Below are positions 1 through 64,000 of a DNA stretch of 64,000 nt, piece after piece. Positions within the stretch are counted from its first letter, which is position 1. The number at the start of each line of letters is the position of its first letter. The DNA is from Stenotrophomonas sp. 364 (lineage in GTDB: Bacteria; Pseudomonadota; Gammaproteobacteria; Xanthomonadales; Xanthomonadaceae), in assembly GCF_009832905.1 (NCBI RefSeq), contig NZ_CP047135.1, positions 4,779,585 to 4,843,584 on the forward strand, read 5' to 3'. The translations under genes were made by a program, and so were the position numbers. The notes below the pieces were generated by a model, which was not told the origin of the DNA, did not search any database, and saw only the letters and a program-made list of their open reading frames with translations.

Positions 1-232
1 CGCCGTCGCCCGCAAGACCGTCGGCAAGAAGGTCGCCGTCGCCAAGAAGACCGTCGGCAAGAAGACCGCCGTTGCCAAGAAGGCCGTCGCCAAGAAGAGC
101 GCCGTGGCCAAGAAGGCTGTCGGCAAGAAGACCGCCGTTGCCAAGAAGGCCGTTGCCCGCAAGGCCGCCCCGGCCAAGCGTGCTGCCAAGCCGGTGGCCC
201 GCAAGGCTCCGGCCAAGCGCGCCCGCAAGTAA
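1..232 (+). CDS. Histone H1-like / AlgP-like basic protein, C-terminal part
   Basis: Open from the window edge (first full codon at base 2) to TAA at 230-232; the N-terminus lies outside. All visible residues are Ala, Lys, Val, Gly, Thr, Arg, Pro or Ser in loose repeats such as AVAKKAV and TVGKK, ending AKRARK. This is the composition of bacterial histone H1-like nucleoid proteins (AlgP/HctB type), which bind DNA through a disordered basic tail. The internal DNA repetition means copy number of the repeat may vary between strains. The family call rests on composition alone. Confidence 0.75.
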   Translation, partial: AVARKTVGKKVAVAKKTVGKKTAVAKKAVAKKSAVAKKAVGKKTAVAKKAVARKAAPAKRAAKPVARKAPAKRARK

Positions 233-238
233 GGCGTG

Positions 239-272
239 ATCATGGCGCCTGCCTGCGGGCGGGCGCCGTGAT
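239..272 (+). terminator. GC-rich hairpin after the histone-like gene
   Basis: An imperfect inverted repeat (ATCATGGCGCC facing GGCGCCGTGAT with further GC pairs inside) starts 7 bases after the stop codon. There is no clear T-run, so it is a probable rather than certain terminator. Confidence 0.4.
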
Positions 273-446
273 GCGGTTGCAGGGGTGTGCCGCCCTGCGC
301 GCGGGGAACCGTTCTGGTTGCCCCCGCCCCCTTCCGCTTGCACAAAGCTGAAGCGGTTTACGCAATATCCGCGTCAGAATGTTGGCGCGCGTCATGCAGA
401 GATGGCAGAGTCGGGATCTCGAAGTCATGGGACGAAGGAACGCCCG

Positions 447-2702
447 ATGTATGCCGAAGCCCTCACCGCCGGTCACGCGCTCATGCGCCTGCACCAGGAC
501 CACCGCCTGATCCGTGTCGATACCGTGCTGGACCCGCAGACCTTCCTGGTCAAGCGGTTCGACGGCAGCGAACGCGTGTCCCATCCCTTCGCCTACCAGG
601 TCGAGCTGCTCTCGGTGCAGCCCCGGCTGGAGCTCAAGCAGCTGGTGGGCCAGCCGCTGCGGCTGATCCTGGGCGACGAGTTCGGTGGTCATGGCATCCA
701 CGGCTACGTGCGCGAGTTCGCCAGCACCGGCCGCGAGGCGCAGTTCAGCGCCTACCGCGCCGAGATCGCGCCGTGGTTTGCCTTCCTGGACTACACCAGC
801 AACTGCCGCATCTTCCAGGACATGAACGTGCTGAAGATCGTGGAAACGGTGTTCGCCGATTACCCCGACCTGGCCCGCTTCGACTATGACCTGGACACCG
901 GCAAGCTGCCCAAGCTGCCCTACTGCGTGCAGTACAACGAGTCCGATTTCGCCTTCGTCTCGCGCCTGCTCGAAGACGCCGGCATCTACTACAGCTTCCG
1001 CCACGATGAAGAGGGCCACACCCTGCTGCTCAGCGACGACTCCACCCTGAGCGTGGCGTTGGGCGAGCCGGCCCCGGTGTACTTCCGGGCGGATCAGGGC
1101 GTGCAGCAGCAGACCGGCCTGCACCGCTGGGGTGCCCGCCGCCGGGTGGGGCCGGGCGCGCATGCGCTGAGCAGTTTCGACTTCAAGCAGCCCAGTACGC
1201 CCTTGCGCGTGGTGCGCGGCAACGAGGCGCCGCGGGGCGTTTTGCCCGAACTCACCCAGTACCGTTACGACGGGGCGGCCCGCTTCGCCGACAGCCGCAT
1301 TGGCGAGGCGCTGGCGGCGGTGCGCAATGAAGAAACCGCGTGGCCCACCAAACTGTTTGAATGCGCCGGCAACGCCGCCGGGCTGCAGGCGGGCGGCTGC
1401 TTCACCCTGGAACAACAGCCGGACTTCATCGGCCGCGGCGCAGAAGACCGCCAGTTCTTCGTGGTGCGCCTGCAGCGCGAAGGGCGCAACAACTTCGCCA
1501 GCGATTTCGCCAGCGCCGAAGCGCCCAGCCACGCCATCGAAGCCGAGGTGCTGCGCCGCAAGATTCCCTACCGCCCGCTGCGGCAGACCCCGTGGCCGCG
1601 CATGCCCGGCCCGCAGACCGCCACCGTGGTGGGCCCGCCCGGCGAAGAACTGCATGCCGACGCCTACGGCCGGGTGAAGGTGCAGTTCCACTGGGACCGC
1701 AAGGAAGACCGCCGCGACAACGGCGCCGAGAACAGCTCCTGCTGGATCCGCAGCGCGAGCCCGTGGGCCGGCGCGGACATGGGCGGGGTATCACCGCCGC
1801 GCGTGGGCCAGGAAGTGGTGGTGGACTTCCTCGACGGCGACCCGGACCGCCCGATCATCACCGGCCGGGTGTTCAATGAAGAGAACATGCCGCCGTTCGG
1901 GCTGGAGGTGAGCGGCCTGAAGTCCAAGACGGTCAAGGGCGCCGGCTGGAACGAAATGACCATGCACGACACCGCCGGTGGCGAGCTGCTCAACATGCGT
2001 GCCCAGCGCGACATGGTCACCACCGTGCTCAACGACCAGAACGCCAGCATCCAGAACAACAAGTCCACCGCGGTGGCGGTGAACCACAGCATGAGCGTGG
2101 GCGCCAACCAGGACATCAGCGTGGGTGCCAACCGCGGCATCACCGTGACCGGCACCGACACCCTGGGCGTGACCGGCACGCGCACCACCAACATTACCGG
2201 CGCGGTCACCCAGAACTACCAGTCCGGCCAGACCAAGACCATCGCCGCGGCCGGCTACACCGAAACCATCACCGGCGATTTCGGCACCACCCTGACCGGC
2301 AACTACACCAGCCAGCGAACCGGTACCTGGAAGGAAACCGTTACCTCCACCTCGCTGCGCCAGGTGATCGGCAAGGTCACCCAGGAGTACTCGGCCGGGC
2401 GCGAAACCACCATTACCGGGCTGGACAAGCGCGGCGTGCAGGGCGCGGTGGAAGACACCAACATCGGCGCGCGCACCGTGGGCGTGGACGGCACCTTCGA
2501 GCACGAAGTCACCGGCACCCACAGCCAGCTGTCCAATGGCGACATGACCCTCGGCTCGGCCAGCAAGCTCACCGCGGCGGTGGGCGGGGCCTTCATCGAG
2601 ATCACCGACGGCGAGATCAAGATCTCCGCCGGCGGCTCGGAAGTAGTCATCAACAGCGGTGGCGTTTCGGTCAACGGCAGCGAGATCAAGCTCAACTGCT
2701 GA
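447..2702 (+). CDS. vgrG: Type VI secretion spike protein VgrG
   Basis: A 751-aa VgrG, the trimeric spike at the tip of the T6SS tube. The N-terminal gp27-like part is followed at about residues 390-480 by the gp5-like OB-fold, with the typical runs YGRVKVQFHWD, SPWAG and GDPDRPIITGRVFN. The C-terminal third is a repetitive gp5-type beta-helix needle (repeats such as VGANQDIS and VTGTDTLGVTG). No extra effector domain follows the needle. I chose the ATG at 447 because AAGGA lies 7 bases upstream; the frame stays open further upstream but that part is unlike VgrG. It is followed 22 bases later by the TPR gene, so it probably carries the Rhs effector downstream. No other T6SS structural genes are in the window. 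Confidence 0.93.
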   Translation: MYAEALTAGHALMRLHQDHRLIRVDTVLDPQTFLVKRFDGSERVSHPFAYQVELLSVQPRLELKQLVGQPLRLILGDEFGGHGIHGYVREFASTGREAQFSAYRAEIAPWFAFLDYTSNCRIFQDMNVLKIVETVFADYPDLARFDYDLDTGKLPKLPYCVQYNESDFAFVSRLLEDAGIYYSFRHDEEGHTLLLSDDSTLSVALGEPAPVYFRADQGVQQQTGLHRWGARRRVGPGAHALSSFDFKQPSTPLRVVRGNEAPRGVLPELTQYRYDGAARFADSRIGEALAAVRNEETAWPTKLFECAGNAAGLQAGGCFTLEQQPDFIGRGAEDRQFFVVRLQREGRNNFASDFASAEAPSHAIEAEVLRRKIPYRPLRQTPWPRMPGPQTATVVGPPGEELHADAYGRVKVQFHWDRKEDRRDNGAENSSCWIRSASPWAGADMGGVSPPRVGQEVVVDFLDGDPDRPIITGRVFNEENMPPFGLEVSGLKSKTVKGAGWNEMTMHDTAGGELLNMRAQRDMVTTVLNDQNASIQNNKSTAVAVNHSMSVGANQDISVGANRGITVTGTDTLGVTGTRTTNITGAVTQNYQSGQTKTIAAAGYTETITGDFGTTLTGNYTSQRTGTWKETVTSTSLRQVIGKVTQEYSAGRETTITGLDKRGVQGAVEDTNIGARTVGVDGTFEHEVTGTHSQLSNGDMTLGSASKLTAAVGGAFIEITDGEIKISAGGSEVVINSGGVSVNGSEIKLNC

Positions 2703-2724
2703 CCGGTCCATCGGAGGGACACCC

Positions 2725-4347
2725 ATGCACGACACCCCCATGCTGCGCGGCATCCAACGCCTCAGCGACGCCTGGCTCGCCGCCGCCGCCGACCCCAGCC
2801 GGCGGCTGCTGGTCTGGCGGCTGCCCGCCAACGCCAGCCGCCTGCTGGCCGCCTTCTTCGAGATGCAGCGGCACGACCAAGGCCGCGACACGCCAGACTA
2901 CTTCCTCCGCGTGGACACGCCCTATGAGCTCGGCTTCCGCTACAGCCGGCAGATCAAGCAGACCCTGCTCGAGCGCTACCTGGGCAGCCAGGACGAACTG
3001 CGCGGGCAGGGCATCACACTCGGCTGGCGCGGCCCGCATGCCGAGCACCCCGACAGCGCCGCCGACGTGGTGCAGGTGCTGGACAGCTTCGCCGAGCACC
3101 ACGGCAGCCACCTGCGGTTGCTGGCCGCCGTGCTGGAACCCGAGCGCATGGTGCCGGGCGACGGCTTTGAACGCTGGGTGGATGCGGCCCTGGCCGCCAG
3201 CCCCGGCGACCGCCTGCGCCTGGTGCTGGTGGACACCGAGGAAGACCCGCGCTGGCAGCCGCTGCTGGAGCGCCATGCCAGCGTGGCCGCGCGCATCGAC
3301 GCGCCGGTGGACATGTTCGCCATCGCCCGCGACACCGCCTCGCAGTCCGGCGGCACCGGCCCGGAAGTGCTGTACCGCCAGCTGCTCGCCGACCTGATGC
3401 TGCTGCTTGAGCGCGGCAGCCCGCAGCAGGTGGTGGGCCGCGCCGAGCGCGCGCTGGGGCTGGCCCAGCGCCACGGCTGGCAGGAGCAGGCGTCGGTGGT
3501 GCAGATGATGGTGGCCGGTGCCTGGCTCAAGGCCGGCGACCACGGCCAGGCCATCACCGCCTACCGCCAGGCGCGCAGCGCCGCCGATGCCGCCCGCAAC
3601 GCCGGCAATGCCGCCGCGCCCGAGCTGGTCATGCAGAGCTGGTTCGGCGAAGCCGGCTGCTGGCTCACCGCCAAAAACCCCGAGCGCGCCGCGCAGACCT
3701 ACCTGCAGGCGTCCACCTCGGCGGCCAGCATCCCGCACCCGATGTTCCAGCTGGAAGGCCAGCGCATGGCCGGCTACTGCCTGCTCCAGCACGGCAAGCG
3801 CGAGGAAGCGCGGACCCAACTGCTGGAAGCCATCCGCATCGCCAAGCCCCTCAGCACGCAGGACCGCAAGGCCACCACCCTGCCGCAGGCGCTGTGGGAC
3901 CTGCTGCAGCTGCAGGACCTGCGCCGCGCCGAGAAGATCCAGCTCACCGCCACGGCCTATCTCGAACAGACCACCGCGCTGCACGCGCAGGCCGAAGACG
4001 CCGCCGCCAAGCTTGGCCCAACGCCCACCCGCATGCAGCTGGATGTCATCGATGCCCAGTTGCACGCGGGCCTGGAACAGACCTTCCACCGCACCCAGCA
4101 GGAACGCGAACGGCTGGTGCAGGGCGGCGACGAATTCTTCCGCAAGATCGTCGCGGTGGGGCGTGAGTTCCTCGACCCGCACTGGAACGGCCTGCCCACC
4201 ATCGAACATCCGCTCGACCACGAGATTCCGGTCTGGAGCGAACCGCCGGCCATGCAGCCGCTGCCCGACCCCGGCCCGCTGCTGGCCGGTACCGACCTTG
4301 CCCACGTCGCACCGCCTGCGGCCACCCCTGGAGTTGTTGCCGCATGA
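2725..4347 (+). CDS. TPR-containing VgrG-associated protein, probable Rhs loading factor
   Basis: A 540-aa soluble protein with no signal peptide. The start at 2725 is preceded by GGAGGG. Residues 1-220 are mixed alpha/beta and unrecognised. Residues about 225-400 contain three TPR-like helical pairs (around AGAWLKAGDHGQAITAYRQA, GEAGCWLTAKNPERAAQTYL and GYCLLQHGKREEARTQLLEA). The C-terminus is helical, then proline-rich. It sits between vgrG and the Rhs gene and overlaps the next small gene by ATGA. Known Rhs effectors need an adaptor (EagR/DUF1795, DUF4123 or others) for loading on VgrG; no such gene is present here, so this protein is the best candidate. The role is inferred from position only. 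Confidence 0.65.
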   Translation: MHDTPMLRGIQRLSDAWLAAAADPSRRLLVWRLPANASRLLAAFFEMQRHDQGRDTPDYFLRVDTPYELGFRYSRQIKQTLLERYLGSQDELRGQGITLGWRGPHAEHPDSAADVVQVLDSFAEHHGSHLRLLAAVLEPERMVPGDGFERWVDAALAASPGDRLRLVLVDTEEDPRWQPLLERHASVAARIDAPVDMFAIARDTASQSGGTGPEVLYRQLLADLMLLLERGSPQQVVGRAERALGLAQRHGWQEQASVVQMMVAGAWLKAGDHGQAITAYRQARSAADAARNAGNAAAPELVMQSWFGEAGCWLTAKNPERAAQTYLQASTSAASIPHPMFQLEGQRMAGYCLLQHGKREEARTQLLEAIRIAKPLSTQDRKATTLPQALWDLLQLQDLRRAEKIQLTATAYLEQTTALHAQAEDAAAKLGPTPTRMQLDVIDAQLHAGLEQTFHRTQQERERLVQGGDEFFRKIVAVGREFLDPHWNGLPTIEHPLDHEIPVWSEPPAMQPLPDPGPLLAGTDLAHVAPPAATPGVVAA

Positions 4348-4469
4348 ATACCCGCATTCTGGTCATGACCGTCGCCGTGCTGCTGGGCATGGCCATCGTG
4401 GTGTGGCTCGGCGTGGAATACCGCGACGAAGTCAAAGCCTTCCTGCGCGCCCTGCTGCGCGCGCTGTAA
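4344..4469 (+). CDS. 41-aa single-helix membrane peptide in the Rhs operon
   Basis: A short gene with ATG at 4344 overlapping the TPR gene stop (ATGA) and ending 19 bases before the Rhs start. The product is one hydrophobic segment (VMTVAVLLGMAIVVWLGV) followed by a charged amphipathic tail (EYRDEVKAFLRALLRAL). Translational coupling and third-position GC support a real gene. The function is unknown. Many T6SS Rhs proteins carry N-terminal membrane helices that this Rhs lacks, so the peptide might supply that element in trans; this is speculation. Confidence 0.55.
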   Translation: MNTRILVMTVAVLLGMAIVVWLGVEYRDEVKAFLRALLRAL

Positions 4470-4488
4470 GCAACACAGGAGTGTTGCC

Positions 4489-7400
4489 GTGAGCATTGCC
4501 GCCAAGCATTTCGATCCGCAGCTGGGCATCGACATCCACATGTACGCGATGCCGCCATGCCCGCTGCCCACGCCGCACATCGGCCTGGTGCTGGACCCGT
4601 TCGACTACATCCCGTTCATCGGCTCCACCATCAAGGTCAACGGCGTGCACCGCGGCACCGCCGGCACCGGCGGGCTGGACATCCACATTCCACTGGGCGT
4701 GTGGGGCCCGCCGCTGGCCGCGCCGATGGGCCCGCAGTTCGACGGCGAAGAAATCTTCATGGGCAGCCGCACCGTGTCGGCCGATGGCGAGCCGTTCTCG
4801 CGTCTGGCCATGCCCGTGCTGGACTGCAACCTGGCCGGCATGATCAATCCGTTCCGGGTGAAGAAGCCCAAGAAGCCGCTGCGCGCCATGTCGCTGCCCA
4901 CTGGCTTGAACGTGGCCATTCCCACCAGCGTCAAGGTCGGTGGCCCGCCCACCGTGTCGTGGACGGCGATGGCCTTCCGCGCCGCGTTCGCCGGCTTGGG
5001 CAAGCTGCGCAAGACCGACTTCTTCCGCAAGAAGATGGATGCCTTCGCCGCGTGGCGCAGGGGCAAGTGGGGGCATCTGCCATCGGGCACGCTTAAGTGC
5101 AGGATCCTGCGGGCCGAGCCGGTGGACATCCGCGACGGCAGCGTCTCGGTCAGCCACGAAGACTTCAGCATTCCCGGCCGCCTGCCGCTCAGCTGGCGCC
5201 GCGTGTACGCCTCGCGCCATGCCCAGCGCACCGGCGCCTGCGGTTACGGCTGGCAGACCCCGGCCGACATCGCGCTGGCGCTGTCGGCCGACGGCAGCGC
5301 CTGGCTGTCCGGCCCGGACGAGGTGGCCTTCTTCCCCGAGCTGCCGCGCCGGGACGGCATGGACGCGGCCACCCTGGACTTCGTGGACTGCGCGCGCCTG
5401 TGGCGCGAAAACGGCCAGTGGATCGTGCGTTTCAAGGGCGGCCTGCAGTACCACTTCGACGCCACCCCGGCCGCCGGCGTGGCGGTGCTGCCGCACGAGC
5501 GCAGCCTGCCCATCGAGCGCATTGAAGACCGCTGCGGCAACCACTGGCGCTTCGAGCGCCGCGACGGCCATCTGGTACGCATCGTCGAAAGCGGCGTGGA
5601 CGGCCTGCAGGGCCGCTTCATCGAAGTCGACGCGCGCCAGGGCCACATCGACCGCCTGCAGCTGCACGACCCGGCCAGCGGCCTGAACCACCTGCTGGTG
5701 AGCTACCGCTACGCCAACGGCGACCTGATCGCCGCGGTGGACCCGCTGGATGCCCCGCGCACCTTCGGCTACCAGCAGCACTACATGGTGCGCCATACCG
5801 ATCGGGTTGGCCTGTCGTTCTATTACGCGTTCGATGCGCAGTGGCGCGTGGTGCATTCCTGGGGCGATGGCGGCCTGTACGACTACCACTTCGACTACGA
5901 CGCACTGCTGCACGAAACCCGCATCACCGATTCGCTGGGCCATGTGAGCTTGGTCAAGTTCGATGAGAACCGCCTACCGCTGTGCGAGATCGACCCGCTT
6001 GATGGGGTGACCATCTTCGAGTACGACGACTTCGGCCGTACCGTGGCGGTGACCGACCCGGAGGGGCTGCGGACCGGGTTCGAGTATGACGAGCGTGGGA
6101 ACCTGGTGGTGCTGGTGCGCGCCGATGGCACCACCCTGCAGCAGCAGTTCGACGACAACGACCAGCTGCTGGCCGTGACCGACCCCGACGGCAACACCTG
6201 GCAGCAGCACTACGACGCCCGGGGCCTGCTGATCGAGCAGACCGACCCGCTGCAGGCCAGCACCCGCTACGCCTACGACGCCCATGGCCTGCTGCAGGCC
6301 CAGACCAACGCGCGCGGTGCCGTCATCGGTGTGGCCTACGACCGGCATGGGCTCGTGGCGTTGGTGCGCGATCCGCTGGGCCATGAGAGCCGCTTCGAGC
6401 ATGACCCCCTGGGTCGCCTGCTACGCCAGGTGGACCCGCTCGGCCAGCCCACGACGTACACCTACGACGTTAAGGGCCGGTTGCTGGCCGTTCTCGCCAC
6501 CGACGGCACCGGCGTACGCTGCGAATACGACGCCGAAGACCAGCTCATCACCTATCTGGACGAGGCCGGTGCGCGCACCCGCCTGCAGTACGTGGGCATC
6601 GGTCAGATCGGCAAGCGCCTGCAGGCCGACGGCCAGGTGGTGGAGTACCGCTACGACACCGAAGAACAGCTGGTGGCGGTGATCAACCAGCGGGGCGAGA
6701 CCTACACGCTCACCCGCGACCCGCTCGGCCGCATCGTGGAAGAAGTGGATTACTGGGGCCAACCGCGTCGCTACGAGTACGACGCGGCCGGGCGCCTCAC
6801 CGCCACCTTGGACCCGCTGGGCCAGCGCATCGGGTTTGCCACCGACAAGATGGGCCGCATCACCGCCAAGACCCTGCCGGACATCCGCCAGCCGGGGCGG
6901 CAGGTCAAGGAAACGTTCGAGTACGACAAGCGCGGCCAGCTCATCGCGTTGCGCAACCCGCATCGGTACGCCACCCGCCGCTTCGACCCGCTGGGCCAAC
7001 TGCTGGAGGAACTGCAGGACGGCTTCCGCGTGGGGTACGCCTACGATGAAGTGGGTAACCGCATCCAGCGTCAGACCGGCGCCGGCAACACCGTGGCGTT
7101 CGCCTACGACCTGCGCGACCAGTTGATCGAAGTGGGCATCAACGACGAAGCGCCCATCACCCTGGAGCGTGACGCGCTGGGCCGTACCACCCGCGAGCAG
7201 CTGAGCGCGCACGTGGAGCGCCGCTTCGAGTACGACGCGCGCAACCTGCTCACCGCGCAGACCGTCCTGCGCGATGCGTCACCGCTGTTCGACACCCGCT
7301 ACGACTACGACCGCACCGGCAACCTCACCCGCCGCCAGGACAGCGCGCAGGGCGTGGACGAGTACCGCTACGACGCGATAGGCCGGCTGCTGGCGCACAC

Positions 7401-9144
7401 CGACCCGAAGGGCGTGCTGCACCCCTACTACAACGACCCGGCCGGCGACCGCCTGCGCACCGAAATCCGCGAAGTGCGCATGCGCAAAGTGGCTGGTGGC
7501 GACGAACAGGCAGAGCTGCTGTGGACACGCGAGGGCACTTACCAAGGCGTCCACTACGTGTTCGACCGCGCCGGCGACATGGTGCGCAAGGGCAGCCAAG
7601 GGGGCGGCGACGCCAGCGACCTGGAACTGATCTGGGACGCCAACCATCGGCTGGCCGAGAGCCGGCGCGGTGGGAAGAGCACGCACTACGGCTACGACCC
7701 GTTGGGACGACGGGTGTTCAAGCGCAATCCGGACGAGACAACGTGGTTCTTCTGGGATGGCGACGCGCTGCTGGGCGAGGTGAAGCAGGCCAACGACGCC
7801 GAAGACGCCGCGCCGGTCTGGGTGGACAACGTGGCCAGCCTGATCGAGGTGAAGCGGCGGCAGCGGCGGTTGGGGAAGCTGCATGAGGGGGTTCGGGAGT
7901 ATGTGTATTACCCCGGGTCGTTTGTGCCGCTCTCGCTCATTGCTGGGGATACGGCTCAGGCGGCTGAGGTGAAACCCGTATATCAAGCTGCGCAGGACGG
8001 CGGCGGCACTGTTTCTAACGGATCCGCGACGCCGTCGCTTCCGAAGATGGAAGCTCCCGAGCACGTGACGCGAACGTCGGCAGATGACCCTAAGCGAAAG
8101 CAACATGCTAATCAGGAAAACACCACTGGGCTAGGCAGCCTCGGGGTTACGGCGCTGGGAAGCGGTGCTGCGAATCGACAAAAATTAGTAGGTGAGCATC
8201 AAGCAGGATCGCCATCCATTGGGCTGGAACAGCTGGGTGGCATAGGGCTGGGACAAAAGGTCAGCACCGCGTCGATAGCCAGTAAAACGGTCCACTCGAC
8301 TGTACTAGCGCAACCCGACCATGGAGTAAGGGAAGGGTCTGGCAGCGCCGAGCTACTAAATGGTCGCGCGGTGGAAAACGCGCTGATTGCTGGTAGTTCG
8401 AATACGCGCGAAGCGCCGACGGGAGGTGGAGTGTATTACTTCCATCTCATGCCAAATGGCTGTCCAGAGCGAATCTTGAGCGCGTCCGGAGCCATTGTGT
8501 GGGAGGGGTGCGTAGGAGCTTGGGGGGCGGTCGAGTCAACACCTGCGTCCAACACTGAGAACAACCTGCGGTTGCAAGGGCAGTACTTCGATTGCGAAAC
8601 GGGTCTTCATTACAATAGGAACAGGTACTTTGATCCGGGCGCTGGCCAGTTCATCGGACAGGACCCGCTAAGGCTGGATGCAGGTGAAAACCTCTATGAA
8701 TTTGCCGTAAACACTAACTCATGGACAGATCCACTCGGTCTGAGTTGCAGAACGACGAGAAAATTGCAGAGCTTCGTGGATCAAGCTGTTCGCGAAATTA
8801 CGGAAAATCCGCAGATGGCTAAGAGTCTCATGAGCAAGGGCAGCTATAGCCATCTCGAAAACGCAACCAGTTTGTATTCTGCAAGTTTCGGAAAAGCAGT
8901 TGAGCGCCGGGTTGCTCAACTGGTGCAAGGGGATAAGAATCTGCGTAACACAATAAAGCACACGGGCCTCGCGCGTGGTGCCAATGGTCAGTTTATATCA
9001 AGTCCGGACTTCACAAAAAATATTGGAAAGCCAAAGGTGTGGGATGTAACCACAAATGCGGGTGTCCCGGCCCACGCCGCGAGGTATGGGGATGAGAAAG
9101 TTACATATCTCGTGTACGATGTCGTGCACGGTTTAAATTTCTAA
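4489..9144 (+). CDS. PAAR-Rhs polymorphic toxin with C-terminal nuclease-like tip
   Basis: A 1551-aa Rhs effector with a GTG start at 4489. Residues about 5-120 resemble a PAAR-type spike domain (PPCPLPTPHIG, VNGVHRGTAG, FMGSRTV). Residues 200-330 look like the DUF6531 entry domain, then YD/Rhs repeats run to about residue 1150. A low-complexity linker follows, then the conserved core end (LQGQYFDCETGLHYNRNRYF) and the cleavage-type motif DPLGL at 1414-1418. Residues 1419-1551 are the tip. It has an Asp (SPDF) followed by KVWDVTT, reminiscent of PD-(D/E)XK nuclease toxins, but this is a visual match only. GC falls clearly in the linker and tip, as expected of a swapped cassette. The immunity gene starts 7 bases later. 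Confidence 0.9.
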   Translation: MSIAAKHFDPQLGIDIHMYAMPPCPLPTPHIGLVLDPFDYIPFIGSTIKVNGVHRGTAGTGGLDIHIPLGVWGPPLAAPMGPQFDGEEIFMGSRTVSADGEPFSRLAMPVLDCNLAGMINPFRVKKPKKPLRAMSLPTGLNVAIPTSVKVGGPPTVSWTAMAFRAAFAGLGKLRKTDFFRKKMDAFAAWRRGKWGHLPSGTLKCRILRAEPVDIRDGSVSVSHEDFSIPGRLPLSWRRVYASRHAQRTGACGYGWQTPADIALALSADGSAWLSGPDEVAFFPELPRRDGMDAATLDFVDCARLWRENGQWIVRFKGGLQYHFDATPAAGVAVLPHERSLPIERIEDRCGNHWRFERRDGHLVRIVESGVDGLQGRFIEVDARQGHIDRLQLHDPASGLNHLLVSYRYANGDLIAAVDPLDAPRTFGYQQHYMVRHTDRVGLSFYYAFDAQWRVVHSWGDGGLYDYHFDYDALLHETRITDSLGHVSLVKFDENRLPLCEIDPLDGVTIFEYDDFGRTVAVTDPEGLRTGFEYDERGNLVVLVRADGTTLQQQFDDNDQLLAVTDPDGNTWQQHYDARGLLIEQTDPLQASTRYAYDAHGLLQAQTNARGAVIGVAYDRHGLVALVRDPLGHESRFEHDPLGRLLRQVDPLGQPTTYTYDVKGRLLAVLATDGTGVRCEYDAEDQLITYLDEAGARTRLQYVGIGQIGKRLQADGQVVEYRYDTEEQLVAVINQRGETYTLTRDPLGRIVEEVDYWGQPRRYEYDAAGRLTATLDPLGQRIGFATDKMGRITAKTLPDIRQPGRQVKETFEYDKRGQLIALRNPHRYATRRFDPLGQLLEELQDGFRVGYAYDEVGNRIQRQTGAGNTVAFAYDLRDQLIEVGINDEAPITLERDALGRTTREQLSAHVERRFEYDARNLLTAQTVLRDASPLFDTRYDYDRTGNLTRRQDSAQGVDEYRYDAIGRLLAHTDPKGVLHPYYNDPAGDRLRTEIREVRMRKVAGGDEQAELLWTREGTYQGVHYVFDRAGDMVRKGSQGGGDASDLELIWDANHRLAESRRGGKSTHYGYDPLGRRVFKRNPDETTWFFWDGDALLGEVKQANDAEDAAPVWVDNVASLIEVKRRQRRLGKLHEGVREYVYYPGSFVPLSLIAGDTAQAAEVKPVYQAAQDGGGTVSNGSATPSLPKMEAPEHVTRTSADDPKRKQHANQENTTGLGSLGVTALGSGAANRQKLVGEHQAGSPSIGLEQLGGIGLGQKVSTASIASKTVHSTVLAQPDHGVREGSGSAELLNGRAVENALIAGSSNTREAPTGGGVYYFHLMPNGCPERILSASGAIVWEGCVGAWGAVESTPASNTENNLRLQGQYFDCETGLHYNRNRYFDPGAGQFIGQDPLRLDAGENLYEFAVNTNSWTDPLGLSCRTTRKLQSFVDQAVREITENPQMAKSLMSKGSYSHLENATSLYSASFGKAVERRVAQLVQGDKNLRNTIKHTGLARGANGQFISSPDFTKNIGKPKVWDVTTNAGVPAHAARYGDEKVTYLVYDVVHGLNF
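6971..7930 (+). repeat. Rhs core segment duplicated downstream (copy 1)
   Basis: This stretch of the intact Rhs core is repeated almost base for base at 9882-10841 with a constant offset of 2911 and no indel that I could see. It begins near the codons for TRRFDPLGQ and ends at YYPGSFVP, which is where toxin cassettes usually begin to diverge in Rhs genes. Confidence 0.9.
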
Positions 9145-9151
9145 GGTTGAT

Positions 9152-9850
9152 ATGAAAACGTTAGATGGCGTCAATTTTGAGATGAAGTTTGACGATGGCG
9201 GCTCAACGTTTGTGGATGCTATCTACAAGAGTTGTATATTTGATAACTGCGGACTGTCTCTGTGCAAGCGACCGGAGAGAATGTCAAAGGTCAGGCGCAT
9301 CTCAGTTCAGGGTTGCTACTCTGTCAATTCAAGTGTGGGTCCCTGCGAATTCGAAGACGTCTTCATCCATGACTTGAAGACAAACCCAATACTTCTTATC
9401 TGGTCCTCTTTCTTCCGTCGGGTCACTCTCTCGGGAAAAATTGGAAAGATGAATATAAATGCGGAGCCATGGGGGTTCTGCACAGATATCGATGTGCTGT
9501 CTAGATTTTCGAATGCGAGAGCCGAATTTTACGGCGCGACGGATTGGGCTATCGACATCAGTCAAGCGCGATTCCTTGATTTCAACTGTCGCGGTGTTCC
9601 GTTCGATTTGATTCGAAGGGACCCAGAAACTCAGGTTATTCTTTGTAAAGATGAATTCCCGGGCCTGGATGCGATGGGTGAAGGATTCAATGAGAGATTT
9701 CCTGAGGTCTATTCGTATCTCAAGAGCTTTTCTAAGTCGGGCGATGAAGAGGTTCTGCTTGTGGTTCCCCTTGCAGCGCCCAAAAGCCGTAAAGATGATT
9801 GGAGGGGTGGGATTGCCGAGCTGAGGGCGCTTGGCTTCGTCAAAGATTGA
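9152..9850 (+). CDS. Putative immunity protein for the Rhs tip, beta-helix-like
   Basis: A 232-aa protein starting 7 bases after the Rhs stop and low in GC like the toxin tip. Its middle part alternates short hydrophobic and polar segments (SCIFDNCGLSL, FEDVFIHDL, FRRVTLSGKIGKMNIN, ARFLDFNCRGVPFDL) as in pentapeptide or right-handed beta-helix proteins, but without a strict A(D/N)LXX repeat. No signal peptide is visible, which fits a cytoplasmic partner for a nuclease toxin. The immunity role is inferred from position immediately after the toxin; the family is not one I can name. Confidence 0.65.
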   Translation: MKTLDGVNFEMKFDDGGSTFVDAIYKSCIFDNCGLSLCKRPERMSKVRRISVQGCYSVNSSVGPCEFEDVFIHDLKTNPILLIWSSFFRRVTLSGKIGKMNINAEPWGFCTDIDVLSRFSNARAEFYGATDWAIDISQARFLDFNCRGVPFDLIRRDPETQVILCKDEFPGLDAMGEGFNERFPEVYSYLKSFSKSGDEEVLLVVPLAAPKSRKDDWRGGIAELRALGFVKD

Positions 9851-9881
9851 CTGTTCTAAGGTAAAAGCTGCTTCTGGACGA

Positions 9882-10915
9882 TCACCCGTCGGTTCGACCC
9901 GCTGGGCCAGCTGCAGGAGGAACTGCAGGACGGCTTCCGCGTGGGGTACGCCTACGATGAAGTGGGCAACCGCATCCAGCGCCAGACCGGCGCCGGCAAC
10001 ACCGTGGCGTTCGCCTAAGACCTGCGCGACCAGTTGATCGAAGTGGGCATCAACGACGAAGCGCCCATCACCCTGGAGCGTGACGCGCTGGGCCGTACCA
10101 CCCGCGAGCAGCTGAGCGCGCACGTGTAGCGCCGCTTCGAGTACGACGCGCGCAACCTGCTCACCGCGCAGACCGTCCTGCGCGATGCGTCACCGCTGTT
10201 CGACACCCGCTACGACTACGACCGCACCGGCAACCTCACCCGCCGCCAGGACAGCGCGCAGGGCGTGGACGAATACCGCTACGACGCGATAGGCCGGCTG
10301 CTGGCGCACACCGACCCGAAGGGCGTGCTGCACCCCTACTACAACGACCCGGCCGGCGACCGCCTGCGCACCGAAATCCGCGAAGTGCGCATGCGCAAAG
10401 TGGCTGGTGGCGACGAACAGGCAGAGCTGCTGTGGACACGCGAGGGCACTTACCAGGGCGTGCACTACGTGTTCGACCGCGCCGGCGACATGGTGCGCAA
10501 GGGCAGCCCGGGCGGCGGCGACGCCAGCGACCTGGAACTGATCTGGGACGCCAACCATCGGCTGGCCGAGAGCCGGCGCGGTGGGAAGAGCACGCACTAC
10601 GGCTACGACCCGTTGGGACGACGGGTGTTCAAGCGCAATCCGGACGAGACAACGTGGTTCTTCTGGGATGGCGACGCGCTGCTGGGCGAGGTGAAGCAGG
10701 CCAACGACGCCGAAGACGCCGCGCCGGTCTGGGTGGACAACGTGGCCAGCCTGATCGAGGTGAAGCGGCGGCAGCGGCGGTTGGGGAAGCTGCATGAGGG
10801 GGTTCGGGAGTATGTGTATTACCCGGGGAGCTTCGTGCCGTTGGCGTTGCTGGAGAGACGGAATGTACCTGGCAGAGACGAGCTGGAGAGACGAGCTGGA
10901 ATGCCGGGGGTTTAG
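9882..10915 (+). pseudogene. Displaced Rhs core remnant with nonsense mutations (copy 2)
   Basis: A near-identical copy of 6971-7930. Read in the Rhs frame it carries two stops absent from copy 1: FAYDLRDQ becomes FA-stop at about 10016-10018 (TAC to TAA), and HVERRFEYD gains a TAG at about 10126-10128 (GAG to TAG). The frame then stays open through DEYRYDAIGRLL and reaches YYPGSFVPLALLERR, ending at TAG 10913-10915 before any toxin tip. There is no start codon or PAAR end. It is the leftover of a tandem rhs duplication or of an earlier tip exchange. Confidence 0.88.
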
Positions 10916-11016
10916 TCCCAGCCCTCTGAGGGATGGAGAGGGTGAACGCGAGTTGAGGCAGGCTAGCCGACCAGTAGCGGTGCACAACCTGCCCGGGCGC
11001 CAGCCTGCAGTGGAAA

Positions 11017-12123
11017 TTGAAATTCCTGTGCAAAAGGCCAGCGCATCTGCGAGCACCCCAAGTCCGAATGGACTTGGCACACTGGGAAGTCTGTCTCTTT
11101 CAAACTCGAAACGCGCGCCCAACCAGAGTAAAGATGCTGGTCAAGAAGGCGGGGAACCAAACTCAGCGCAAGCGGTCTGAAAGACCGGTGTCCGCTGATA
11201 AAGCACCCGAGGCGATAACTGAATCATCCATTTCGCCCCGAATTGTCCCCTCCGTCTCTCAAGCTATTGCTGTTTCCAGCGAGCCGCACGTCCACGATCA
11301 AATCCAGCCCCACTCTACGGGGGGCGAGCAGGCAGGTGCTGCAATTGCGGTCGAGGGGCAGCGGGCGTCAGCTGGCGTCTACTGGTATCAATGCGATCCC
11401 AACGGCTACCCCATTCGCCTGCTGGATGCGGGTGGCGGCCAGTACTGGGCGGCGCACCCTGCTGCTTGGGGCCTGGCGAACGTGGAGATCGAGAGAATCA
11501 GCAATCCGCTGCGCTTTCAGGGGCAGTACGCTGATGATGAAACGGGACTCCACTACAACCGGTATCGCTACTACGACAACCGCGTTGGGGCCTACGTCTC
11601 TCAGGATCCGATACGACTTCTAGGGTCGATCAACACGTATACCTACGGACAAAACCCTATTGGATGGGCTGATCCTTGGGGCTTAATCCTGAAGGAAGTG
11701 GCCGATGCAATGCCGAACTCGGCAGGCGTTTACCACATTGAACTTGGAGATGAGTACTACACCGGTAGCGGTGTGAACATTCGTGAGCGGCTCTCAAGCT
11801 CAAAGCACCCGGCAAATAGGCTGTTGAACAATCCAGATGTAACGATCACCACATACCCCGTCGATCTCGGAACGGCCGCCGGCAATAACCGCATGAGCAA
11901 TCATATTCTAAGGGGCTATGAACAAGGTGTCATGGATGACATTAATATAAACAACGTTCCAAATGAGGGGGGGTCCATCAATCAAGTTCGTGCTGCGGCT
12001 TTGGGTCGAGTTGGTGAATTCGCAGATGATGCAGCTCGGCATGGGGCCTCGATGGGGAGTGGCACGGTCAGCACACCCTCACTGCGGGCTTCAGGTAAAG
12101 TAGCAGCTAGGGTCAATTGTTAG
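11017..12123 (+). pseudogene. Silent Rhs C-terminal tip carrying a GIY-YIG nuclease toxin
   Basis: This open frame differs from that of the upstream core remnant. The linker just before it (about 10965-11180, with GLGTLGSLSL resembling GLGSLGVTAL of the intact Rhs) is in a third frame. There is no convincing start: only TTG at 11017 or ATG at 11068 and 11134. It encodes the Rhs core end (RFQGQYADDETGLHYNRYRY), then DPWGL at 11671-11685. The following ~146-aa tip has GVY and, nine residues later, YTG, then an Arg (NIRERL) and a Glu (RGYEQGVMDD), the order of catalytic residues in GIY-YIG endonucleases. Its immunity gene follows after 7 bases. The toxin domain itself appears intact. Confidence 0.8.
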
Positions 12124-12130
12124 GACGTAT

Positions 12131-12973
12131 ATGACGAAAAATAGCTACGTGGTCATGCACAGTGACTATGTTGATCGGTACATTGGGGATGCATCGCATG
12201 CTCTATTTTTTAACCGACCATTCGATCCAAGGATTATGCGGAGCGCGGAAATTGCGCATCTATGGACGCCGGCTGGTGTAAAGATGGAGCGCCTTCCGGA
12301 AATGCTGGCGGCCATGTCGGGTCTGAAGGATCTAACCATCAGAGACCAGGTCGAGAACGCTGCGCTGGCTAGTATGAAGCAAGGTGATCTGCCTGAGAGT
12401 CTTGAGCGATTGGTGATTTCTAATAGCTTAAAAACACTGAACTGGCCGAATGTCGTTCTCCCGAACCTGAAAGAGTTGGTCGCACTTCCGACCATCAAAT
12501 TCTCGGCTTCCTGCTTTCCATCGCTTGAGCGCATATATCTCAATCCTAGTAAGAATCTCTCCAATCTGGTTGAGGCGTTAAAGCTCCCGCTAAAGGCGCT
12601 TCATCTTCTTGGTGTTCCGAATGGGGGTGACATCTTCGAGGCCATCGCAGGGGCGGATCTGGATGAGGTCGGCCTGCTCGGTGCGCGATCTCTGATTGAT
12701 CTCAATGGGATTGGAAAGATCTCGTCTATTAGATCTATTAAGCTGAAGAATCTTCCAGGACTGGTGGATATTGGAGGATTGAAGGATTTAACTAAGTTGA
12801 GGTCGGTTAACATTCAATACTGTAATAAGGTGCGGAATTTGGAGGTTCTTAACGACATTCCTGGAATCGAGAAATTGATAATTATTGGCGCTCTATCGGG
12901 CGATGCGGTGAAGTTGGAGCCAAGGCTTCAGAAGGTCATGGATGAGTCAATAGGGCCTGCCAAGCCGGCGTGA
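12131..12973 (+). CDS. Putative immunity protein with leucine-rich-repeat-like pattern
   Basis: A 280-aa cytoplasmic-looking protein starting 7 bases after the GIY-YIG tip. From about residue 60 it shows irregular 20-25 residue repeats with L-x-x-L-x-L spacing (LPEMLAAMSGLKDLTIRD, LPESLERLVISN, LPNLKELVALP, LKDLTKLRSVNIQYC), the look of a leucine-rich-repeat solenoid. Lower GC than the flanking core genes agrees with a transferred cassette. Position suggests it neutralises the GIY-YIG tip; since that toxin is silent here, it may now protect against neighbours that deliver the same toxin. The function is inferred. Confidence 0.65.
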   Translation: MTKNSYVVMHSDYVDRYIGDASHALFFNRPFDPRIMRSAEIAHLWTPAGVKMERLPEMLAAMSGLKDLTIRDQVENAALASMKQGDLPESLERLVISNSLKTLNWPNVVLPNLKELVALPTIKFSASCFPSLERIYLNPSKNLSNLVEALKLPLKALHLLGVPNGGDIFEAIAGADLDEVGLLGARSLIDLNGIGKISSIRSIKLKNLPGLVDIGGLKDLTKLRSVNIQYCNKVRNLEVLNDIPGIEKLIIIGALSGDAVKLEPRLQKVMDESIGPAKPA

Positions 12974-13037
12974 GATTTCCTGCGCGGCTCAGCCAGTTTA
13001 GAGCGCGCACTCGAAGCAAACGATGAAGTAGCGGCAG

Positions 13038-13544
13038 ATGACTATCCACACAACTGCAGTGTCAAGTTCGATTGCAACCAGGAGGGGGCTGAGCTCCGTC
13101 CGAATAGCAGGCTGTAAGCTGCCAGAGTCCTACTGCGAATTCGCAGCGACGCATGGGTATGGCCGCTTTGGTGGCCTGGTCATCATCTATTCGGGCGTGC
13201 CGGAGCATCCGGACTCTCTTCTCGCTCAGGGCGCGCGCGTCAAAGGCTTCATAGACGATGCCATCGCCGAGGGGTGCTTCGAGTTCGAGCCGGACGGCGA
13301 TGAGGTGGTCGCCAGCCGCCTGTATCCCTTTGCTGCCAGCGAGAACGGTGAGTACTTTGTTTGGGATCTCAATGAGAAGCGCGCGGATGAGTATTCAATC
13401 TACTGTGTTGGTGCTCGAATGGCGGGTCTGCGCTATGCTGCAGAGTCACTGGGCGAACTGCTTGAGAAGCTATGCAGTGCATCCATCAAGAATGTAATGG
13501 GGCCTGGGTACACTCCTTTGCTCCCTACGTTTGAAGGCTTGTGA
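13038..13544 (+). CDS. Orphan SUKH (SMI1/KNR4) family immunity-like protein
   Basis: A 168-aa protein with the SUKH signature near its N-terminus (KLPESYCEFAATHGYGRFGG) followed by the beta-rich core (LYPFAASENGEYFVWDL) and a C-terminal helix (LRYAAESLGELLEKLC). SUKH proteins are a very common immunity family for nuclease-type polymorphic toxins. No toxin gene lies next to it, so it is an orphan. It is encoded on the same strand in the immunity gene row. Confidence 0.75.
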   Translation: MTIHTTAVSSSIATRRGLSSVRIAGCKLPESYCEFAATHGYGRFGGLVIIYSGVPEHPDSLLAQGARVKGFIDDAIAEGCFEFEPDGDEVVASRLYPFAASENGEYFVWDLNEKRADEYSIYCVGARMAGLRYAAESLGELLEKLCSASIKNVMGPGYTPLLPTFEGL

Positions 13545-13602
13545 TTGATTAAAATTCATGTTCGATACCTTCCCGTGATGCAGGAGGCTGAAGGAACGGC
13601 CG

Positions 13603-14211
13603 ATGCTTGCTAAAGAAGCTCGCAACAGGTGGCAGACCGAGCAGTTGAAGCTGGTCGAGAAGAAGCTCAACGATGCGGCGAAGTCGCTCAAGATGGGTCC
13701 CATGCCGGAGTCGCCCTTTGGCCTCACCGAACTAGGCATGGCCGACTTTCGCGGCGCGACCCTCGCTGAACCCTTGCGTTACCTGAAAGTGAGCAATGTC
13801 GATCTCTCTGACGTCCTGTTCAAAGAGGGTGCCAGCATCAATGAGTCCGAGATGGAGAGGTGTCGGCTTGATCGGGTTGACATGCGTAACGTCTTCGTAA
13901 GGCGTAGCTTCAGTGACTGCAGCTTTGTCAAAGCGAAGCTCTCGGGCGCTAGGATGGGCGGAGAATTCGTGCGCTGCGACTTCGCCGGGGCGAATCTATC
14001 CAAGTCATTCGCTACGGACTGTAAGTTCACGGGATGCAACTTCGCCGGTGCAACACTGTCCGATGTGCACTTCATCAGTTGCACGTTCGAGGGCTGTGAT
14101 TTCTCGGACGTCAAGCTGCTCACTGGATCCGTCGCCGGCAGCGAGTTCCTGGGCGGAACTTCGATTGACCAATTGGCGGGCTGTATCACCGATAGCGCAG
14201 TAATTCGGTGA
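13603..14211 (+). CDS. Pentapeptide-repeat protein, orphan immunity-like
   Basis: A 202-aa protein with a ribosome site AAGGAAC 7 bases before ATG 13603. Residues about 1-35 form a charged helix; residues 45-190 are pentapeptide repeats with F or L at the centre position (MADFRGATL, NVDLSDVLF, CDFAGANLSKSF, CNFAGATLSDV, CDFSDVKLL). Such repeats fold into a square beta-helix that can mimic DNA. Members occur both as DNA-gyrase protectors and as immunity proteins of polymorphic toxins; the neighbourhood favours the latter. Confidence 0.75.
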   Translation: MLAKEARNRWQTEQLKLVEKKLNDAAKSLKMGPMPESPFGLTELGMADFRGATLAEPLRYLKVSNVDLSDVLFKEGASINESEMERCRLDRVDMRNVFVRRSFSDCSFVKAKLSGARMGGEFVRCDFAGANLSKSFATDCKFTGCNFAGATLSDVHFISCTFEGCDFSDVKLLTGSVAGSEFLGGTSIDQLAGCITDSAVIR

Positions 14212-14266
14212 GGAAGCAGCTTGGAAAGAGTACGGTACTCGTTGTCCCACGTACGCTGGGGGCTTC

Positions 14267-14653
14267 ATGGAAGTATCACTAACCGCCCGCTTGGGCGGCC
14301 CCGAGGTCGGCATCCTGTTCCTTGCAGGCGTAGTTCATGCTCGCAAGCGCTTGAAAGCTGCACTGGATGGGGTTTCCTTGGCGGGCCTTGATGTTATGGA
14401 TATAACGCTGCATATCGGCGGTAGCATCACCGACATTTCCCCCGCAGCACCGAGTGTTGAGGCGCGCTATTTCAAGCAGCGACGGCGCCTGAAGATCTTC
14501 GTAAGCATACCGAGTGCGGATGCGCGGGAGTTGCCCGAAGAGGACGTTGGTCGGCGGGTTACGGAATGGCTGGTGGATGGCCTCGAGAGCGTCGCTCTGT
14601 CGCGGAGTGCAGCTGGCATGACCCTCGGTCCGGTACTGAGTGCGCTTCGGTGA
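14267..14653 (+). CDS. Small protein of unknown function in the immunity row
   Basis: A 128-aa protein not recognised. No signal peptide or clear membrane helix. The first half has alternating strand-like segments (VGILFLAGVVHARKRL, VMDITLHIGG), the second half ends with a helix (VTEWLVDGLESVAL). It lies 10 bases before the DUF4303 gene on the same strand and is probably cotranscribed with it. The setting suggests an immunity-related role; I cannot support a specific one. Confidence 0.55.
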   Translation: MEVSLTARLGGPEVGILFLAGVVHARKRLKAALDGVSLAGLDVMDITLHIGGSITDISPAAPSVEARYFKQRRRLKIFVSIPSADARELPEEDVGRRVTEWLVDGLESVALSRSAAGMTLGPVLSALR

Positions 14654-14662
14654 GATTTTAAG

Positions 14663-15208
14663 ATGGAAGGTGTCAATGGTCTGGTGAATTTGGTCTGCAA
14701 GACATTTCGGCCCGCGCTGCTGGACTTGTTTAGAAGTGGCGAGAACTTCTATTACTGCACCTTCGTCATAACCGAGGAAGGCCACGCGCCATTTCTTTCA
14801 GCTTGGTCTGAAGAGGCGCTGGCGAGGGCAGTGGACGAGAGTGGCGAAGGCCCAGAGGTAGCTGCGGATCTGAAGTGGTCGTATGCAGATTCTCCATACG
14901 TTGACTTTGGAAGCGAATACACTGAGAAGCTTCGCGCGCCCTTCCTCGCCAGGCCGAACGTTCAAGAGCTCGGCGTCGATGAGTGGAAAAAAGAGATTGA
15001 GCTCCGTATGGATGCTGTAGAGCAGGCCGCACGCCAATTGGATGGAGAGGGCGCGTTCGGTGCAGGGCAGCGTCGCAGCAGGCTACTTGTTGCGGTGGAG
15101 ATCATGCCTCCAGTGCCTTCCAACGTTGACCGAGTGGCTCGGCTGAACGACACCAATTCGGACATCTTCAAGCAGTGGTTGGAAGAGGCTGCAGAGCATC
15201 AGCGTTGA
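14663..15208 (+). CDS. DUF4303-type protein, orphan immunity-like
   Basis: A 181-aa protein whose N-terminal half resembles DUF4303 (FYYCTFVITEEGHAPFLSAW, then SEEALARAVDE and DLKWSYADSPYVDF). DUF4303 proteins occur in immunity clusters of contact-dependent and Rhs toxins. The helix EEWKKEIE-like segment (VDEWKKEIELRMDAVEQAAR) follows. No toxin partner is adjacent. The family call is by eye. Confidence 0.65.
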   Translation: MEGVNGLVNLVCKTFRPALLDLFRSGENFYYCTFVITEEGHAPFLSAWSEEALARAVDESGEGPEVAADLKWSYADSPYVDFGSEYTEKLRAPFLARPNVQELGVDEWKKEIELRMDAVEQAARQLDGEGAFGAGQRRSRLLVAVEIMPPVPSNVDRVARLNDTNSDIFKQWLEEAAEHQR

Positions 15209-15309
15209 CACAGACCGGACCAGACGCTTTGAACGTGTCATTTGGGGAGCAACGTCCGAGCGCCAGTCACAGTGACAAACGCCCCACGATTCACAAAGGA
15301 TGATCGGCA

Positions 15310-15756
15310 ATGTTTGAACGTCTCGAGGCCCTGCTAGCGCAGTCGTCGTGAGCCAAGGTATTCCTCGGGCACCAGGTAGCGCTTGAGTGAATCGAAGACG
15401 CCCAGCGGCAGCTCGGCCTCCCGTTGCCCGTAACGTACAGATGCTGGCTGCAGACCTATGGCAATCTCCTGGTTGGCAGCTACCCGGTCCTCACGCTCTG
15501 CGCTCCGGAGCACCGCGATCTCGCGGACGACGACCTGATCTACTACGCCAGGTTGGACGCGGTAGACGGCGTCGCGCCAGAAGGACTGATCGCACTGCAC
15601 GTGCCAGACACGGATGAGGCGTTCTACTTCGACGCCCCAACCGGCTTGAACGAGGGCGAATACCCCATCCTCAGGTTCGACTACAACGATGGCAGCTCCA
15701 CGCATTTCGCGGACTCCTTCGCGCGGTTCATTGAGACCCTTGTGCGTCCGACCTGA
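15310..15756 (+). pseudogene. SUKH-family immunity gene broken by two in-frame stops
   Basis: Reading from ATG 15310 gives MFERLEALLAQSS, a TGA at 15349-15351, a second TGA at 15388-15390, then in the same frame IEDAQRQLGLPLPVTYRCW and a long open stretch to 15756 with YPVLTL, DLIYYARL and FYFDAPTG. The combination of LG-x-x-LP-x-x-Y and the later beta segments is typical of SUKH/SMI1 proteins. The part after the second stop could in principle be expressed from ATG 15424, but it would lack the start of the domain. I read it as a decayed immunity gene. Confidence 0.7.
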
Positions 15757-15879
15757 GCCACCCATCCAGCGAGACCTGTGTACGGGCATCCCCAACGCAG
15801 CAAGGGGTAGTTCGGCTGCATCACCGCTTCACCCCACGCCAGCTATCGTTGCCAAACCCCCGCCGCCTTCCGGATCCCC

Positions 15880-16566
15880 ATGCGCGGTCTAGACTTCAGC
15901 TCCTGGCAAGCCATGGTCTCCACCCTGCTCGGGCTGGCCGTCATCACCCTGATAGGCGTCGGTATCCGCCTGCTGGTGATGCAGACCATGCAGCAGCGTC
16001 GCGAGCGTGAGAACCGCCAGATCAACGAGCGCCTGCGCACGCTGATCGCCGCCTACAAGACCCTCGGTGGTTCCTTCACCGGCGCATTGCACGTCGATCC
16101 GCGCCATCTGCGCGACCTGCGCCAGCCGGCTGCGGCCGATGCCCCGGAGGATGCGCTGCTGTTGCCCGTCGATGGGGTGGCCGGCAGCGACCGTGCACGG
16201 CGCATTCGCGATGCCGTGGAAGCGGCGTTGTCGGACATCATCCTGCTCGGCACCGACGACCAGGTGCGCCTGGCCGCCACTGCCGCCACCGAGTTGGCGC
16301 AGGGCAGGCCGGTGCAGACCGCCGAGCTGGTGGTATCGCTGCGCAACTTCATCCGCGAAGCACTCGATCTGGCGCCCATTCCCGCCAGCGTTGCCATTCC
16401 ACGCCAGGGTCCGGCCCGGCCCGCGCCGGGCGCGAAGGGCAAGGGCGAGGCCGACAAGGCCGGGGGCAAAGCGGGCGGCGGTGGTGGCGGAGGCATGGGC
16501 GTTATGGGCGGTGGCGGCATGGGAGTCGGCAGCGCCCATCACGACGACGACACCGCGCCGCGCTGA
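15880..16566 (+). CDS. Membrane-anchored protein with glycine-rich tail
   Basis: A 228-aa protein of unknown function with one N-terminal membrane helix (about residues 12-34, STLLGLAVITLIGVGIRLLV) followed by a charged coiled-coil-like helix (QQRRERENRQINERLRTL). A globular segment follows (IRDAVEAALSDIILLGTDDQ) and then a Lys/Gly-rich tail with a run of glycines ending in HHDDD. It is convergent with the peptidase gene, only 2 bases apart. No family recognised. Confidence 0.7.
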   Translation: MRGLDFSSWQAMVSTLLGLAVITLIGVGIRLLVMQTMQQRRERENRQINERLRTLIAAYKTLGGSFTGALHVDPRHLRDLRQPAAADAPEDALLLPVDGVAGSDRARRIRDAVEAALSDIILLGTDDQVRLAATAATELAQGRPVQTAELVVSLRNFIREALDLAPIPASVAIPRQGPARPAPGAKGKGEADKAGGKAGGGGGGGMGVMGGGGMGVGSAHHDDDTAPR

Positions 16567-16568
16567 CC

Positions 16569-19019
16569 TCACGCGCCGTCGTGTTGCCTGCCCAGTTCGT
16601 AGGCGGGCGGCGTGGCACCCAACAAGTGGGTGACGAAGTAATCCCACATGCGGCGCATGTAGTACGTATCGTTGCGGAACAGTTCGTGGTCCTGGTTGGC
16701 CAGGTACAGCAGGTCGTAGTCCTTGTTGGCGGCGTTGAGCGCACGTGCCAGCTGCAGCGTCAGCGCCGGCATGGCGTTCTCATCCAGGTCGCCATACACC
16801 AGCATCAGCTTGCCCTGCAGCTGCGCGACCAACGCGCTGTTGTCCAGCGGCTGGAACAGCGCAGGTACGGCCGCCGCATCGGGTCGCACCGCGCTGCCGT
16901 CGGCATACACCGGCTGTCCCCCCACCAGTCGGTCCATGCCGTGGATGCCCCCGCCGTACATGCCCTGGAAGCTATGGCTGCCCGCCGATGCCACGCCCAC
17001 CCGGTAGAAGCTTGGATGGCGCAACAGTGCCCGGGCGGCGCTGTAGCCCCCGAAGGAATGCCCGTAGATGCCCACCCGCGCCAGGTCCATGCCCGGGTAG
17101 CGCGCTGCCAGTTGCCGGATCGCGGCAACGTGGTCGTCCAGTTGCACGTCGGCAGCGGTCAGGAAGCTGCTGTCGTGGAACGCCTTAGAGCGGCCGGGCG
17201 TGCCACGCGCATCGATGCTGACCACCACGAAGCCTAGCTGGGCCAGGCTGGCGCGCGCCACCGGATTCATCGTGGCGGTGGCGTCCAGGTAGCCCACCGG
17301 GGCGTTGCTCACGTGCGGCCCGCCGTACATCGCATCGATCACCGGGTACCGGCCGTCGGCGGTGTAGCCGGGTGGCAGGTACACGGTGGCGTAGATCGGG
17401 GTGTGGCCGTCGGCGGCCAGCAGCTGCTCACGGTGCGGGGGCTGCCAGCCGGCCGCGCGCACGGCGCTGTCGTCGGCATGCTCCAGGGGCAGCACTACAC
17501 GGCCATCGCGTGTGTCGCGCAGCACGGTGATGGGCGGCGCGGCCACGGTCGAGTGGCTGTCCACCACCCAGCGGCCCGAAGGTGCCAGCAGCTGCGGGTC
17601 ACGCCCGCCCATCAGCGCGCCCGCCCCCGCATCGATGGCATGGTCGGCCGCCTCGGGGGTCAACAGCACCGGTTCGCCACCGTCCAGCGCCACCCGGTAC
17701 AGGCGGCGCTGGTACGGGTCGCCGGGCTCGCGCCCGCCCGCGCTGAAGTACAGCTGCTGCTCGTCCGGATCAACGCCGACGATATCGCGCACCAGCCACG
17801 CGCCGCGGGTCAGCTGCCGGATCACCGCGCCGCTGGCGGCGTCCACCAGGTATAGATGGCACCAGCCATCCCGTTGCGAGAACCACACCACCTGGTTGCG
17901 GCCCGGCAGCACGCGTACCGCCGCGCGGTTGTAGGGATAGCTGTTGAGTTGCACGCGGGTGCTGGACGTTTCCTCCAGCAGCGTGCGCACGGTGCGGCGG
18001 TGCAGGTCGATTTCGACCAGTTGGATCCGCGCCGGGCGGTCATGCCGCACGATCGCGGTATATACCTTGTCTGCCCCATGCGACCAGCCGAGTACGCCGG
18101 CCTCGGTCAGGCTGTGCCAGCCCTCGGGCACGGGGATGGTCTGCGTGCGCGCTGCCCTCACATCGGTGATAAACCACGCATCGCGGACCTGCTCGGCATC
18201 GCCCAGCAAGCCCAACCGCACCTGGTGCAGCACCGGGCGAACGCCCTGTGCCGGCGCCGTGGCCAGGTAGGGATAGGCCTGCACGTGGCGCTCGTCATAG
18301 CGCACCCCGAACAGGCGGGTGCCATCGGGCGCCCAGGACACCGCGAACGGCGGCGGTTGCAGCCGGCCCTCGCGATAGGGAATGCCGCGCAGCGCGAAAT
18401 CGGGCAGCACGCCGTAGCCGTGGGACGCCTCGCCATCGTGGGTGAGTGCGACGGCCGGCGCCGTGCCGGCCGGGAGCAGCCACAGGTTGTGGTCGCGTAC
18501 CACCACGGCCCGCTGTCCATCCGGTGCGGTCAGCGCCTGCGAGTCGGGTGCGGGCAGCGCGACTGCTGCACACCGGTAGGCCGGCAGCGTGCACTGCAGG
18601 CCCTGCGCGGCGCCGCTGCGCAGCACCAGCTGCAGCGCGGCGACATCGGGCGCAGTGGTGACGCTGGCCACCTGCTGCAGCACCTGGTCGGCGTCGGTAG
18701 CACCAGCGGCCTGCAGCGCCACGCGCAACCGCGCGCGATCGAATAGCGGCTCGCGCGAGGGCACGCGGGGGTCCACCAGCAGGTAATCGGTGCTGCCCTG
18801 GGCTGTCTGATGGCGATACCAGAACCGGCCATCGTCCAGCCAGTTCGGCAGCACCGTGGCATTGCGCACTTTTCCGCGCAAGTGTCCGTCCAGTACCCGT
18901 TCGGCGCGCGCGTAGTCCTCGGCGGTGGGCGCGGCCATCGCCGGCGCCAGGCTCACGCCAAGCAGCCCCAGCATCCCGGCCAGCAGCTGCAGGTGGCGCG
19001 GTGCAGATCCTTCTGTCAT
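16569..19019 (-). CDS. S9 family peptidase (dipeptidyl peptidase IV type), exported
   Basis: An 816-aa serine peptidase. A signal peptide is visible (MLGLLGVSLAPAMAA near residues 15-30), so it probably acts in the periplasm or outside. The N-terminal two thirds form the beta-propeller; the C-terminal alpha/beta-hydrolase domain has the nucleophile motif GHSFGG (about residue 655), an Asp in YGDLDENAMP and a His in NQDHELF. The family releases dipeptides after proline or alanine. I placed the start at 19019 because the signal peptide follows directly; upstream codons look non-coding. Single gene, convergent with 15880-16566. Confidence 0.87.
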   Translation of the reverse strand: MTEGSAPRHLQLLAGMLGLLGVSLAPAMAAPTAEDYARAERVLDGHLRGKVRNATVLPNWLDDGRFWYRHQTAQGSTDYLLVDPRVPSREPLFDRARLRVALQAAGATDADQVLQQVASVTTAPDVAALQLVLRSGAAQGLQCTLPAYRCAAVALPAPDSQALTAPDGQRAVVVRDHNLWLLPAGTAPAVALTHDGEASHGYGVLPDFALRGIPYREGRLQPPPFAVSWAPDGTRLFGVRYDERHVQAYPYLATAPAQGVRPVLHQVRLGLLGDAEQVRDAWFITDVRAARTQTIPVPEGWHSLTEAGVLGWSHGADKVYTAIVRHDRPARIQLVEIDLHRRTVRTLLEETSSTRVQLNSYPYNRAAVRVLPGRNQVVWFSQRDGWCHLYLVDAASGAVIRQLTRGAWLVRDIVGVDPDEQQLYFSAGGREPGDPYQRRLYRVALDGGEPVLLTPEAADHAIDAGAGALMGGRDPQLLAPSGRWVVDSHSTVAAPPITVLRDTRDGRVVLPLEHADDSAVRAAGWQPPHREQLLAADGHTPIYATVYLPPGYTADGRYPVIDAMYGGPHVSNAPVGYLDATATMNPVARASLAQLGFVVVSIDARGTPGRSKAFHDSSFLTAADVQLDDHVAAIRQLAARYPGMDLARVGIYGHSFGGYSAARALLRHPSFYRVGVASAGSHSFQGMYGGGIHGMDRLVGGQPVYADGSAVRPDAAAVPALFQPLDNSALVAQLQGKLMLVYGDLDENAMPALTLQLARALNAANKDYDLLYLANQDHELFRNDTYYMRRMWDYFVTHLLGATPPAYELGRQHDGA

Positions 19020-19150
19020 CGATGCAGCTCCTGTTCGGCGCCCATCGCGGCACGCGCCGCCGGGCCTGGCCGGTGGGCCTTGAGCATGCCGCGTACCGGC
19101 CAACCGGGCAAGCGCATCCAGACGTGGACGCGCTGCCCCTGCCTGCGCGC

Positions 19151-19513
19151 CTACTTGCCGCCCAGTTCCACCACCGGCAAGAAGCCGCCGTAGATCATGC
19201 GCTTGCCGTCAAACGGCATCGGGTTGTTTTCCGCGTTCATGCGGGGGTCTTCCATCATCTTCTGCATGCCGGCATCGCGGGTGGCCTTGTCGGGCCATTC
19301 GATCCAGGAAAACACCACCGTTTCATCGTCCTTGGCCTCCACGGCGCGGAAGAAGTCGGTCCGCTTGCCGTGGCTCACATCGTCGGCCCAGCATTCGACC
19401 ACGCGCAGCGCGCCGTGCTCGATACAGATCGCATCGCCTTCGCGGGCGTGCGCAAGGAACTTCTCTTTGTGGGCGGTGGGTACTGCAAGCACGAAACCGT
19501 CGATATAGGACAT
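19151..19513 (-). CDS. DUF1428 family protein
   Basis: A 120-aa protein starting MSYIDGFVLAVP, the hallmark of the DUF1428 (YbaA-like) family, with the ferredoxin-like dimeric alpha/beta barrel pattern (ALRVVECWADDV, VVFSWIEWPDKATRD, MPFDGKRMIYGGF). The biochemical role of the family is unknown. The ATG at 19513 fixes the length normal for the family. It lies 131 bases upstream of the S9 peptidase start and may be cotranscribed with it. Confidence 0.85.
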   Translation of the reverse strand: MSYIDGFVLAVPTAHKEKFLAHAREGDAICIEHGALRVVECWADDVSHGKRTDFFRAVEAKDDETVVFSWIEWPDKATRDAGMQKMMEDPRMNAENNPMPFDGKRMIYGGFLPVVELGGK

Positions 19514-20200
19514 GGCTGCCTCCAGGGGTAGGCGATGGCGCACCGGAACGGGCGCCTTCATGACATACGACGTGCGGGGAAGGGGTGGATCGACAATGCG
19601 CCCACGAGCGCGCGGTCGGCGTGATGGCATCGCGCCTCATTCCACGCCGATGCCAACGCGTTCAATGACTTGCGCGATACGCGGCGGCGCGCTTCCGTAC
19701 GGGGGTCAGAAAAATCCTAACGAGGGAGCGGAACATCCTGATATTCCAGCTGACGCGTTCAGCACACTATGGGGACGCCGGGCAGGACCTTTCCCCAAGG
19801 CCCTGCACCTTGTCGCACACCCTGCGCCGAGCGGTGCAACACGGAGATGGACGCGTTAGCCGGTTACTCCCCAAGAGCGGCTTCCCCAGCGCGTGACGCC
19901 CCGCAAGGGCATCGTCGTGACCAGAATCCTCCTCGCGCGTCCTGCCGCGGTCATACGCCGCCAGATCCCTGCCGTCTCCAGGCGCATCTTTCTTCACCCC
20001 GCATGCACGCCCGACAGCTGTTTTTCCGCTGGAATCTGCGCGCGCGTATGTCACAGCGCAACTGAACCCCTGCCAAAAATTCACGCAGGTGAAGGGGCCT
20101 CACTTCAGGGCGGGTTGTGTCGAATAACGGAGAATTTACATTTCCCAAGCAACCGACGTCCGCGTCAGCTGCACGTAGTTCAAGACAGAGGTGTACCCCC
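19514..20200. other. Long intergenic region between the DUF1428 gene and ax21
   Basis: About 690 bases without a supported gene. It must hold the divergent promoters of both neighbours. Just before ax21 the sequence becomes AT-richer (GAGAATTTACATTTCCC at about 20130-20147), and AAGACAGAGGTG lies upstream of the ATG as a weak ribosome site. Short open frames exist on both strands but look like chance. I see no tRNA-like fold or known riboswitch. Confidence 0.5.
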
Positions 20201-20773
20201 ATGAAGACTTCGTTGATTGCCCTGGCGCTTGCCGCCGCCCTGCCGTTCGCCGCCTCCGCTGCTGAAGGCCTGTCCTACAACTACGCCGAAGGCGACTACG
20301 TCAAGACCGACGCAGACGGCGGCAAGGCCGATGGTTGGGGCGTGAAGGGTTCCTACGCGTTCCTGCCGAACTTCCACGCCTTTGGTGAGTTCAACCAGCA
20401 GAAGAGCGACCTGGACGACGCCAAGACCGACCAGTGGCGCGTCGGCGTGGGCTACAACCAGGAAATCGGCAACAGCACCGACTTCGTGGGCCGCGTTGCC
20501 TACAACAAGTACGACCCGCGCCATGGCCTGGACTTCAACGGCTACAGCGCCGAAGCCGGTATCCGTACCGCGTTCGGCCAGCACGCCGAAGTCTATGCCA
20601 TGGCTGGCTACGAGGATTACAGCAAGAAGCACGGCATCAATCCGGATGGCGAGTTCTACGGCCGCCTGGGTGGCCAGGTGAAGTTGAACCAGAACTGGGG
20701 CATCAACGGCGACATCAAGATGGATCGCCACGGTGACAAGGAATGGTCGGTCGGCCCGCGCTTCAGCTGGTAA
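20201..20773 (+). CDS. ax21: Ax21 family outer-membrane beta-barrel protein
   Basis: A 190-aa exported protein with a signal peptide (SLIALALAAALPFAASAA) followed by LSYNYAEGDYVKTDADGG, the typical start of Ax21-family proteins in Xanthomonas and Stenotrophomonas. The rest alternates amphipathic strands and ends in the aromatic terminal residue (VGPRFSW) expected of an outer-membrane barrel. Ax21 was once linked to quorum sensing; that role has been questioned, and the safe description is an outer-membrane/vesicle protein. It is followed by a strong terminator and is a single-gene unit. Confidence 0.88.
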   Translation: MKTSLIALALAAALPFAASAAEGLSYNYAEGDYVKTDADGGKADGWGVKGSYAFLPNFHAFGEFNQQKSDLDDAKTDQWRVGVGYNQEIGNSTDFVGRVAYNKYDPRHGLDFNGYSAEAGIRTAFGQHAEVYAMAGYEDYSKKHGINPDGEFYGRLGGQVKLNQNWGINGDIKMDRHGDKEWSVGPRFSW

Positions 20774-20817
20774 TTCCAGCGTGACCGCATTGCCACGCGC
20801 CTGATCGGCGTGGCAGG

Positions 20818-20844
20818 AAAGGCCCGGCAGTGCCGGGCCTTTTT
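20818..20844 (+). terminator. Rho-independent terminator after ax21
   Basis: Perfect 11-base stem AAAGGCCCGGC / GCCGGGCCTTT with a 3-base loop, followed by TTC. It also lies just beyond the 3' end of the convergent esterase gene and may serve both strands. Confidence 0.85.
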
Positions 20845-20866
20845 CGTTGCCACAGCGTCGGCTGGG

Positions 20867-21802
20867 TCAGATCGCAGCCGCCAACAGCGCCGCGCTGCGC
20901 GCCAACAGCACCCGCGATGCCGACGCGGTGCCAAGCAGGTGCAGGCACGCGTGCACCATCCCGGGCAGGCGCTCGCAGTGCACCGCCACCCCGGCCTGCG
21001 CCAACCGCGCGGCGTAGTGCTCGCCTTCGTCGCGCAGCGGGTCGTACGCGCACACCAGCACGGTGGCCGGTGGCAGCCCGCGCAGGTCGTGTGCCCGCGC
21101 GGGCACCGCCCGCCCATCGGCGGTCGCTACGCCTTCGCCGAGGTAGGCGTCCCAGCACCGCTGCATCAACGCGGTGCTCAGGTAGTAGCCCTCGCCAAAC
21201 TGCCGGTGGCTGTCGGTGTCGATGGCGGTGTCCAGCGCCGGGTACAACAGCAATTGGTGGTGGATGGGCGGTCCACCGCGATCACGGGCCAGCAGCGTCA
21301 CCGCCGCAGCCAGGTTGCCGCCAGCACTGTCGCCGCCCACCATCAAGCGTGCCGGGTCGATGTCCAGCTGCGCCGCCTCGGCATGGCTCCAGCACAGCGC
21401 GGCGTACACGTCCTCCAGCGGAATCGGGAAGCGGTGCTCCGGGGCCAGCCGGTAGTCCACCGCCAGCACCACGCAGCCGGTGGCATTGGCCAGCGCCCGG
21501 CATGGGCTGTCGTACACCGCCAGCGAGCACTGGAACCACCCGCCGCCATGGGCGAACAGCAACCCCGGGCGCGTCTGGCCCGGGCCATGCCCGGCCGGCC
21601 AGTACGCGCGTACGGCCAAGGCGTGGCCGTCGCCGGTGGCCACGCTGAAATCGCGTACGTCGGCCACCGGCTCCACCGGGCCCTGCAGGGCGGGCAGGGC
21701 ATCTTCGCTGGCCGCGCGGATCTGCTGCAGCGTCAACCCTGCCACCACCTCCGGCGGTGGCAGGGTCTGCAGGAAGCGGGCGATATCCGGGTCCAGGCTC
21801 AT
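20867..21802 (-). CDS. Alpha/beta-hydrolase, hormone-sensitive-lipase type esterase
   Basis: A 311-aa cytoplasmic esterase with the oxyanion motif HGGGW (about residue 84), nucleophile GDSAGG (about residue 158) and C-terminal His in GMVHACLHL. This is the HSL family (PF07859 type), acting on short acyl esters; the natural substrate is unknown. The ATG at 21802 overlaps the stop of the upstream hydrolase by ATGA, so the gene is the last of a three-gene operon (22668-23723, 21799-22668, 20867-21802). Confidence 0.87.
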   Translation of the reverse strand: MSLDPDIARFLQTLPPPEVVAGLTLQQIRAASEDALPALQGPVEPVADVRDFSVATGDGHALAVRAYWPAGHGPGQTRPGLLFAHGGGWFQCSLAVYDSPCRALANATGCVVLAVDYRLAPEHRFPIPLEDVYAALCWSHAEAAQLDIDPARLMVGGDSAGGNLAAAVTLLARDRGGPPIHHQLLLYPALDTAIDTDSHRQFGEGYYLSTALMQRCWDAYLGEGVATADGRAVPARAHDLRGLPPATVLVCAYDPLRDEGEHYAARLAQAGVAVHCERLPGMVHACLHLLGTASASRVLLARSAALLAAAI

Positions 21803-22668
21803 GCCGCGGCGTCCGGCAGCAGGAAGGGCAGCAGCTGGTCCAGGAAGGCCTGCGGGGCTTCTTCCATCACGAAGTGGCCGCAGTCGGCGATCATCGTGCC
21901 GCGCAGGTCGGCGGCGTGCGCGCGCATGGTGTCCATGGGCATGTTGGCGGTGGCATGTTCGGCACCGATGGCCAGCACCGGCATGGCCAGCGGGGTGCGT
22001 GCGCGCTGCTGGTTCTGGCGGATGGTCTCGGGAATGGCGCGGTAGTAGCCGAAACCACCGCTCAGCCCACCCGGCGCGGCGTACGCGCGGATGTACACCT
22101 CGCACGCCACCGCTTCGCGGCGGTGCGCCCAGCGGTCGAACATGAAGGTCAGGTAGGCGCGCTCGCGCCCGGCGATCAGCGCTTCGGGCAGGTCGCGCAC
22201 CTGGTTGAACATGAAGTGCCACAGGAAGATGTTGTCCTCCGGGGCCACGAACAACGGCGGAGCTTCGGCCAACCCGGGAATCACCGCCTCGGTGATCGCC
22301 AGCCGCTGCACGGCCTCGGGCTGGTCGCTGGCCAGCGCGTAGGCGACCCACATGCCCACGTCATGGCCCACCACCTGGTAGCGTGCATGGCCCAGCTGCT
22401 GCATCACCGCGTGGAGGGTGGCGGCGATGGCGCCGGTGTCGTAGCCGTGCGCCGGCGTGTCCGAATCGCCGGTGCCGGGCGGGTCCACCGCAATGGCCTG
22501 GAAGCCCTGTGCGGCCAGCGCCTGCAGGATGTGCCGCCAGGCGTACCAGGTCTGCGGCCAGCCGGGAATCAGCAGTACCGGCCGGCCTTCGCCCAGGATC
22601 GCGCAATGCACGCTGCGGCCATCGATGCGCACGTGGCGGTGGGTAATGCTCTCAAGTGCGGCGGTCAT
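21799..22668 (-). CDS. Alpha/beta-hydrolase, epoxide hydrolase/haloacetate dehalogenase-like
   Basis: A 289-aa enzyme with the N-terminal oxyanion segment LLIPGWPQTWYAWR, a nucleophile elbow VGHDVGMWVAYA (Asp rather than Ser as nucleophile, typical of epoxide hydrolases and dehalogenases) and a late His in DCGHFVMEEAP. The PGWPQT-x-W motif is common in this group. Its start overlaps the stop of the isomerase gene by one base (TGATG), and its stop overlaps the next start, so the three genes are translationally coupled. Confidence 0.83.
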   Translation of the reverse strand: MTAALESITHRHVRIDGRSVHCAILGEGRPVLLIPGWPQTWYAWRHILQALAAQGFQAIAVDPPGTGDSDTPAHGYDTGAIAATLHAVMQQLGHARYQVVGHDVGMWVAYALASDQPEAVQRLAITEAVIPGLAEAPPLFVAPEDNIFLWHFMFNQVRDLPEALIAGRERAYLTFMFDRWAHRREAVACEVYIRAYAAPGGLSGGFGYYRAIPETIRQNQQRARTPLAMPVLAIGAEHATANMPMDTMRAHAADLRGTMIADCGHFVMEEAPQAFLDQLLPFLLPDAAA

Positions 22669-23723
22669 CAGTGGATCCCCAGCATGGCGTGGATCTGCGC
22701 ACGGCTGACCGGCGCGCCGGCGAAGTCGTCGAAGATGCGGTCGGTCACGGTGATGATGTGCGCGTTGATGAAGGCCACGCCCTCGCGCGCACCGTCTTCC
22801 TGGTTCTTCAGGCAGCACTCCCATTCCAGCGTGGCCCAGCCGTCGTAGTCGTACTGGGCCAGCTTGGAGAAGATGCCCTTGAAGTCCACCTGCCCATCGC
22901 CCAGCGAACGGAAACGTCCGGCGCGCTCGGTCCAGCCGCTGTAGCCGCCGTAGATGCCCTGGCGGCCGCTCGGATTGAACTCGGCATCCTTGATGTGAAC
23001 CATGCCGATGAAGTCGCGGTAGATGTCCAGGAAGCTCAGGTAATCCAGCTGCTGCAGCACGAAGTGGCTGGGGTCGAACAGGATCCGGCAGCGCGGGTGG
23101 CCACCCACCGCGGCGTGGAAGCGCTCGAAACTGGTGCCGTCATGCAGGTCTTCGCTGGGGTGGATCTCGTAGCAGAGGTCGATGCCGTGCGCGTCGCACA
23201 CATCCAGGATCGGCAGCCAGCGGCGGGCCAGCTCCTCGAACGCGGCCTCGATCAGGCCGTCCGGTCGCTGCGGGAACGGGAACAGGTACGGCCAGGCGAA
23301 CGAACCGGAGAAGGTGCCCATGCGGTCCAGGCCCAGCCGCTGCGACGCCTTGGCCGCCAGTTTGATGCGTTCGATCGCCCAGGCGCTGCGTGCGTCCGGG
23401 TCGCCGTGCAGGGCGGCGGGGGCGAAGCTGTCGCACAGCGCGTCGTAGGCTGGGTGCACCGCCACCAGCTGGCCGAAGATATGCGTGGTGAGCTCGCTGA
23501 TCACCAGGCCGTGGCCGGCCAGCATGGCGATCATGTCATCGCAGTACTGCTGGCTGTGCGCGGCCTGTTCCACATCGAACAGGCGGTCGTCCCACGCCGG
23601 AATCTGCAGCGCCTTGAAGCCCTGGCTGGCGGCCCAGGCGGCAATGGAGGGCAGGTCGTTGAAGGGAGGTTGGTCTGCACTGAACTGGGCCAGGTGCAGG
23701 CTGGGGCCTTGGATGGTGCGCAT
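22668..23723 (-). CDS. Sugar phosphate isomerase/epimerase, TIM-barrel
   Basis: A 351-aa protein of the AP-endonuclease-2 TIM-barrel family, with metal-ligand motifs typical of sugar epimerases (CYEIHPSEDL, ILFDPSHFVLQ, VHIKDAEF, LEWECC). First gene of the three-gene operon that faces the TetR gene. The reaction is not determined; relatives act in inositol, tagatose or xylose-type pathways. Together with two hydrolases it suggests breakdown of an esterified or halogenated/epoxidised sugar-like compound, which is inference. Confidence 0.83.
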   Translation of the reverse strand: MRTIQGPSLHLAQFSADQPPFNDLPSIAAWAASQGFKALQIPAWDDRLFDVEQAAHSQQYCDDMIAMLAGHGLVISELTTHIFGQLVAVHPAYDALCDSFAPAALHGDPDARSAWAIERIKLAAKASQRLGLDRMGTFSGSFAWPYLFPFPQRPDGLIEAAFEELARRWLPILDVCDAHGIDLCYEIHPSEDLHDGTSFERFHAAVGGHPRCRILFDPSHFVLQQLDYLSFLDIYRDFIGMVHIKDAEFNPSGRQGIYGGYSGWTERAGRFRSLGDGQVDFKGIFSKLAQYDYDGWATLEWECCLKNQEDGAREGVAFINAHIITVTDRIFDDFAGAPVSRAQIHAMLGIH

Positions 23724-23740
23724 CGGATGTCGCCTTATTG

Positions 23741-23756
23741 TTTGTCGAGCGACAAA
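23741..23756. promoter_or_regulatory. Perfect palindrome, probable TetR operator
   Basis: TTTGTCG-AG-CGACAAA, a perfect 7+7 inverted repeat with a 2-base centre, lies 18 bases upstream of the isomerase start and about 80 bases upstream of the divergent TetR gene. Size, symmetry and place fit a TetR-type operator controlling both transcripts. Confidence 0.7.
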
Positions 23757-23835
23757 GAATAGGCGGCAAGTTCGCCCCGGTCAACGCCGGGTATCGCTAG
23801 AATTGCCGCACCTCTTCTTTCCGTAGTGATGCCCC

Positions 23836-24432
23836 ATGGCCGGCCGCCCCCGCGAATTCGACAAAGACCACGCCCTCAAGCAGGCCATGCTGTTGTTCTG
23901 GGCGCGTGGATACGAAGGCACGTCGATGTCGGCGTTGGTGGAGGCACTGGGCATCGCCTCGGCGCGCATCTACGCCGCCTTCGGCAGCAAGGAGCAGTTG
24001 TTCCGCGAGGCCGTGGCGCTGTACGAAGCCGGCGATGGAGGCTTTGCCGACCGCGCGCTGCGCGAGCAGGCGGTGCGCCCGGCCATCGAACGCATGCTGC
24101 ACGACGCCGTGCTCACCTACACCAAGCGCGGGCGCGCGCAGGGCTGCCTGGTGGTGTCGGCGGCCACCAGTACCGCACCGGAGAACGAGGCGGTGATGGA
24201 CTGGCTGGCCGAACACCGCCGCCAGCGCACCCAGCAGATCATCGCGCGGCTGCAGCAGGCGGCCGCCGCCGGCGAACTGGCCGATGGCGCGGACGTGCAG
24301 GCGTTGGGCGACTACTTCGCCACCGTGCTGCACGGCATTTCCACCCAGGCCCGCGACGGCGCCAGCCGCGCTCGCCTGCTGGCCGCGGTGGCGGTGGCCC
24401 TGCAGGTCCTGCCGGAGCAGGCCCATGGCTGA
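23836..24432 (+). CDS. TetR/AcrR family transcriptional regulator
   Basis: A 198-aa repressor with the TetR helix-turn-helix at residues about 10-57 (HALKQAMLLFWARGYEGTS, ALGIASARIYAAFGSKEQLF). The C-terminal half is the ligand/dimer domain (QGCLVVSAATST near residue 100, common in the YxaF/AcrR group). It is divergent from the isomerase-hydrolase operon with a perfect palindrome between them, so it probably represses that operon and itself. It overlaps the following NUDIX gene by 8 bases. Confidence 0.88.
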   Translation: MAGRPREFDKDHALKQAMLLFWARGYEGTSMSALVEALGIASARIYAAFGSKEQLFREAVALYEAGDGGFADRALREQAVRPAIERMLHDAVLTYTKRGRAQGCLVVSAATSTAPENEAVMDWLAEHRRQRTQQIIARLQQAAAAGELADGADVQALGDYFATVLHGISTQARDGASRARLLAAVAVALQVLPEQAHG

Positions 24433-24850
24433 TGCAACTGCTGCCCACCAACCGCGCGTGGGCTGTGGTGCGGTCATCCAGCGCGCCGATGGCGCGGTGT
24501 TGCTGATCCAGCGCGGGCGCCCGCCCGAGCAGGGCCACTGGGGCCTGCCGGGTGGAAAGGTGGACTGGATGGAAACCGTCGAAGCCGCCGTGGTCCGCGA
24601 AGTGCTCGAAGAAACCGGGCTGCGCGTGGCCATTGAACGGCTGCTGTGCGTGGTGGACCATTTTGAGCCGACGCTGCAGCAGCACTGGATCGCACCGGTG
24701 TACCTGGCCCGCGCCCTGGACGACAGCGTTGCCGTGCTGCAGGAGCCGGAGGTTCTGCTGGCACTGGGCTGGTTCAGCCCCGACGCCTTGCCGGCGCCGC
24801 TGACCCTGTCCGCGCGCCAGGGGCTTGCACAGCTGTCAGCGACGGGCTGA
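24425..24850 (+). CDS. NUDIX hydrolase
   Basis: A 141-aa protein with a complete NUDIX box, G-x5-E-x7-REVLEETG, at about residues 40-62 (starts GGKVDWMETVEAA). Such enzymes cleave nucleoside diphosphates linked to another moiety; closeness to MutT or ADP-ribose types cannot be decided. ATG 24425 overlaps the end of the TetR gene by 8 bases, so the two are coupled. Tail-to-tail with the KDG kinase gene 14 bases away. Confidence 0.88.
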   Translation: MADATAAHQPRVGCGAVIQRADGAVLLIQRGRPPEQGHWGLPGGKVDWMETVEAAVVREVLEETGLRVAIERLLCVVDHFEPTLQQHWIAPVYLARALDDSVAVLQEPEVLLALGWFSPDALPAPLTLSARQGLAQLSATG

Positions 24851-24864
24851 GCCCACCCAACGGG

Positions 24865-25968
24865 TCAGCGCTTGGCCGCCGCGGCATCACCGCGCGCCAC
24901 CGCTTCCACTTCCTCCAGGCTGGTGCACGCGGTGTCGCCCGGGGTGGACATCGCCAGCGCCCCATGCGCCGCGCCCAGCTCCACCGCCACCTGCTCGCCC
25001 TTGCCGGCCAGCAGCGCATGCACCACGCCGGCCACGAACGCGTCACCGCCGCCCACCCGGTCCAGCAGATCCACCTCGCGCCGGCGCGACACGAACAGCA
25101 TGTCGCGCGTGCGCAGTGCGCCGGCCCAGCCGTTGCGTGCCGCGTTGCTGGCATCGCGCAGGGTGAAGGCCACGGCCTGCAGGTTCGGGAAGCGCTGCAG
25201 CGCCCGCTGTGCGGCCGCATCGGCCGGGCCCACGTCCATCGGTGTTTCGCGCTTGCCCAGGTCGGCCAGGTCCATGCCCAGGCAGGCCGCGAAGGAATAC
25301 TCATCGCCCACCAGCAGGTCGCACTCGGCGGCGATGGCGCAGTTGGCGTGGCGCGCCGCGTCCGGATCGGGATGGCTGTCCCACAGGCTGGCGCGGTAGT
25401 TCAGGTCGTAGGACACCGCCACGCCGTGGCGGCGCGCGGCCTGCGCGGCGGTGATGGCGGTCTGCGCGCTGTGCTCGGACAGCGCGGCGAAGATGCCGCC
25501 GGTATGCAGCCAGCGGGCACCGTCGCGGCCGAACACCGCGTCCCAGTCGTATTCATGCGGCTGCAATTGCGAGGCGGCCGAATAGGCGCGGTCGGAAATG
25601 CCCAGCGGCGCGCGCACGCCGAAGCCGCGCTCGGTGAAGTTCAGGCCCATGCGCGTGTTGCGACCGATGCCGTCGTAGTCACGCCAGACGATCTGGCTGG
25701 TATCCACGCCACCGGCCTGGATCAGCTGCTGGGCAAGCGCGCCCAGCTCGTTGCGCGGCAACGCGGTGAGCACGCCGCTGCGGTGGCCGAAGCTGCTGCA
25801 CAGCCCGCGGGCCACGTTGTACTCGCCGCCGCCTTCCCACACGTTGAACTGGCGCGCGTTGCGCACGCGGCCTTCGCCGGGATCGAAGCGCAGCATCACT
25901 TCGCCCAGCGCCAGCGCATCCCAGCGTTGGCCGCTGGAGGTAGCTACTGAAAACTGCTGGCCGCTCAT
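24865..25968 (-). CDS. kdgK: 2-keto-3-deoxygluconate kinase (PfkB family)
   Basis: A 367-aa PfkB-type sugar kinase with ALGEVMLRFDPGEG at the start, the substrate-loop signature GGGEYNVARGL and the C-terminal ATP/anion-hole motif DRVGGGDAFVAG containing the catalytic Asp. The DRVGGGD variant is usual in KDG kinases. It phosphorylates 2-keto-3-deoxygluconate to KDPG, the last locus-encoded step of alginate breakdown. I chose ATG 25968, which overlaps the stop of the SGNH gene as ATGA; a GTG lies 12 bases upstream. It is last in the six-gene operon. No KDPG aldolase is in the window. Confidence 0.85.
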   Translation of the reverse strand: MSGQQFSVATSSGQRWDALALGEVMLRFDPGEGRVRNARQFNVWEGGGEYNVARGLCSSFGHRSGVLTALPRNELGALAQQLIQAGGVDTSQIVWRDYDGIGRNTRMGLNFTERGFGVRAPLGISDRAYSAASQLQPHEYDWDAVFGRDGARWLHTGGIFAALSEHSAQTAITAAQAARRHGVAVSYDLNYRASLWDSHPDPDAARHANCAIAAECDLLVGDEYSFAACLGMDLADLGKRETPMDVGPADAAAQRALQRFPNLQAVAFTLRDASNAARNGWAGALRTRDMLFVSRRREVDLLDRVGGGDAFVAGVVHALLAGKGEQVAVELGAAHGALAMSTPGDTACTSLEEVEAVARGDAAAAKR

Positions 25969-27146
25969 CGTGCCCGGCACCCCAGCAGGCCCAGGTCGAT
26001 GCCTGCGGCCATGCGCCGGTAGCCTTCATCATTGGGGTGCAGGTGGTCGCGGGTGATGTCCTCGGGCAGATTCTCCGGCTTGGCCGGGTCGCGCAGGATG
26101 GCGTCGAAGTCGATCAGCGCGTCATAACCGGTGCGGCCGCCGCGCATCCAGGTGTTGAGGGTGGTGCGGGTGGCCGCCGAGGTCGGCTCGTAGCGGTCCG
26201 AGCCGCCGAACGGGGTGATGGTGGCGGCGATCGCGCCGATGCCGTTGCCGTGCAGGCGCTCGGCGATCTGCCGGTAGCCCAGCACCATGTCCTCGGCATT
26301 GCGGCCGGCCTTCGGCGGGGTGCCGCCGTCGTGGCGGATGTCGTTGATGCCTTCGAACACGATGACCTTGCTGACGTTCGGCAGCGCGATCACGTCGCGG
26401 TCCAGCCGCGCCAGCGCGCTGTGGCTGCGGCCGTGGTCCATTACCTTGTTGCCGCTGATACCGGCATTCACCACCACCACCTGGTCCGGGCAGGCCTGGT
26501 GCAGGCGGGTGGCCAGCAGCGCCGGCCAGTCGCCGTTGCTGCCGCGCGTGGCGGTGGCGCCTTCGGTGATCGAGTCGCCCAGGGCGACCACCACCACCGG
26601 TTTGTTGGCGCGCTCGGCGAGCACCGCCGACACCACGTTCTGCCGGTAGGCCAGTTTGACCTTGTCGCCCACCTCGGCCAGGCGACCGTCGGCAATGCGC
26701 AGCGCCGTGCGGCGCACCGCCGGTTTGGTGGGCTGCGGGAAATACACGGTGAGCGATACATCGGCCAGTGCCGGCACCGTCATCGCCACCGGGTCGCTGA
26801 GCAGGGCGGCGCCGACCGGCACCACCACTTCGCTGCGACCGTTGAAGGTAACCAGCTTGGCCGGGGTGGCCGTGCCGGTGCGCTGGGCCGATGCGCCGCC
26901 GATGGTCAGCGGCGCATCCCCCAGTTCATTGCTGATGCGGAAGCGCAGCGCGGTGGCCGAACTGGCCAGCCGCATGTCCTGGCGCACCGTCTGGTGCGCA
27001 AACTGTACCGGCGCTTCCGGGGTGCCGTCCTGGCGGTCCGGTGCGGGTGAGGCGGTCCATGCCGGCACCCACACCTGGGCATGGACGGGCAGCGCAGCGG
27101 CGCTGGTGGCAAGTGCAAGTGACAGTGCAGTGGTCCAGCGCAGCAT
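25965..27146 (-). CDS. Exported SGNH/GDSL hydrolase in the alginate operon
   Basis: A 393-aa protein with a signal peptide (ALSLALATSAAALPVHAQ). An N-terminal beta-sandwich-like part (residues 30-170) precedes an SGNH hydrolase domain with GDSITEG (Ser about residue 193), a Gly in ISGNK, Asn in EGINDI and the Asp-His pair DHLHPND near the C-terminus. All four SGNH blocks are present. Relatives are carbohydrate or acyl esterases. Placed between the reductase and the KDG kinase, it may deacetylate bacterial alginate; substrate inferred from context. Confidence 0.85.
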   Translation of the reverse strand: MLRWTTALSLALATSAAALPVHAQVWVPAWTASPAPDRQDGTPEAPVQFAHQTVRQDMRLASSATALRFRISNELGDAPLTIGGASAQRTGTATPAKLVTFNGRSEVVVPVGAALLSDPVAMTVPALADVSLTVYFPQPTKPAVRRTALRIADGRLAEVGDKVKLAYRQNVVSAVLAERANKPVVVVALGDSITEGATATRGSNGDWPALLATRLHQACPDQVVVVNAGISGNKVMDHGRSHSALARLDRDVIALPNVSKVIVFEGINDIRHDGGTPPKAGRNAEDMVLGYRQIAERLHGNGIGAIAATITPFGGSDRYEPTSAATRTTLNTWMRGGRTGYDALIDFDAILRDPAKPENLPEDITRDHLHPNDEGYRRMAAGIDLGLLGCRAR

Positions 27147-27181
27147 GGCGGCCCTCCCAGGCGGTCAGCGAAGCAAAACAA

Positions 27182-27937
27182 TCAGGAGAAGTAGGTGCCG
27201 CCGTTGACGTCCACGTTGGCACCGGTAATGAAACCGGCCGCGTCCGAGGCCAGGTACACGGCGGTGTCGGCCGCTTCCTGCGGGCGGCCCTGGCGGCGCA
27301 GCGGGGTGTTGCCGGCCACGGCGGTGCGCACTTCCGGCTTGGTGAATTCATCGTGGAAGCGGGTGGCGATCATGCCGCAGCACAGCGCATTGACGCGGAT
27401 GCCGCGCGGCCCCAGTTCCTTGGCCATGGCACGGGTGAAGGTCATCACCGCAGCCTTGGCGGTGGCATAGATCGCCGCGCCCGGGCCACCGCCATCGCGA
27501 CCGGCCTGCGAGGCGAAGTTGACGATCGCACCGCCCTCGGGCATGTGCGGTACCACTGCGTGCGTGGTCAGGTAGACCGAGCTCATGTTGAGGTCCATCA
27601 CCTTGTGGAAGAACGCTTCGTCGATCTCGGCCAGCGGGCGGCGTTGCACCATGCCGCCGGCCACGTTGACCAGCACGTCGATGCGCTCACCGAAGGCCGC
27701 CTGGGTGGCGGCGACCATGCCGGCCACGGCCTTGGCATCGGTCACGTCGGCGCGGTGCACGATGGCGGTGCCACCGGCCGCTTCGATCTGCTTCAGGGTG
27801 TCCTGCGCGCTGGCTTCGTCGTTGGCGTAGTTGATGCACACCTTGGCCCCGGCGGCCGCCAGCTTGATCGAGATCTCGCGACCGATGTCACGGCCGCCAC
27901 CGGTGACGATGGCCACCTTGTTGTTGAATTGGGTCAT
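27182..27937 (-). CDS. SDR oxidoreductase, probable DEH reductase
   Basis: A 251-aa short-chain dehydrogenase with the cofactor motif TGGGRDIG at residues about 12-19, NVAGG (in place of NNAG), active-site Ser region IVNFASQAG and YATAK (Tyr/Lys) near residue 155. In alginate degraders a reductase of this class converts 4-deoxy-L-erythro-5-hexoseulose uronate, the product of PL17 lyases, to 2-keto-3-deoxygluconate. Its place between the transporter and the KDG kinase supports this. NADH or NADPH preference cannot be read reliably. Confidence 0.82.
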   Translation of the reverse strand: MTQFNNKVAIVTGGGRDIGREISIKLAAAGAKVCINYANDEASAQDTLKQIEAAGGTAIVHRADVTDAKAVAGMVAATQAAFGERIDVLVNVAGGMVQRRPLAEIDEAFFHKVMDLNMSSVYLTTHAVVPHMPEGGAIVNFASQAGRDGGGPGAAIYATAKAAVMTFTRAMAKELGPRGIRVNALCCGMIATRFHDEFTKPEVRTAVAGNTPLRRQGRPQEAADTAVYLASDAAGFITGANVDVNGGTYFS

Positions 27938-27979
27938 GGAAAACTCCAGTAGTGCGTTGGGGGAAAGGGAAAAAGGGGG

Positions 27980-29272
27980 TCAGCGCGGCTGGGCCGGCCC
28001 GTCGAGTTTTTCGACGCGGCCGGTCACCAGCCACAGCGCCAGCAGCGAGGCCGGCACCAGCGCGGCCACCAGGATGAAAATGGGTGCGTAGGAGTCGTGG
28101 GTCATCGCCGGCACCAGCCAGGTGGTGATCAGCGTGCCGGCCACCGCGGCCATGCCGCCCAGGCCGGCTACCGAGCCCACGGACTTGCCGCTGAAGATGT
28201 CGCCGGGCAGGGTCTGGATGTTGCCGATCGCGATCTGGAAGCCGAACAGCACGAAGGCAATGGTCACTACCGCCCACACCGGGTCGGTGGCCAGCACCGC
28301 GCCCAGCAGCGCCGGGGCCATGATCGCGCCGCCCAGGGTGATGACCACCTTGCGGGCCTTGTCCACGCTCCAGCCGGCGCCGATCAGTCGCCCGGACAAC
28401 CAGCCGCCGCCCAGGCTGCCGATCATCGCGCCCACGTAGGGCACCCAGGCGAAGATGCCGATCTGCTTGATGTCAAAGCCGAAGGTGTCGGCCAGGTAGA
28501 GCGGCAGCCAGGACACGAACAGCCACCAGATCGGGTCCAGGAAGAACCGCGAAATCAAAATGCCCCAGGTCTGCTGATGACCCAGCAGCTGGCGCATGCT
28601 CGGCACGTACTCGGCCTTGGGCGTGGCCGGTTGTTCGGCGGGCGCATCCAGAATCAACGCGCGTTCGGCCGCGCTCACCCACGGGTGCTTGTCCGGGCCG
28701 GCGCGGTAGATGATCAACCACGGCAGCAGCCAGATGAAACCGATCGCGCCGATCAGGATGAAGGTGCCGCGCCAGCCCAGCCACAGGAACAGCACCGCGA
28801 TCAGCGGCGCCGACACGATCGCGCCGATCGACGCGCCGGCGTTGAACACGCCCTGCGCCAAGGCCCGCTCGCGCGCGGGGAACCACTCGGCGTTGGCCTT
28901 CACCGCGCCCGGCCAGGCACCGGCCTCGCTGATGCCGAGCATCGCGCGGACCAGGCTGAAGGACAGGATGGAGTGGGTGACCGAGTGCAACGCGATCGAG
29001 ATCGACCACACCGCGATGGACAGCGCAAACCCCAGCCGCGTGCCGATGATGTCGAACAGGCGCCCGAAGACGAACTGGCCGGCGGCGTAGAACAGCATGA
29101 ACACCGTCACCAGCAGTGCGTAGTCTTCCTTGGTGGCGCCCACATCCTTTGAAATCTGCGGCCACATCACCGCCAGGGCATTGCGGTCGATGTAGTTGAT
29201 CACCGTGGCAATGGCGATGAGCGCCACGATCAGCCAACGGACGTAGGTACGGGCCTGCGTGGTCACTTTCAT
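27980..29272 (-). CDS. MFS transporter, hexuronate (ExuT-like) type
   Basis: A 430-aa major facilitator with twelve predicted helices and the family signature NYIDRNALAVMWPQI in the first helix, followed by GRLFDIIGTR between helices 2 and 3. The anion:cation symporter branch takes up hexuronates and aldonates. In this operon the likely cargo is unsaturated alginate mono- or oligomers crossing the inner membrane. Its ATG overlaps the PL17 stop (ATGA), and the SDR gene follows after 42 bases. Confidence 0.87.
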   Translation of the reverse strand: MKVTTQARTYVRWLIVALIAIATVINYIDRNALAVMWPQISKDVGATKEDYALLVTVFMLFYAAGQFVFGRLFDIIGTRLGFALSIAVWSISIALHSVTHSILSFSLVRAMLGISEAGAWPGAVKANAEWFPARERALAQGVFNAGASIGAIVSAPLIAVLFLWLGWRGTFILIGAIGFIWLLPWLIIYRAGPDKHPWVSAAERALILDAPAEQPATPKAEYVPSMRQLLGHQQTWGILISRFFLDPIWWLFVSWLPLYLADTFGFDIKQIGIFAWVPYVGAMIGSLGGGWLSGRLIGAGWSVDKARKVVITLGGAIMAPALLGAVLATDPVWAVVTIAFVLFGFQIAIGNIQTLPGDIFSGKSVGSVAGLGGMAAVAGTLITTWLVPAMTHDSYAPIFILVAALVPASLLALWLVTGRVEKLDGPAQPR

Positions 29273-31503
29273 TTGCTGTCCTTGCCGGTGCTGCTGTCAA
29301 AGCGCTTCCAGCCGCCATCCCAGCGCCAGCTCTGGCCACCGCCACTTACCTCATGGCTGCCGGGCTTGTTCGGTTCATCGGCAATGCCCACCGCCACCCG
29401 CTTGCCACCGGCCAGATCCAGCACCAGCACGTCGGCATCCTTGCCGCGGTAGTGCGCAATGGCATCGATGCGGCTGTTGGCACCACGCACGGTCTCGGCC
29501 GTGCCGTCGTACTGGCCGTGCGGTTCCAGCACGCCATAGAAGGTGGTGGCCGCCTGGCCATCCACGCGCTGCAGCAGCATCGGCTCGCGGCGCAGGTTGA
29601 ACGATGGATCATTCGCGCCGCTCTCGCCGATCAACGCGCGCGACGGCGCGGTGCTGGCAAAGCGGTACGTATAGAAGCGCCCGTCCAGCAGCCAGGTCAG
29701 GCTGCGCGCCTCGCTGCTGGGCTCGCTGGAGGCATCCACCCACACGTGCTGGTAGCCGTTGGCTTTGCCCAGCACCGGACGGCTGGTCACCGCCGACTGG
29801 CTCTTGAAGCCCACGTCCATGATGTGGCCGTTGAAGTGCAGCGGCAGGTCGTAGCGCGCCGCCTTGCTGCCAGTGACGCGCAGCAGGTCCAGCACCGCCG
29901 GCTCGCCCAGCGAGGGGTGAGCCAGCAGCAGCTGGGTGCGGGTGAAGCTCACCCCGTCGTAGGCACTGTCCATGCGTGCCGAGGCAATCTGGGTGTCGTC
30001 GCGGGTGGCAAACAGCAGCGGCGTCGGGGCCAGCGGCTGGCCCTTCTTCCAGTCGCCGCCGAAGTGGCTCTGCTCGTTCACCACCAGTGTGTTGTGCGCG
30101 ATGGTCTGGCGTGCCCAGCTGTTGTTCTCGGGCAGGTAGATGCCGCCGGCCTTGGCCTCGATGTTGAGGAAGCGCGCCGCGCCGTAGTCGGTCACCACGC
30201 GCTGGCCGTTGTCGTAGAACAGCCAGTTGAGCTTGTCGAAGTGGCCGTGGCCCATGCCCTGCTTGGTGTTCTTCATCACCAGTGCCTGGCCGTCCTCACC
30301 GCCCATGCGCAGGATCGCCAGCGCCCCTTCGGTGCCGTCCGGGCCGTCGCGCAGCAGCGTGGGCACGAACGCGAACGGCGTGGCCTTGTCCTGCGCCAGC
30401 GCCTGGGCCACCTGCAGGCCCTCGGGCGACAGCAGGACGCGCTTCTGCGCTTTGGCCACCGACAACAGGCGCGCATCGGTGGTGCGCGCGTAGGCGATGT
30501 CGATGCCGGCCACCAGCTCTTCAGTGTCCAGGCCCTTGTCCAGGATCGCGTCGTTGATCGGGAAGAAGTAGCCGCCGTAGCTGCTCTGCACCAGTGCATC
30601 CACTGCCTTGAGCAGCACGCCGTCACGGCGCTTGAAGATGCCCTGCTGCGGGTCGTTGCGCTCGATCGCATTGGCGAACAGGATGAACGGCGCCAGTGCA
30701 TAGCGCTGGTAGTAGGGGCCTTCCTCGTAATAGCCATCGGGCGAGAACAGCTGGTCCACCTGCTTGAGGAAGCCGGCGCTGCCATCGCGCTTGCTGCCCT
30801 TCAGTGCCTTGTCCACATAGGTGGGGTCGCGCAGCACGTACCCGGTCATGCCCACCGCCGCCACCGCCCAGGTGGCATGGTTGTGAATCTTGTCGAAGTT
30901 CTCCGGCGTGCCGCTCAGGAAGTCGGCCATCGGCCGGAACACGTTGTCGTCGATGGTCTTCCGGTCGGCGGCACTCAGGCTGTCGCGGATCGCGTCGTAG
31001 CCCTGCACCGCGCTCACCAGCCATACCGAGTCGTTGAGCGTCTGCCAGAACAGCCGGCCGGGAATCTGGCCGCGTCCCTGCGGGTGTGCGCCGAGGCCCG
31101 GGTAGAGCTTGGCGTAGCCCAGCAGCAGGTCGCGTGCGTAATCGGCATAGACCTTGTCGCCGGTCAGCCGGTACAGCGCACCGGCGGCCTGGATGGCCTG
31201 GTAATTGCGCTTGTGCTGCTCGTGGGTGTAACCGCCGCCCTTGTCCTTGGGCACCGGCACATCGATGCCGGCCTTGATCATGCCGCGCACCAGGCGCTCG
31301 GCGCGCTGCTGTTCCTTGGTGAACACCGGGTAGCGGGTGCCGTCGCTGCGCATCTGCTGCCACTGTGCGGCGGTCACCAGTACCGGCGCGCTGTCTGCGC
31401 TGGCCGGTTGTTGGGTGGCGGCCGGTGCCGCGGCAACGGCGGGTAGTGCTGCGGCGCTGAAGGACGCGGCCAGCAGCAGCATCAAGGGCGTGGAACGCGT
31501 CAT
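29269..31503 (-). CDS. Oligoalginate lyase, PL17 family
   Basis: A 744-aa exported lyase with signal peptide (LLLAASFSAAALPAVAAA). An alginate-lyase alpha-toroid domain covers about residues 60-390, and a heparinase II/III-like beta-sandwich the rest. Residues matching known PL17 active sites are present: Asn-His in KIHNHATWA, Tyr in YYEEGPYYQRY, and His in GMGHGHFDKLNW. PL17 enzymes remove unsaturated monomers exolytically from alginate oligomers, giving DEH. It overlaps the PL6 gene upstream and the MFS gene downstream by four bases each, a tightly coupled operon. Confidence 0.92.
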   Translation of the reverse strand: MTRSTPLMLLLAASFSAAALPAVAAAPAATQQPASADSAPVLVTAAQWQQMRSDGTRYPVFTKEQQRAERLVRGMIKAGIDVPVPKDKGGGYTHEQHKRNYQAIQAAGALYRLTGDKVYADYARDLLLGYAKLYPGLGAHPQGRGQIPGRLFWQTLNDSVWLVSAVQGYDAIRDSLSAADRKTIDDNVFRPMADFLSGTPENFDKIHNHATWAVAAVGMTGYVLRDPTYVDKALKGSKRDGSAGFLKQVDQLFSPDGYYEEGPYYQRYALAPFILFANAIERNDPQQGIFKRRDGVLLKAVDALVQSSYGGYFFPINDAILDKGLDTEELVAGIDIAYARTTDARLLSVAKAQKRVLLSPEGLQVAQALAQDKATPFAFVPTLLRDGPDGTEGALAILRMGGEDGQALVMKNTKQGMGHGHFDKLNWLFYDNGQRVVTDYGAARFLNIEAKAGGIYLPENNSWARQTIAHNTLVVNEQSHFGGDWKKGQPLAPTPLLFATRDDTQIASARMDSAYDGVSFTRTQLLLAHPSLGEPAVLDLLRVTGSKAARYDLPLHFNGHIMDVGFKSQSAVTSRPVLGKANGYQHVWVDASSEPSSEARSLTWLLDGRFYTYRFASTAPSRALIGESGANDPSFNLRREPMLLQRVDGQAATTFYGVLEPHGQYDGTAETVRGANSRIDAIAHYRGKDADVLVLDLAGGKRVAVGIADEPNKPGSHEVSGGGQSWRWDGGWKRFDSSTGKDSK

Positions 31504-33725
31504 GGCAGGGTCTCGGCTGGAGTATCAGACTGCATTGCCGCCGTGGCGGTAAGCACGTTGTTGCGTACGCGCAGGTGGGGCTCGCCCACGCGATGGCTGA
31601 AGCGCACGCGGCCGCTGTGCGCGAACTGGTTGTCCACCAGCGTGGCCTGCTGCACGCCCTGCAGGCGCAGGCTGGTGTCATCGGCCACGCCCACCTGCTG
31701 CAGCTGGTTGCCCTGCAACAGCAGCGACGGCCCGAAGGTGCTCTCGTCGGTGCCGCCGCGGTACAGGCTCAGCAGCGGCCCGCCGATGCGGGTGAAGTGC
31801 GAACCCACAATCTCCACCTGCTCGGCGTTGTAGGTGCCCAGGTCGTCGGTCTCGGCGGCGGCGGCAATCACGCTGCCGCTGATGTCGTCCACCGTGGTGT
31901 TGCGCAGTGTGATGCGCGCGGCCAGGCTGCCCTTGCCGGCGTTGACCACGTCGAAGGCCTTGTTGGCGGTCAGCCCGTGGATGCGGCTGTCTTCAATGTG
32001 CAGGGTGTAGTTGAACGCCTGGCTGCCCGGGGCGATGCGCACCACCGCGTTGCCGGCCGCATCGGGCGCCAGGGCGCCATCGATGTCCAGCCGCGACAGC
32101 TTCAACGCGCCGCCCGCGCGGATCTCGAACAGGCTGGGGCGGGTGAACTGCAGGCGGGCCTGGCCACGCGCCGGCCCGATCACGCTCAGCGGGTGGTCCA
32201 CGCCCAGCACCTGGTCCACCCGGTACTGGCCGCGTTGCAGCTGCAGGCGGTCGCCCGGGGCGCTGGCCGCAATGGCGCGGGTGAGGGTGTCCTCGCCCGG
32301 GGCCACCTTGCGCACGCTGCCACTATCCAGCGCCACCGTGCTCAGTTCCTTCGGGTACCACGCCACGCCCACCTGGTCGCGGGCGATCGGTGCCAGGTCG
32401 CGCGGGGCGCCTGCGGCCACCGTCTCCACCGGGTACTGCAGGCCGTTGGCCGCGCGCTGCAGGGTGACCTGGCGCGCGCTTACGCCGGCCGGGAAGCCGG
32501 GCGACACGGTGGGGCTCTGCACGTTGCCGCTGAAGGCAATGCCGCCCAGGTCGCCTTGGCTGCGCAGCAGTGCGTTCTTGCCATCCCCGATGAACAGGTT
32601 GCCGGCCATGCGGCTGTTCACCGGCATGGCGTTGCGCTCGTCATCCAGCCCCGCGCCCAGGAACAGCTGGCGCACGTTGATGAAGCTGTTGCGCTCGATC
32701 ACCGCATCGTCAACCTGCTCGTAGCGGTTCAGGGGCGCGTCGCGGGTGCCGGCCATCACCGCCAGCGCGGCGGCGAAGTTGTCGCCGGCGATGTTTTCGA
32801 AATAGTTGTCGCGCACGATCTGGTGGCGGTTGATCACCCGCACGCCGCCGGTGTGGGCCTTGTTGTTGCCCAGGAACACGTTGCGCTCCACCACGTTGCC
32901 GTGGCCATGGCGCAGCACCATCGAGCCGCGCGATTCAAAGAACACGTTGCCGCGGTACAGGTTGCCGCCGGACTTGTTGGACACGATCTCCACTTCGCCG
33001 TCGCAGTGCTCGAACCAGTTGTTCTCCACCACCGTGTTCGAATTGGACTGCGAGTCGGTGCTGGTACCCACGCGGATGGTCTCGCCGCCGTTGCTGCCCA
33101 GGTTGGGGCGCGGGCCGAACCAGTTGTGGTCGATGCGGTGGCGGTTGTCCAACCCGCTGGTGGTGTTGCGCACCACCACCAGGGTAGTGCCAGCGTTGGT
33201 CTTGCCCACCAGCTGGTTGTGGTCGAAGCGGTTGTGCTGGCCGTACATGCCCACCCAGTTGTCCGACTGCTGGCGGTCCGGCTTGTTGTAGCCGTCGATC
33301 ACCACCCCGGTTACCCGGCTGTGGGTGGCCCATTCCTTGGACGAGGCGCGGAACGACACCACTTCGCTGCCCGGAGCCCAGCCATCGCGGAACACCAGGT
33401 TGGACACCTCCAGGTAGCTGCCGGCCAGCCGCAGCTGCGACTGGCCGCTGAGGATCACCTTGCCGGGGGTCTGCGCCGTCAACTTAATTGGTTGACCAAT
33501 TTTGCCGGTGCCGCGCAGAAGCAGGTCGGTATCGCGCCACACGCCGTCGGCCAGGATCACCGTGTCGCCAGGTTGCAGGTTCTTGGCCACCTGCGCATAG
33601 GCGGCAGCGTCGTGGACCAGGTGATCGGCGGCGAAGGCGGGCAGGGCGCCCAACACGAGGCCCGTGGTCAGTGCCGCAGCAAGCGGGCGCAGCGCCCATG
33701 GCGCATGCGAATGGTGCAAGGTCAC
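31500..33725 (-). CDS. Alginate lyase / chondroitinase-B-like PL6 family
   Basis: A 741-aa exported polysaccharide lyase, first gene of the alginate operon. I chose GTG 33725, 8 bases after GGGAGG and directly before a good signal peptide (ALTTGLVLGALPAFAA). Residues 35-400 form a parallel beta-helix with the PL6 catalytic Lys in EIVSNKSGGN and Arg in SMVLRHGHGN. A second beta-helix domain follows, as in long PL6 enzymes. PL6 members cut alginate, often MG or GG stretches, so this enzyme supplies oligomers to the PL17 lyase. Chondroitin is less likely given the neighbours. Confidence 0.9.
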   Translation of the reverse strand: MTLHHSHAPWALRPLAAALTTGLVLGALPAFAADHLVHDAAAYAQVAKNLQPGDTVILADGVWRDTDLLLRGTGKIGQPIKLTAQTPGKVILSGQSQLRLAGSYLEVSNLVFRDGWAPGSEVVSFRASSKEWATHSRVTGVVIDGYNKPDRQQSDNWVGMYGQHNRFDHNQLVGKTNAGTTLVVVRNTTSGLDNRHRIDHNWFGPRPNLGSNGGETIRVGTSTDSQSNSNTVVENNWFEHCDGEVEIVSNKSGGNLYRGNVFFESRGSMVLRHGHGNVVERNVFLGNNKAHTGGVRVINRHQIVRDNYFENIAGDNFAAALAVMAGTRDAPLNRYEQVDDAVIERNSFINVRQLFLGAGLDDERNAMPVNSRMAGNLFIGDGKNALLRSQGDLGGIAFSGNVQSPTVSPGFPAGVSARQVTLQRAANGLQYPVETVAAGAPRDLAPIARDQVGVAWYPKELSTVALDSGSVRKVAPGEDTLTRAIAASAPGDRLQLQRGQYRVDQVLGVDHPLSVIGPARGQARLQFTRPSLFEIRAGGALKLSRLDIDGALAPDAAGNAVVRIAPGSQAFNYTLHIEDSRIHGLTANKAFDVVNAGKGSLAARITLRNTTVDDISGSVIAAAAETDDLGTYNAEQVEIVGSHFTRIGGPLLSLYRGGTDESTFGPSLLLQGNQLQQVGVADDTSLRLQGVQQATLVDNQFAHSGRVRFSHRVGEPHLRVRNNVLTATAAMQSDTPAETLP

Positions 33726-34006
33726 AGGCTTACCCTCCCAGATCAACCGTGGCGTCCAACGCGAGTCCGGATCGTAACAGGTCGGGCGCGGCGCGCGTCA
33801 ACCACAATCACATACCACTTTAGGTGCATGTGGTTGGCCGGTTGCGCATATTTCTGCTGCATCCGCACATTAAAACCGTGCAAAGTGGTCTAGGTGGATC
33901 ACAGGGGTAGACTTTAGTACCAATTCATTGACATTGGTCCAGCAACCGTGAATTGTCCGGATCGAATCCGTGTAATCGGACGATCCATCCTGGGAGGGAG
34001 ATCACG
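33726..34006. promoter_or_regulatory. Divergent promoter region of the alginate locus
   Basis: The 281 bases between PL6 and the receptor are AT-richer than the genes. They contain CAACCACA (33799-33806) facing TGTGGTTG (33829-33836), ACCACTTT (33814-33821) facing AAAGTGGT (33882-33889), and a repeated TAGGTG (33821, 33891). ACCAAT (33919-33924) faces ATTGGT (33933-33938). A consensus TTGACA at 33928-33933 inside the last repeat may be the -35 box of the receptor gene, though no strong -10 follows. The repeats are candidate sites for the GntR regulator. Confidence 0.6.
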
Positions 34007-36889
34007 ATGTTGCATGACCGCCGTACGGCCTCGCCACGAGGCCTCCGCCGCACCGCGCTGCATGGCGCGCTGTTGTATGCCTTGTCTGTCACCGCGGCCG
34101 TGCCGCTGGTGTATGCACAGGACGCCGAAGCACCGCCCGCACAGCCCACCACCCTGGACCAGGTCCAAGTGACCGGCGTGCGCGGCACCATCCAGACCTC
34201 GATCGATAAGAAGCGCGAAGAGACCGTGGTGTCCGACGTGCTTGCTGCCGAGGACATCGGCGACCTGCCGGCCCTGTCCATCGGCGAGGCCATCGAAACC
34301 ATCACCGGTGCCTCCACCCATCGCGAGAAGGGCGGTGCGTCGGAAATCTCGATCCGTGGCCTGGGCCCGTTCCTGGGCTCGTCGACCTTCAACGGCCGCG
34401 AAGCCACCAATGGCAGCGGCGACCGCTCGGTGAACTTCAACCAGTTCCCGTCCGAGCTGATCAACAGCGTGGCCATCTACAAGACCCAGCGCGCCGACTT
34501 CGTCGAAGGCGGCGTGGCCGGCACCGTGAACATGGAAACGGTCAAGCCGCTCGAATACGGCAAGCGCACCATCCAGGTGGATGGCCGCGGCACCTGGCAG
34601 GACTACGACGACCGCCTCAAGGACAAGGACGGCGTGGGCTGGCGCGGTACCGCCAGCTACATCGACCAGTTCGACATGGGCGGGGCCGGCAAGCTCGGCG
34701 TCTCGGTGGGCGTGCAGGCCCTGCAGGGCAGCAACCCGGAAGAAATGTTCTCCAGCAGCTCCACGTGGGTGGCCTGCGACGGCCGCGAAACCGTGGGCGC
34801 CACCCGCAACTGCACCCAGGTCAACGGCAACCAGGTCGCCAACGGCGTGCCCTATTACCTGGTGCCCAGCAGCCGCATCTACCGCCAGTTCATCGAACAC
34901 GACAAGCGCGACTCGCAGTTCGCCGCGCTGCAGTGGCGCCCCAACGACACGGTGGAAGTGAACGTCGACTACCAGCATTCCAAGCGCGATTACACCGAAG
35001 ACCGCTCGGACCTGTCGCTGTCGTCGATGATGCGCAACCTCAACAACCGCGTGGTCACCGACGACGGCGCGCTGCTGCACCACACCGGCAGCACCACCAT
35101 CGACTCCACCGGCAACTTCCTGGAGCGCAAGGAGGAGTACACCGGTGGTGGCTTCAACGTCATCTTCCGGCCCACCCCGGCGTGGACGCTGTCCACCGAC
35201 CTGTCCTACTCCAACACCCAGCGCGACCAGATCGAGCGTTCCACCCGCCTGCGCGCCGGCCGTACCGACGTCAACGGCAAGCCGGTGGGTGGCATCAAGA
35301 ACACCCGCTATGTCGATTACACCTACGACTACAGCGGCGACGTGCCCAGCATCTATCTGGATCCGGCGTTCGACGTGAACAACCCGGACAACTACACCGA
35401 TTCGGCGCTGATCCGGCGCCGCCAGCAGAGCCGAGAGCACACCATCCGCGCGCAGCGCTTCGATGCGACGTTCACCCCGGAAAGCGGCTTCTTCACCGCC
35501 ATCAAGGGCGGCGTGCGCCATTCCGAAGCCACCTACACCGACTTCACCGACACCCGCGACATCACCACCACCAATGTTGCCGCCATCCGCGCGGCCAACC
35601 GCGCCTGCCGCCAGGAATTCCCGCAGAAGGACTTCCTGGCCAACGCCAGCGGCAACACCATCGACCAGTGGGCCAGCTTCGACAGCCGCTGCCTGTTCAA
35701 CGCCTTCACCGGCGTGGACGACACCGGCCTGAGCGCCGACCTGCGCGACCCGGCCAACAACGATGTCACCGAGAAAACCAACGCCCTCTACCTGATGGGC
35801 GACTACAGCAGCGAGTGGTTCGGCCTGCCGGTCACCGGCAACATCGGCGTGCGCGGCGTGCGTACCGACGTGCGCTCGGTGGGCCTGCGCAGCGGCCTGG
35901 ATGTCATCAACAACCCCGATGGCAGCGTGACCCTGCGCCCCACCGGGGACTTCACCAGGCAGATCCTCAAGTCCAGCAACACCGAATGGCTGCCCAGCTT
36001 CAACGCCGCCTTCGAACTGCGTCCGGACCTGCTGCTGCGCGTGGGTGCCTACCGCGCCATGTCGCGCCCCGACCTGGCCGCCGAAGGCTTTGGCCGCAGC
36101 TTCACCCTGGACGAGGCCGACACCGATTTCCGCACGGTGGCCGAAGCGCTGGGCAACATCACCGCCACCGGCAACCCGCGCGCCAAGCCGCTGATGTCCT
36201 GGAACGCCGACGTCTCGCTGGAGTGGTATGCCAACGAAGACTCCATGCTGTCCACTGCCATTTACTACAAGCAGTTCAACGGCGGCTCGGTACCGGTGGT
36301 GGTGGGCGAGACCTTCGACATCGACGGCCAGAGCGTCACCGTGCCGGTGGAGCAGCTGGCCACCAGCGATCAGAAAAGCGACCTGATCGGCTTCGAGCTC
36401 ACCGGCTCGCACAGCTTCAGCTACCTGCCGGGCATCTTCTCCGGGCTGGGCGTGAAGGCCAGCTACAATTACGCCCATTCCAACTTCAAGACCGAAGACC
36501 TGCGCCTGGGCGAGTCCACCGACCCCATTACCGGCGTCTTCACGCCCGGGATCGTCGAGCCGGCCAACATCTTCGGCCTGTCCAAGCACGTGGCCTCGGC
36601 CCAGGTGTATTGGGGCCTGGGCAAGCTGGACCTGCAGGCCATCTATAAATACCGCTCGGATTATTACCAGCAGTTCGTCGGCGACCCGTCGCAGAACCGC
36701 TACGTGCGCGACAATGGCTCGCTCGACTTCCGCGCCACCTACAAAGTGAACAAGCACCTGTCGCTGTCGTTGTCGGCCAGCAACCTCACCGACGAGCCCC
36801 GGGTGTCGGATATGCCCATCCTGGGCAGCTTCCGCGAGTACACCACCTACGGGCGGCGCTATTATCTCGGGGTGCGCTACCGCTTCTGA
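34007..36889 (+). CDS. TonB-dependent receptor for alginate oligosaccharides (inferred)
   Basis: A 960-aa outer-membrane receptor. ATG 34007 follows GGGAGGGA and leads a long N-terminal signal (LLYALSVTAAVPLVYAQ). A TonB-box-like TLDQVQVTGVRG follows, then the plug domain (LSIGEAIETITGAS, ISIRGLGPF, VEGGVAGTVNM) and a 22-strand barrel ending in the aromatic RYYLGVRYRF. It belongs to the carbohydrate-type TonB receptors common in Xanthomonas and Caulobacter. Divergence from the alginate operon suggests oligoalginate uptake; the ligand is inferred. Confidence 0.9.
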   Translation: MLHDRRTASPRGLRRTALHGALLYALSVTAAVPLVYAQDAEAPPAQPTTLDQVQVTGVRGTIQTSIDKKREETVVSDVLAAEDIGDLPALSIGEAIETITGASTHREKGGASEISIRGLGPFLGSSTFNGREATNGSGDRSVNFNQFPSELINSVAIYKTQRADFVEGGVAGTVNMETVKPLEYGKRTIQVDGRGTWQDYDDRLKDKDGVGWRGTASYIDQFDMGGAGKLGVSVGVQALQGSNPEEMFSSSSTWVACDGRETVGATRNCTQVNGNQVANGVPYYLVPSSRIYRQFIEHDKRDSQFAALQWRPNDTVEVNVDYQHSKRDYTEDRSDLSLSSMMRNLNNRVVTDDGALLHHTGSTTIDSTGNFLERKEEYTGGGFNVIFRPTPAWTLSTDLSYSNTQRDQIERSTRLRAGRTDVNGKPVGGIKNTRYVDYTYDYSGDVPSIYLDPAFDVNNPDNYTDSALIRRRQQSREHTIRAQRFDATFTPESGFFTAIKGGVRHSEATYTDFTDTRDITTTNVAAIRAANRACRQEFPQKDFLANASGNTIDQWASFDSRCLFNAFTGVDDTGLSADLRDPANNDVTEKTNALYLMGDYSSEWFGLPVTGNIGVRGVRTDVRSVGLRSGLDVINNPDGSVTLRPTGDFTRQILKSSNTEWLPSFNAAFELRPDLLLRVGAYRAMSRPDLAAEGFGRSFTLDEADTDFRTVAEALGNITATGNPRAKPLMSWNADVSLEWYANEDSMLSTAIYYKQFNGGSVPVVVGETFDIDGQSVTVPVEQLATSDQKSDLIGFELTGSHSFSYLPGIFSGLGVKASYNYAHSNFKTEDLRLGESTDPITGVFTPGIVEPANIFGLSKHVASAQVYWGLGKLDLQAIYKYRSDYYQQFVGDPSQNRYVRDNGSLDFRATYKVNKHLSLSLSASNLTDEPRVSDMPILGSFREYTTYGRRYYLGVRYRF

Positions 36890-36896
36890 GGTCAGT

Positions 36897-36919
36897 GGCG
36901 CGGTTTTCCCAACCGCGCC
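36897..36919 (+). terminator. Hairpin after the receptor gene
   Basis: Perfect 9-base stem GGCGCGGTT / AACCGCGCC with loop TTCCC, 8 bases after the receptor stop. There is no T-run, so it may attenuate rather than terminate before the GntR gene. Confidence 0.55.
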
Positions 36920-36976
36920 GCTCTCTGAGGGCGCGGGTCGCATGATGGTCCCCAGCCACCGTACAGCCAGGTCTTG

Positions 36977-37723
36977 ATGATGTCCGAACCCCGTCTCTAC
37001 CAGTCCATTGCCGCCGAAATCGTCGCGCTGATCGAGAAGGGCGAATTCCCGCCGGGCTCGCGGCTGCCCGGCGAACGCGACCTGGCCGAGCGCCTCGGCG
37101 TCAGCCGGGTGACCGTGCGCGAGGCGGAAATCGCGCTGGAAGCGCAGGGGCTGATCACCATCAAGACCGGCTCGGGCGTGTATGTGAAGGCGCGCCCGTC
37201 GCAGGCCCCCGGCGCGCTGCCGGACGTGTCTGCCTTCGACCTCACCGCCGCCCGCGCGGTGATCGAAGCCGAAGCGGCGGCCATGGCCGCCAGCCGCATC
37301 ACCGAGGAAGAACTGCAGGACCTGGCCGGCCTGATCGCGGCCATGGTCGACCCGGCCTCGGGCGAGGCCGCCGCCAGCGAAGCCGACCGCCAGTTCCACC
37401 TGTCCATTGCCCGCATTGCCGGCAACCCGGTGGTAGAGCACTGCGTGCAGCTGATCTGGCGCATGCGCAATGAACTGCCGCGGGTGCGGCAGGTGTATGC
37501 CAACGTCTGCCACAACGACGACGACGCCCGCGACGAAGAACACACCGCCATCCTCGACGCCCTGCGCGCGCGCGACCCGGCGGCCGCACGGCTGGCCATG
37601 CGCAACCACTTCCAGCGCCTGTTCGAATCCATGCTGGAAGCCACCGAAAACGAAGCGCTGGCCGAAATCCGCCGGCGTACCCAGCAGGACCGCGAACGCT
37701 TCATGGCCGCCACCGGGCACTGA
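36977..37723 (+). CDS. GntR/FadR family regulator of the alginate locus
   Basis: A 248-aa regulator with the GntR winged helix at residues about 8-75 (FPPGSRLPGERDLAERLGVS, VTVREAEIALEAQGLI) and an all-helical FadR/FCD ligand domain (RAVIEAEAAAMAA, AEADRQFHLSIARIAGNPVV, EEHTAILDALRARD). His and Asp residues of the FCD metal site appear to be present. Candidate starts are TTG 36974, ATG 36977 and ATG 36980; I use 36977. Such regulators respond to sugar acids such as KDG or its phosphate, and it probably controls the divergent operon and the receptor. Confidence 0.87.
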   Translation: MMSEPRLYQSIAAEIVALIEKGEFPPGSRLPGERDLAERLGVSRVTVREAEIALEAQGLITIKTGSGVYVKARPSQAPGALPDVSAFDLTAARAVIEAEAAAMAASRITEEELQDLAGLIAAMVDPASGEAAASEADRQFHLSIARIAGNPVVEHCVQLIWRMRNELPRVRQVYANVCHNDDDARDEEHTAILDALRARDPAAARLAMRNHFQRLFESMLEATENEALAEIRRRTQQDRERFMAATGH

Positions 37724-37744
37724 GCCCGGCGCGGGCGGGGCGGT

Positions 37745-38134
37745 TTACTCGCCCTGGTACTGCTTTTCTTCCACCAGCTGCGAACCGGCCACGCGGTTGA
37801 TCTCGTTCTTCACCTTCACCCGCTCGCCATTGGTGCCGTACACCCCACGCGCCAGCTGGATGAACGCATCGTCGAACACCTGGGCCGCTTCCTTGTCGCG
37901 CAGCTGGTCCTGGATGTCCCACATGCGCACGTTGATCGCCTTCAGCTGATCCTTCAGGGCATCCAGCCCCGGCTGGCTGGCCAGCTGCTGCTGCCACAGC
38001 GGCCACAGGCCATCGAGTTCCTTGCGGACGTTGGCGTTCTTGCCGGCATCGCTGATGCGCTCGGCCTTGATTTCCAGAATGGTGATCTTGTCGATCAGCT
38101 CGCCAATCGATACCGGGGTCAGGATCGCGTCCAC
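37745..38134 (-). CDS. DUF6165-type small protein
   Basis: A 129-aa mostly helical protein starting DAILTPVSIGELIDKITILE, which is the recognisable opening of the DUF6165 family, sometimes found near polysaccharide or LPS genes. No signal peptide or membrane helix. The function is unknown. It lies tail-to-tail with the GntR regulator. Confidence 0.75.
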   Translation of the reverse strand: MDAILTPVSIGELIDKITILEIKAERISDAGKNANVRKELDGLWPLWQQQLASQPGLDALKDQLKAINVRMWDIQDQLRDKEAAQVFDDAFIQLARGVYGTNGERVKVKNEINRVAGSQLVEEKQYQGE

Positions 38135-38324
38135 GCCATTACTCGCAACAGGTCAGAGCGGCCATGATAGCGCGGCCCCTGTGCGGCATCGTGGACGCAG
38201 GATTTACGCTGATTTTGCGCCCCTGCCGTCGCTGCGGCATGGCGGCTTTACGGCCCCTGCGGGAACACTGCCCACCTCGACGGCGCCGCCGTCCGATGGA
38301 GTGCTTACCGTGGTGGTTGAACAG

Positions 38325-39014
38325 ATGAAAGGGCGCGTCGTGCGCCGCTGCAGCGTGCTGCTGCTGGGCCTGGTGATGAGTGGTGCGGCGGCGGCCGCGG
38401 TGGAGGGCAATGCGACCCTCACCACCGATTACGTCTGGCGCGGCAGCTCGCAGAGTGACGGCGACCCGGCCGCACAGGCGGGCGTCAAACTGGGCAGCGA
38501 AAGCGGCTGGTACGCCTCGGTGTGGGGCTCAGGGGTGTCGTTCCAGCCCGACAACGGCGCACGCAGCGAGTTTGACGTGGTGGCCGGGTGGAGCGGGGCG
38601 CTGGGCCAGGACTGGGCGCTGGACGTCAACCTCACCCGCTACCTCTATCCGTCCAGCAACGTCGACCTGAACTGGACCGAGCTCAACAGCACCCTCACCT
38701 GGCAGCAGCGCTACTGGCTGCAGGTAGGCGTGTCCGACGACGCGCTGGCCGGCGGCCACACCGGCACCTACGCCCAACTGGGCGCCCGCCTGCCGCTGGG
38801 CGAGCAGTGGCGTCTGGAAGCGGCGGTGGGCCATTACTGGCTGGCCAGCGCGCAGGCCGACGATTACCTGCACGGCCAGCTCAGCGCCATCTGGAAGGTG
38901 CACGGCCCGTGGGAACTGCGCCTCACCGCGCACGACACAGACACCGCCGCCAAACGCCTGTTCCCCGGCATCGCAGGCTCCCGCGTCGAGTTCGCCGTAC
39001 AAACCGCCTTCTGA
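38325..39014 (+). CDS. TorF-family putative porin
   Basis: A 229-aa exported protein with signal peptide (VLLLGLVMSGAAAAA) followed by VEGNATLTTDYVWRGSSQSDG, the opening typical of the TorF/Gcw_chp outer-membrane family. Regular beta strands follow, with a C-terminal aromatic end (EFAVQTAF). It may be a small porin; no substrate known. ATG 38325 was chosen because the signal peptide follows directly; the ribosome site is weak. The last gene before the first SMAG repeats. Confidence 0.8.
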   Translation: MKGRVVRRCSVLLLGLVMSGAAAAAVEGNATLTTDYVWRGSSQSDGDPAAQAGVKLGSESGWYASVWGSGVSFQPDNGARSEFDVVAGWSGALGQDWALDVNLTRYLYPSSNVDLNWTELNSTLTWQQRYWLQVGVSDDALAGGHTGTYAQLGARLPLGEQWRLEAAVGHYWLASAQADDYLHGQLSAIWKVHGPWELRLTAHDTDTAAKRLFPGIAGSRVEFAVQTAF

Positions 39015-39069
39015 CGGGCGCCCACCCACCCCGCGCGGTATTCCGACCGCCGGGCACACACCCCATCCG

Positions 39070-39177
39070 GTAGAGCCGACCGTTGGTCGGCTGCCCCCGG
39101 CGACACGCAACGCAGCCGACCAACGGTCGGCTCTACCGGGCGGCGCGCAAATGCAGCCGACCAACGGTCGGCTCTAC
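39070..39177. repeat. Three SMAG-type GTAG palindromes
   Basis: Three 23-base elements, GTAG followed by AGCCGACC GTT GGTCGGCT-type stem-loops: one in plus orientation at 39070-39092 and two inverted at 39114-39136 and 39155-39177. They match the GTAG-tagged REP family (SMAG) described from S. maltophilia. The last element overlaps the end of the MFS gene: its TAG is that gene's stop codon on the minus strand. Confidence 0.85.
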
Positions 39178-40349
39178 CGGCGCATCACCGCCATCGCCCA
39201 CACCGCCATCGCCACCGCGGCCACGCCCGCGCCGGTCACGCACACCCCGGTCCACCCGAACGCGCCATACACCTGCGCCGACACCAGCGACCCCAACGAC
39301 CCGCCAATGAAGTACCCGGTCATGTACCCCGCATTGAGCCGGTTGCGGGCCTCCGGCCGCAGTGCGAACACCACGTTCTGGTTGCTCACGTGCAGCAGCT
39401 GCGCCGCCAGGTCCAGCACCAGCACGCCCACCACCAGCGCCACCAGCGACTGCGTCGAAAAGCCCAGCGGCAACCATGACGCCGCCAGCAGCACCAGCGC
39501 CAGTGTAGTCGCCAACGCCGCCTTGCCACGGTCCGCCATCCGGCCGGCCACACCGGCGGCCAGCGTGCCCGCCGCGCCTACCAGCCCGAACAGCCCAATC
39601 GTCGCATCGCTGTAGTGGTACGGCGCGCCCGCCAGCAGGAAGGCCAGCGGCGTCCAGAACATCGCGAACATCGCAAAACTCAACGCCCCCAGCAGCGTGC
39701 GCAACCGGAACACCGGCTCCTGCGCGAACAGCGTGCCGATCGAACGCAGCAACGCGCCGTAACTCAAGCCCGCGTGCTGATGGAAACGCGGCAACGTGCG
39801 ATACAGCACCCACGTGGTCAGCACCAGCGTGCCCGCCGCCATCCAGTACACCCAGCGCCAGTCGCCCAGCGACGACAACGCCCCGGCCACCGTGCGCGCC
39901 AGCAGAATGCCCAGCAGCAGCCCGCTCATCACCGTTCCCACCACCCGGCCACGCTCTTCCGGCCGCGCCAATGTCGCCGCGAACGGCACCAGTACCTGCG
40001 CCACCACCGAGAACAACCCGGTGATCGCCGTACCCACCAGCAGCCAGGCGAACTCATGGCTCAACGCGCTCACCACCAACCCCGACGCCGACAACAACGA
40101 CATCACCACGATCAACCGCCGCCGCTCGAACATGTCGCCCAGCGGCACCAGCAGCACCACGCCCACGCCATAGCTCAGCTGCGCCGCCGTCACCAGCGTG
40201 CCCGCGCGCCCGAACGACACCCCGAACTCGCCGGCAATGGTGTGCAGCAGCGGCTGGGCGTAGTAATTGCTGGCCACCGCCACGCCGGTGGCAAAGGCCA
40301 TCAACAGCACCTGCCAGCGGCTCAATGGGGTGTGTACATCGGCGGTCAT
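39174..40349 (-). CDS. MFS transporter, drug-efflux type
   Basis: A 391-aa major facilitator with about twelve helices and motif A-like loops (PLGDMFERRRLIV, GRMADRGKAALA). It starts MTADVHTPLSRWQVLLMAF at ATG 40349. Relatives export drugs or small metabolites (YnfM/Bcr-like). It is divergent from the LysR gene with a palindrome between them, so LysR probably regulates it. The stop codon TAG is donated by a SMAG repeat, meaning the element inserted at or has replaced the original 3' end. Confidence 0.85.
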   Translation of the reverse strand: MTADVHTPLSRWQVLLMAFATGVAVASNYYAQPLLHTIAGEFGVSFGRAGTLVTAAQLSYGVGVVLLVPLGDMFERRRLIVVMSLLSASGLVVSALSHEFAWLLVGTAITGLFSVVAQVLVPFAATLARPEERGRVVGTVMSGLLLGILLARTVAGALSSLGDWRWVYWMAAGTLVLTTWVLYRTLPRFHQHAGLSYGALLRSIGTLFAQEPVFRLRTLLGALSFAMFAMFWTPLAFLLAGAPYHYSDATIGLFGLVGAAGTLAAGVAGRMADRGKAALATTLALVLLAASWLPLGFSTQSLVALVVGVLVLDLAAQLLHVSNQNVVFALRPEARNRLNAGYMTGYFIGGSLGSLVSAQVYGAFGWTGVCVTGAGVAAVAMAVWAMAVMRR

Positions 40350-40423
40350 GAGGCGTCCAGGCTCCAGGGGGACGCCAGTGTCCGCCTCCCTTCGCGATGA
40401 TGGAAATGAATAGTTATCATCCA

Positions 40424-40446
40424 ACGCATCTGAAAAATAGATGCGT
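40424..40446. promoter_or_regulatory. LysR-type operator between MFS and LysR genes
   Basis: ACGCATCT-GAAAAAT-AGATGCGT is a perfect 8+8 inverted repeat with a 7-base centre and contains the T-N11-A pattern of LysR-type binding sites. It lies 16 bases before the LysR GTG start and 75 bases before the MFS start. Confidence 0.78.
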
Positions 40447-40461
40447 AATGGAGATGCCGGC

Positions 40462-41388
40462 GTGAACCTCAAACAGCTCGAGTTCTGCGTGGCCCTGGCC
40501 GAAGAGCGCAACTTCACCCGCGCCGCCGCGCGCTGCCACGTGGTGCAGTCCGCGCTCAGCCACCAGATCGCCCATCTTGAAGAAGAACTGCAGGCCACCC
40601 TGTTCGAACGCCTGCCGCGCCAGGTGCGGGTCACCCCGGCCGGCGAAGCGCTGCTCAGCCACGCCCGCCAGGTGTTGGATTCGCTGCGGCACCTGCGCGA
40701 AGACGTGGCCGCCGTGGCCGGCCAGGTGCGCGGCACCCTCACCATCGGCCAGATCACCTCGCTGACCGCCGTGGACCTGGTGGCCTGCCTGGCCGCCTTC
40801 CACACGCGTTACCCGCAGGTGGAATTCCGCCTGCGCATGGACAAGAGCGAAGTGCTGATGGAAGACGTGCGCGAGCGCCGCGTCGATGTCGCGCTGGTGG
40901 GCCTGTCGCCCGGCACCGCCATCGACGGGGCCTGCCACCGGCTACTGGCCGAAGAATCCATGGTGGCCGTGCTGCCGCCCAGCCACCCGCTGGCCAGCCG
41001 CAAACGCCTGTCGCTGGCCACCCTGGCCGAGCTGCCGCTGGTGGATTTCCAATACGGCAGTGGCGCACGCCGCCAGACCGACGAAGCCTTCGCCGCCGCC
41101 GGGTTGCCGCATCGGGTGCCGTTCGAGATCAACCACATGTCGCTCATCGAGCGCTTCGTCCAGCAGGGGCTGGCGGTGGGCATCGTGCCGGTGGCCATCG
41201 CCGCCGGCTTTACCGGCGTGGCGCGGGTGGCCATCCAGGATGCGCCCGTGCGGCGCGTGCATGCGGTGTGGTCGCGGCTGCCCACGCCGGCGGCGCGGGC
41301 CTTCATGCAGGAACTGCTGCAGCACGTGGCCCCGCAGGCGGAGCCACGTGCTGGCGTGGGGCTTAGGCGCCGCGCACGCGCAGGGTGA
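40462..41388 (+). CDS. LysR family transcriptional regulator
   Basis: A 308-aa regulator with the N-terminal winged helix (LKQLEFCVALAEERNFTRAA, VVQSALSHQIAHLEEEL) and a periplasmic-binding-protein-like effector domain. I prefer GTG 40462, giving VNLKQLEF at the usual position with GGAG 8 bases upstream; ATG 40441 would lie inside the operator palindrome. It is divergent from the MFS exporter it probably controls. Its 3' end overlaps the convergent DUF1456 gene by 26 bases. Confidence 0.87.
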   Translation: MNLKQLEFCVALAEERNFTRAAARCHVVQSALSHQIAHLEEELQATLFERLPRQVRVTPAGEALLSHARQVLDSLRHLREDVAAVAGQVRGTLTIGQITSLTAVDLVACLAAFHTRYPQVEFRLRMDKSEVLMEDVRERRVDVALVGLSPGTAIDGACHRLLAEESMVAVLPPSHPLASRKRLSLATLAELPLVDFQYGSGARRQTDEAFAAAGLPHRVPFEINHMSLIERFVQQGLAVGIVPVAIAAGFTGVARVAIQDAPVRRVHAVWSRLPTPAARAFMQELLQHVAPQAEPRAGVGLRRRARAG

Positions 41389-41833
41389 GGCCCTTCAGGA
41401 AGTTGCGCAGCAGCTGGTCGCCGCAGGCGCGGTAGTTCTTGTGGTCCGGCTGGCGGAACAGCGCCGACAGTTCCGGCTTGGACACCGGGAAACCGGCCTG
41501 CTGGAAGATCTCGTGCATGTCCACGTCCTTCAGCTGGAAGGCCACGCGCAGCTTCTTCAGCACCAGGTTGTTGGTGATGCGCTTTTCCACCGGGCGCAGC
41601 GGCTGGCTCTCGTCGCGGCCACGGAAGTGCACGATCAGCCCGTCCAGAAAGTGCGCCAGGGTGCGATCGTCGCAGGCCACGAAGCCTTCCTCGTCTTCCT
41701 TGCGCAGCCAACCGGCCACGTCGGCCTTGTCGATCACGAAGGCCGGGTCGGCCAGGGCACAGGTGTCGGCGATCATGCCGTCGCTGAGGTCGAGCATGTA
41801 GCGGATGCTGCGCAGTACATCGTTGTTGATCAT
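41363..41833 (-). CDS. DUF1456 family protein (YehS-like)
   Basis: A 156-aa protein with two copies of the DUF1456 helical module: MINNDVLRSIRYMLDLSDGM at the start and RITNNLVLKKLRVAFQLKD in the middle, each with D-x-x-x-L and F-x-x-AGF-type elements. The family is common in gammaproteobacteria and its role is unknown. It is convergent with and overlaps the LysR gene. Confidence 0.85.
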   Translation of the reverse strand: MINNDVLRSIRYMLDLSDGMIADTCALADPAFVIDKADVAGWLRKEDEEGFVACDDRTLAHFLDGLIVHFRGRDESQPLRPVEKRITNNLVLKKLRVAFQLKDVDMHEIFQQAGFPVSKPELSALFRQPDHKNYRACGDQLLRNFLKGLTLRVRGA

Positions 41834-41989
41834 GTGACGTCCAATACCGCCGGCGCGGCTGCGCGGCTGGCCGCCATTTTACCCCCTGCCGGCCTCAGCA
41901 CCCGGCGCGACCGGCCATGCTGTCATCTGGCTGCCATGAAAGTGCAGCACAGTGCCGCCATCGAGCATCAACAGGCAGTGGAGCAGGCA

Positions 41990-42460
41990 ATGCGCAGGTG
42001 GCAGGTTCTGGCGGGTGTGGGCATGGTCTGGCTGGCCGCAACGGCCGCCGCCCAGGCTCCGTATGTGGCAATCGAACAGCGCGTGGACCCGCAGGAACTG
42101 GCCCAAGTAGGGCTCAGCCCGGCCCAGCTGCAGACCTTGAACCGCCTGCTGCGCGAGGCCGATGCCCGCAGCCCGGCTCCGCCGGTGGCCGCGCCCGGCG
42201 CGCCCACCCCCGCGCCCATGTTCCCGGGCTTGGACGACGGCCCCATCACCGCCAAGGTCACCGGCCAGGTGGACGGCTGGGCCCCCGGCACCGTGTTCAC
42301 CCTCGACAACGGCCAGCAGTGGCAGGTGCTCAAGGGCGAGATGAAGCTCAAGGCCAGCCGCAGCAACCCGGCCATCGTCGTCGTACCGGGCATCGCCGGC
42401 CGCTGGTTCCTGCAGGTAGACGAAGACCTGCCCAAGGCCCGCGTCTTCCGCATCCGCTGA
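41990..42460 (+). CDS. Exported small beta-rich protein of unknown function
   Basis: A 156-aa protein with signal peptide (VLAGVGMVWLAATAAAQA). A short helical part (LSPAQLQTLNRLLREAD) is followed by a proline-rich linker and a beta domain with TGQVDGWAPGTVFTLDNGQQ and VLKGEMKLKA that looks OB- or SH3-like. ATG 41990 has a GGAG upstream; an upstream ATG at 41936 would add 18 residues and spoil the signal peptide. The first SMAG element starts 5 bases after its stop. Confidence 0.7.
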   Translation: MRRWQVLAGVGMVWLAATAAAQAPYVAIEQRVDPQELAQVGLSPAQLQTLNRLLREADARSPAPPVAAPGAPTPAPMFPGLDDGPITAKVTGQVDGWAPGTVFTLDNGQQWQVLKGEMKLKASRSNPAIVVVPGIAGRWFLQVDEDLPKARVFRIR

Positions 42461-42464
42461 TCGC

Positions 42465-42663
42465 GTAGAGCCGGGCTCTGCCCGGCTATCCGGGATCTCC
42501 ACCACCCACGTAGAGCCGGGCTCTGCCCGGCTATCCGGGATCTCCACCACCCCACGTAGAGCCGGGCTCTGCCCGGCTATCCGGGATCTCCACCACCCCA
42601 CGTAGAGCCGGGCTCTGCCCGGCTGCTCCAGATTTCGGCAAGCCGGGCAGAGCCCGGCTCTAC
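42465..42663. repeat. Array of five SMAG palindromes, four in direct tandem
   Basis: GTAGAGCCGGGCTCTGCCCGGCT occurs (given here in two parts, GTAGAGCCGGG and CTCTGCCCGGCT) at 42465-42487, 42510-42532, 42556-42578 and 42602-42624, spaced by near-identical 22-23 base linkers containing ATCCGGGATCTCCACCACC. An inverted copy closes the array at 42641-42663. The period is 45-46 bases. It may act as terminator or mRNA stabiliser between the two flanking genes. Confidence 0.88.
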
Positions 42664-42737
42664 GCGATCCCGCCCCGCGCGGTACGTCGCCTTTCCCCCG
42701 GCACACACCCCCCGCATCGGTGCGAAAATACCCGTGA

Positions 42738-43505
<768 letters not shown>

Positions 43506-43528
43506 TCCAAGGGCACCGCTGGCCACCC

Positions 43529-43609
43529 CCTCGGCCACGCACCCGAACGGGTCAACACCTCGGCCGCACACCCGAATGGGCCAACACCTCGGCCGCATAC
43601 CCGAACCGG
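43529..43609. repeat. 29-base tandem repeat, about 2.8 copies
   Basis: Units starting CCTCGGCC, followed by CACCCGAA-type sequence and ending CAACA, lie at 43529-43557, 43558-43586 and 43587-43609. Each differs by a few bases, and the last runs into the next SMAG element. No coding function. Confidence 0.75.
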
Positions 43610-43683
43610 TAGAGCCGACCGTTGGTCGGCTGCTCTCGGCGCATACCCACCGCTGACGGCAGCCGACCAACGGTCGGCTCTAC
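43609..43683. repeat. Two SMAG palindromes in opposite orientation
   Basis: One GTAG-tagged element at 43609-43631 and an inverted one at 43661-43683, forming a larger foldable pair. The second ends one base before the stop of the VOC gene at 43685. Confidence 0.85.
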
Positions 43684-43684
43684 C

Positions 43685-44041
43685 TCAGGCGGCTGTCCAC
43701 ACCGCCAACTCATACCCATCCGGATCGCGGAAATGAAACCGCCGCCCACCCGGAAACGCGAACGTCGCCCGGCACACCTCCGCCCCGGCCGCTTCCACCC
43801 GCCGTTGCGTGTCGGCCAGATCCTCCGCATACACAATCACCAACGGCCCACCGGGCCGCACCGGCTCACCCGTGGTGAACCCACCGCGCAACCGGCCATC
43901 GTCGAACTCGGTGTACCGCGGGCCGTAATCGGTGAACGACCAGCCAAACACGCTGCCGTAGAAGGCCTTGCTGCGCGCGATGTCAGCCACGTTGAATTCA
44001 ATGTTGTCGATTCGGCGATCGTTGCCGTGTGCCGTGCTCAT
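43685..44041 (-). CDS. VOC (glyoxalase/bleomycin-resistance) family protein
   Basis: A 118-aa vicinal-oxygen-chelate protein with paired beta-alpha-beta-beta-beta modules: IDNIEFNVADIARSKAFYGS opens the first, and FHFRDPDGYELAVW closes the second with a likely metal-ligand Glu. The chemical role (isomerase, dioxygenase or resistance protein) is not determined. It is followed by the AraC-type regulator on the same strand upstream (71 bases away), which may control it. Confidence 0.85.
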   Translation of the reverse strand: MSTAHGNDRRIDNIEFNVADIARSKAFYGSVFGWSFTDYGPRYTEFDDGRLRGGFTTGEPVRPGGPLVIVYAEDLADTQRRVEAAGAEVCRATFAFPGGRRFHFRDPDGYELAVWTAA

Positions 44042-44111
44042 GCGGGCATCTCGTTGAAAGGAGGCCCAGCATCGCCACCGCGGCCGCGCCGGTCTTGAAC
44101 AAAACGGCCAG

Positions 44112-44894
44112 TCAGCTACGCCACTGCGCGCACAGCTGCGCCGCCCCGATCCCCGCCAACGCCCGTACCTCGCGGCTCAGGTGCGACTGGTCGGCATAGC
44201 CCACATCCGCCGCCATCCCCGCCAGCCCATCCCCGGGCCGCGCCCGGGCCAGCGCCAGGAAGCGCTGCAGCCGCAGAATCCGCTCCAGCATCTTCGGCCC
44301 ATAGCCAAACTGCTCATGGCTCAACCGGCGCAGGCTGCGCGTGCTCACCTGCAGCGCCGAACCGATCGCGGCCAGATCGTGGCCCCCGGCCCGCACCTGC
44401 CCGAACACCCGCGCCGCCACCGCGTGGCGCCCCCCGGTAGAGCGGGGAAGCCCAGCCAGCGCCTGCGCAAACAACCGCTGCCGCGCATCGCCATCGCCCA
44501 CGTCATTCAAGCGCGCCGCCATCTGCCGCGCCTGCGGCCCCAGCACCGCATCCAGCTCCACGGCCATACCCACCATCTCGCCCAGCGGCACCCCCAGCCA
44601 CGCCCGCGCCGCACCCGGCTGAAACCGCGCGCCCAACACCTGCGCACCTGGTGTCAGCTGCGGGTGCGCGGCCACCACATCCGGCCCCACCACATACAGC
44701 CGCCCGTCGCGCCAAAGGATATCCACGCAACCGTCGGGCAGCACCGCCACCTCACCGCTGTGCCCCACCGGCAGATCGCTGCGCCACAGCTGCCCGAAGC
44801 AGCCTCGCAGCGCAGCCGGCGGCGTCCATTCGCGGTAGCGGCCGGTGGCACCGGCAACGCCAGGAGGCTCAGCAGGGTCGGGGCAGGAAGACAT
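44112..44894 (-). CDS. AraC family transcriptional regulator
   Basis: A 260-aa regulator with an N-terminal sensor-like part (YREWTPPAALRGCFGQLW, LPDGCVDILW, GARFQPGAARAWLG; the DUF6597 type) and a C-terminal AraC helix-turn-helix pair (IGSALQVSTRSLRRLSHEQF, MAADVGYADQSHLSREVRAL). ATG 44894 gives the usual length. It is transcribed toward the VOC gene and probably forms a small unit with it. Confidence 0.85.
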   Translation of the reverse strand: MSSCPDPAEPPGVAGATGRYREWTPPAALRGCFGQLWRSDLPVGHSGEVAVLPDGCVDILWRDGRLYVVGPDVVAAHPQLTPGAQVLGARFQPGAARAWLGVPLGEMVGMAVELDAVLGPQARQMAARLNDVGDGDARQRLFAQALAGLPRSTGGRHAVAARVFGQVRAGGHDLAAIGSALQVSTRSLRRLSHEQFGYGPKMLERILRLQRFLALARARPGDGLAGMAADVGYADQSHLSREVRALAGIGAAQLCAQWRS

Positions 44895-44945
44895 GCATGG
44901 ACGATAGCGCACTGCCAGGTGGTCGCCAGCGAGGGGGGGGCTGCC

Positions 44946-44977
44946 TGAAACAAGAACGCCGACCCAAGGGTCGGCGT
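44946..44977 (-). terminator. Rho-independent terminator of the argS-SPOR unit
   Basis: ACGCCGACCC-AA-GGGTCGGCGT is a perfect 10-base stem; on the minus strand it is followed by TTCTTGTTTC. It lies downstream of the SPOR gene. Confidence 0.75.
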
Positions 44978-45109
44978 CCAAGTTGCATCTGGAGCAACAG
45001 CCCCCTTGGAGTGCAAGGGGGCGCGCCGGCAGGCGCGGGGATGTGGAGGTACCAGCAGGGGCCCGAGGTTTCGCGTAGCGCAACCTTGGGGTAGTCGCGC
45101 GGCGCGCGG

Positions 45110-45988
45110 CTACTGCGCCTTGATCGCCATCGCCTGAAGCCCGGTCCCATCCAGCTTCTGCTTGGCTTCTGCCAGCTCGCCTGCGCTGCCATACGGCCCC
45201 ATGCGCACGCGGTACACCGTCTTGCCGTTGATCTGCGCCGATTCCACCCGCGCTGCCAGACCAATCATCGCCAGCTTGGCCTTGGTCGCCTCGGCATCGC
45301 CAGACGCACCAAACGCACCGGCCTGCAGGATGTAACGCACGTTGCTGGCCGCCGGCTCAGCCGCCGCCGCAGCAGGTGTTGCCGTCGCAGTCGCCGCCGG
45401 CTTCGGTGCTGCCGGGGTAGCCGCCGCCGTCTGCGCAGGCGTTGCCGCCGGTGCCGTGGTGGCCGCCGGGCGCTCGGCCACGGGGGCTGGCAACGGCGAC
45501 GCGGTAACCGGGGCCGGCGTTGCCGTGGCGACAGTGGCCGCTGGCGTTGCCGCAGCCGCCGGCACCGGACGTCCTTCCAACGCCGCCTGCGCGCGCTGCG
45601 CTTCGGCCTTGGCCCGGCGCTGGTCTTCGGCGCGCGCGCTGGCCGCCAACTCCGCATCGGACATTTCCACTTCCTTGCCGGGCAGCAAGGTGTAGAAGTC
45701 GTACTGCGTCGCCGCCGGCTTGGCCGGTTCGGCAGGCTTGGCCACCGCGCCCGGCTTGGGCAGTTCGGCGCCCACGTCGGTGTCGGCTTCGCTCACCGGG
45801 GCCGGCTGGGCATTCGGGTTCGGCTGCGGGCCTACCCGCAGGAAGCCGTCACCGTCGCTCTTGAACAGGTTCGGTGCTGCCAAAAACACTACGGCCGCAA
45901 TCGCCACACCGGCCACCAGCCACACCCATCCCGGCGTGCCCTGGTTGCTGTTGCGTCGCGCCTGGCTCTTGCCGCGTCGTGCTGCCAT
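45110..45988 (-). CDS. SPOR-domain protein, FtsN-like
   Basis: A 292-aa bitopic membrane protein. A basic N-terminus (ARRGKSQARR) and one membrane helix at about residues 20-40 (WVWLVAGVAIAAVVFLAA) precede a long Ala/Pro-rich linker and a SPOR domain (residues about 215-290, starting VRYILQAGAFGASGDAEATK). SPOR domains bind septal peptidoglycan stripped of stems; FtsN-type proteins trigger division. It lies 18 bases after argS, the arrangement argS-ftsN-like seen in many gammaproteobacteria. Confidence 0.85.
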   Translation of the reverse strand: MAARRGKSQARRNSNQGTPGWVWLVAGVAIAAVVFLAAPNLFKSDGDGFLRVGPQPNPNAQPAPVSEADTDVGAELPKPGAVAKPAEPAKPAATQYDFYTLLPGKEVEMSDAELAASARAEDQRRAKAEAQRAQAALEGRPVPAAAATPAATVATATPAPVTASPLPAPVAERPAATTAPAATPAQTAAATPAAPKPAATATATPAAAAAEPAASNVRYILQAGAFGASGDAEATKAKLAMIGLAARVESAQINGKTVYRVRMGPYGSAGELAEAKQKLDGTGLQAMAIKAQ

Positions 45989-46006
45989 TTACTGCTTCTC
46001 CACTGC

Positions 46007-47695
46007 TTACATTTTTTCCGGGGCGGAAACGCCCAGGACGTTCAGACCATTGGCCAGCACCTGGCGCGCCGCGCAGGCCAGCGTGAGCTTGGCATTGCGT
46101 TCGGCGTCGTCAGCCACCAGTACCTGCGTGCCGTGATACCACGTGTGGAAGGCGTGCGCCAATTCACGCAGGTACTGCGCGATCAGGTGCGGTTCCAGCG
46201 CGATACCGGCCGCTTCCACCACTTCCGGGAAGCGCGACATCTCAATCATCAGCCACAGCGAGGCATCGTCGTTCAGCGACGCCACACCCGCCAGGCCTTC
46301 GCCCGGCGTGTAGCTCAGACCCTTCTCCTGGGCCTGGCGCAGCAGGCTGCACACCCGGGCGTGCGCATATTGCACGTAGAACACCGGGTTGTCGTTGCTC
46401 TGCGCACGGGCCAGGTCGATATCGAAGGTCAGCTGCGAATCCGGCTTGCGCGCAATCAGGAACCAGCGGGTCGCATCGCGGCCGGCTTCCTCGATCAGGT
46501 CGCGCAGGGTCAGGTAGCTGCCGGCCCGCTTGGACAGCTTCACTTCCTCGCCGCCGCGCATCACCGTCACCATCTGGTGCAGCACGTATTCCGGCCAGCC
46601 CTTGGGAATGCCCACGTCCAGCGCCTGCAGACCGGCGCGCACGCGCGCCAGCGAGCCGTGGTGGTCTGCGCCCAGCTCGGTGATGGCGCGCTCATAGCCG
46701 CGCTGCCACTTGCTCAGGTGGTAGGCCACGTCCGGCAGGAAGTAGGTGTAGGTGCCGTCGGACTTGCGCATTACGCGGTCCTTGTCGTCACCGAAGTCGG
46801 TCGAGCGCAGCCACAGCGCGCCGCCCTCCTCATAGGTGTGGCCGGCCGCCTTCAGCTGGGCAACGGTCTCTTCCACCTTGCCGTCCTTGTACAGCGAGCT
46901 TTCCAGGAAGTAGATGTCGAAATCCACCCCGAACGCCGCCAGGTCCTGGTTCTGCTCGTTGCGCAGGTAGGCCACCGCGAAGCGGCGGATGCTATCCAGG
47001 TTGTCCGGGTCGCGCTCGCCCACCACCGCGTGGCCTTCCAGCTCCACCGTGGCGCCGGCCAGGTAGGCGTTGGCCACGTCCTGGATGTAATCGCCGCGGT
47101 AGCCGCCTTCCGGCCAGCCGGCGTCATCGGGCTTGAGCCCCTTGGCGCGCGCCTGGGTGGACAGGGCCAGGTTCTCGATCTGCACGCCGGCGTCGTTGTA
47201 GTAGAACTCGCGCTTGGCGTTCCAGCCGTTCACATCCAGCAGGCGCGCCAGGCAGTCGCCGATGGCGGCGGCGCGGCCATGGCCCACGTGCAGCGGGCCG
47301 GTGGGGTTGGCCGACACATACTCCACGCCCACGGTACGGCCGTTGCCGCTCAGGTTGCGGCCGTAATCGGCGCCTTCCTTGAGCACGCTGGCCGCTTCGC
47401 GCTGGTAGGCGCTGGGGGCGAGGTGGAAATTGATGAAGCCCGGGCCGGCGATTTCAACGCGCAGCACGTCATTGCTCTTGGGCAGCGCATCCAGCAGCGC
47501 CTGGGCCAGGGCGCGCGGGTTGCTGCGCGCCGGCTTGGCCAGCAGCATCGCGGCATTGGTGGCGAAATCGCCGTGCTCACGGGTCTTCGGGCGTTCGACC
47601 ACAAATTCCGGGGTCAGGGTATCGGCCGGCAGAGTGCCGTTGGCGCGCAAGGCTTCGATGCCTTGGCTGATCAGGGCGCGGAGGAGATTTTTCAC
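46007..47695 (-). CDS. argS: Arginyl-tRNA synthetase
   Basis: A 562-aa class I synthetase with the HIGH-type motif in [15 protein letters not shown] (about residue 132) and the KMSKS equivalent in [15 protein letters not shown]. An N-terminal tRNA-recognition domain (residues 1-100) and the C-terminal DALR anticodon domain ([15 protein letters not shown] onward) are present. It charges tRNA-Arg and needs the tRNA for activation. The start is GTG 47695 giving [16 protein letters not shown]. Confidence 0.96.
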
Positions 47696-47846
47696 AAGGC
47701 CTGCTTTGGGACTGGAGCGGCGGAATCGGCAATTTTAGCCTAGATGGCGCGCCGATCCATTGAACGGGGTTGGGGCAGGGGGGCTTGAGGGGCCTTGGGG
47801 CCGCTTTCGGGGCTGCGGACCGGGGTATTGGGGCTGACTGAGGCGT

Positions 47847-48545
47847 TCAGCCCCGGAAGGACAGGGTGGGTCCGATCCAGCCTCGTTCAGCCATGGAGAC
47901 GGGGGTGCCTTCGCCTACTACTACGTGGTCCAGCAGGCGAACGCCGACCAGCGGCAGGGCCTTTTCCAGATGGCGGGTGATGTCCCGGTCGGCGGCGGAC
48001 GGTTCGGCGCTGCCAGAGGGGTGGTTGTGGCCGATGATCACCGCTGCCGCGTTGTGGAACAGGGCGCGGCGTGCCACTTCGCGCGGGTAGACCGCCGCCG
48101 CATCGATCGTACCGTTGAAGAGTTCCTCGAACGCCAGCATGTGGTTGCGGGTGTTCAAGAACATGACGGCGAAGACCTCATGGGGGCGCCCGCGAAGCCG
48201 CTGTTTGAAGTAACGCATGGCTGCCTTGGGATCGCACATGCCTTCACCCAGGTCCAACTTCGCACGCAAATGGCGGTCGGCCAGTTCCAGTGCGGCGACC
48301 AGCTTGCACGCCCGTGCCGGGCCGAGCCCGGGCAGTTTCCTCAGCTTCTGCGCGCTCATATCAAGCAGTAGGCGCAAGGGGCCGTGTTCCTTGAGGAGAA
48401 GGCGTGCGTTCTCCATGACGTCCAAGCCTTTACAGCCGGTGCCCATGAACAGGGCAAGCAACTCAGCATCCGAAAGCGCTGCGGGGCCACGCGCCAGCAG
48501 CTTCTCGCGCGGTTGCTCGTCCTTGGGCCAGTCTTTGATTGCCAT
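47847..48545 (-). CDS. radC: RadC family JAMM/MPN protein
   Basis: A 232-aa RadC-type protein. The N-terminal helix-hairpin-helix (KLRKLPGLGPARACKLVA) precedes a JAMM metal-binding domain with HNHPSGSAEPSAAD at about residues 180-193 and upstream Glu in the FNGTIDAAAVYPRE segment. The original DNA repair role of RadC is doubtful and the activity is unknown. It faces coaBC in the usual gammaproteobacterial order, though a Fic gene lies between. Confidence 0.92.
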   Translation of the reverse strand: MAIKDWPKDEQPREKLLARGPAALSDAELLALFMGTGCKGLDVMENARLLLKEHGPLRLLLDMSAQKLRKLPGLGPARACKLVAALELADRHLRAKLDLGEGMCDPKAAMRYFKQRLRGRPHEVFAVMFLNTRNHMLAFEELFNGTIDAAAVYPREVARRALFHNAAAVIIGHNHPSGSAEPSAADRDITRHLEKALPLVGVRLLDHVVVGEGTPVSMAERGWIGPTLSFRG

Positions 48546-48740
48546 GGCTCAAGTGTCGAGAAACACGTATGCCCAGCCAATCAGAATATGCCGCGTCCTC
48601 TGATAAGGGTTGCGCGTGGGCACACTGGATGGCTGTTCGGCAGGCTGTTTGATCCAGTCAAAAAGATTATTTCTACAGATATGCGGAGAGAATGCTCTTG
48701 AGGTTGGCTAGCTGCTCTGCCATTTCATAGATCCGTCCCC

Positions 48741-49889
48741 TCAGTCCATTAAAAGCCGCACATACCGCGCATACAAGAAGCTCTGGTTCCGCGCCCGGCC
48801 CGTCGTCTCCTCCAACACCCCAGCCACCTGCAATCCATTGATGGCCTTCGCCGCAGTAGGGGCACTCACCTCCAGCACCTGCGCCGCGCGATCAATGTTG
48901 ATTCTCGGCATGGTGGGAAGCAGCTCGAACAACCGAAGCGTCGCCAACGTACTGGTACCCAGTGCAAGCACGCGCTTCCGATCCTCGGCGATGCATGCGG
49001 CAAGGGCAACGATGCTGCTTTGCGCCTCATCAGCAGCGGCCTCCACGGCCTCCAGAAAGAAGCTCACCCAGCCTTCCCAGTCACCGTCATCTCGAATGGC
49101 GGAAAGCCGGTCGTAGTACACCCGCTGGTGTCGTTTCAGGTAACCAGACACATACAACAACGGCTCGGGCATCAACTTCCACTCTTCCAGCAACATAGCG
49201 ATGAGCAGGCGCCCAATGCGGCCGTTGCCGTCCAGGAAGGGATGGATGGTCTCGAATTGCGCATGCACCAACGCCACGCGCACCAGGGGCGGCAACGTGT
49301 GCTCCGGCTGGTGGATATAGCGCTCCAGCGCGCTGAGTGCGGGCCCCACTTCCTGAGCGGGCGGTGGAACGAAGCTCGCATTGCCTGGCCGGCTTCCACC
49401 AATCCAGTTCTGTGTAGTGCGCACGGCCCCCGGCTGCTTGGTGGCGCCACGCACGCCCGTCATCAGCACCCGGTGGGACTCGGTCAGCAGCCGCAGTGAT
49501 ACGGGCAGACCGGTAGGGTTACGCAGCTGCTCGCGCGCGTAGTTGAACGCCAGCAGGTAATTCGTAACTTCTTCCACATCCTGGGCATTGGTCACCGTCA
49601 TACCGGCTTCCTCATCCAGCACGTCGGTCAGTGTGGCCTGGGTGCCTTCCAGCTGCGAGGTAAGCAAGGCCTCCTTGCGGATGGCGGCATAGATCAGCCA
49701 GTTGCTGGAGGCCACCAGCCCGGCCATGCCGGACAAGCGCGTCAACGCTACTTCGGCGCGGGCGTTCTGCTCCATGTACGCGGTGGGGGAAAGAACCGGA
49801 TCTCCGGGCGGGAGGGCGTGAGGCACGAACGCGCGAACGTTCTCGCCGCCAACGGCGGTTGTCGCATAGGTCCCAGTGATGCGCGGCAT
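48741..49889 (-). CDS. Fic family AMP-transferase-like protein, class II
   Basis: A 382-aa protein with the complete Fic active-site motif HPFLDGNGRIGR (about residue 215), so catalytically competent. An N-terminal inhibitory helix carries the (S/T)xxxE(G/N) motif as TSQLEG near residue 80, which marks a class II enzyme with intramolecular autoinhibition. A C-terminal winged-helix part (INIDRAAQVLEVSAPTAAKA) may bind DNA. Fic proteins AMPylate other proteins. It lies between radC and coaBC, which are normally adjacent, suggesting insertion. Confidence 0.9.
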   Translation of the reverse strand: MPRITGTYATTAVGGENVRAFVPHALPPGDPVLSPTAYMEQNARAEVALTRLSGMAGLVASSNWLIYAAIRKEALLTSQLEGTQATLTDVLDEEAGMTVTNAQDVEEVTNYLLAFNYAREQLRNPTGLPVSLRLLTESHRVLMTGVRGATKQPGAVRTTQNWIGGSRPGNASFVPPPAQEVGPALSALERYIHQPEHTLPPLVRVALVHAQFETIHPFLDGNGRIGRLLIAMLLEEWKLMPEPLLYVSGYLKRHQRVYYDRLSAIRDDGDWEGWVSFFLEAVEAAADEAQSSIVALAACIAEDRKRVLALGTSTLATLRLFELLPTMPRINIDRAAQVLEVSAPTAAKAINGLQVAGVLEETTGRARNQSFLYARYVRLLMD

Positions 49890-50165
49890 GACAAGGTTCC
49901 TTTGGATACGGTTTCAGCTGCGAAAGAAACCTTTCCCAGCCGCGAGCGTTATTAAAGCATCCTTTTTTAACGACTAAAACCACGGGGTCACCTTCCGGAG
50001 TTGGCATCCTGGCTCAGGCAGTTCCATCTGCTGCGCAGGCCAACAATCAAGGGAGGCAGCCCTGCACCCTCATGACCAAAAACACCCCCCTCATGCCCCT
50101 GAGGCATGAGCCGCCCGCACCCCATCAGGTAAGCTAATCGCCTCAGTTCGACAGGAAATTCGCAG

Positions 50166-51425
50166 GTGGCTGACTCCCCCCAGGCTTCTCCGGCGTCCGC
50201 GCGCCCGCTGCAAGGCCAGAAGCTGTTGTTGTGCGTCGGCGGCGGCATCGCCGCCTACAAGTCGCTGGAACTGGTGCGTCGCCTGCGCGATGCCGGGGCC
50301 CAGGTGCAGGTCGCCATGACCGCCGGGGCCCAGCAGTTCGTCACCCCGCTGAGCTTCCAGGCCCTGTCCGGCCAGCCCACCCGCACCACCCTGTGGGACA
50401 GCGCCGCCGAGCAGGCCATGGGCCACATCGAGCTGGCGCGCTGGGCCGATCGCATCGTCGTGGCCCCAGCCACCGCCGATCTGCTGGCGCGGCTGGCCCA
50501 CGGCAACGCCGATGACCTGGTCACCACACTGTGCCTGGCCACCACCGCGCCGCTCACCGTGTGCCCGGCCATGAACCACCGCATGTGGCAGCACCCGGCC
50601 ACGCAGGCCAACATCACCCTGCTGCGCCAGCGCGGCGCGCAGGTGATCGGGCCGGAAGACGGCCCGCTGGCCGAAGGCGAATCCGGCCCGGGCCGGCTTA
50701 CCGAACCCAATGCGATTGTTGCGGCACTGGCCGCGCTGCAGGCGCCGGCCGGTGCCGACGCCGCGCCCGAGCAGCAGCTCAAGGGTCTGCGCGTGGTCAT
50801 CAGCGCCGGCCCCACCTATGAAGACCTGGACCCGGTGCGCTACGTGGGCAACCGCAGCAGCGGCAAGATGGGCTATGCGCTGGCCGCGGCCGCCGTGCGC
50901 CAGGGCGCGCAGGTGGTGCTGGTCAGTGGCCCGGTGCAGCTGCCCACCCCTGCCGGGGTGCAGCGGGTGGATGTGCGCTCGGCCTCGCAGATGCGCGAGG
51001 CCGTGCTGGGCGCGCTGCCGGCCGACATCTATATAGGTGCGGCGGCGGTGTCCGATTACACCCCGCGCCAGGTGGCCCCGCAGAAATTGAAGAAGACCGT
51101 CGGCACCCAGACCCTCACGCTGGAGCTGGTGCGCACGCCGGACATCCTGGCCGAGGTGGCCGCGCAGACCAACGCGCTGAAGCTGGTGGTCGGCTTTGCC
51201 GCCGAAACCCACGATGTGGAGAAGTACGCGCGCGGCAAGCTGGTGGACAAGCGCCTGGACCTGGTGATTGCCAACCAGGTGGGCATTGCCACCGGCGGTT
51301 TCGAAAGTGATGAAAACGCGGCCACGGCCTACTGGCAGGGCGGCGAACAGGTGTTCCCCGGTACCTCCAAGGCGCTGCTGGCCGAACAACTGTTGTCCCT
51401 GATTGCCCAGAGGTTGCACGCATGA
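50166..51425 (+). CDS. coaBC: Phosphopantothenoylcysteine decarboxylase/synthetase
   Basis: A 419-aa bifunctional enzyme for coenzyme A synthesis. The flavin-dependent CoaC half starts [18 protein letters not shown], with the active-site His in [10 protein letters not shown] and PAMNHRMW. The CTP-dependent CoaB half starts [17 protein letters not shown] with [16 protein letters not shown] and KLKK. Start GTG 50166 follows AGGAAA. Its stop overlaps the dut start (ATGA). Confidence 0.96.
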
Positions 51426-51895
51426 GCGTTGATTCCACCCTTCAGCCGTTGCAGGTAAAGCTGCTCGACCCGCGCTTCGGCGATACCTGGCCGCTGCCGG
51501 CCTATGCCACCGAGCACAGCGCCGGGCTGGACCTGCGCGCGGCGCTGGAAACCGAGCTCACCCTGCAGCCGGGCGATACGGCGCTGATTCCCAGCGGTAT
51601 CGCCATCCACATTGCCGACCCGAACCTGGCCGCCGTGGTGCTGCCGCGCTCAGGGCTGGGCCATCGCCACGGCATCGTGCTGGGCAACGGCACCGGGCTG
51701 ATCGACGCCGATTACCAGGGCCCGCTGCTGATCAGCGCGTGGAACCGTGGCCGCGAGGCCTTCACGCTGCAGCCGGGCGACCGCATCGCGCAGCTGGTTG
51801 TGCTGCCCATCGCACGCGTGGGGCTGCAGGTAGTAGATACTTTCACCGACAGCGCCAGGGGAACGGGTGGATTCGGCCATACCGGGGTGCGCTGA
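51422..51895 (+). CDS. dut: Deoxyuridine 5'-triphosphate nucleotidohydrolase
   Basis: A 157-aa dUTPase with all five motifs: [40 protein letters not shown] and the C-terminal arm [10 protein letters not shown]. It forms a trimer and hydrolyses dUTP to dUMP and pyrophosphate, keeping uracil out of DNA. ATG 51422 overlaps coaBC by four bases; the phosphomannomutase follows after 15 bases. Confidence 0.97.
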
Positions 51896-51910
51896 CCAGG
51901 GGGAAGTTCC

Positions 51911-54250
51911 ATGAGCAAGGCGAAGGCGGAAGGGCAACCGAAGCTGGCAAGCAAGCGCACCGGGCCACTGGTGGTGGCCGCGCTGGTGTTGCTGGCCGCA
52001 TGGTTTGGCTGGAGCGCGGTGCGGCAGTGGCGGCAGGCCTCGGTGGGCACGGAGCTGGAACAGTCGCGTGACCAGATTGTGGGCGGGGTGCAGGCGGCCT
52101 TGAACGGCCAGCTGGACCAGCTGCGCAAGTTGATGAAAAGCGAGCGCGTGGCCACGGCGCTGGGCAACGGCGACGGCGAAGCCACGGCCGTGGCCATCCG
52201 CGAAGGCTGGCCGGGCACCGAAGAGGTGCAGGTCATCCCCGCCAGCCTGGACGCGGCCTATGCCGACCCGAAGGCCTTCGGTTACTCGCGTCTGGCGCTG
52301 CTGGAAGCGGCCAACGCCCAGAACGCGGTGGTGGCACGCGTGGTGCGCGATGCCGGCGGCCAGCGCCTTGGCCTGGCGGTGCCGGTGGTACTGGGCACGC
52401 AAGGGCCGGCGCTGGTGTACGTGCGCCAGCCGCTGCTGCGGCTCACCGCCACCTTCGACCAGGTGCGCGTGCCGGGCGCGGGCTATGTGGCCCTGCGGCA
52501 GGGCAACCACAACGTGATTGAACAGGGCAACGCGGGCCTGGCCGACGGTGCCGAGGCGCTGGCGCGCCCGATCGGCAAGAGCGGGCTGCGCCTGGCCGCG
52601 GCCGTGCCGGATATTGAACCGGGCCCGCTGGGGCTGGGTGCCATTCCCAGCGCGGTGGTGGCGGTGCTGCTTCTGGCCATCGCCGGCATGTTGCAGTTCG
52701 GCAAGGGCAAGGTGCCGATGCCGCGCCGGCGCGCGTCGAAAGACGCCACCGAAGAAGACGGCCCCACACTGCGCGAAAGCCTGGAACAGGTGCCGCTGGC
52801 GGTGGTGCCGGCCGTGGCCGAAGGCGGTCCGCCGCCGGTGCCCGGCGTAGCGGGGCAGGACGTGCCGGCCGGTATCTTCCGCGCCTACGACATCCGCGGC
52901 GTGGTCGGGCGCGAGCTCACCCCGCAGGTGGCCGCGCTGATCGGCCAGGCCATCGGCTCTGTGCTGCAGGTGCAGGGCCTGCGCGAGATCGTGGTGGGAC
53001 GCGATGGCCGCCTGTCCGGCCCGGAACTGAGTGCCGGGCTCATCGAGGGCCTGCGCCGCGCCGGCTGCGATGTTATCGATATCGGGCTGGCGCCCACTCC
53101 GGTGGTGTACTTCGCCAGCTACCACCTACGTGCGGGCAGCTGCGTGGCGGTCACCGGCAGCCACAACCCGCCGGACTACAACGGTTTCAAGATCGTGGTG
53201 GGCGGCGAAACGCTCTCCGGCGACGCCATCACCGAACTGTTCCAGCGCATCCGCGACGGCCAGCTGCACGTGGCCGCCGAGCCGGGCAGCCTGAAGCAGC
53301 GCGAGGTCAACGCCGATTACATCCAGCGCATCGCCGACGACGTGCAGCTGGACCGCCCGCTGAAGGTGGTGGCCGACGCCGGCAACGGCGTGGCCGGCGA
53401 ACTGGCCCAGCCGCTGCTGGAAGCCATCGGCGCGGAGGTCATTCCGCTGTACTGCGATGTGGATGGCACCTTCCCCAACCACCACCCGGACCCGAGCGAC
53501 CCGCACAACCTGGAAGACCTGATCCAGACGGTGAAGCGCTTCGACGCGGACATCGGCCTGGCCTTCGACGGCGACGGCGACCGCCTGGGCGTGGTCACCC
53601 GCGAAGGCAAGATCATCTATGCCGACCGGTTGCTGATGCTGTTCGCGGCCGACGTGCTGATGCGCAACCCGGGCGCGCTGGTCATCTACGACGTGAAGTG
53701 CAGCGGCAAGCTGTCCGACTACGTGCTGCGCAATGGCGGCAGCCCGCTGATGTGGAAGACCGGGCATTCGCTGATGAAGGCGAAGATGCGCGAAACCGAT
53801 GCCGAGCTGGCCGGCGAGATGAGCGGGCACTTCTTCTTCAAGGAGCGCTGGTTCGGGTTCGACGATGGCCTGTATGCGGCCGCGCGGTTGCTGGAGATCC
53901 TGGCCCAGCGCGAGGAGACGCCGTCGGAGGTGCTGGACGAATTGCCCGACAGCGTGTCCACGCCGGAGCTGAAGGTGCCGGTGGAATCGGGCACCCCGCA
54001 TGCACTGGTGTCGTTGTTCGTATCGGCCGCACAGGTGGACGAGTCGCCGTTCGCGAGCGCTCGCCTGTCCACCATCGACGGCCTGCGCGCCGATTTCCCC
54101 GATGGCTGGGGGCTGCTGCGCGCGTCCAACACCACGCCGGTGCTGGTGCTGCGCTTCGAGGCCGACGATGAAGCGGCGCTGGAGCGCGTCAAGACGTTGT
54201 TCCGCGACCAGCTGCAGCCGTTGCTGCCGGGTGTGGACCTCGGGTTCTGA
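51911..54250 (+). CDS. algC: Membrane-anchored phosphomannomutase/phosphoglucomutase (AlgC-type)
   Basis: A 779-aa protein. The C-terminal ~455 residues are a complete alpha-D-phosphohexomutase: GIFRAYDIRGVVG, active-site phosphoserine in TGSHNPPDYNG (about residue 418), the Mg2+ loop DGDGDR, sugar loop GEMSGH and phosphate-binding RASNTTPVL. The N-terminal ~320 residues add two membrane helices (residues 18-37 and about 245-262) flanking a periplasmic region. The enzyme makes mannose-1-P and glucose-1-P for surface polysaccharides. The coaBC-dut-algC order is the same as in Pseudomonas. Confidence 0.9.
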   Translation: MSKAKAEGQPKLASKRTGPLVVAALVLLAAWFGWSAVRQWRQASVGTELEQSRDQIVGGVQAALNGQLDQLRKLMKSERVATALGNGDGEATAVAIREGWPGTEEVQVIPASLDAAYADPKAFGYSRLALLEAANAQNAVVARVVRDAGGQRLGLAVPVVLGTQGPALVYVRQPLLRLTATFDQVRVPGAGYVALRQGNHNVIEQGNAGLADGAEALARPIGKSGLRLAAAVPDIEPGPLGLGAIPSAVVAVLLLAIAGMLQFGKGKVPMPRRRASKDATEEDGPTLRESLEQVPLAVVPAVAEGGPPPVPGVAGQDVPAGIFRAYDIRGVVGRELTPQVAALIGQAIGSVLQVQGLREIVVGRDGRLSGPELSAGLIEGLRRAGCDVIDIGLAPTPVVYFASYHLRAGSCVAVTGSHNPPDYNGFKIVVGGETLSGDAITELFQRIRDGQLHVAAEPGSLKQREVNADYIQRIADDVQLDRPLKVVADAGNGVAGELAQPLLEAIGAEVIPLYCDVDGTFPNHHPDPSDPHNLEDLIQTVKRFDADIGLAFDGDGDRLGVVTREGKIIYADRLLMLFAADVLMRNPGALVIYDVKCSGKLSDYVLRNGGSPLMWKTGHSLMKAKMRETDAELAGEMSGHFFFKERWFGFDDGLYAAARLLEILAQREETPSEVLDELPDSVSTPELKVPVESGTPHALVSLFVSAAQVDESPFASARLSTIDGLRADFPDGWGLLRASNTTPVLVLRFEADDEAALERVKTLFRDQLQPLLPGVDLGF

Positions 54251-54257
54251 TGGGCGT

Positions 54258-54323
54258 GGGTACCGACCAACGGTCGGTACCTACCGTCGCGCTACCGGGT
54301 AGGCCACGACCGTGGGTCGTGGC
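54258..54323. repeat. Two SMAG-like palindromes
   Basis: GGTACCGACC-AAC-GGTCGGTACC with a trailing inverted GTAG lies at 54258-54284, and GTAG followed by GCCACGACC-GTG-GGTCGTGGC at 54299-54323. They start 7 bases after the algC stop. The remaining ~250 bases up to the kdpE stop hold no supported gene. Confidence 0.78.
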
Positions 54324-54577
54324 GCGCCCGATCGAATGCCCGATCCCGCACGGCATCCCGGTTTGCACACGGACAACGGGATACCGCCGGTAGGGGCGCA
54401 TCCCAATCGACTGCCATGAAACGGGCAACGTTCGATGGTGGAATGACGGTGAATTGAACGCGTTTCTCCGCCGGGGTTCATGCCACAACCGACCGCGGGA
54501 AACGCGTCGGCGGTCGATTGGGAGGCGACCCTGCCAGGTGTTCCGGCACGACGGTGACGGGCATGGAAACGACCGCC

Positions 54578-55297
54578 TCACCCCTTGAACCGCAATCCCA
54601 CGCCCGGTTCGGTGAACACGTACCGCGAATCCAACGCGGAATCGCCCAGCTTGTGCCGCAGCTTCCCCACCAGGATCCGCAGGTAATGCGTGTCTTCCTG
54701 ATGCGTTGGCCCCCAGATTTCCTGCAGGATCTGCGGCTGGGTCACCACCCGCCCGGCGTTGCGCAGCAACAACGACAACAACGCATATTCCTTGCGCGTC
54801 AGCGCCACCGGCGCGCCGTCCAGGTGCACCTCGCGGCGCACCAGGTCGATATGCAGGTGCCCGTCATCGAACTGCGGCAACACGCCATCGGCCGACACCG
54901 TGCGCGAGCGCAGCAACGCCCGCACCCGCGCCATCAGCTCCTGGGTGCCGAACGGCTTGGTCACGTAGTCGTTGGCGCCGTTGTCCAGCGCCCGCACCTT
55001 TTCGGTTTCACCGGCGCGCACGGTGAGCATGATCACCGGCACCTGGCTCCACTGCCGCAGTTCGGCCAGCACCTCGTGGCCTTCCATGTCCGGCAGGCCG
55101 ATATCCAAAATCACCAGGTCCGCGCCTTCGCTCACCAGCGCTTCCAGCCCGGCCTGGCCGGTGGCGGCCTGCACCACGCGGTAGCCCTGCGCGCGCAGGC
55201 TGATATCGAGGAAGCGCCGGATCTGCGCTTCATCGTCAATCACCAGCACGCGCGCCGGGGGCGCACCTTGGGGCAGGTCAGGGGTCGTCGTGGTCAT
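54578..55297 (-). CDS. kdpE: Response regulator KdpE
   Basis: A 239-aa OmpR/PhoB-type regulator. The receiver domain has the acidic pair VIDDEA, phospho-acceptor Asp in LVILDIGLPDMEG, Thr in IMLTVRAG and Lys in YVTKPFG. The C-terminal winged helix has LTRKEYALLSLLLRNAGRVV and YLRILVGKLRHKLGD. It activates kdpFABC at low K+ or turgor. It overlaps kdpD by 20 bases. Confidence 0.95.
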   Translation of the reverse strand: MTTTTPDLPQGAPPARVLVIDDEAQIRRFLDISLRAQGYRVVQAATGQAGLEALVSEGADLVILDIGLPDMEGHEVLAELRQWSQVPVIMLTVRAGETEKVRALDNGANDYVTKPFGTQELMARVRALLRSRTVSADGVLPQFDDGHLHIDLVRREVHLDGAPVALTRKEYALLSLLLRNAGRVVTQPQILQEIWGPTHQEDTHYLRILVGKLRHKLGDSALDSRYVFTEPGVGLRFKG

Positions 55298-57938
55298 CGG
55301 CAGGGTGGGGTTGCAGCAGGGGCAGCGTAATGCGGATCAGGGTACCGCGTCCGTCGCGGCCCGGCAGCGCCTGCACGCTACCGCCATGGGCGCCGATCAT
55401 GCCCTGACAGATGGTCAGCCCCAGCCCGGTGCCATGCCGGCCGCGGTCGCCACGCTCCACGCTGTAGAACATGTCGAAGATGCGCGCGCGCTCGTCGTCG
55501 GGAATGCCGGGGCCGGCGTCCAGTACGTCGATGCGCAGTTCGCCCTCCACCAGCCGCGCCTGCACCTCCACCGCCGCGCCGGGCGGGGAGAACTTGGCCG
55601 CGTTCTCCATCACGTTGAACACCGCCTGTTCCACCAGCGCCGGGTGTACCCAGATCGGTGCCAGCGTGGCCGGAATGTCCAGCTTCAGCTGCACCTCCGG
55701 CTGGTAGCGCTGCAGGCGGCGTGCGGCCGAGCCCACCAGCTCGTCCACGCCGATCCAGTCGCGGTTGATCTGCAACCCTTCGTGACCCAGCCGGGTCATG
55801 TCCAGCAGGTTCTGAATGTAGCGGTCCAGCCGCTCGCCTTCCACCAGGATGGTGTCCAGCAGGGCGCGGCGGTCCTGCGCATCCATCGCGTCGGCATAAC
55901 TGGAGAGGCTGTCGGCCGAGCCGATCATTGCCGCCAGCGGCGAGCGCAGGTCGTGCGACACCGACGACAGCAGCGCCGAACGCAGCCGCTCGGTCTCGTT
56001 GCTTACATGGGCCTTTTCCAGGTCGGCCACCAGCTGGGTGCGTAGCGCGGCCTGGGCAATGTCATCCACCATCGCCTCGGCCAGCTGGCGCTGCTCGGGG
56101 GTAAGCCGCGGGGCGGTGCGGGCGAAGCGCATGCCGGCCACGCCGATGGCGCGGTCATCGCCGTCCAGCAGCGGCAGGAACCACCACTCCGCACCGGCCA
56201 GGGTGTCGGTGAAGCGGCCGCTGGGCTGGCCGTGGCGGCGCGCCCAGTCGGCGGCGGCCAGGTCGGTGTCGCCCGGCGCGGCACTGCCGCTGGTGCTGGT
56301 GTCCTGGCCGATGCGCAGCCACGCCGGGGCGTCCATTGCCTGCTCCAGCGCCTCGCGTCCGGCCTGGGCCACCTCTTCGTTGCTGGCCGCGCGGGTCAGC
56401 TGCCGGCCCAGCGCCTGGCGCGCGTTGGCATGCCGGTTGGCCGCCCGAAGCGCCAGCACCTGCATGCGCAACCGCGATGCCAACCGCCCGGCCACCAGCG
56501 CGGCGGCCAGGAACAGGAACACGGTGATCACGCCCTGGCGTGCGCTGATGGCAAAGGTGAAGCGCGGGGCGATGAAGAAGAAGTTGTAGGCCAGGAAACA
56601 CAGCGCCGCGGCAATCACCGCCGCGCTGGTACGGCTGCGCGCGGCCACCATCACCACCGCCACGATGAACACCATCGACAGGTCGTACAGCCCCACCCAG
56701 CGCTCGGCCACCAGCGCCACCAGGCAGGCAATTGCCGTGGCGCCCAACGCCAGCAGGGTGTCCTGGCCGGTGCTGCGGCTGGGTACGCTCAACCCGGTGC
56801 GCCGCGCCCGTGCGCGCGCCTGCGGGGTGCCTATGATGGTGATCTCGTAGTGCGCGCCGCGCTGGATCAGCTGCTGGGTGAGCGTGCGGTTGAGCATGCG
56901 CGCGAACGGGCGCTCGCGGGTCCGGCCCAGCACCAGGGTCGACACGCTGTTGTGCGCGGCATGGTCCAGCAGCGCATCGGCAATGCTGGACCCGTGCAGC
57001 AGTTCGGCCTCGCCCCCGAGGCGGCGGGCGAGGGCGAACGCCGCGTCGATCTCGCGATGGGTAGCCTCGTCGTTGCGGCGGCCCTGCACGGTCACCACCG
57101 TCCACGGCGCATCGCGACGCTCGGCAATGCGCCGGCCCACGCGCACCAGGTACTCGCTCTGGCCCCCGCCATCGATGGCCACCAGTACCCGGCGGCGCAG
57201 CGGCAGGTTGCCTTCGCCACGCGCGGCGCGGGTCTCGCGCAGGCTGCTGTCCACGCGGTCGGCCGCTTCCTGCATGGCCAGCTCGCGCAGCGCGGTCAGG
57301 TTGGCCGGCGAGAAGAAGGCCTGCAGTGCCTGCGCGGCCTGCTCGGGCACGTACACCTTGCCCTGCTGCAGGCGCTCGATCAGCTCGCGCGGCGGAATGT
57401 CCACCAGCACGATGTCGTGCAGCCGGTCCAGCACCGCATCGGGCACGGTCTCGCTCACGCGCACGCCGGTGATGCGCATCACCACATCGTTGAGGCTTTC
57501 CAGGTGCTGGATGTTGACCGTGGTCCACACATCGATGCCGGCCTCCAGCAGTTCCATCACGTCCTGCCAGCGCCGCTCGTGGCGGCTGCCGGGCACGTTG
57601 CGGTGCGCCAGTTCGTCCACCAGTACCAGCGCCGGGTGGCGGGCCAGCACGGCGTCCAGGTCCATCTCGCCCAGCACATGCTGCTGGTAGTCGCGGTGCA
57701 CCAGTGGCACCTGCGGCAGGCCCTCCAGCAGCGCCGAGGTCTCGGCGCGGCCGTGGGTTTCCACCAACCCCACCACCACGTCCACGCCGCGACGCAGCTG
57801 TTCGTGCGCGCGGCTGAGCATGCTGAAGGTCTTGCCCACGCCGGGGGCGGCACCGAGGAACACGGTGAGTTTGCCGCCGGCTTCGCGTTGCAGGCGTTCA
57901 ACCAGGGCATCGGCCTGGCGGGTGCGGGGGTCGCTCAT
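55278..57938 (-). CDS. kdpD: Sensor histidine kinase KdpD
   Basis: An 886-aa K+-sensing kinase. N-terminal KdpD domain with Walker A in FLGAAPGVGKTFSML and LVDELAHRN. A universal-stress-like domain follows (about residues 250-370), then the four-helix DUF4118 membrane part (about residues 395-500), a GAF-like region, the phospho-acceptor His in SVSHDLRSPLAAM (about residue 660) and the ATPase domain (NVMENAAKFSPPG, GTGLGLTICQG). It lies 37 bases after kdpC. Confidence 0.95.
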   Translation of the reverse strand: MSDPRTRQADALVERLQREAGGKLTVFLGAAPGVGKTFSMLSRAHEQLRRGVDVVVGLVETHGRAETSALLEGLPQVPLVHRDYQQHVLGEMDLDAVLARHPALVLVDELAHRNVPGSRHERRWQDVMELLEAGIDVWTTVNIQHLESLNDVVMRITGVRVSETVPDAVLDRLHDIVLVDIPPRELIERLQQGKVYVPEQAAQALQAFFSPANLTALRELAMQEAADRVDSSLRETRAARGEGNLPLRRRVLVAIDGGGQSEYLVRVGRRIAERRDAPWTVVTVQGRRNDEATHREIDAAFALARRLGGEAELLHGSSIADALLDHAAHNSVSTLVLGRTRERPFARMLNRTLTQQLIQRGAHYEITIIGTPQARARARRTGLSVPSRSTGQDTLLALGATAIACLVALVAERWVGLYDLSMVFIVAVVMVAARSRTSAAVIAAALCFLAYNFFFIAPRFTFAISARQGVITVFLFLAAALVAGRLASRLRMQVLALRAANRHANARQALGRQLTRAASNEEVAQAGREALEQAMDAPAWLRIGQDTSTSGSAAPGDTDLAAADWARRHGQPSGRFTDTLAGAEWWFLPLLDGDDRAIGVAGMRFARTAPRLTPEQRQLAEAMVDDIAQAALRTQLVADLEKAHVSNETERLRSALLSSVSHDLRSPLAAMIGSADSLSSYADAMDAQDRRALLDTILVEGERLDRYIQNLLDMTRLGHEGLQINRDWIGVDELVGSAARRLQRYQPEVQLKLDIPATLAPIWVHPALVEQAVFNVMENAAKFSPPGAAVEVQARLVEGELRIDVLDAGPGIPDDERARIFDMFYSVERGDRGRHGTGLGLTICQGMIGAHGGSVQALPGRDGRGTLIRITLPLLQPHPADDHDDP

Positions 57939-57975
57939 GGGTGGCGATTGTGCGCCCGTTGGCGCGATCCTGGCA

Positions 57976-58620
57976 TCACGGCGCGGCCTTGCGCTGATCC
58001 AACGCCAGGTTCAACGTCATCACGTTCACGCGTGGCTGCCCGAACACGCCCCACTGTGGACCGAGCGTATGCGCCTTCACCAGCGCCGCCACCTGCTCAA
58101 CCGGTAGCCCACGGCTGCGCGCCACGCGCGCCATCTGCACCTGCGCGGCGGCCGGCGACAGCTCCGGGTCCATACCGGCGCCGGACTGGGTCACCAGGTC
58201 GCCGGGCACCTGCGCCGGCGTTATCCCTTCGCGCGCGGCCACCGCGGCGATGCTGGCCTGCACGCGTTCCTGCAGGGCCGGGTTGCTGCGCGCCAGGTTG
58301 CTGCCGGCCGCGGCCATCGGGTCGTAGTTGGCCGCCGACGGGCGCGCCTGGAAGTAGCCATCGCCGGTGAACGGCTGGGCGATCAGCTGCGAGCCGCGCA
58401 CCTGGCCGTCGCGGATGAGCAGGCTGCCGTCGGCCTGCGCCGGGAACAGCAGCCGGCTGGCGCCGGTGGCGGCCACGGCGTACGCCAGGCCAAGCAGTAG
58501 CAGGCTGACCAGGCCCAGCATCAGCGCCGGGCGCCACGCGCCGTGCTGCTGCAGGGTGGCCGCATCCACGGCGCGGGCGCGCGCGGTGCGGGGCAGGGAG
58601 GTTGCAAGTGAGCGGTTCAT
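57976..58620 (-). CDS. kdpC: K+-transporting ATPase subunit KdpC
   Basis: A 214-aa single-helix subunit ([20 protein letters not shown] near residues 33-52) with the KdpC hallmarks [30 protein letters not shown] and [20 protein letters not shown]. It is thought to stabilise ATP binding to KdpB. ATG 58620 overlaps the kdpB stop by four bases. Confidence 0.95.
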
Positions 58621-60668
58621 GCGCCGAATACCGAGACAAGGAAGAGGTCGATCAACTTGATGGCCGCGAACGGCAGCAGTACGCCGCCCAGGCCGTACAC
58701 CAGCATGTTCCGGCGCAGCAGCGCGGTGGCCGTGGCCGGGCGGAAGCGCACCCCGCGCAGTGCCAGCGGAATCAACGCCGGAATCACCAGCGCGTTGAAG
58801 ATCAGCGCCGCCAGCACCGCGTTGCGCGGGCTGGACAGGTGCATCACGTTCAACGCCGCCATCGCCGGCAGGGTGGAGGCGAACAGCGCCGGCAGAATCG
58901 CGAAGTACTTGGACACATCGTTGGCCAGCGAGAAAGTGGTCAGCGCACCGCGCGTGATCAGCTGCTGCTTGCCCACTTCCACCACCGCCAGCAGCTTGGC
59001 CGGGTCCGAATCCAGGTCGACCATGTTGCCGGCTTCCTTGGCGGCCTGCGTGCCGGAGTTCATCGCCAGACCGATGTCGGCCTGGGCCAGCGCGGGGGCG
59101 TCGTTGGTGCCGTCGCCCACCATCGCCACCAGCCGCCCACCGGCCTGTTCGGCGCGGATGCGGGCCAGTTTGTCTTCCGGGCGCGCCTCGGCGATGTAGT
59201 CGTCCACGCCGGCTTCGGCGGCAATGGCCGCGGCGGTGAGCGGGTTGTCGCCGGTGATCATCACCGTGCGGATGCCCATGGCCCGCAGCTGCGCGAACTT
59301 CTCGCGCATGCCGTGCTTGACCACGTCCGACAGCTCGATCACGCCCAGCACGTGCCGGCCTTCGCATACCACCAGCGGGGTGGCACCGTTGCGCGCCACC
59401 TGCTCCACGCGGCCCGGCAGTTCGGCCGGCACCGTGCCACCCAGCTCGCGCACGTAGGCGGTGATCGCATCGGAGGCCCCCTTGCGGATGCGCCGGCCGC
59501 CGTCCAGGTCCACGCCGGACATGCGGGTCTGCGCGGTGAATGCCAGGTAGTCCGCGCGGTCCGGTTCGGCGGTGGTGCAGCCCTGCTCGCGCGCCAGGCG
59601 CACGACGGACTTGCCTTCCGGAGTGGGGTCGGCCAGCGACGACAGCAGCGCCGCTTCGCGCAGCTGCGTGGCATCGATCCCGGCCAAGGCATGGAAGTGG
59701 GTGGCCTGGCGGTCGCCGTAGGTGATGGTGCCGGTCTTGTCCAGCAGCAGCACGTCCACGTCGCCAGCCACTTCCACCGCCTTGCCGGATTTGGCCAGCA
59801 CGTTGGCGGCCAGCGCCCGGTTCATGCCGGCAATGCCGATGGCCGGCAGCAGCCCGCCGATGGTGGTGGGAATCAGGCAGACCAGCAGCGCGATCAGCAG
59901 CAGCGGATCGACCTGCACGCCGACGAACGCACCGATCGCCGGCAGCGTGGCCACCACGATCAGGAAGGTGAGCGTCATCGCCGCCAGCAGCAGGGTCAGC
60001 GCAACCTCGTTGGGCGTCTTCTGGCGGTTGGCACCTTCCACCAGCGCAATCATGCGGTCCAGGAAGCTGTGGCCCGGCTCGGCGGTGATGCGCACGATGA
60101 TCTGGTCCGACAGCACCTTGGTGCCGCCGATCACGCCGCTGCGGTCGGTCCCGGCTTCGCGCAGCACCGGCGCCGATTCACCGGTCACCGCTGCTTCGTT
60201 GATGGTGGCCAGGCCCTGCACGATCTCGCCGTCGGCCGGAATCAGTTCGCCGGCACTGACAATCACATGGTCGCCCGGGCGCAGTTCGGCGGCCGGTACC
60301 TGGGTTTGGCTGGCCCCGGCGTGCGCGGCCGCCAGCCGGCGCGCGCTGAGATCCTGGCGGGCCCGCCGCAACGAGGCCGCCTGGCCCCGGCCGCGGGCTT
60401 CGGCCACGGCCTCGGCGAAGTTGCCGAACAGCACGGTCAGCAGCAGGATCGCGGTGACCGCCAGGCCGAAGCCCAGCGGTGCGTTGCCGCTCAGGGTGAC
60501 CACCAGGCTGACCACGGTGCCGGCCATCACCACGGCCATCACCGGGCTGTGCAGCAGGTGCCGGGGCGACAGCTTGATCACCGCATCGCGCAGGGCGCGG
60601 CGCCAGCCGGCCGCATCGAGCAGACGCTGACGGCGGTGGGAAGAAACGTTCAAGGGATAGGTACTCAT
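58617..60668 (-). CDS. kdpB: K+-transporting ATPase subunit KdpB
   Basis: A 683-aa P-type ATPase with the phosphorylated Asp in [13 protein letters not shown] (about residue 310), actuator motif AVTGESAPV, nucleotide-binding KGASDAI and hinge [18 protein letters not shown]. Seven membrane helices are expected. It hydrolyses ATP to drive K+ through KdpA. ATG 60668 was chosen; the frame is open to a TTG a few codons upstream. Confidence 0.96.
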
Positions 60669-60679
60669 GGGGTCACATC

Positions 60680-62403
60680 TCAATGCAGGGTCAGCGACAG
60701 GTGGTCGGCCACCGGGCCCAACACCAGCGCCGGCATGAACTGCAATACGGTCAGGACAACGATCAGCGCGATCAGGGTCAGCGCGAAGGTCGGGGTTTCA
60801 ATCTGCAGCGTGCCGGCCGATTCCGGGGCGCGCCGCTTGGCGGCCAGCTGCGCGGCCACGATCAGCGGTATCACCAGCGCCGGGTAGCGGCCCAGCAGCA
60901 GCACCAGCGTGCAGCTCAGGTTCCACCACGGGGTGGCATCGCCCAGGCCTTCAAAGCCCGAGCCGTTGTTGGCGAACGCCGACACATACTCATAGAACAC
61001 CTGGCTGATGCCGTGGAAGCCGGGGTTGGAGGTGCCGGTGATCGACGGAATGGCCAGCGTGATCGCGGTGAAGCCCAGGATGGTGATCGGCTGCAGCAGC
61101 ACCAGCAGGGCCAGCAGGCGCACCTGCGGGGTTTCCAGCTTGCGGCCGAGCAGTTCCGGGGTACGCCCGGTCATCAGCCCGGCCAGGAACACGCCCAGCA
61201 GCAGGTACACGATGAACTGCTGCAGGCCGCAGCCAATGCCGCCCCAGATCGCGTTGACCAGCATGTTCACCATCGGCACCGCACCGGCCAGCGGACTCAG
61301 CGAGTCATGCATGCCGTTGACCGAGCCGTTGGACACCTGGGTGGTGATCGCCGCCCACAAGCCGGTGCCGTCCGCACCGAAGCGCACTTCCTTGCCTTCC
61401 ATCAGCAGCGGAGCGGGCTGACCGCGTGGCCGAGTGGCCTTCCAGCCACACCGTGGCCGCCACCGACACGCTGGACATCGCCAGCATGCAGCCGAACACC
61501 AGTCCGGCCAGGCGCCTGCGCCCGGTGAACGCGCCCAGCATGAAGATCACCGCGATGGGAATCAGCAAAATGCCGATCAGTTCCAGCGCGTTCGACAGCG
61601 GGGTGGGGTTTTCCAGCGGCATCGAGCTGTTGGGGCCATACCAGCCACCGCCGTTGGTGCCCAGCTGCTTGGCCGCCACCATCGCCGCCACCGGACCCAG
61701 CGGCAGTTTCTGCGTGTCCATGCCGGCCGCAGCATCGATCGGCGTGGCCTGCGGGCCAGCGGCCAACGTCGAGGGCACGCCCTGGCTGGTCAGCAGCACC
61801 GCCCACAGCAGGCACAGCGGCAGCATGAAGCGCACGCACGCGCGCACCACGTCGGCGTAGTAGTTGCCCACGTCCACGCGGCGGTCGGCGCTGAGCTGCG
61901 CGGCCTGCTGCGCGTCCACGTCGTCCGGGCGCGCACTGAACAGTGCACGCAGGGTGGCCACCACCAGTGCCAGACCCATCATCGGCGTCACCACCTGCAG
62001 GCCGGTGATCGCGGTCATCTGCGAGAAGTACGACAGCTGCGCCTGGCCCGAATAGTGCTGCTGGTTGGTGTTGGTCAGGAACGACACCATGGTGTGCAGC
62101 GCGGTGTCCCAGCGCATGTTGGGGATCTGGTCGGGGTTGAACGGCAGCCAGGCCTGGGTCATGAAGACGGCCTGCACCAGCACCGCGATCACCACGTTGC
62201 TCAACAGGAACGCGCCCACGTAGCCGCGCCACGACATGCCACGCGCCGGGTTCACCCCCAGCAGCCAGTACAGCGGTTTTTCAAACCAGCCCGAACAGCA
62301 CATCGCCACGCATCGGCGCACCGCGCATCACCCGGGCCAGGTACAGCCCAAGCGGAAAGGCCAGCACGATGCTGGCCAGCAGGATCAACAGGATCTCGGT
62401 CAT
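60680..62403 (-). pseudogene. kdpA: K+-transporting ATPase subunit KdpA with two apparent frameshifts
   Basis: The KdpA sequence is present but split over three frames. From ATG 62403 it reads MTEILLILLASIVLA to GDVLFG. An extra G in the GGG at 62290-62292 then leads to a stop, while WFEKPLYWLLG continues in the next frame. That frame runs through SFLTNTNQQHYSG and KQLGTNGGGWYGPNSS (selectivity-filter regions) to VWLEG. A second shift of one base at about 61404-61445 is needed to reach MEGKEVRFG, and the rest reads to 60680. Downstream kdpB and kdpC are intact. Either kdpA is freshly inactivated or the assembly has two errors. Confidence 0.88.
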
Positions 62404-62415
62404 GGTCGGCTCCGG

Positions 62416-62508
62416 TCAGAACGCTTCGGGCCGAAGCACGACATACAGCAGGTAGGCGGCGGCAACGAGCACGAGCACGCCGCACAGCAGGGAAAGCCAG
62501 GCAGACAT
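62416..62508 (-). CDS. kdpF: KdpF small subunit
   Basis: A 30-aa single-helix peptide, MSAWLSLLCGVLVLVAAAYL followed by LYVVLRPEAF, ending 12 bases before kdpA. Length, one membrane helix, the RPE-F ending and place identify KdpF, a stabilising peptide of the KdpFABC complex. Confidence 0.9.
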   Translation of the reverse strand: MSAWLSLLCGVLVLVAAAYLLYVVLRPEAF

Positions 62509-62734
62509 GGCAATGGCCTCAGGCGCAGGAAAGAAGGGCGGCGGTGCAGGGCGCACCGGCGGCAGGGGAAACAGACAGAAACAGGCTCATGGGACGTCCA
62601 GGTGGAACCACTCCACGTCAGGCGCCCATCGTGTTCCCCACCGGCGTAAACGCTCCACGCCGCAACCGGCCCCACCGCGTAAAAAGTGCATAAAACCTGC
62701 GCAGCCGCCCCATCGGCCACCCGCACACCGCCCC
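62509..62734 (-). promoter_or_regulatory. Upstream region of kdpF
   Basis: No gene seen. The only AT-rich pocket is at about 62680-62696 (TTTTATGCACTTTTTACG on the minus strand), a reasonable place for KdpE binding and the kdp promoter. It is an inference from composition and place. Confidence 0.35.
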
Positions 62735-62814
62735 GTAGAGCCGGGCTCTGCCCGGCTGCCCGCAACACATCCCCTGCTCCGGATCAACGGCAGCGGGGCA
62801 GAGCCCCGCTCTAC
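62735..62814. repeat. Two SMAG palindromes in opposite orientation
   Basis: GTAGAGCCGGG with CTCTGCCCGGCT at 62735-62757, and an inverted, slightly different copy (AGCGGGGC, GCCCCGCTCTAC) at 62792-62814. Confidence 0.85.
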
Positions 62815-62844
62815 GTGGTCGCCGTCCGCCCGCACGCACGCACA

Positions 62845-62871
62845 AAAAAAGGCGGCCCCAAGGCCGCCTTT
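62845..62871 (-). terminator. Terminator of the pyrE-side unit
   Basis: AAGGCGGCC facing GGCCGCCTT with a short loop; on the minus strand the stem is followed by a run of seven T. It lies 23 bases after the stop of the coiled-coil protein gene. Confidence 0.85.
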
Positions 62872-62893
62872 CCTTCCCGTTGCACCCGCGCGC

Positions 62894-63556
62894 TTACCCG
62901 CGCGGATCGGTACCCGCACCCTTCAACAACCGGTACCGCTGCAGCGTCTCCTCGATCTCAACATCCAGCGCACGGCGCTGCTGCTCGAACGAGGTCTGCA
63001 TGCGCAGCTGCGCCACCAGTTCGGTGTGCCGCTGGCGAATGCTCGCCGCCTGCTTCTCGGCCACCGGCTGCCCGGCCAGCTCGCGGTCACCGGCGCTGCC
63101 CAGCAGGCTCACCAGCGCGTCGCGCAGGCTGGCCACGTTGTAACGCGCGGTCTGCACGTTGTTGTCGATTATGCCCGTGCGCTCCACGAATACCCGGCGC
63201 AGGTCATTCTCGTTTTCATACGTGGACAGCATCGCCTGCTCGGTGCGCTCGCGGGTCTGCTCGGCGGCCAGGTCGAGCTGGCGCTGGGCGGCGGCCACCG
63301 CCGCCTCGGCGCGCTCTTCCTCGGTCAACGTGCGCTCCACCTCACCACGGCGCAGGCCGCTGGTGGCGCTGAACTCCTCGCGCGCGTTGTTGATCGCCTC
63401 CTGCGGCAGCGTATCGCTGCAGATGCGCTCGGACCCCTTGTTCCAGCAATACAGCTTCTTCGCCTTCGCCTCGCCCTTGCCGCTCTGCGCGTGCACGGGC
63501 ACCGTGGCGACGGCCAGCAACAGGCCGATGGCGGTGATCGAAACAATCCTGGACAT
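62894..63556 (-). CDS. Periplasmic coiled-coil protein of unknown function
   Basis: A 220-aa exported protein with signal peptide (SITAIGLLLAVATVPVHAQ). A short cysteine-containing part (KKLYCWNKGSERICSDTLP), resembling the DUF4124 beta module with two Cys that could pair, is followed by long charged helices (EEERAEAAVAAAQRQLDLAA onward, and LRMQTSFEQQRRALDVEIEE). It follows pyrE on the same strand after 21 bases and is probably cotranscribed with it. Confidence 0.75.
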   Translation of the reverse strand: MSRIVSITAIGLLLAVATVPVHAQSGKGEAKAKKLYCWNKGSERICSDTLPQEAINNAREEFSATSGLRRGEVERTLTEEERAEAAVAAAQRQLDLAAEQTRERTEQAMLSTYENENDLRRVFVERTGIIDNNVQTARYNVASLRDALVSLLGSAGDRELAGQPVAEKQAASIRQRHTELVAQLRMQTSFEQQRRALDVEIEETLQRYRLLKGAGTDPRG

Positions 63557-63577
63557 GGTGGTCAGAGCCCCCTGCTC

Positions 63578-64000
63578 TCAACGCGTAGGACGGGTGCCGT
63601 AGCGGGACCGGTAGTCCTCCAGCGGCTGCCGGTACCCCACAAGTTCCGGATTTCCGGAGGCAAAATCAAGCAGGTCGGCCAGCGTGGCCACGGCCACCAC
63701 CGGAATGCCGGCTTCCTCGGCCACGGACTGGGCCGCCGAACGGCGGTCGGTTTCCGAGGCGATCTCCTGGCGGTCCAGCGCCACCACGATCCCGGCCGGG
63801 GTGCCACCGGCGTCCTTGATGATGCCCAGAGCCTCGCGGATGGCGGTGCCGGCAGTGATCACGTCGTCCACGATCAGCACGCGCTTGCCATTCATGTCCG
63901 CGCCGATCAGGTTGCCACCTTCACCGTGGGCCTTGGCTTCCTTGCGGTTGAACGACAGCGGCAGGTCGCGGCCGCGCTGGGCGAACTCGCAGGCGGTCGC
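63578..64000 (-). CDS. pyrE: Orotate phosphoribosyltransferase, C-terminal part
   Basis: The visible 140 residues cover the catalytic loop (LSFNRKEAKAHGEGG) and the PRPP-binding motif VLIVDDVITAGTAIREA, then the C-terminal region ending RYGTRPTR. The N-terminus lies beyond the window. PyrE joins orotate and PRPP to make OMP in pyrimidine synthesis. Confidence 0.94.
   Translation of the reverse strand, partial: ATACEFAQRGRDLPLSFNRKEAKAHGEGGNLIGADMNGKRVLIVDDVITAGTAIREALGIIKDAGGTPAGIVVALDRQEIASETDRRSAAQSVAEEAGIPVVAVATLADLLDFASGNPELVGYRQPLEDYRSRYGTRPTR

What the first reader, a model, noticed from the sequence alone, without database searches (positions are those of the whole stretch)
9882..12123. 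Silent second Rhs tip encoding a GIY-YIG nuclease behind a decayed core duplicate
The ~960-base core duplicate (offset 2911 from 6971-7930) carries two nonsense mutations. The linker shifts frame twice, and a complete-looking GIY-YIG toxin domain with its own immunity gene sits downstream. The tip is therefore stored but unexpressed. Simple recombination between the two core copies would not fuse it in frame, because the copy ends at 10915, so reactivation needs a further frame correction.
Basis: partly seen in the sequence, partly recalled or inferred. Interest (0 to 1): 0.75.

Follow-up and report, generated by a model that had tools for sequence, protein, structure and literature searches.

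The report
Displaced, decaying Rhs GIY-YIG toxin tip
A bacterium whose relatives swap toxin tips on a delivery protein still carries what looks like its former tip, a predicted nucleic-acid-cutting enzyme, now cut off from the delivery protein and broken upstream while the neighbouring protective gene stays whole; this is a new example of a process already described for this gene family.

Summary
A 942-base piece of the Rhs core recurs 2911 bases downstream (14 differences) with two in-frame stops, then a linker that changes frame twice and an open 145-aa toxin domain with an LRR immunity gene. The GIY-YIG fold is supported: best structural matches are UvrC, then I-TevI and T4 EndoII, and the Tox-URI1 signature is present. 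In 3 of 91 genus genomes the same tip ends an uninterrupted Rhs of 1545-1546 aa.

This is the known 'C-terminal displacement' of rhs (Jackson 2009). I read it as a decaying remnant rather than a stored weapon: of seven other genomes with this immunity family, three have the fused tip; the other four keep an open immunity gene with the toxin truncated (2) or undetected (2). The window also keeps, as an orphan, the immunity-like gene that stands directly behind the current tip of G056, the closest of the 17 loci compared (93% DNA identity). That core-core recombination alone would give a tipless Rhs follows from the frames. 'Unexpressed' is untested. New member of a known kind.

The parts
285..2702 (+). 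VgrG spike gene (T6SS) upstream of rhs
   Evidence: NCBIfam TIGR03361, 528 bits
2659..4347 (+). conserved adaptor/chaperone-like gene between vgrG and rhs
   Evidence: weak SycD-like and TPR matches, under cut-off; next to rhs in the relatives
4489..9144 (+). main rhs gene, 1551 aa, open; carries tip 1
   Evidence: open frame; Pfam RHS_repeat, E 5.6e-73
6972..7913 (+). core segment that is duplicated downstream
8752..9144 (+). tip 1, current toxin domain of the main rhs (no family match); 77% identical tip in G063
9152..9850 (+). immunity gene 1 (by position); 57% relative directly behind the same tip in G063
9883..10824 (+). 5'-truncated duplicate of the rhs core with two in-frame stops (10016, 10127); its frame closes at 10913-10915
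10825..11376 (+). linker of the displaced tip; reading frame changes twice
   Evidence: frame and motif comparison with relatives
11377..11685 (+). conserved Rhs segment up to the start of the tip
   Evidence: TIGR03696, 85 bits; 53-55% identity to the three intact carriers
11686..12123 (+). tip 2, displaced GIY-YIG (URI) nuclease-like toxin domain, 145 aa, open
12131..12973 (+). immunity gene 2 (by position), leucine-rich-repeat protein, 280 aa, open
   Evidence: Pfam LRR_4, E 6e-7; relatives directly behind the fused tip in G065, G080, G041
13038..13544 (+). orphan immunity-like gene, SUKH
   Evidence: SMI1_KNR4, E 7.4e-9
13603..14211 (+). orphan pentapeptide-repeat gene of the array
   Evidence: Pfam Pentapeptide, E 1e-16
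14267..14653 (+). orphan immunity-like gene, weakly Imm12
   Evidence: Imm12, E 0.021, under its cut-off
14663..15208 (+). orphan DUF4303 immunity-like gene; its relative stands directly behind the current rhs tip of G056 and G049
   Evidence: DUF4303, E 4e-31; 93.4% and 88.1% DNA identity; position

Best explanation
This is a displaced C-terminal tip module of a T6SS-type Rhs effector. Shown: one locus with an open vgrG-adaptor-rhs(tip 1)-immunity 1 set, then a 5'-truncated copy of the same core leading into a second linker, a GIY-YIG tip and an LRR immunity gene; the second frame has two stops in the core and two frame changes in the linker. Inferred: the GIY-YIG tip was once the working tip; a DNA circle carrying a core fragment, tip 1 and immunity 1 integrated by one crossover in the core, giving the main gene its new tip and pushing the old one downstream behind the leftover core fragment. 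The old toxin frame, cut off from the delivery part, then gathered stops and frame changes. Its immunity gene, and others behind it, are kept because they protect against relatives that still fire those tips. When it was delivered, the tip would have cut nucleic acid in a rival's cytoplasm, as GIY-YIG enzymes do.
For: The architecture fits the published model: core fragment of the same gene starting abruptly just behind immunity gene 1, different tips, tip regions of low G+C (core 68%; tip 1 with linker 54%; tip 2 with the conserved segment 55%; immunity genes 48-49%) (Jackson 2009, passages). The copy's similarity to G056 runs on into the linker start (to 10857) while the main gene's stops at 7931, likewise for G049 (10860 and 7929), so tip 1 looks like the newcomer. 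The same tip is fused in frame in G065, G080, G041 with an LRR immunity gene directly behind. G060 shows a like arrangement with a 1090-base core fragment at 97.9%. Of 14 core differences, 5 are specific to the copy against both outgroups, two of them the stops; 5 are specific to the main gene, none a stop; 4 are unresolved. Open immunity gene without whole toxin in G060, G084, G042, G066. The own genome holds a T6SS sheath gene.
Against: The toxin domain itself has not visibly decayed: its frame is open and it is as close to the fused tip of G065 (70%) as the metagenomic P0002 is (69%); a still useful tip would look the same. No circle or donor was seen. That immunity 2 acts on tip 2, and that it protects, rests on position alone. 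Immunity 2 is only 38% identical to those behind the three fused tips (36-38% over all seven relatives), so it may not protect against them. G009 keeps a piece of the toxin and no immunity match.
Confidence: 0.82

Rival explanations
1. A stored, reversible weapon: the tip is kept as a spare and returned to use by recombination between the cores, as in passaged Salmonella.
For: Toxin domain and immunity gene are open; the roughly 700 bases of core behind the second stop have no change resolved as copy-specific (3 unresolved); recombination of this kind is published (PMC3967940, passages).
Against: The copy's frame closes at 10913-10915, before the linker and tip, and two frame changes follow, so recombination alone gives a tipless Rhs. 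The three displaced remnants of this tip seen in other genomes (G060, G084, G009) are truncated.
Confidence: 0.08
2. An internally expressed toxin-antitoxin-like pair: tip 2 and immunity 2 are transcribed and translated from inside the fragment and keep themselves in the genome.
For: Orphan Rhs tips of Salmonella have internal start sites and act this way (PMC7043789, passages). Tip and immunity frames are open, with possible start codons inside the fragment; the immunity start lies 7 bases behind the toxin stop.
Against: No promoter-like site on the coding strand between 9000 and 15300 (2 found, both on the other strand; 3.1 expected by chance), though that scan covers one promoter type only. 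In 4 other genomes the immunity gene persists without whole toxin.
Confidence: 0.1
3. Assembly or sequencing errors in a second, working rhs gene.
For: No reads could be mapped.
Against: The copy lacks about the first half of the gene (827 of 1551 codons), starts abruptly behind immunity 1, and has 14 substitutions against the main core, two of which make the stops; the genome is one contig; a like arrangement occurs in G060.
Confidence: 0.02

Closest known systems
Dissociated ('displaced') rhs tips, Jackson et al. 2009 (PMC2935791; abstract and passages seen)
   Same: Core fragment of the same clade plus a different tip behind an intact rhs gene; fragments with frameshifts or early stops are described there for Serratia marcescens; in E. 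coli one shared tip was displaced independently by two different tips.
   Different: Described there for Enterobacteriaceae; here the toxin fold, the fused in-frame relatives and the fate of toxin against immunity gene are followed for one tip in another genus.
Orphan rhs-CT/rhsI of Salmonella Typhimurium LT2, Koskiniemi et al. 2014 (PMC3967940; abstract and passages seen)
   Same: Main rhs, immunity gene, then a fragment sharing 522 bp (95%) of rhs with orphan tip and immunity; the orphan tip is also found fused in other strains.
   Different: That orphan is joined by recombination; here the frame of the copy closes before the tip. Toxins were not compared.
Tox-URI1 polymorphic toxins, Zhang et al. 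2012 (PMC3482391; passages seen)
   Same: URI (GIY-YIG) fold, typically on RHS proteins; signature Y, YxG, R, [RK]xxE, N.
   Different: Immunity families listed there for Tox-URI1 are Imm14, 26, 44 and 51; here the neighbour is an LRR protein.
vgrG6 operon of Stenotrophomonas rhizophila CFBP13503 (PMC13340143; passages seen)
   Same: vgrG, adaptor, rhs, immunity genes and a low-G+C cluster with Knr4/Smi1 and LRR proteins.
   Different: The rhs there is PAAR-fused (no Pfam PAAR match here); the passages I saw do not mention a displaced core copy or a GIY-YIG tip; sequences were not compared.
Immunity gene arrays of Vibrio cholerae T6SS clusters, Kirchberger et al. 2017 (PMC5361080; passages seen)
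   Same: Old effectors replaced, their immunity genes kept in an array.
   Different: There effector genes replaced by effector-immunity modules; here an Rhs core fragment and a whole toxin domain remain.

Membership tests
Displaced (orphan) Rhs tip module | core fragment of the same rhs downstream of an intact rhs, joined to a different tip | tested here: met
   928 of 942 bases identical; the main protein matches the second unit only up to residue 1421, not in the tip
Displaced (orphan) Rhs tip module | no delivery (N-terminal) part of its own | tested here: met
   only residues 828-1152 and 1311-1421 of the main protein recur
Displaced (orphan) Rhs tip module | no translation start signal | tested here: inconclusive
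   start-like codons exist inside the fragment; use of them needs data
Displaced (orphan) Rhs tip module | same tip found fused to a full rhs elsewhere | tested here: met
   G065, G080, G041 of 91 genomes
Displaced (orphan) Rhs tip module | integration through a circular intermediate | not testable with these tools
   inferred from the architecture only
GIY-YIG / URI nuclease fold | beta-beta-alpha-beta-alpha core | tested here: met
   model elements E14-20, E23-29, H32-36, H44-47, E53-60, H68-86
GIY-YIG / URI nuclease fold | structural match to solved members above unrelated folds | tested here: met
Tox-URI1 | signature Y, YxG, R, [RK]xxE, N | tested here: met
   Y16, Y25 and G27, R35, R76 and E79, N90, all invariant in the 6 sequences of A1; signature
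Tox-URI1 | match to a curated profile of the family | tested here: inconclusive
   no GIY-YIG or URI profile up to E 1 in Pfam; a UvrC model in NCBIfam at E 0.045, far under its cut-off
Tox-URI1 | nuclease activity and toxicity | not testable with these tools
   needs an experiment
T6SS Rhs effector (main gene) | vgrG upstream and T6SS sheath gene in the genome | tested here: met

The most novel reading that the evidence does not exclude
In this tip family the immunity protein changes two to three times as fast as the toxin (raw differences: window against G065, tip 30%, immunity 62%; G080 against G041, 6% and 20%), so one nuclease has split within a genus into immunity classes that no longer protect each other, and a displaced locus keeps the memory of one class only.
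Probability: 0.25. Interest if true: 0.45.

Novelty: new member of a known kind. Interest (0 to 1): 0.3.

Why it matters
It adds a case in which the stages of one tip can be laid side by side: fused and open in three genomes, displaced with the toxin domain still whole in the window, truncated in G060 and G084, and only the immunity gene found in G042 and G066. That makes the question 'is an orphan toxin a spare weapon, or litter beside a useful immunity gene' testable at one locus.

Tried and rejected

The genome-contig scan found one distant Rhs only; the plasmid search one 39.5% hit over half the tip. Family-wide search with the tip: 2 of 395 genomes drawn (own and G041), 1 of 54 genera; the draw is a sample, since other known carriers do not appear as matches. 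The genus list is cut at E about 1.8e-7, so the count of genomes with the tip or a piece of it (7 of 91, own included) is a lower bound. 78 of the 91 genomes matched the query, mostly by the shared Rhs part; I fetched regions from 17 of them, largely the best scoring, and one more region of the own genome, so G056 is the closest among 17 loci, not among all.

Naming the organism failed. G+C 66.7% and the operon's likeness to S. rhizophila fit Stenotrophomonas; this is an inference. Rfam gave nothing. Not done: tree of tips, dN/dS, a fold of tip 1.

Four literature searches listed no paper that I saw to describe this displaced tip; I saw listings, and passages of eight papers at most, no whole text.

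Full report
What is there. The locus runs vgrG (285-2702), an adaptor-like gene (2659-4347), an open rhs of 1551 aa (4489-9144) with tip 1, and immunity gene 1 (9152-9850). From 9883 the sequence is again rhs core: 9883-10824 matches 6972-7913 at 928 of 942 bases without gaps. In the core frame it has stops at 10016 and 10127 and closes at 10913-10915. The next segment, with the linker's conserved glycine-leucine motif, lies in frame 2 and closes at 11178; the conserved Rhs segment and the tip lie in frame 0 up to 12121-12123. In relatives with an intact gene such a motif and the tip lie in one frame. Immunity gene 2 follows at 12131-12973.

Which copy changed. With G056 and G049 as outgroups, 5 of the 14 core differences are specific to the copy and 5 to the main gene; 4 are not resolved. 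Two of the five copy-specific changes make the stops; none of the main-specific ones does. Neither stop occurs in the 18 of 19 rows of other cores that cover both sites. The copy's similarity to G056 continues into the linker start (to 10857), the main gene's stops at 7931. The simplest reading is that tip 2 was there first and tip 1 came in.

Relatives. In 91 genomes of the genus, this tip ends an uninterrupted Rhs frame of 1545-1546 aa in G065, G080 and G041 (61-63% over the matched query; 68-70% over the tip), each with an LRR immunity gene directly behind. Remnants lie behind other rhs genes in G060 (tip residues 46-131), G084 (80-131) and G009 (90-130, with a stop). Immunity 2 has relatives in 8 of 91 genomes including the own one, each in a frame without stops. 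Three of the other seven are the fused cases; G060 and G084 have truncated toxins; in G042 and G066 no piece of the tip was found in the stretch fetched (E up to 1). So where this tip is not fused, the immunity gene tends to outlast the toxin; G009 is the exception, with a toxin piece and no immunity match. G060 carries its own core fragment of 1090 bases, 97.9% identical to its main core.

The array. Behind immunity 2 lie SUKH, pentapeptide, Imm12-like and DUF4303 genes. The DUF4303 gene is 93.4% identical in DNA to the gene directly behind the current rhs tip of G056 and 88.1% to the one in G049; no DNA match to the linker and tip of G056 appears in the first 20000 bases of the window. The window thus seems to hold immunity to its relatives' present tips without those tips. 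Such arrays are known (PMC5361080, passages).

Mechanism. Jackson et al. propose that circles carrying a core fragment and a tip integrate by one crossover and shunt the old tip downstream (passages). The architecture here fits; the circle itself is inferred. Koskiniemi et al. show that such an orphan can be joined again by recombination (passages). Starsta et al. show internal expression of orphan tips (passages), so 'unexpressed' needs data; a simple promoter scan found nothing on the coding strand.

Against my reading. The toxin domain is whole and has not changed faster than P0002 (70% and 69% to G065), which a recent displacement and a still useful tip would both give. Immunity 2 is only 38% identical to those behind the fused tips, so protection against those is doubtful; a metagenomic protein, P0122, is 94% identical, so its own class circulates.

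Verdict. Real, well observed, and of a known kind.

Noticed in passing
13038-15208: Array of orphan immunity-like genes (SUKH, pentapeptide, Imm12-like, DUF4303) whose order differs from G056; the DUF4303 gene matches the one directly behind the current tip of G056 and G049.
   Followed up: partly
11686-12973 and L026-L030: The immunity protein diverges much faster than the toxin domain in this family (38% against 70% identity; 80% against 94%).
   Followed up: partly
L029 6067-9545 (G060): Like displaced arrangement: a 166-aa frame, a 1090-base core fragment, a 199-aa frame of unknown kind, then a truncated tip 2 and an open immunity gene.
   Followed up: partly
L039 (G036) and L034/L043 (G066, G078): Current tips of these rhs genes show by eye other GIY-YIG-like motifs, so several such tips may use this core.
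   Followed up: no
L004 / L040 (own genome 899075-899416): A second Rhs-like match in a 342-aa open frame elsewhere in the genome.
   Followed up: no
2-232: Lysine-alanine-rich repetitive frame upstream of vgrG, running off the window's start; the S. rhizophila vgrG6 operon has an hns gene upstream (PMC13340143, passages).
   Followed up: no
L032 7273-8088 (G042): Relative of immunity 2 on the opposite strand behind the rhs gene, without a tip match.
   Followed up: no
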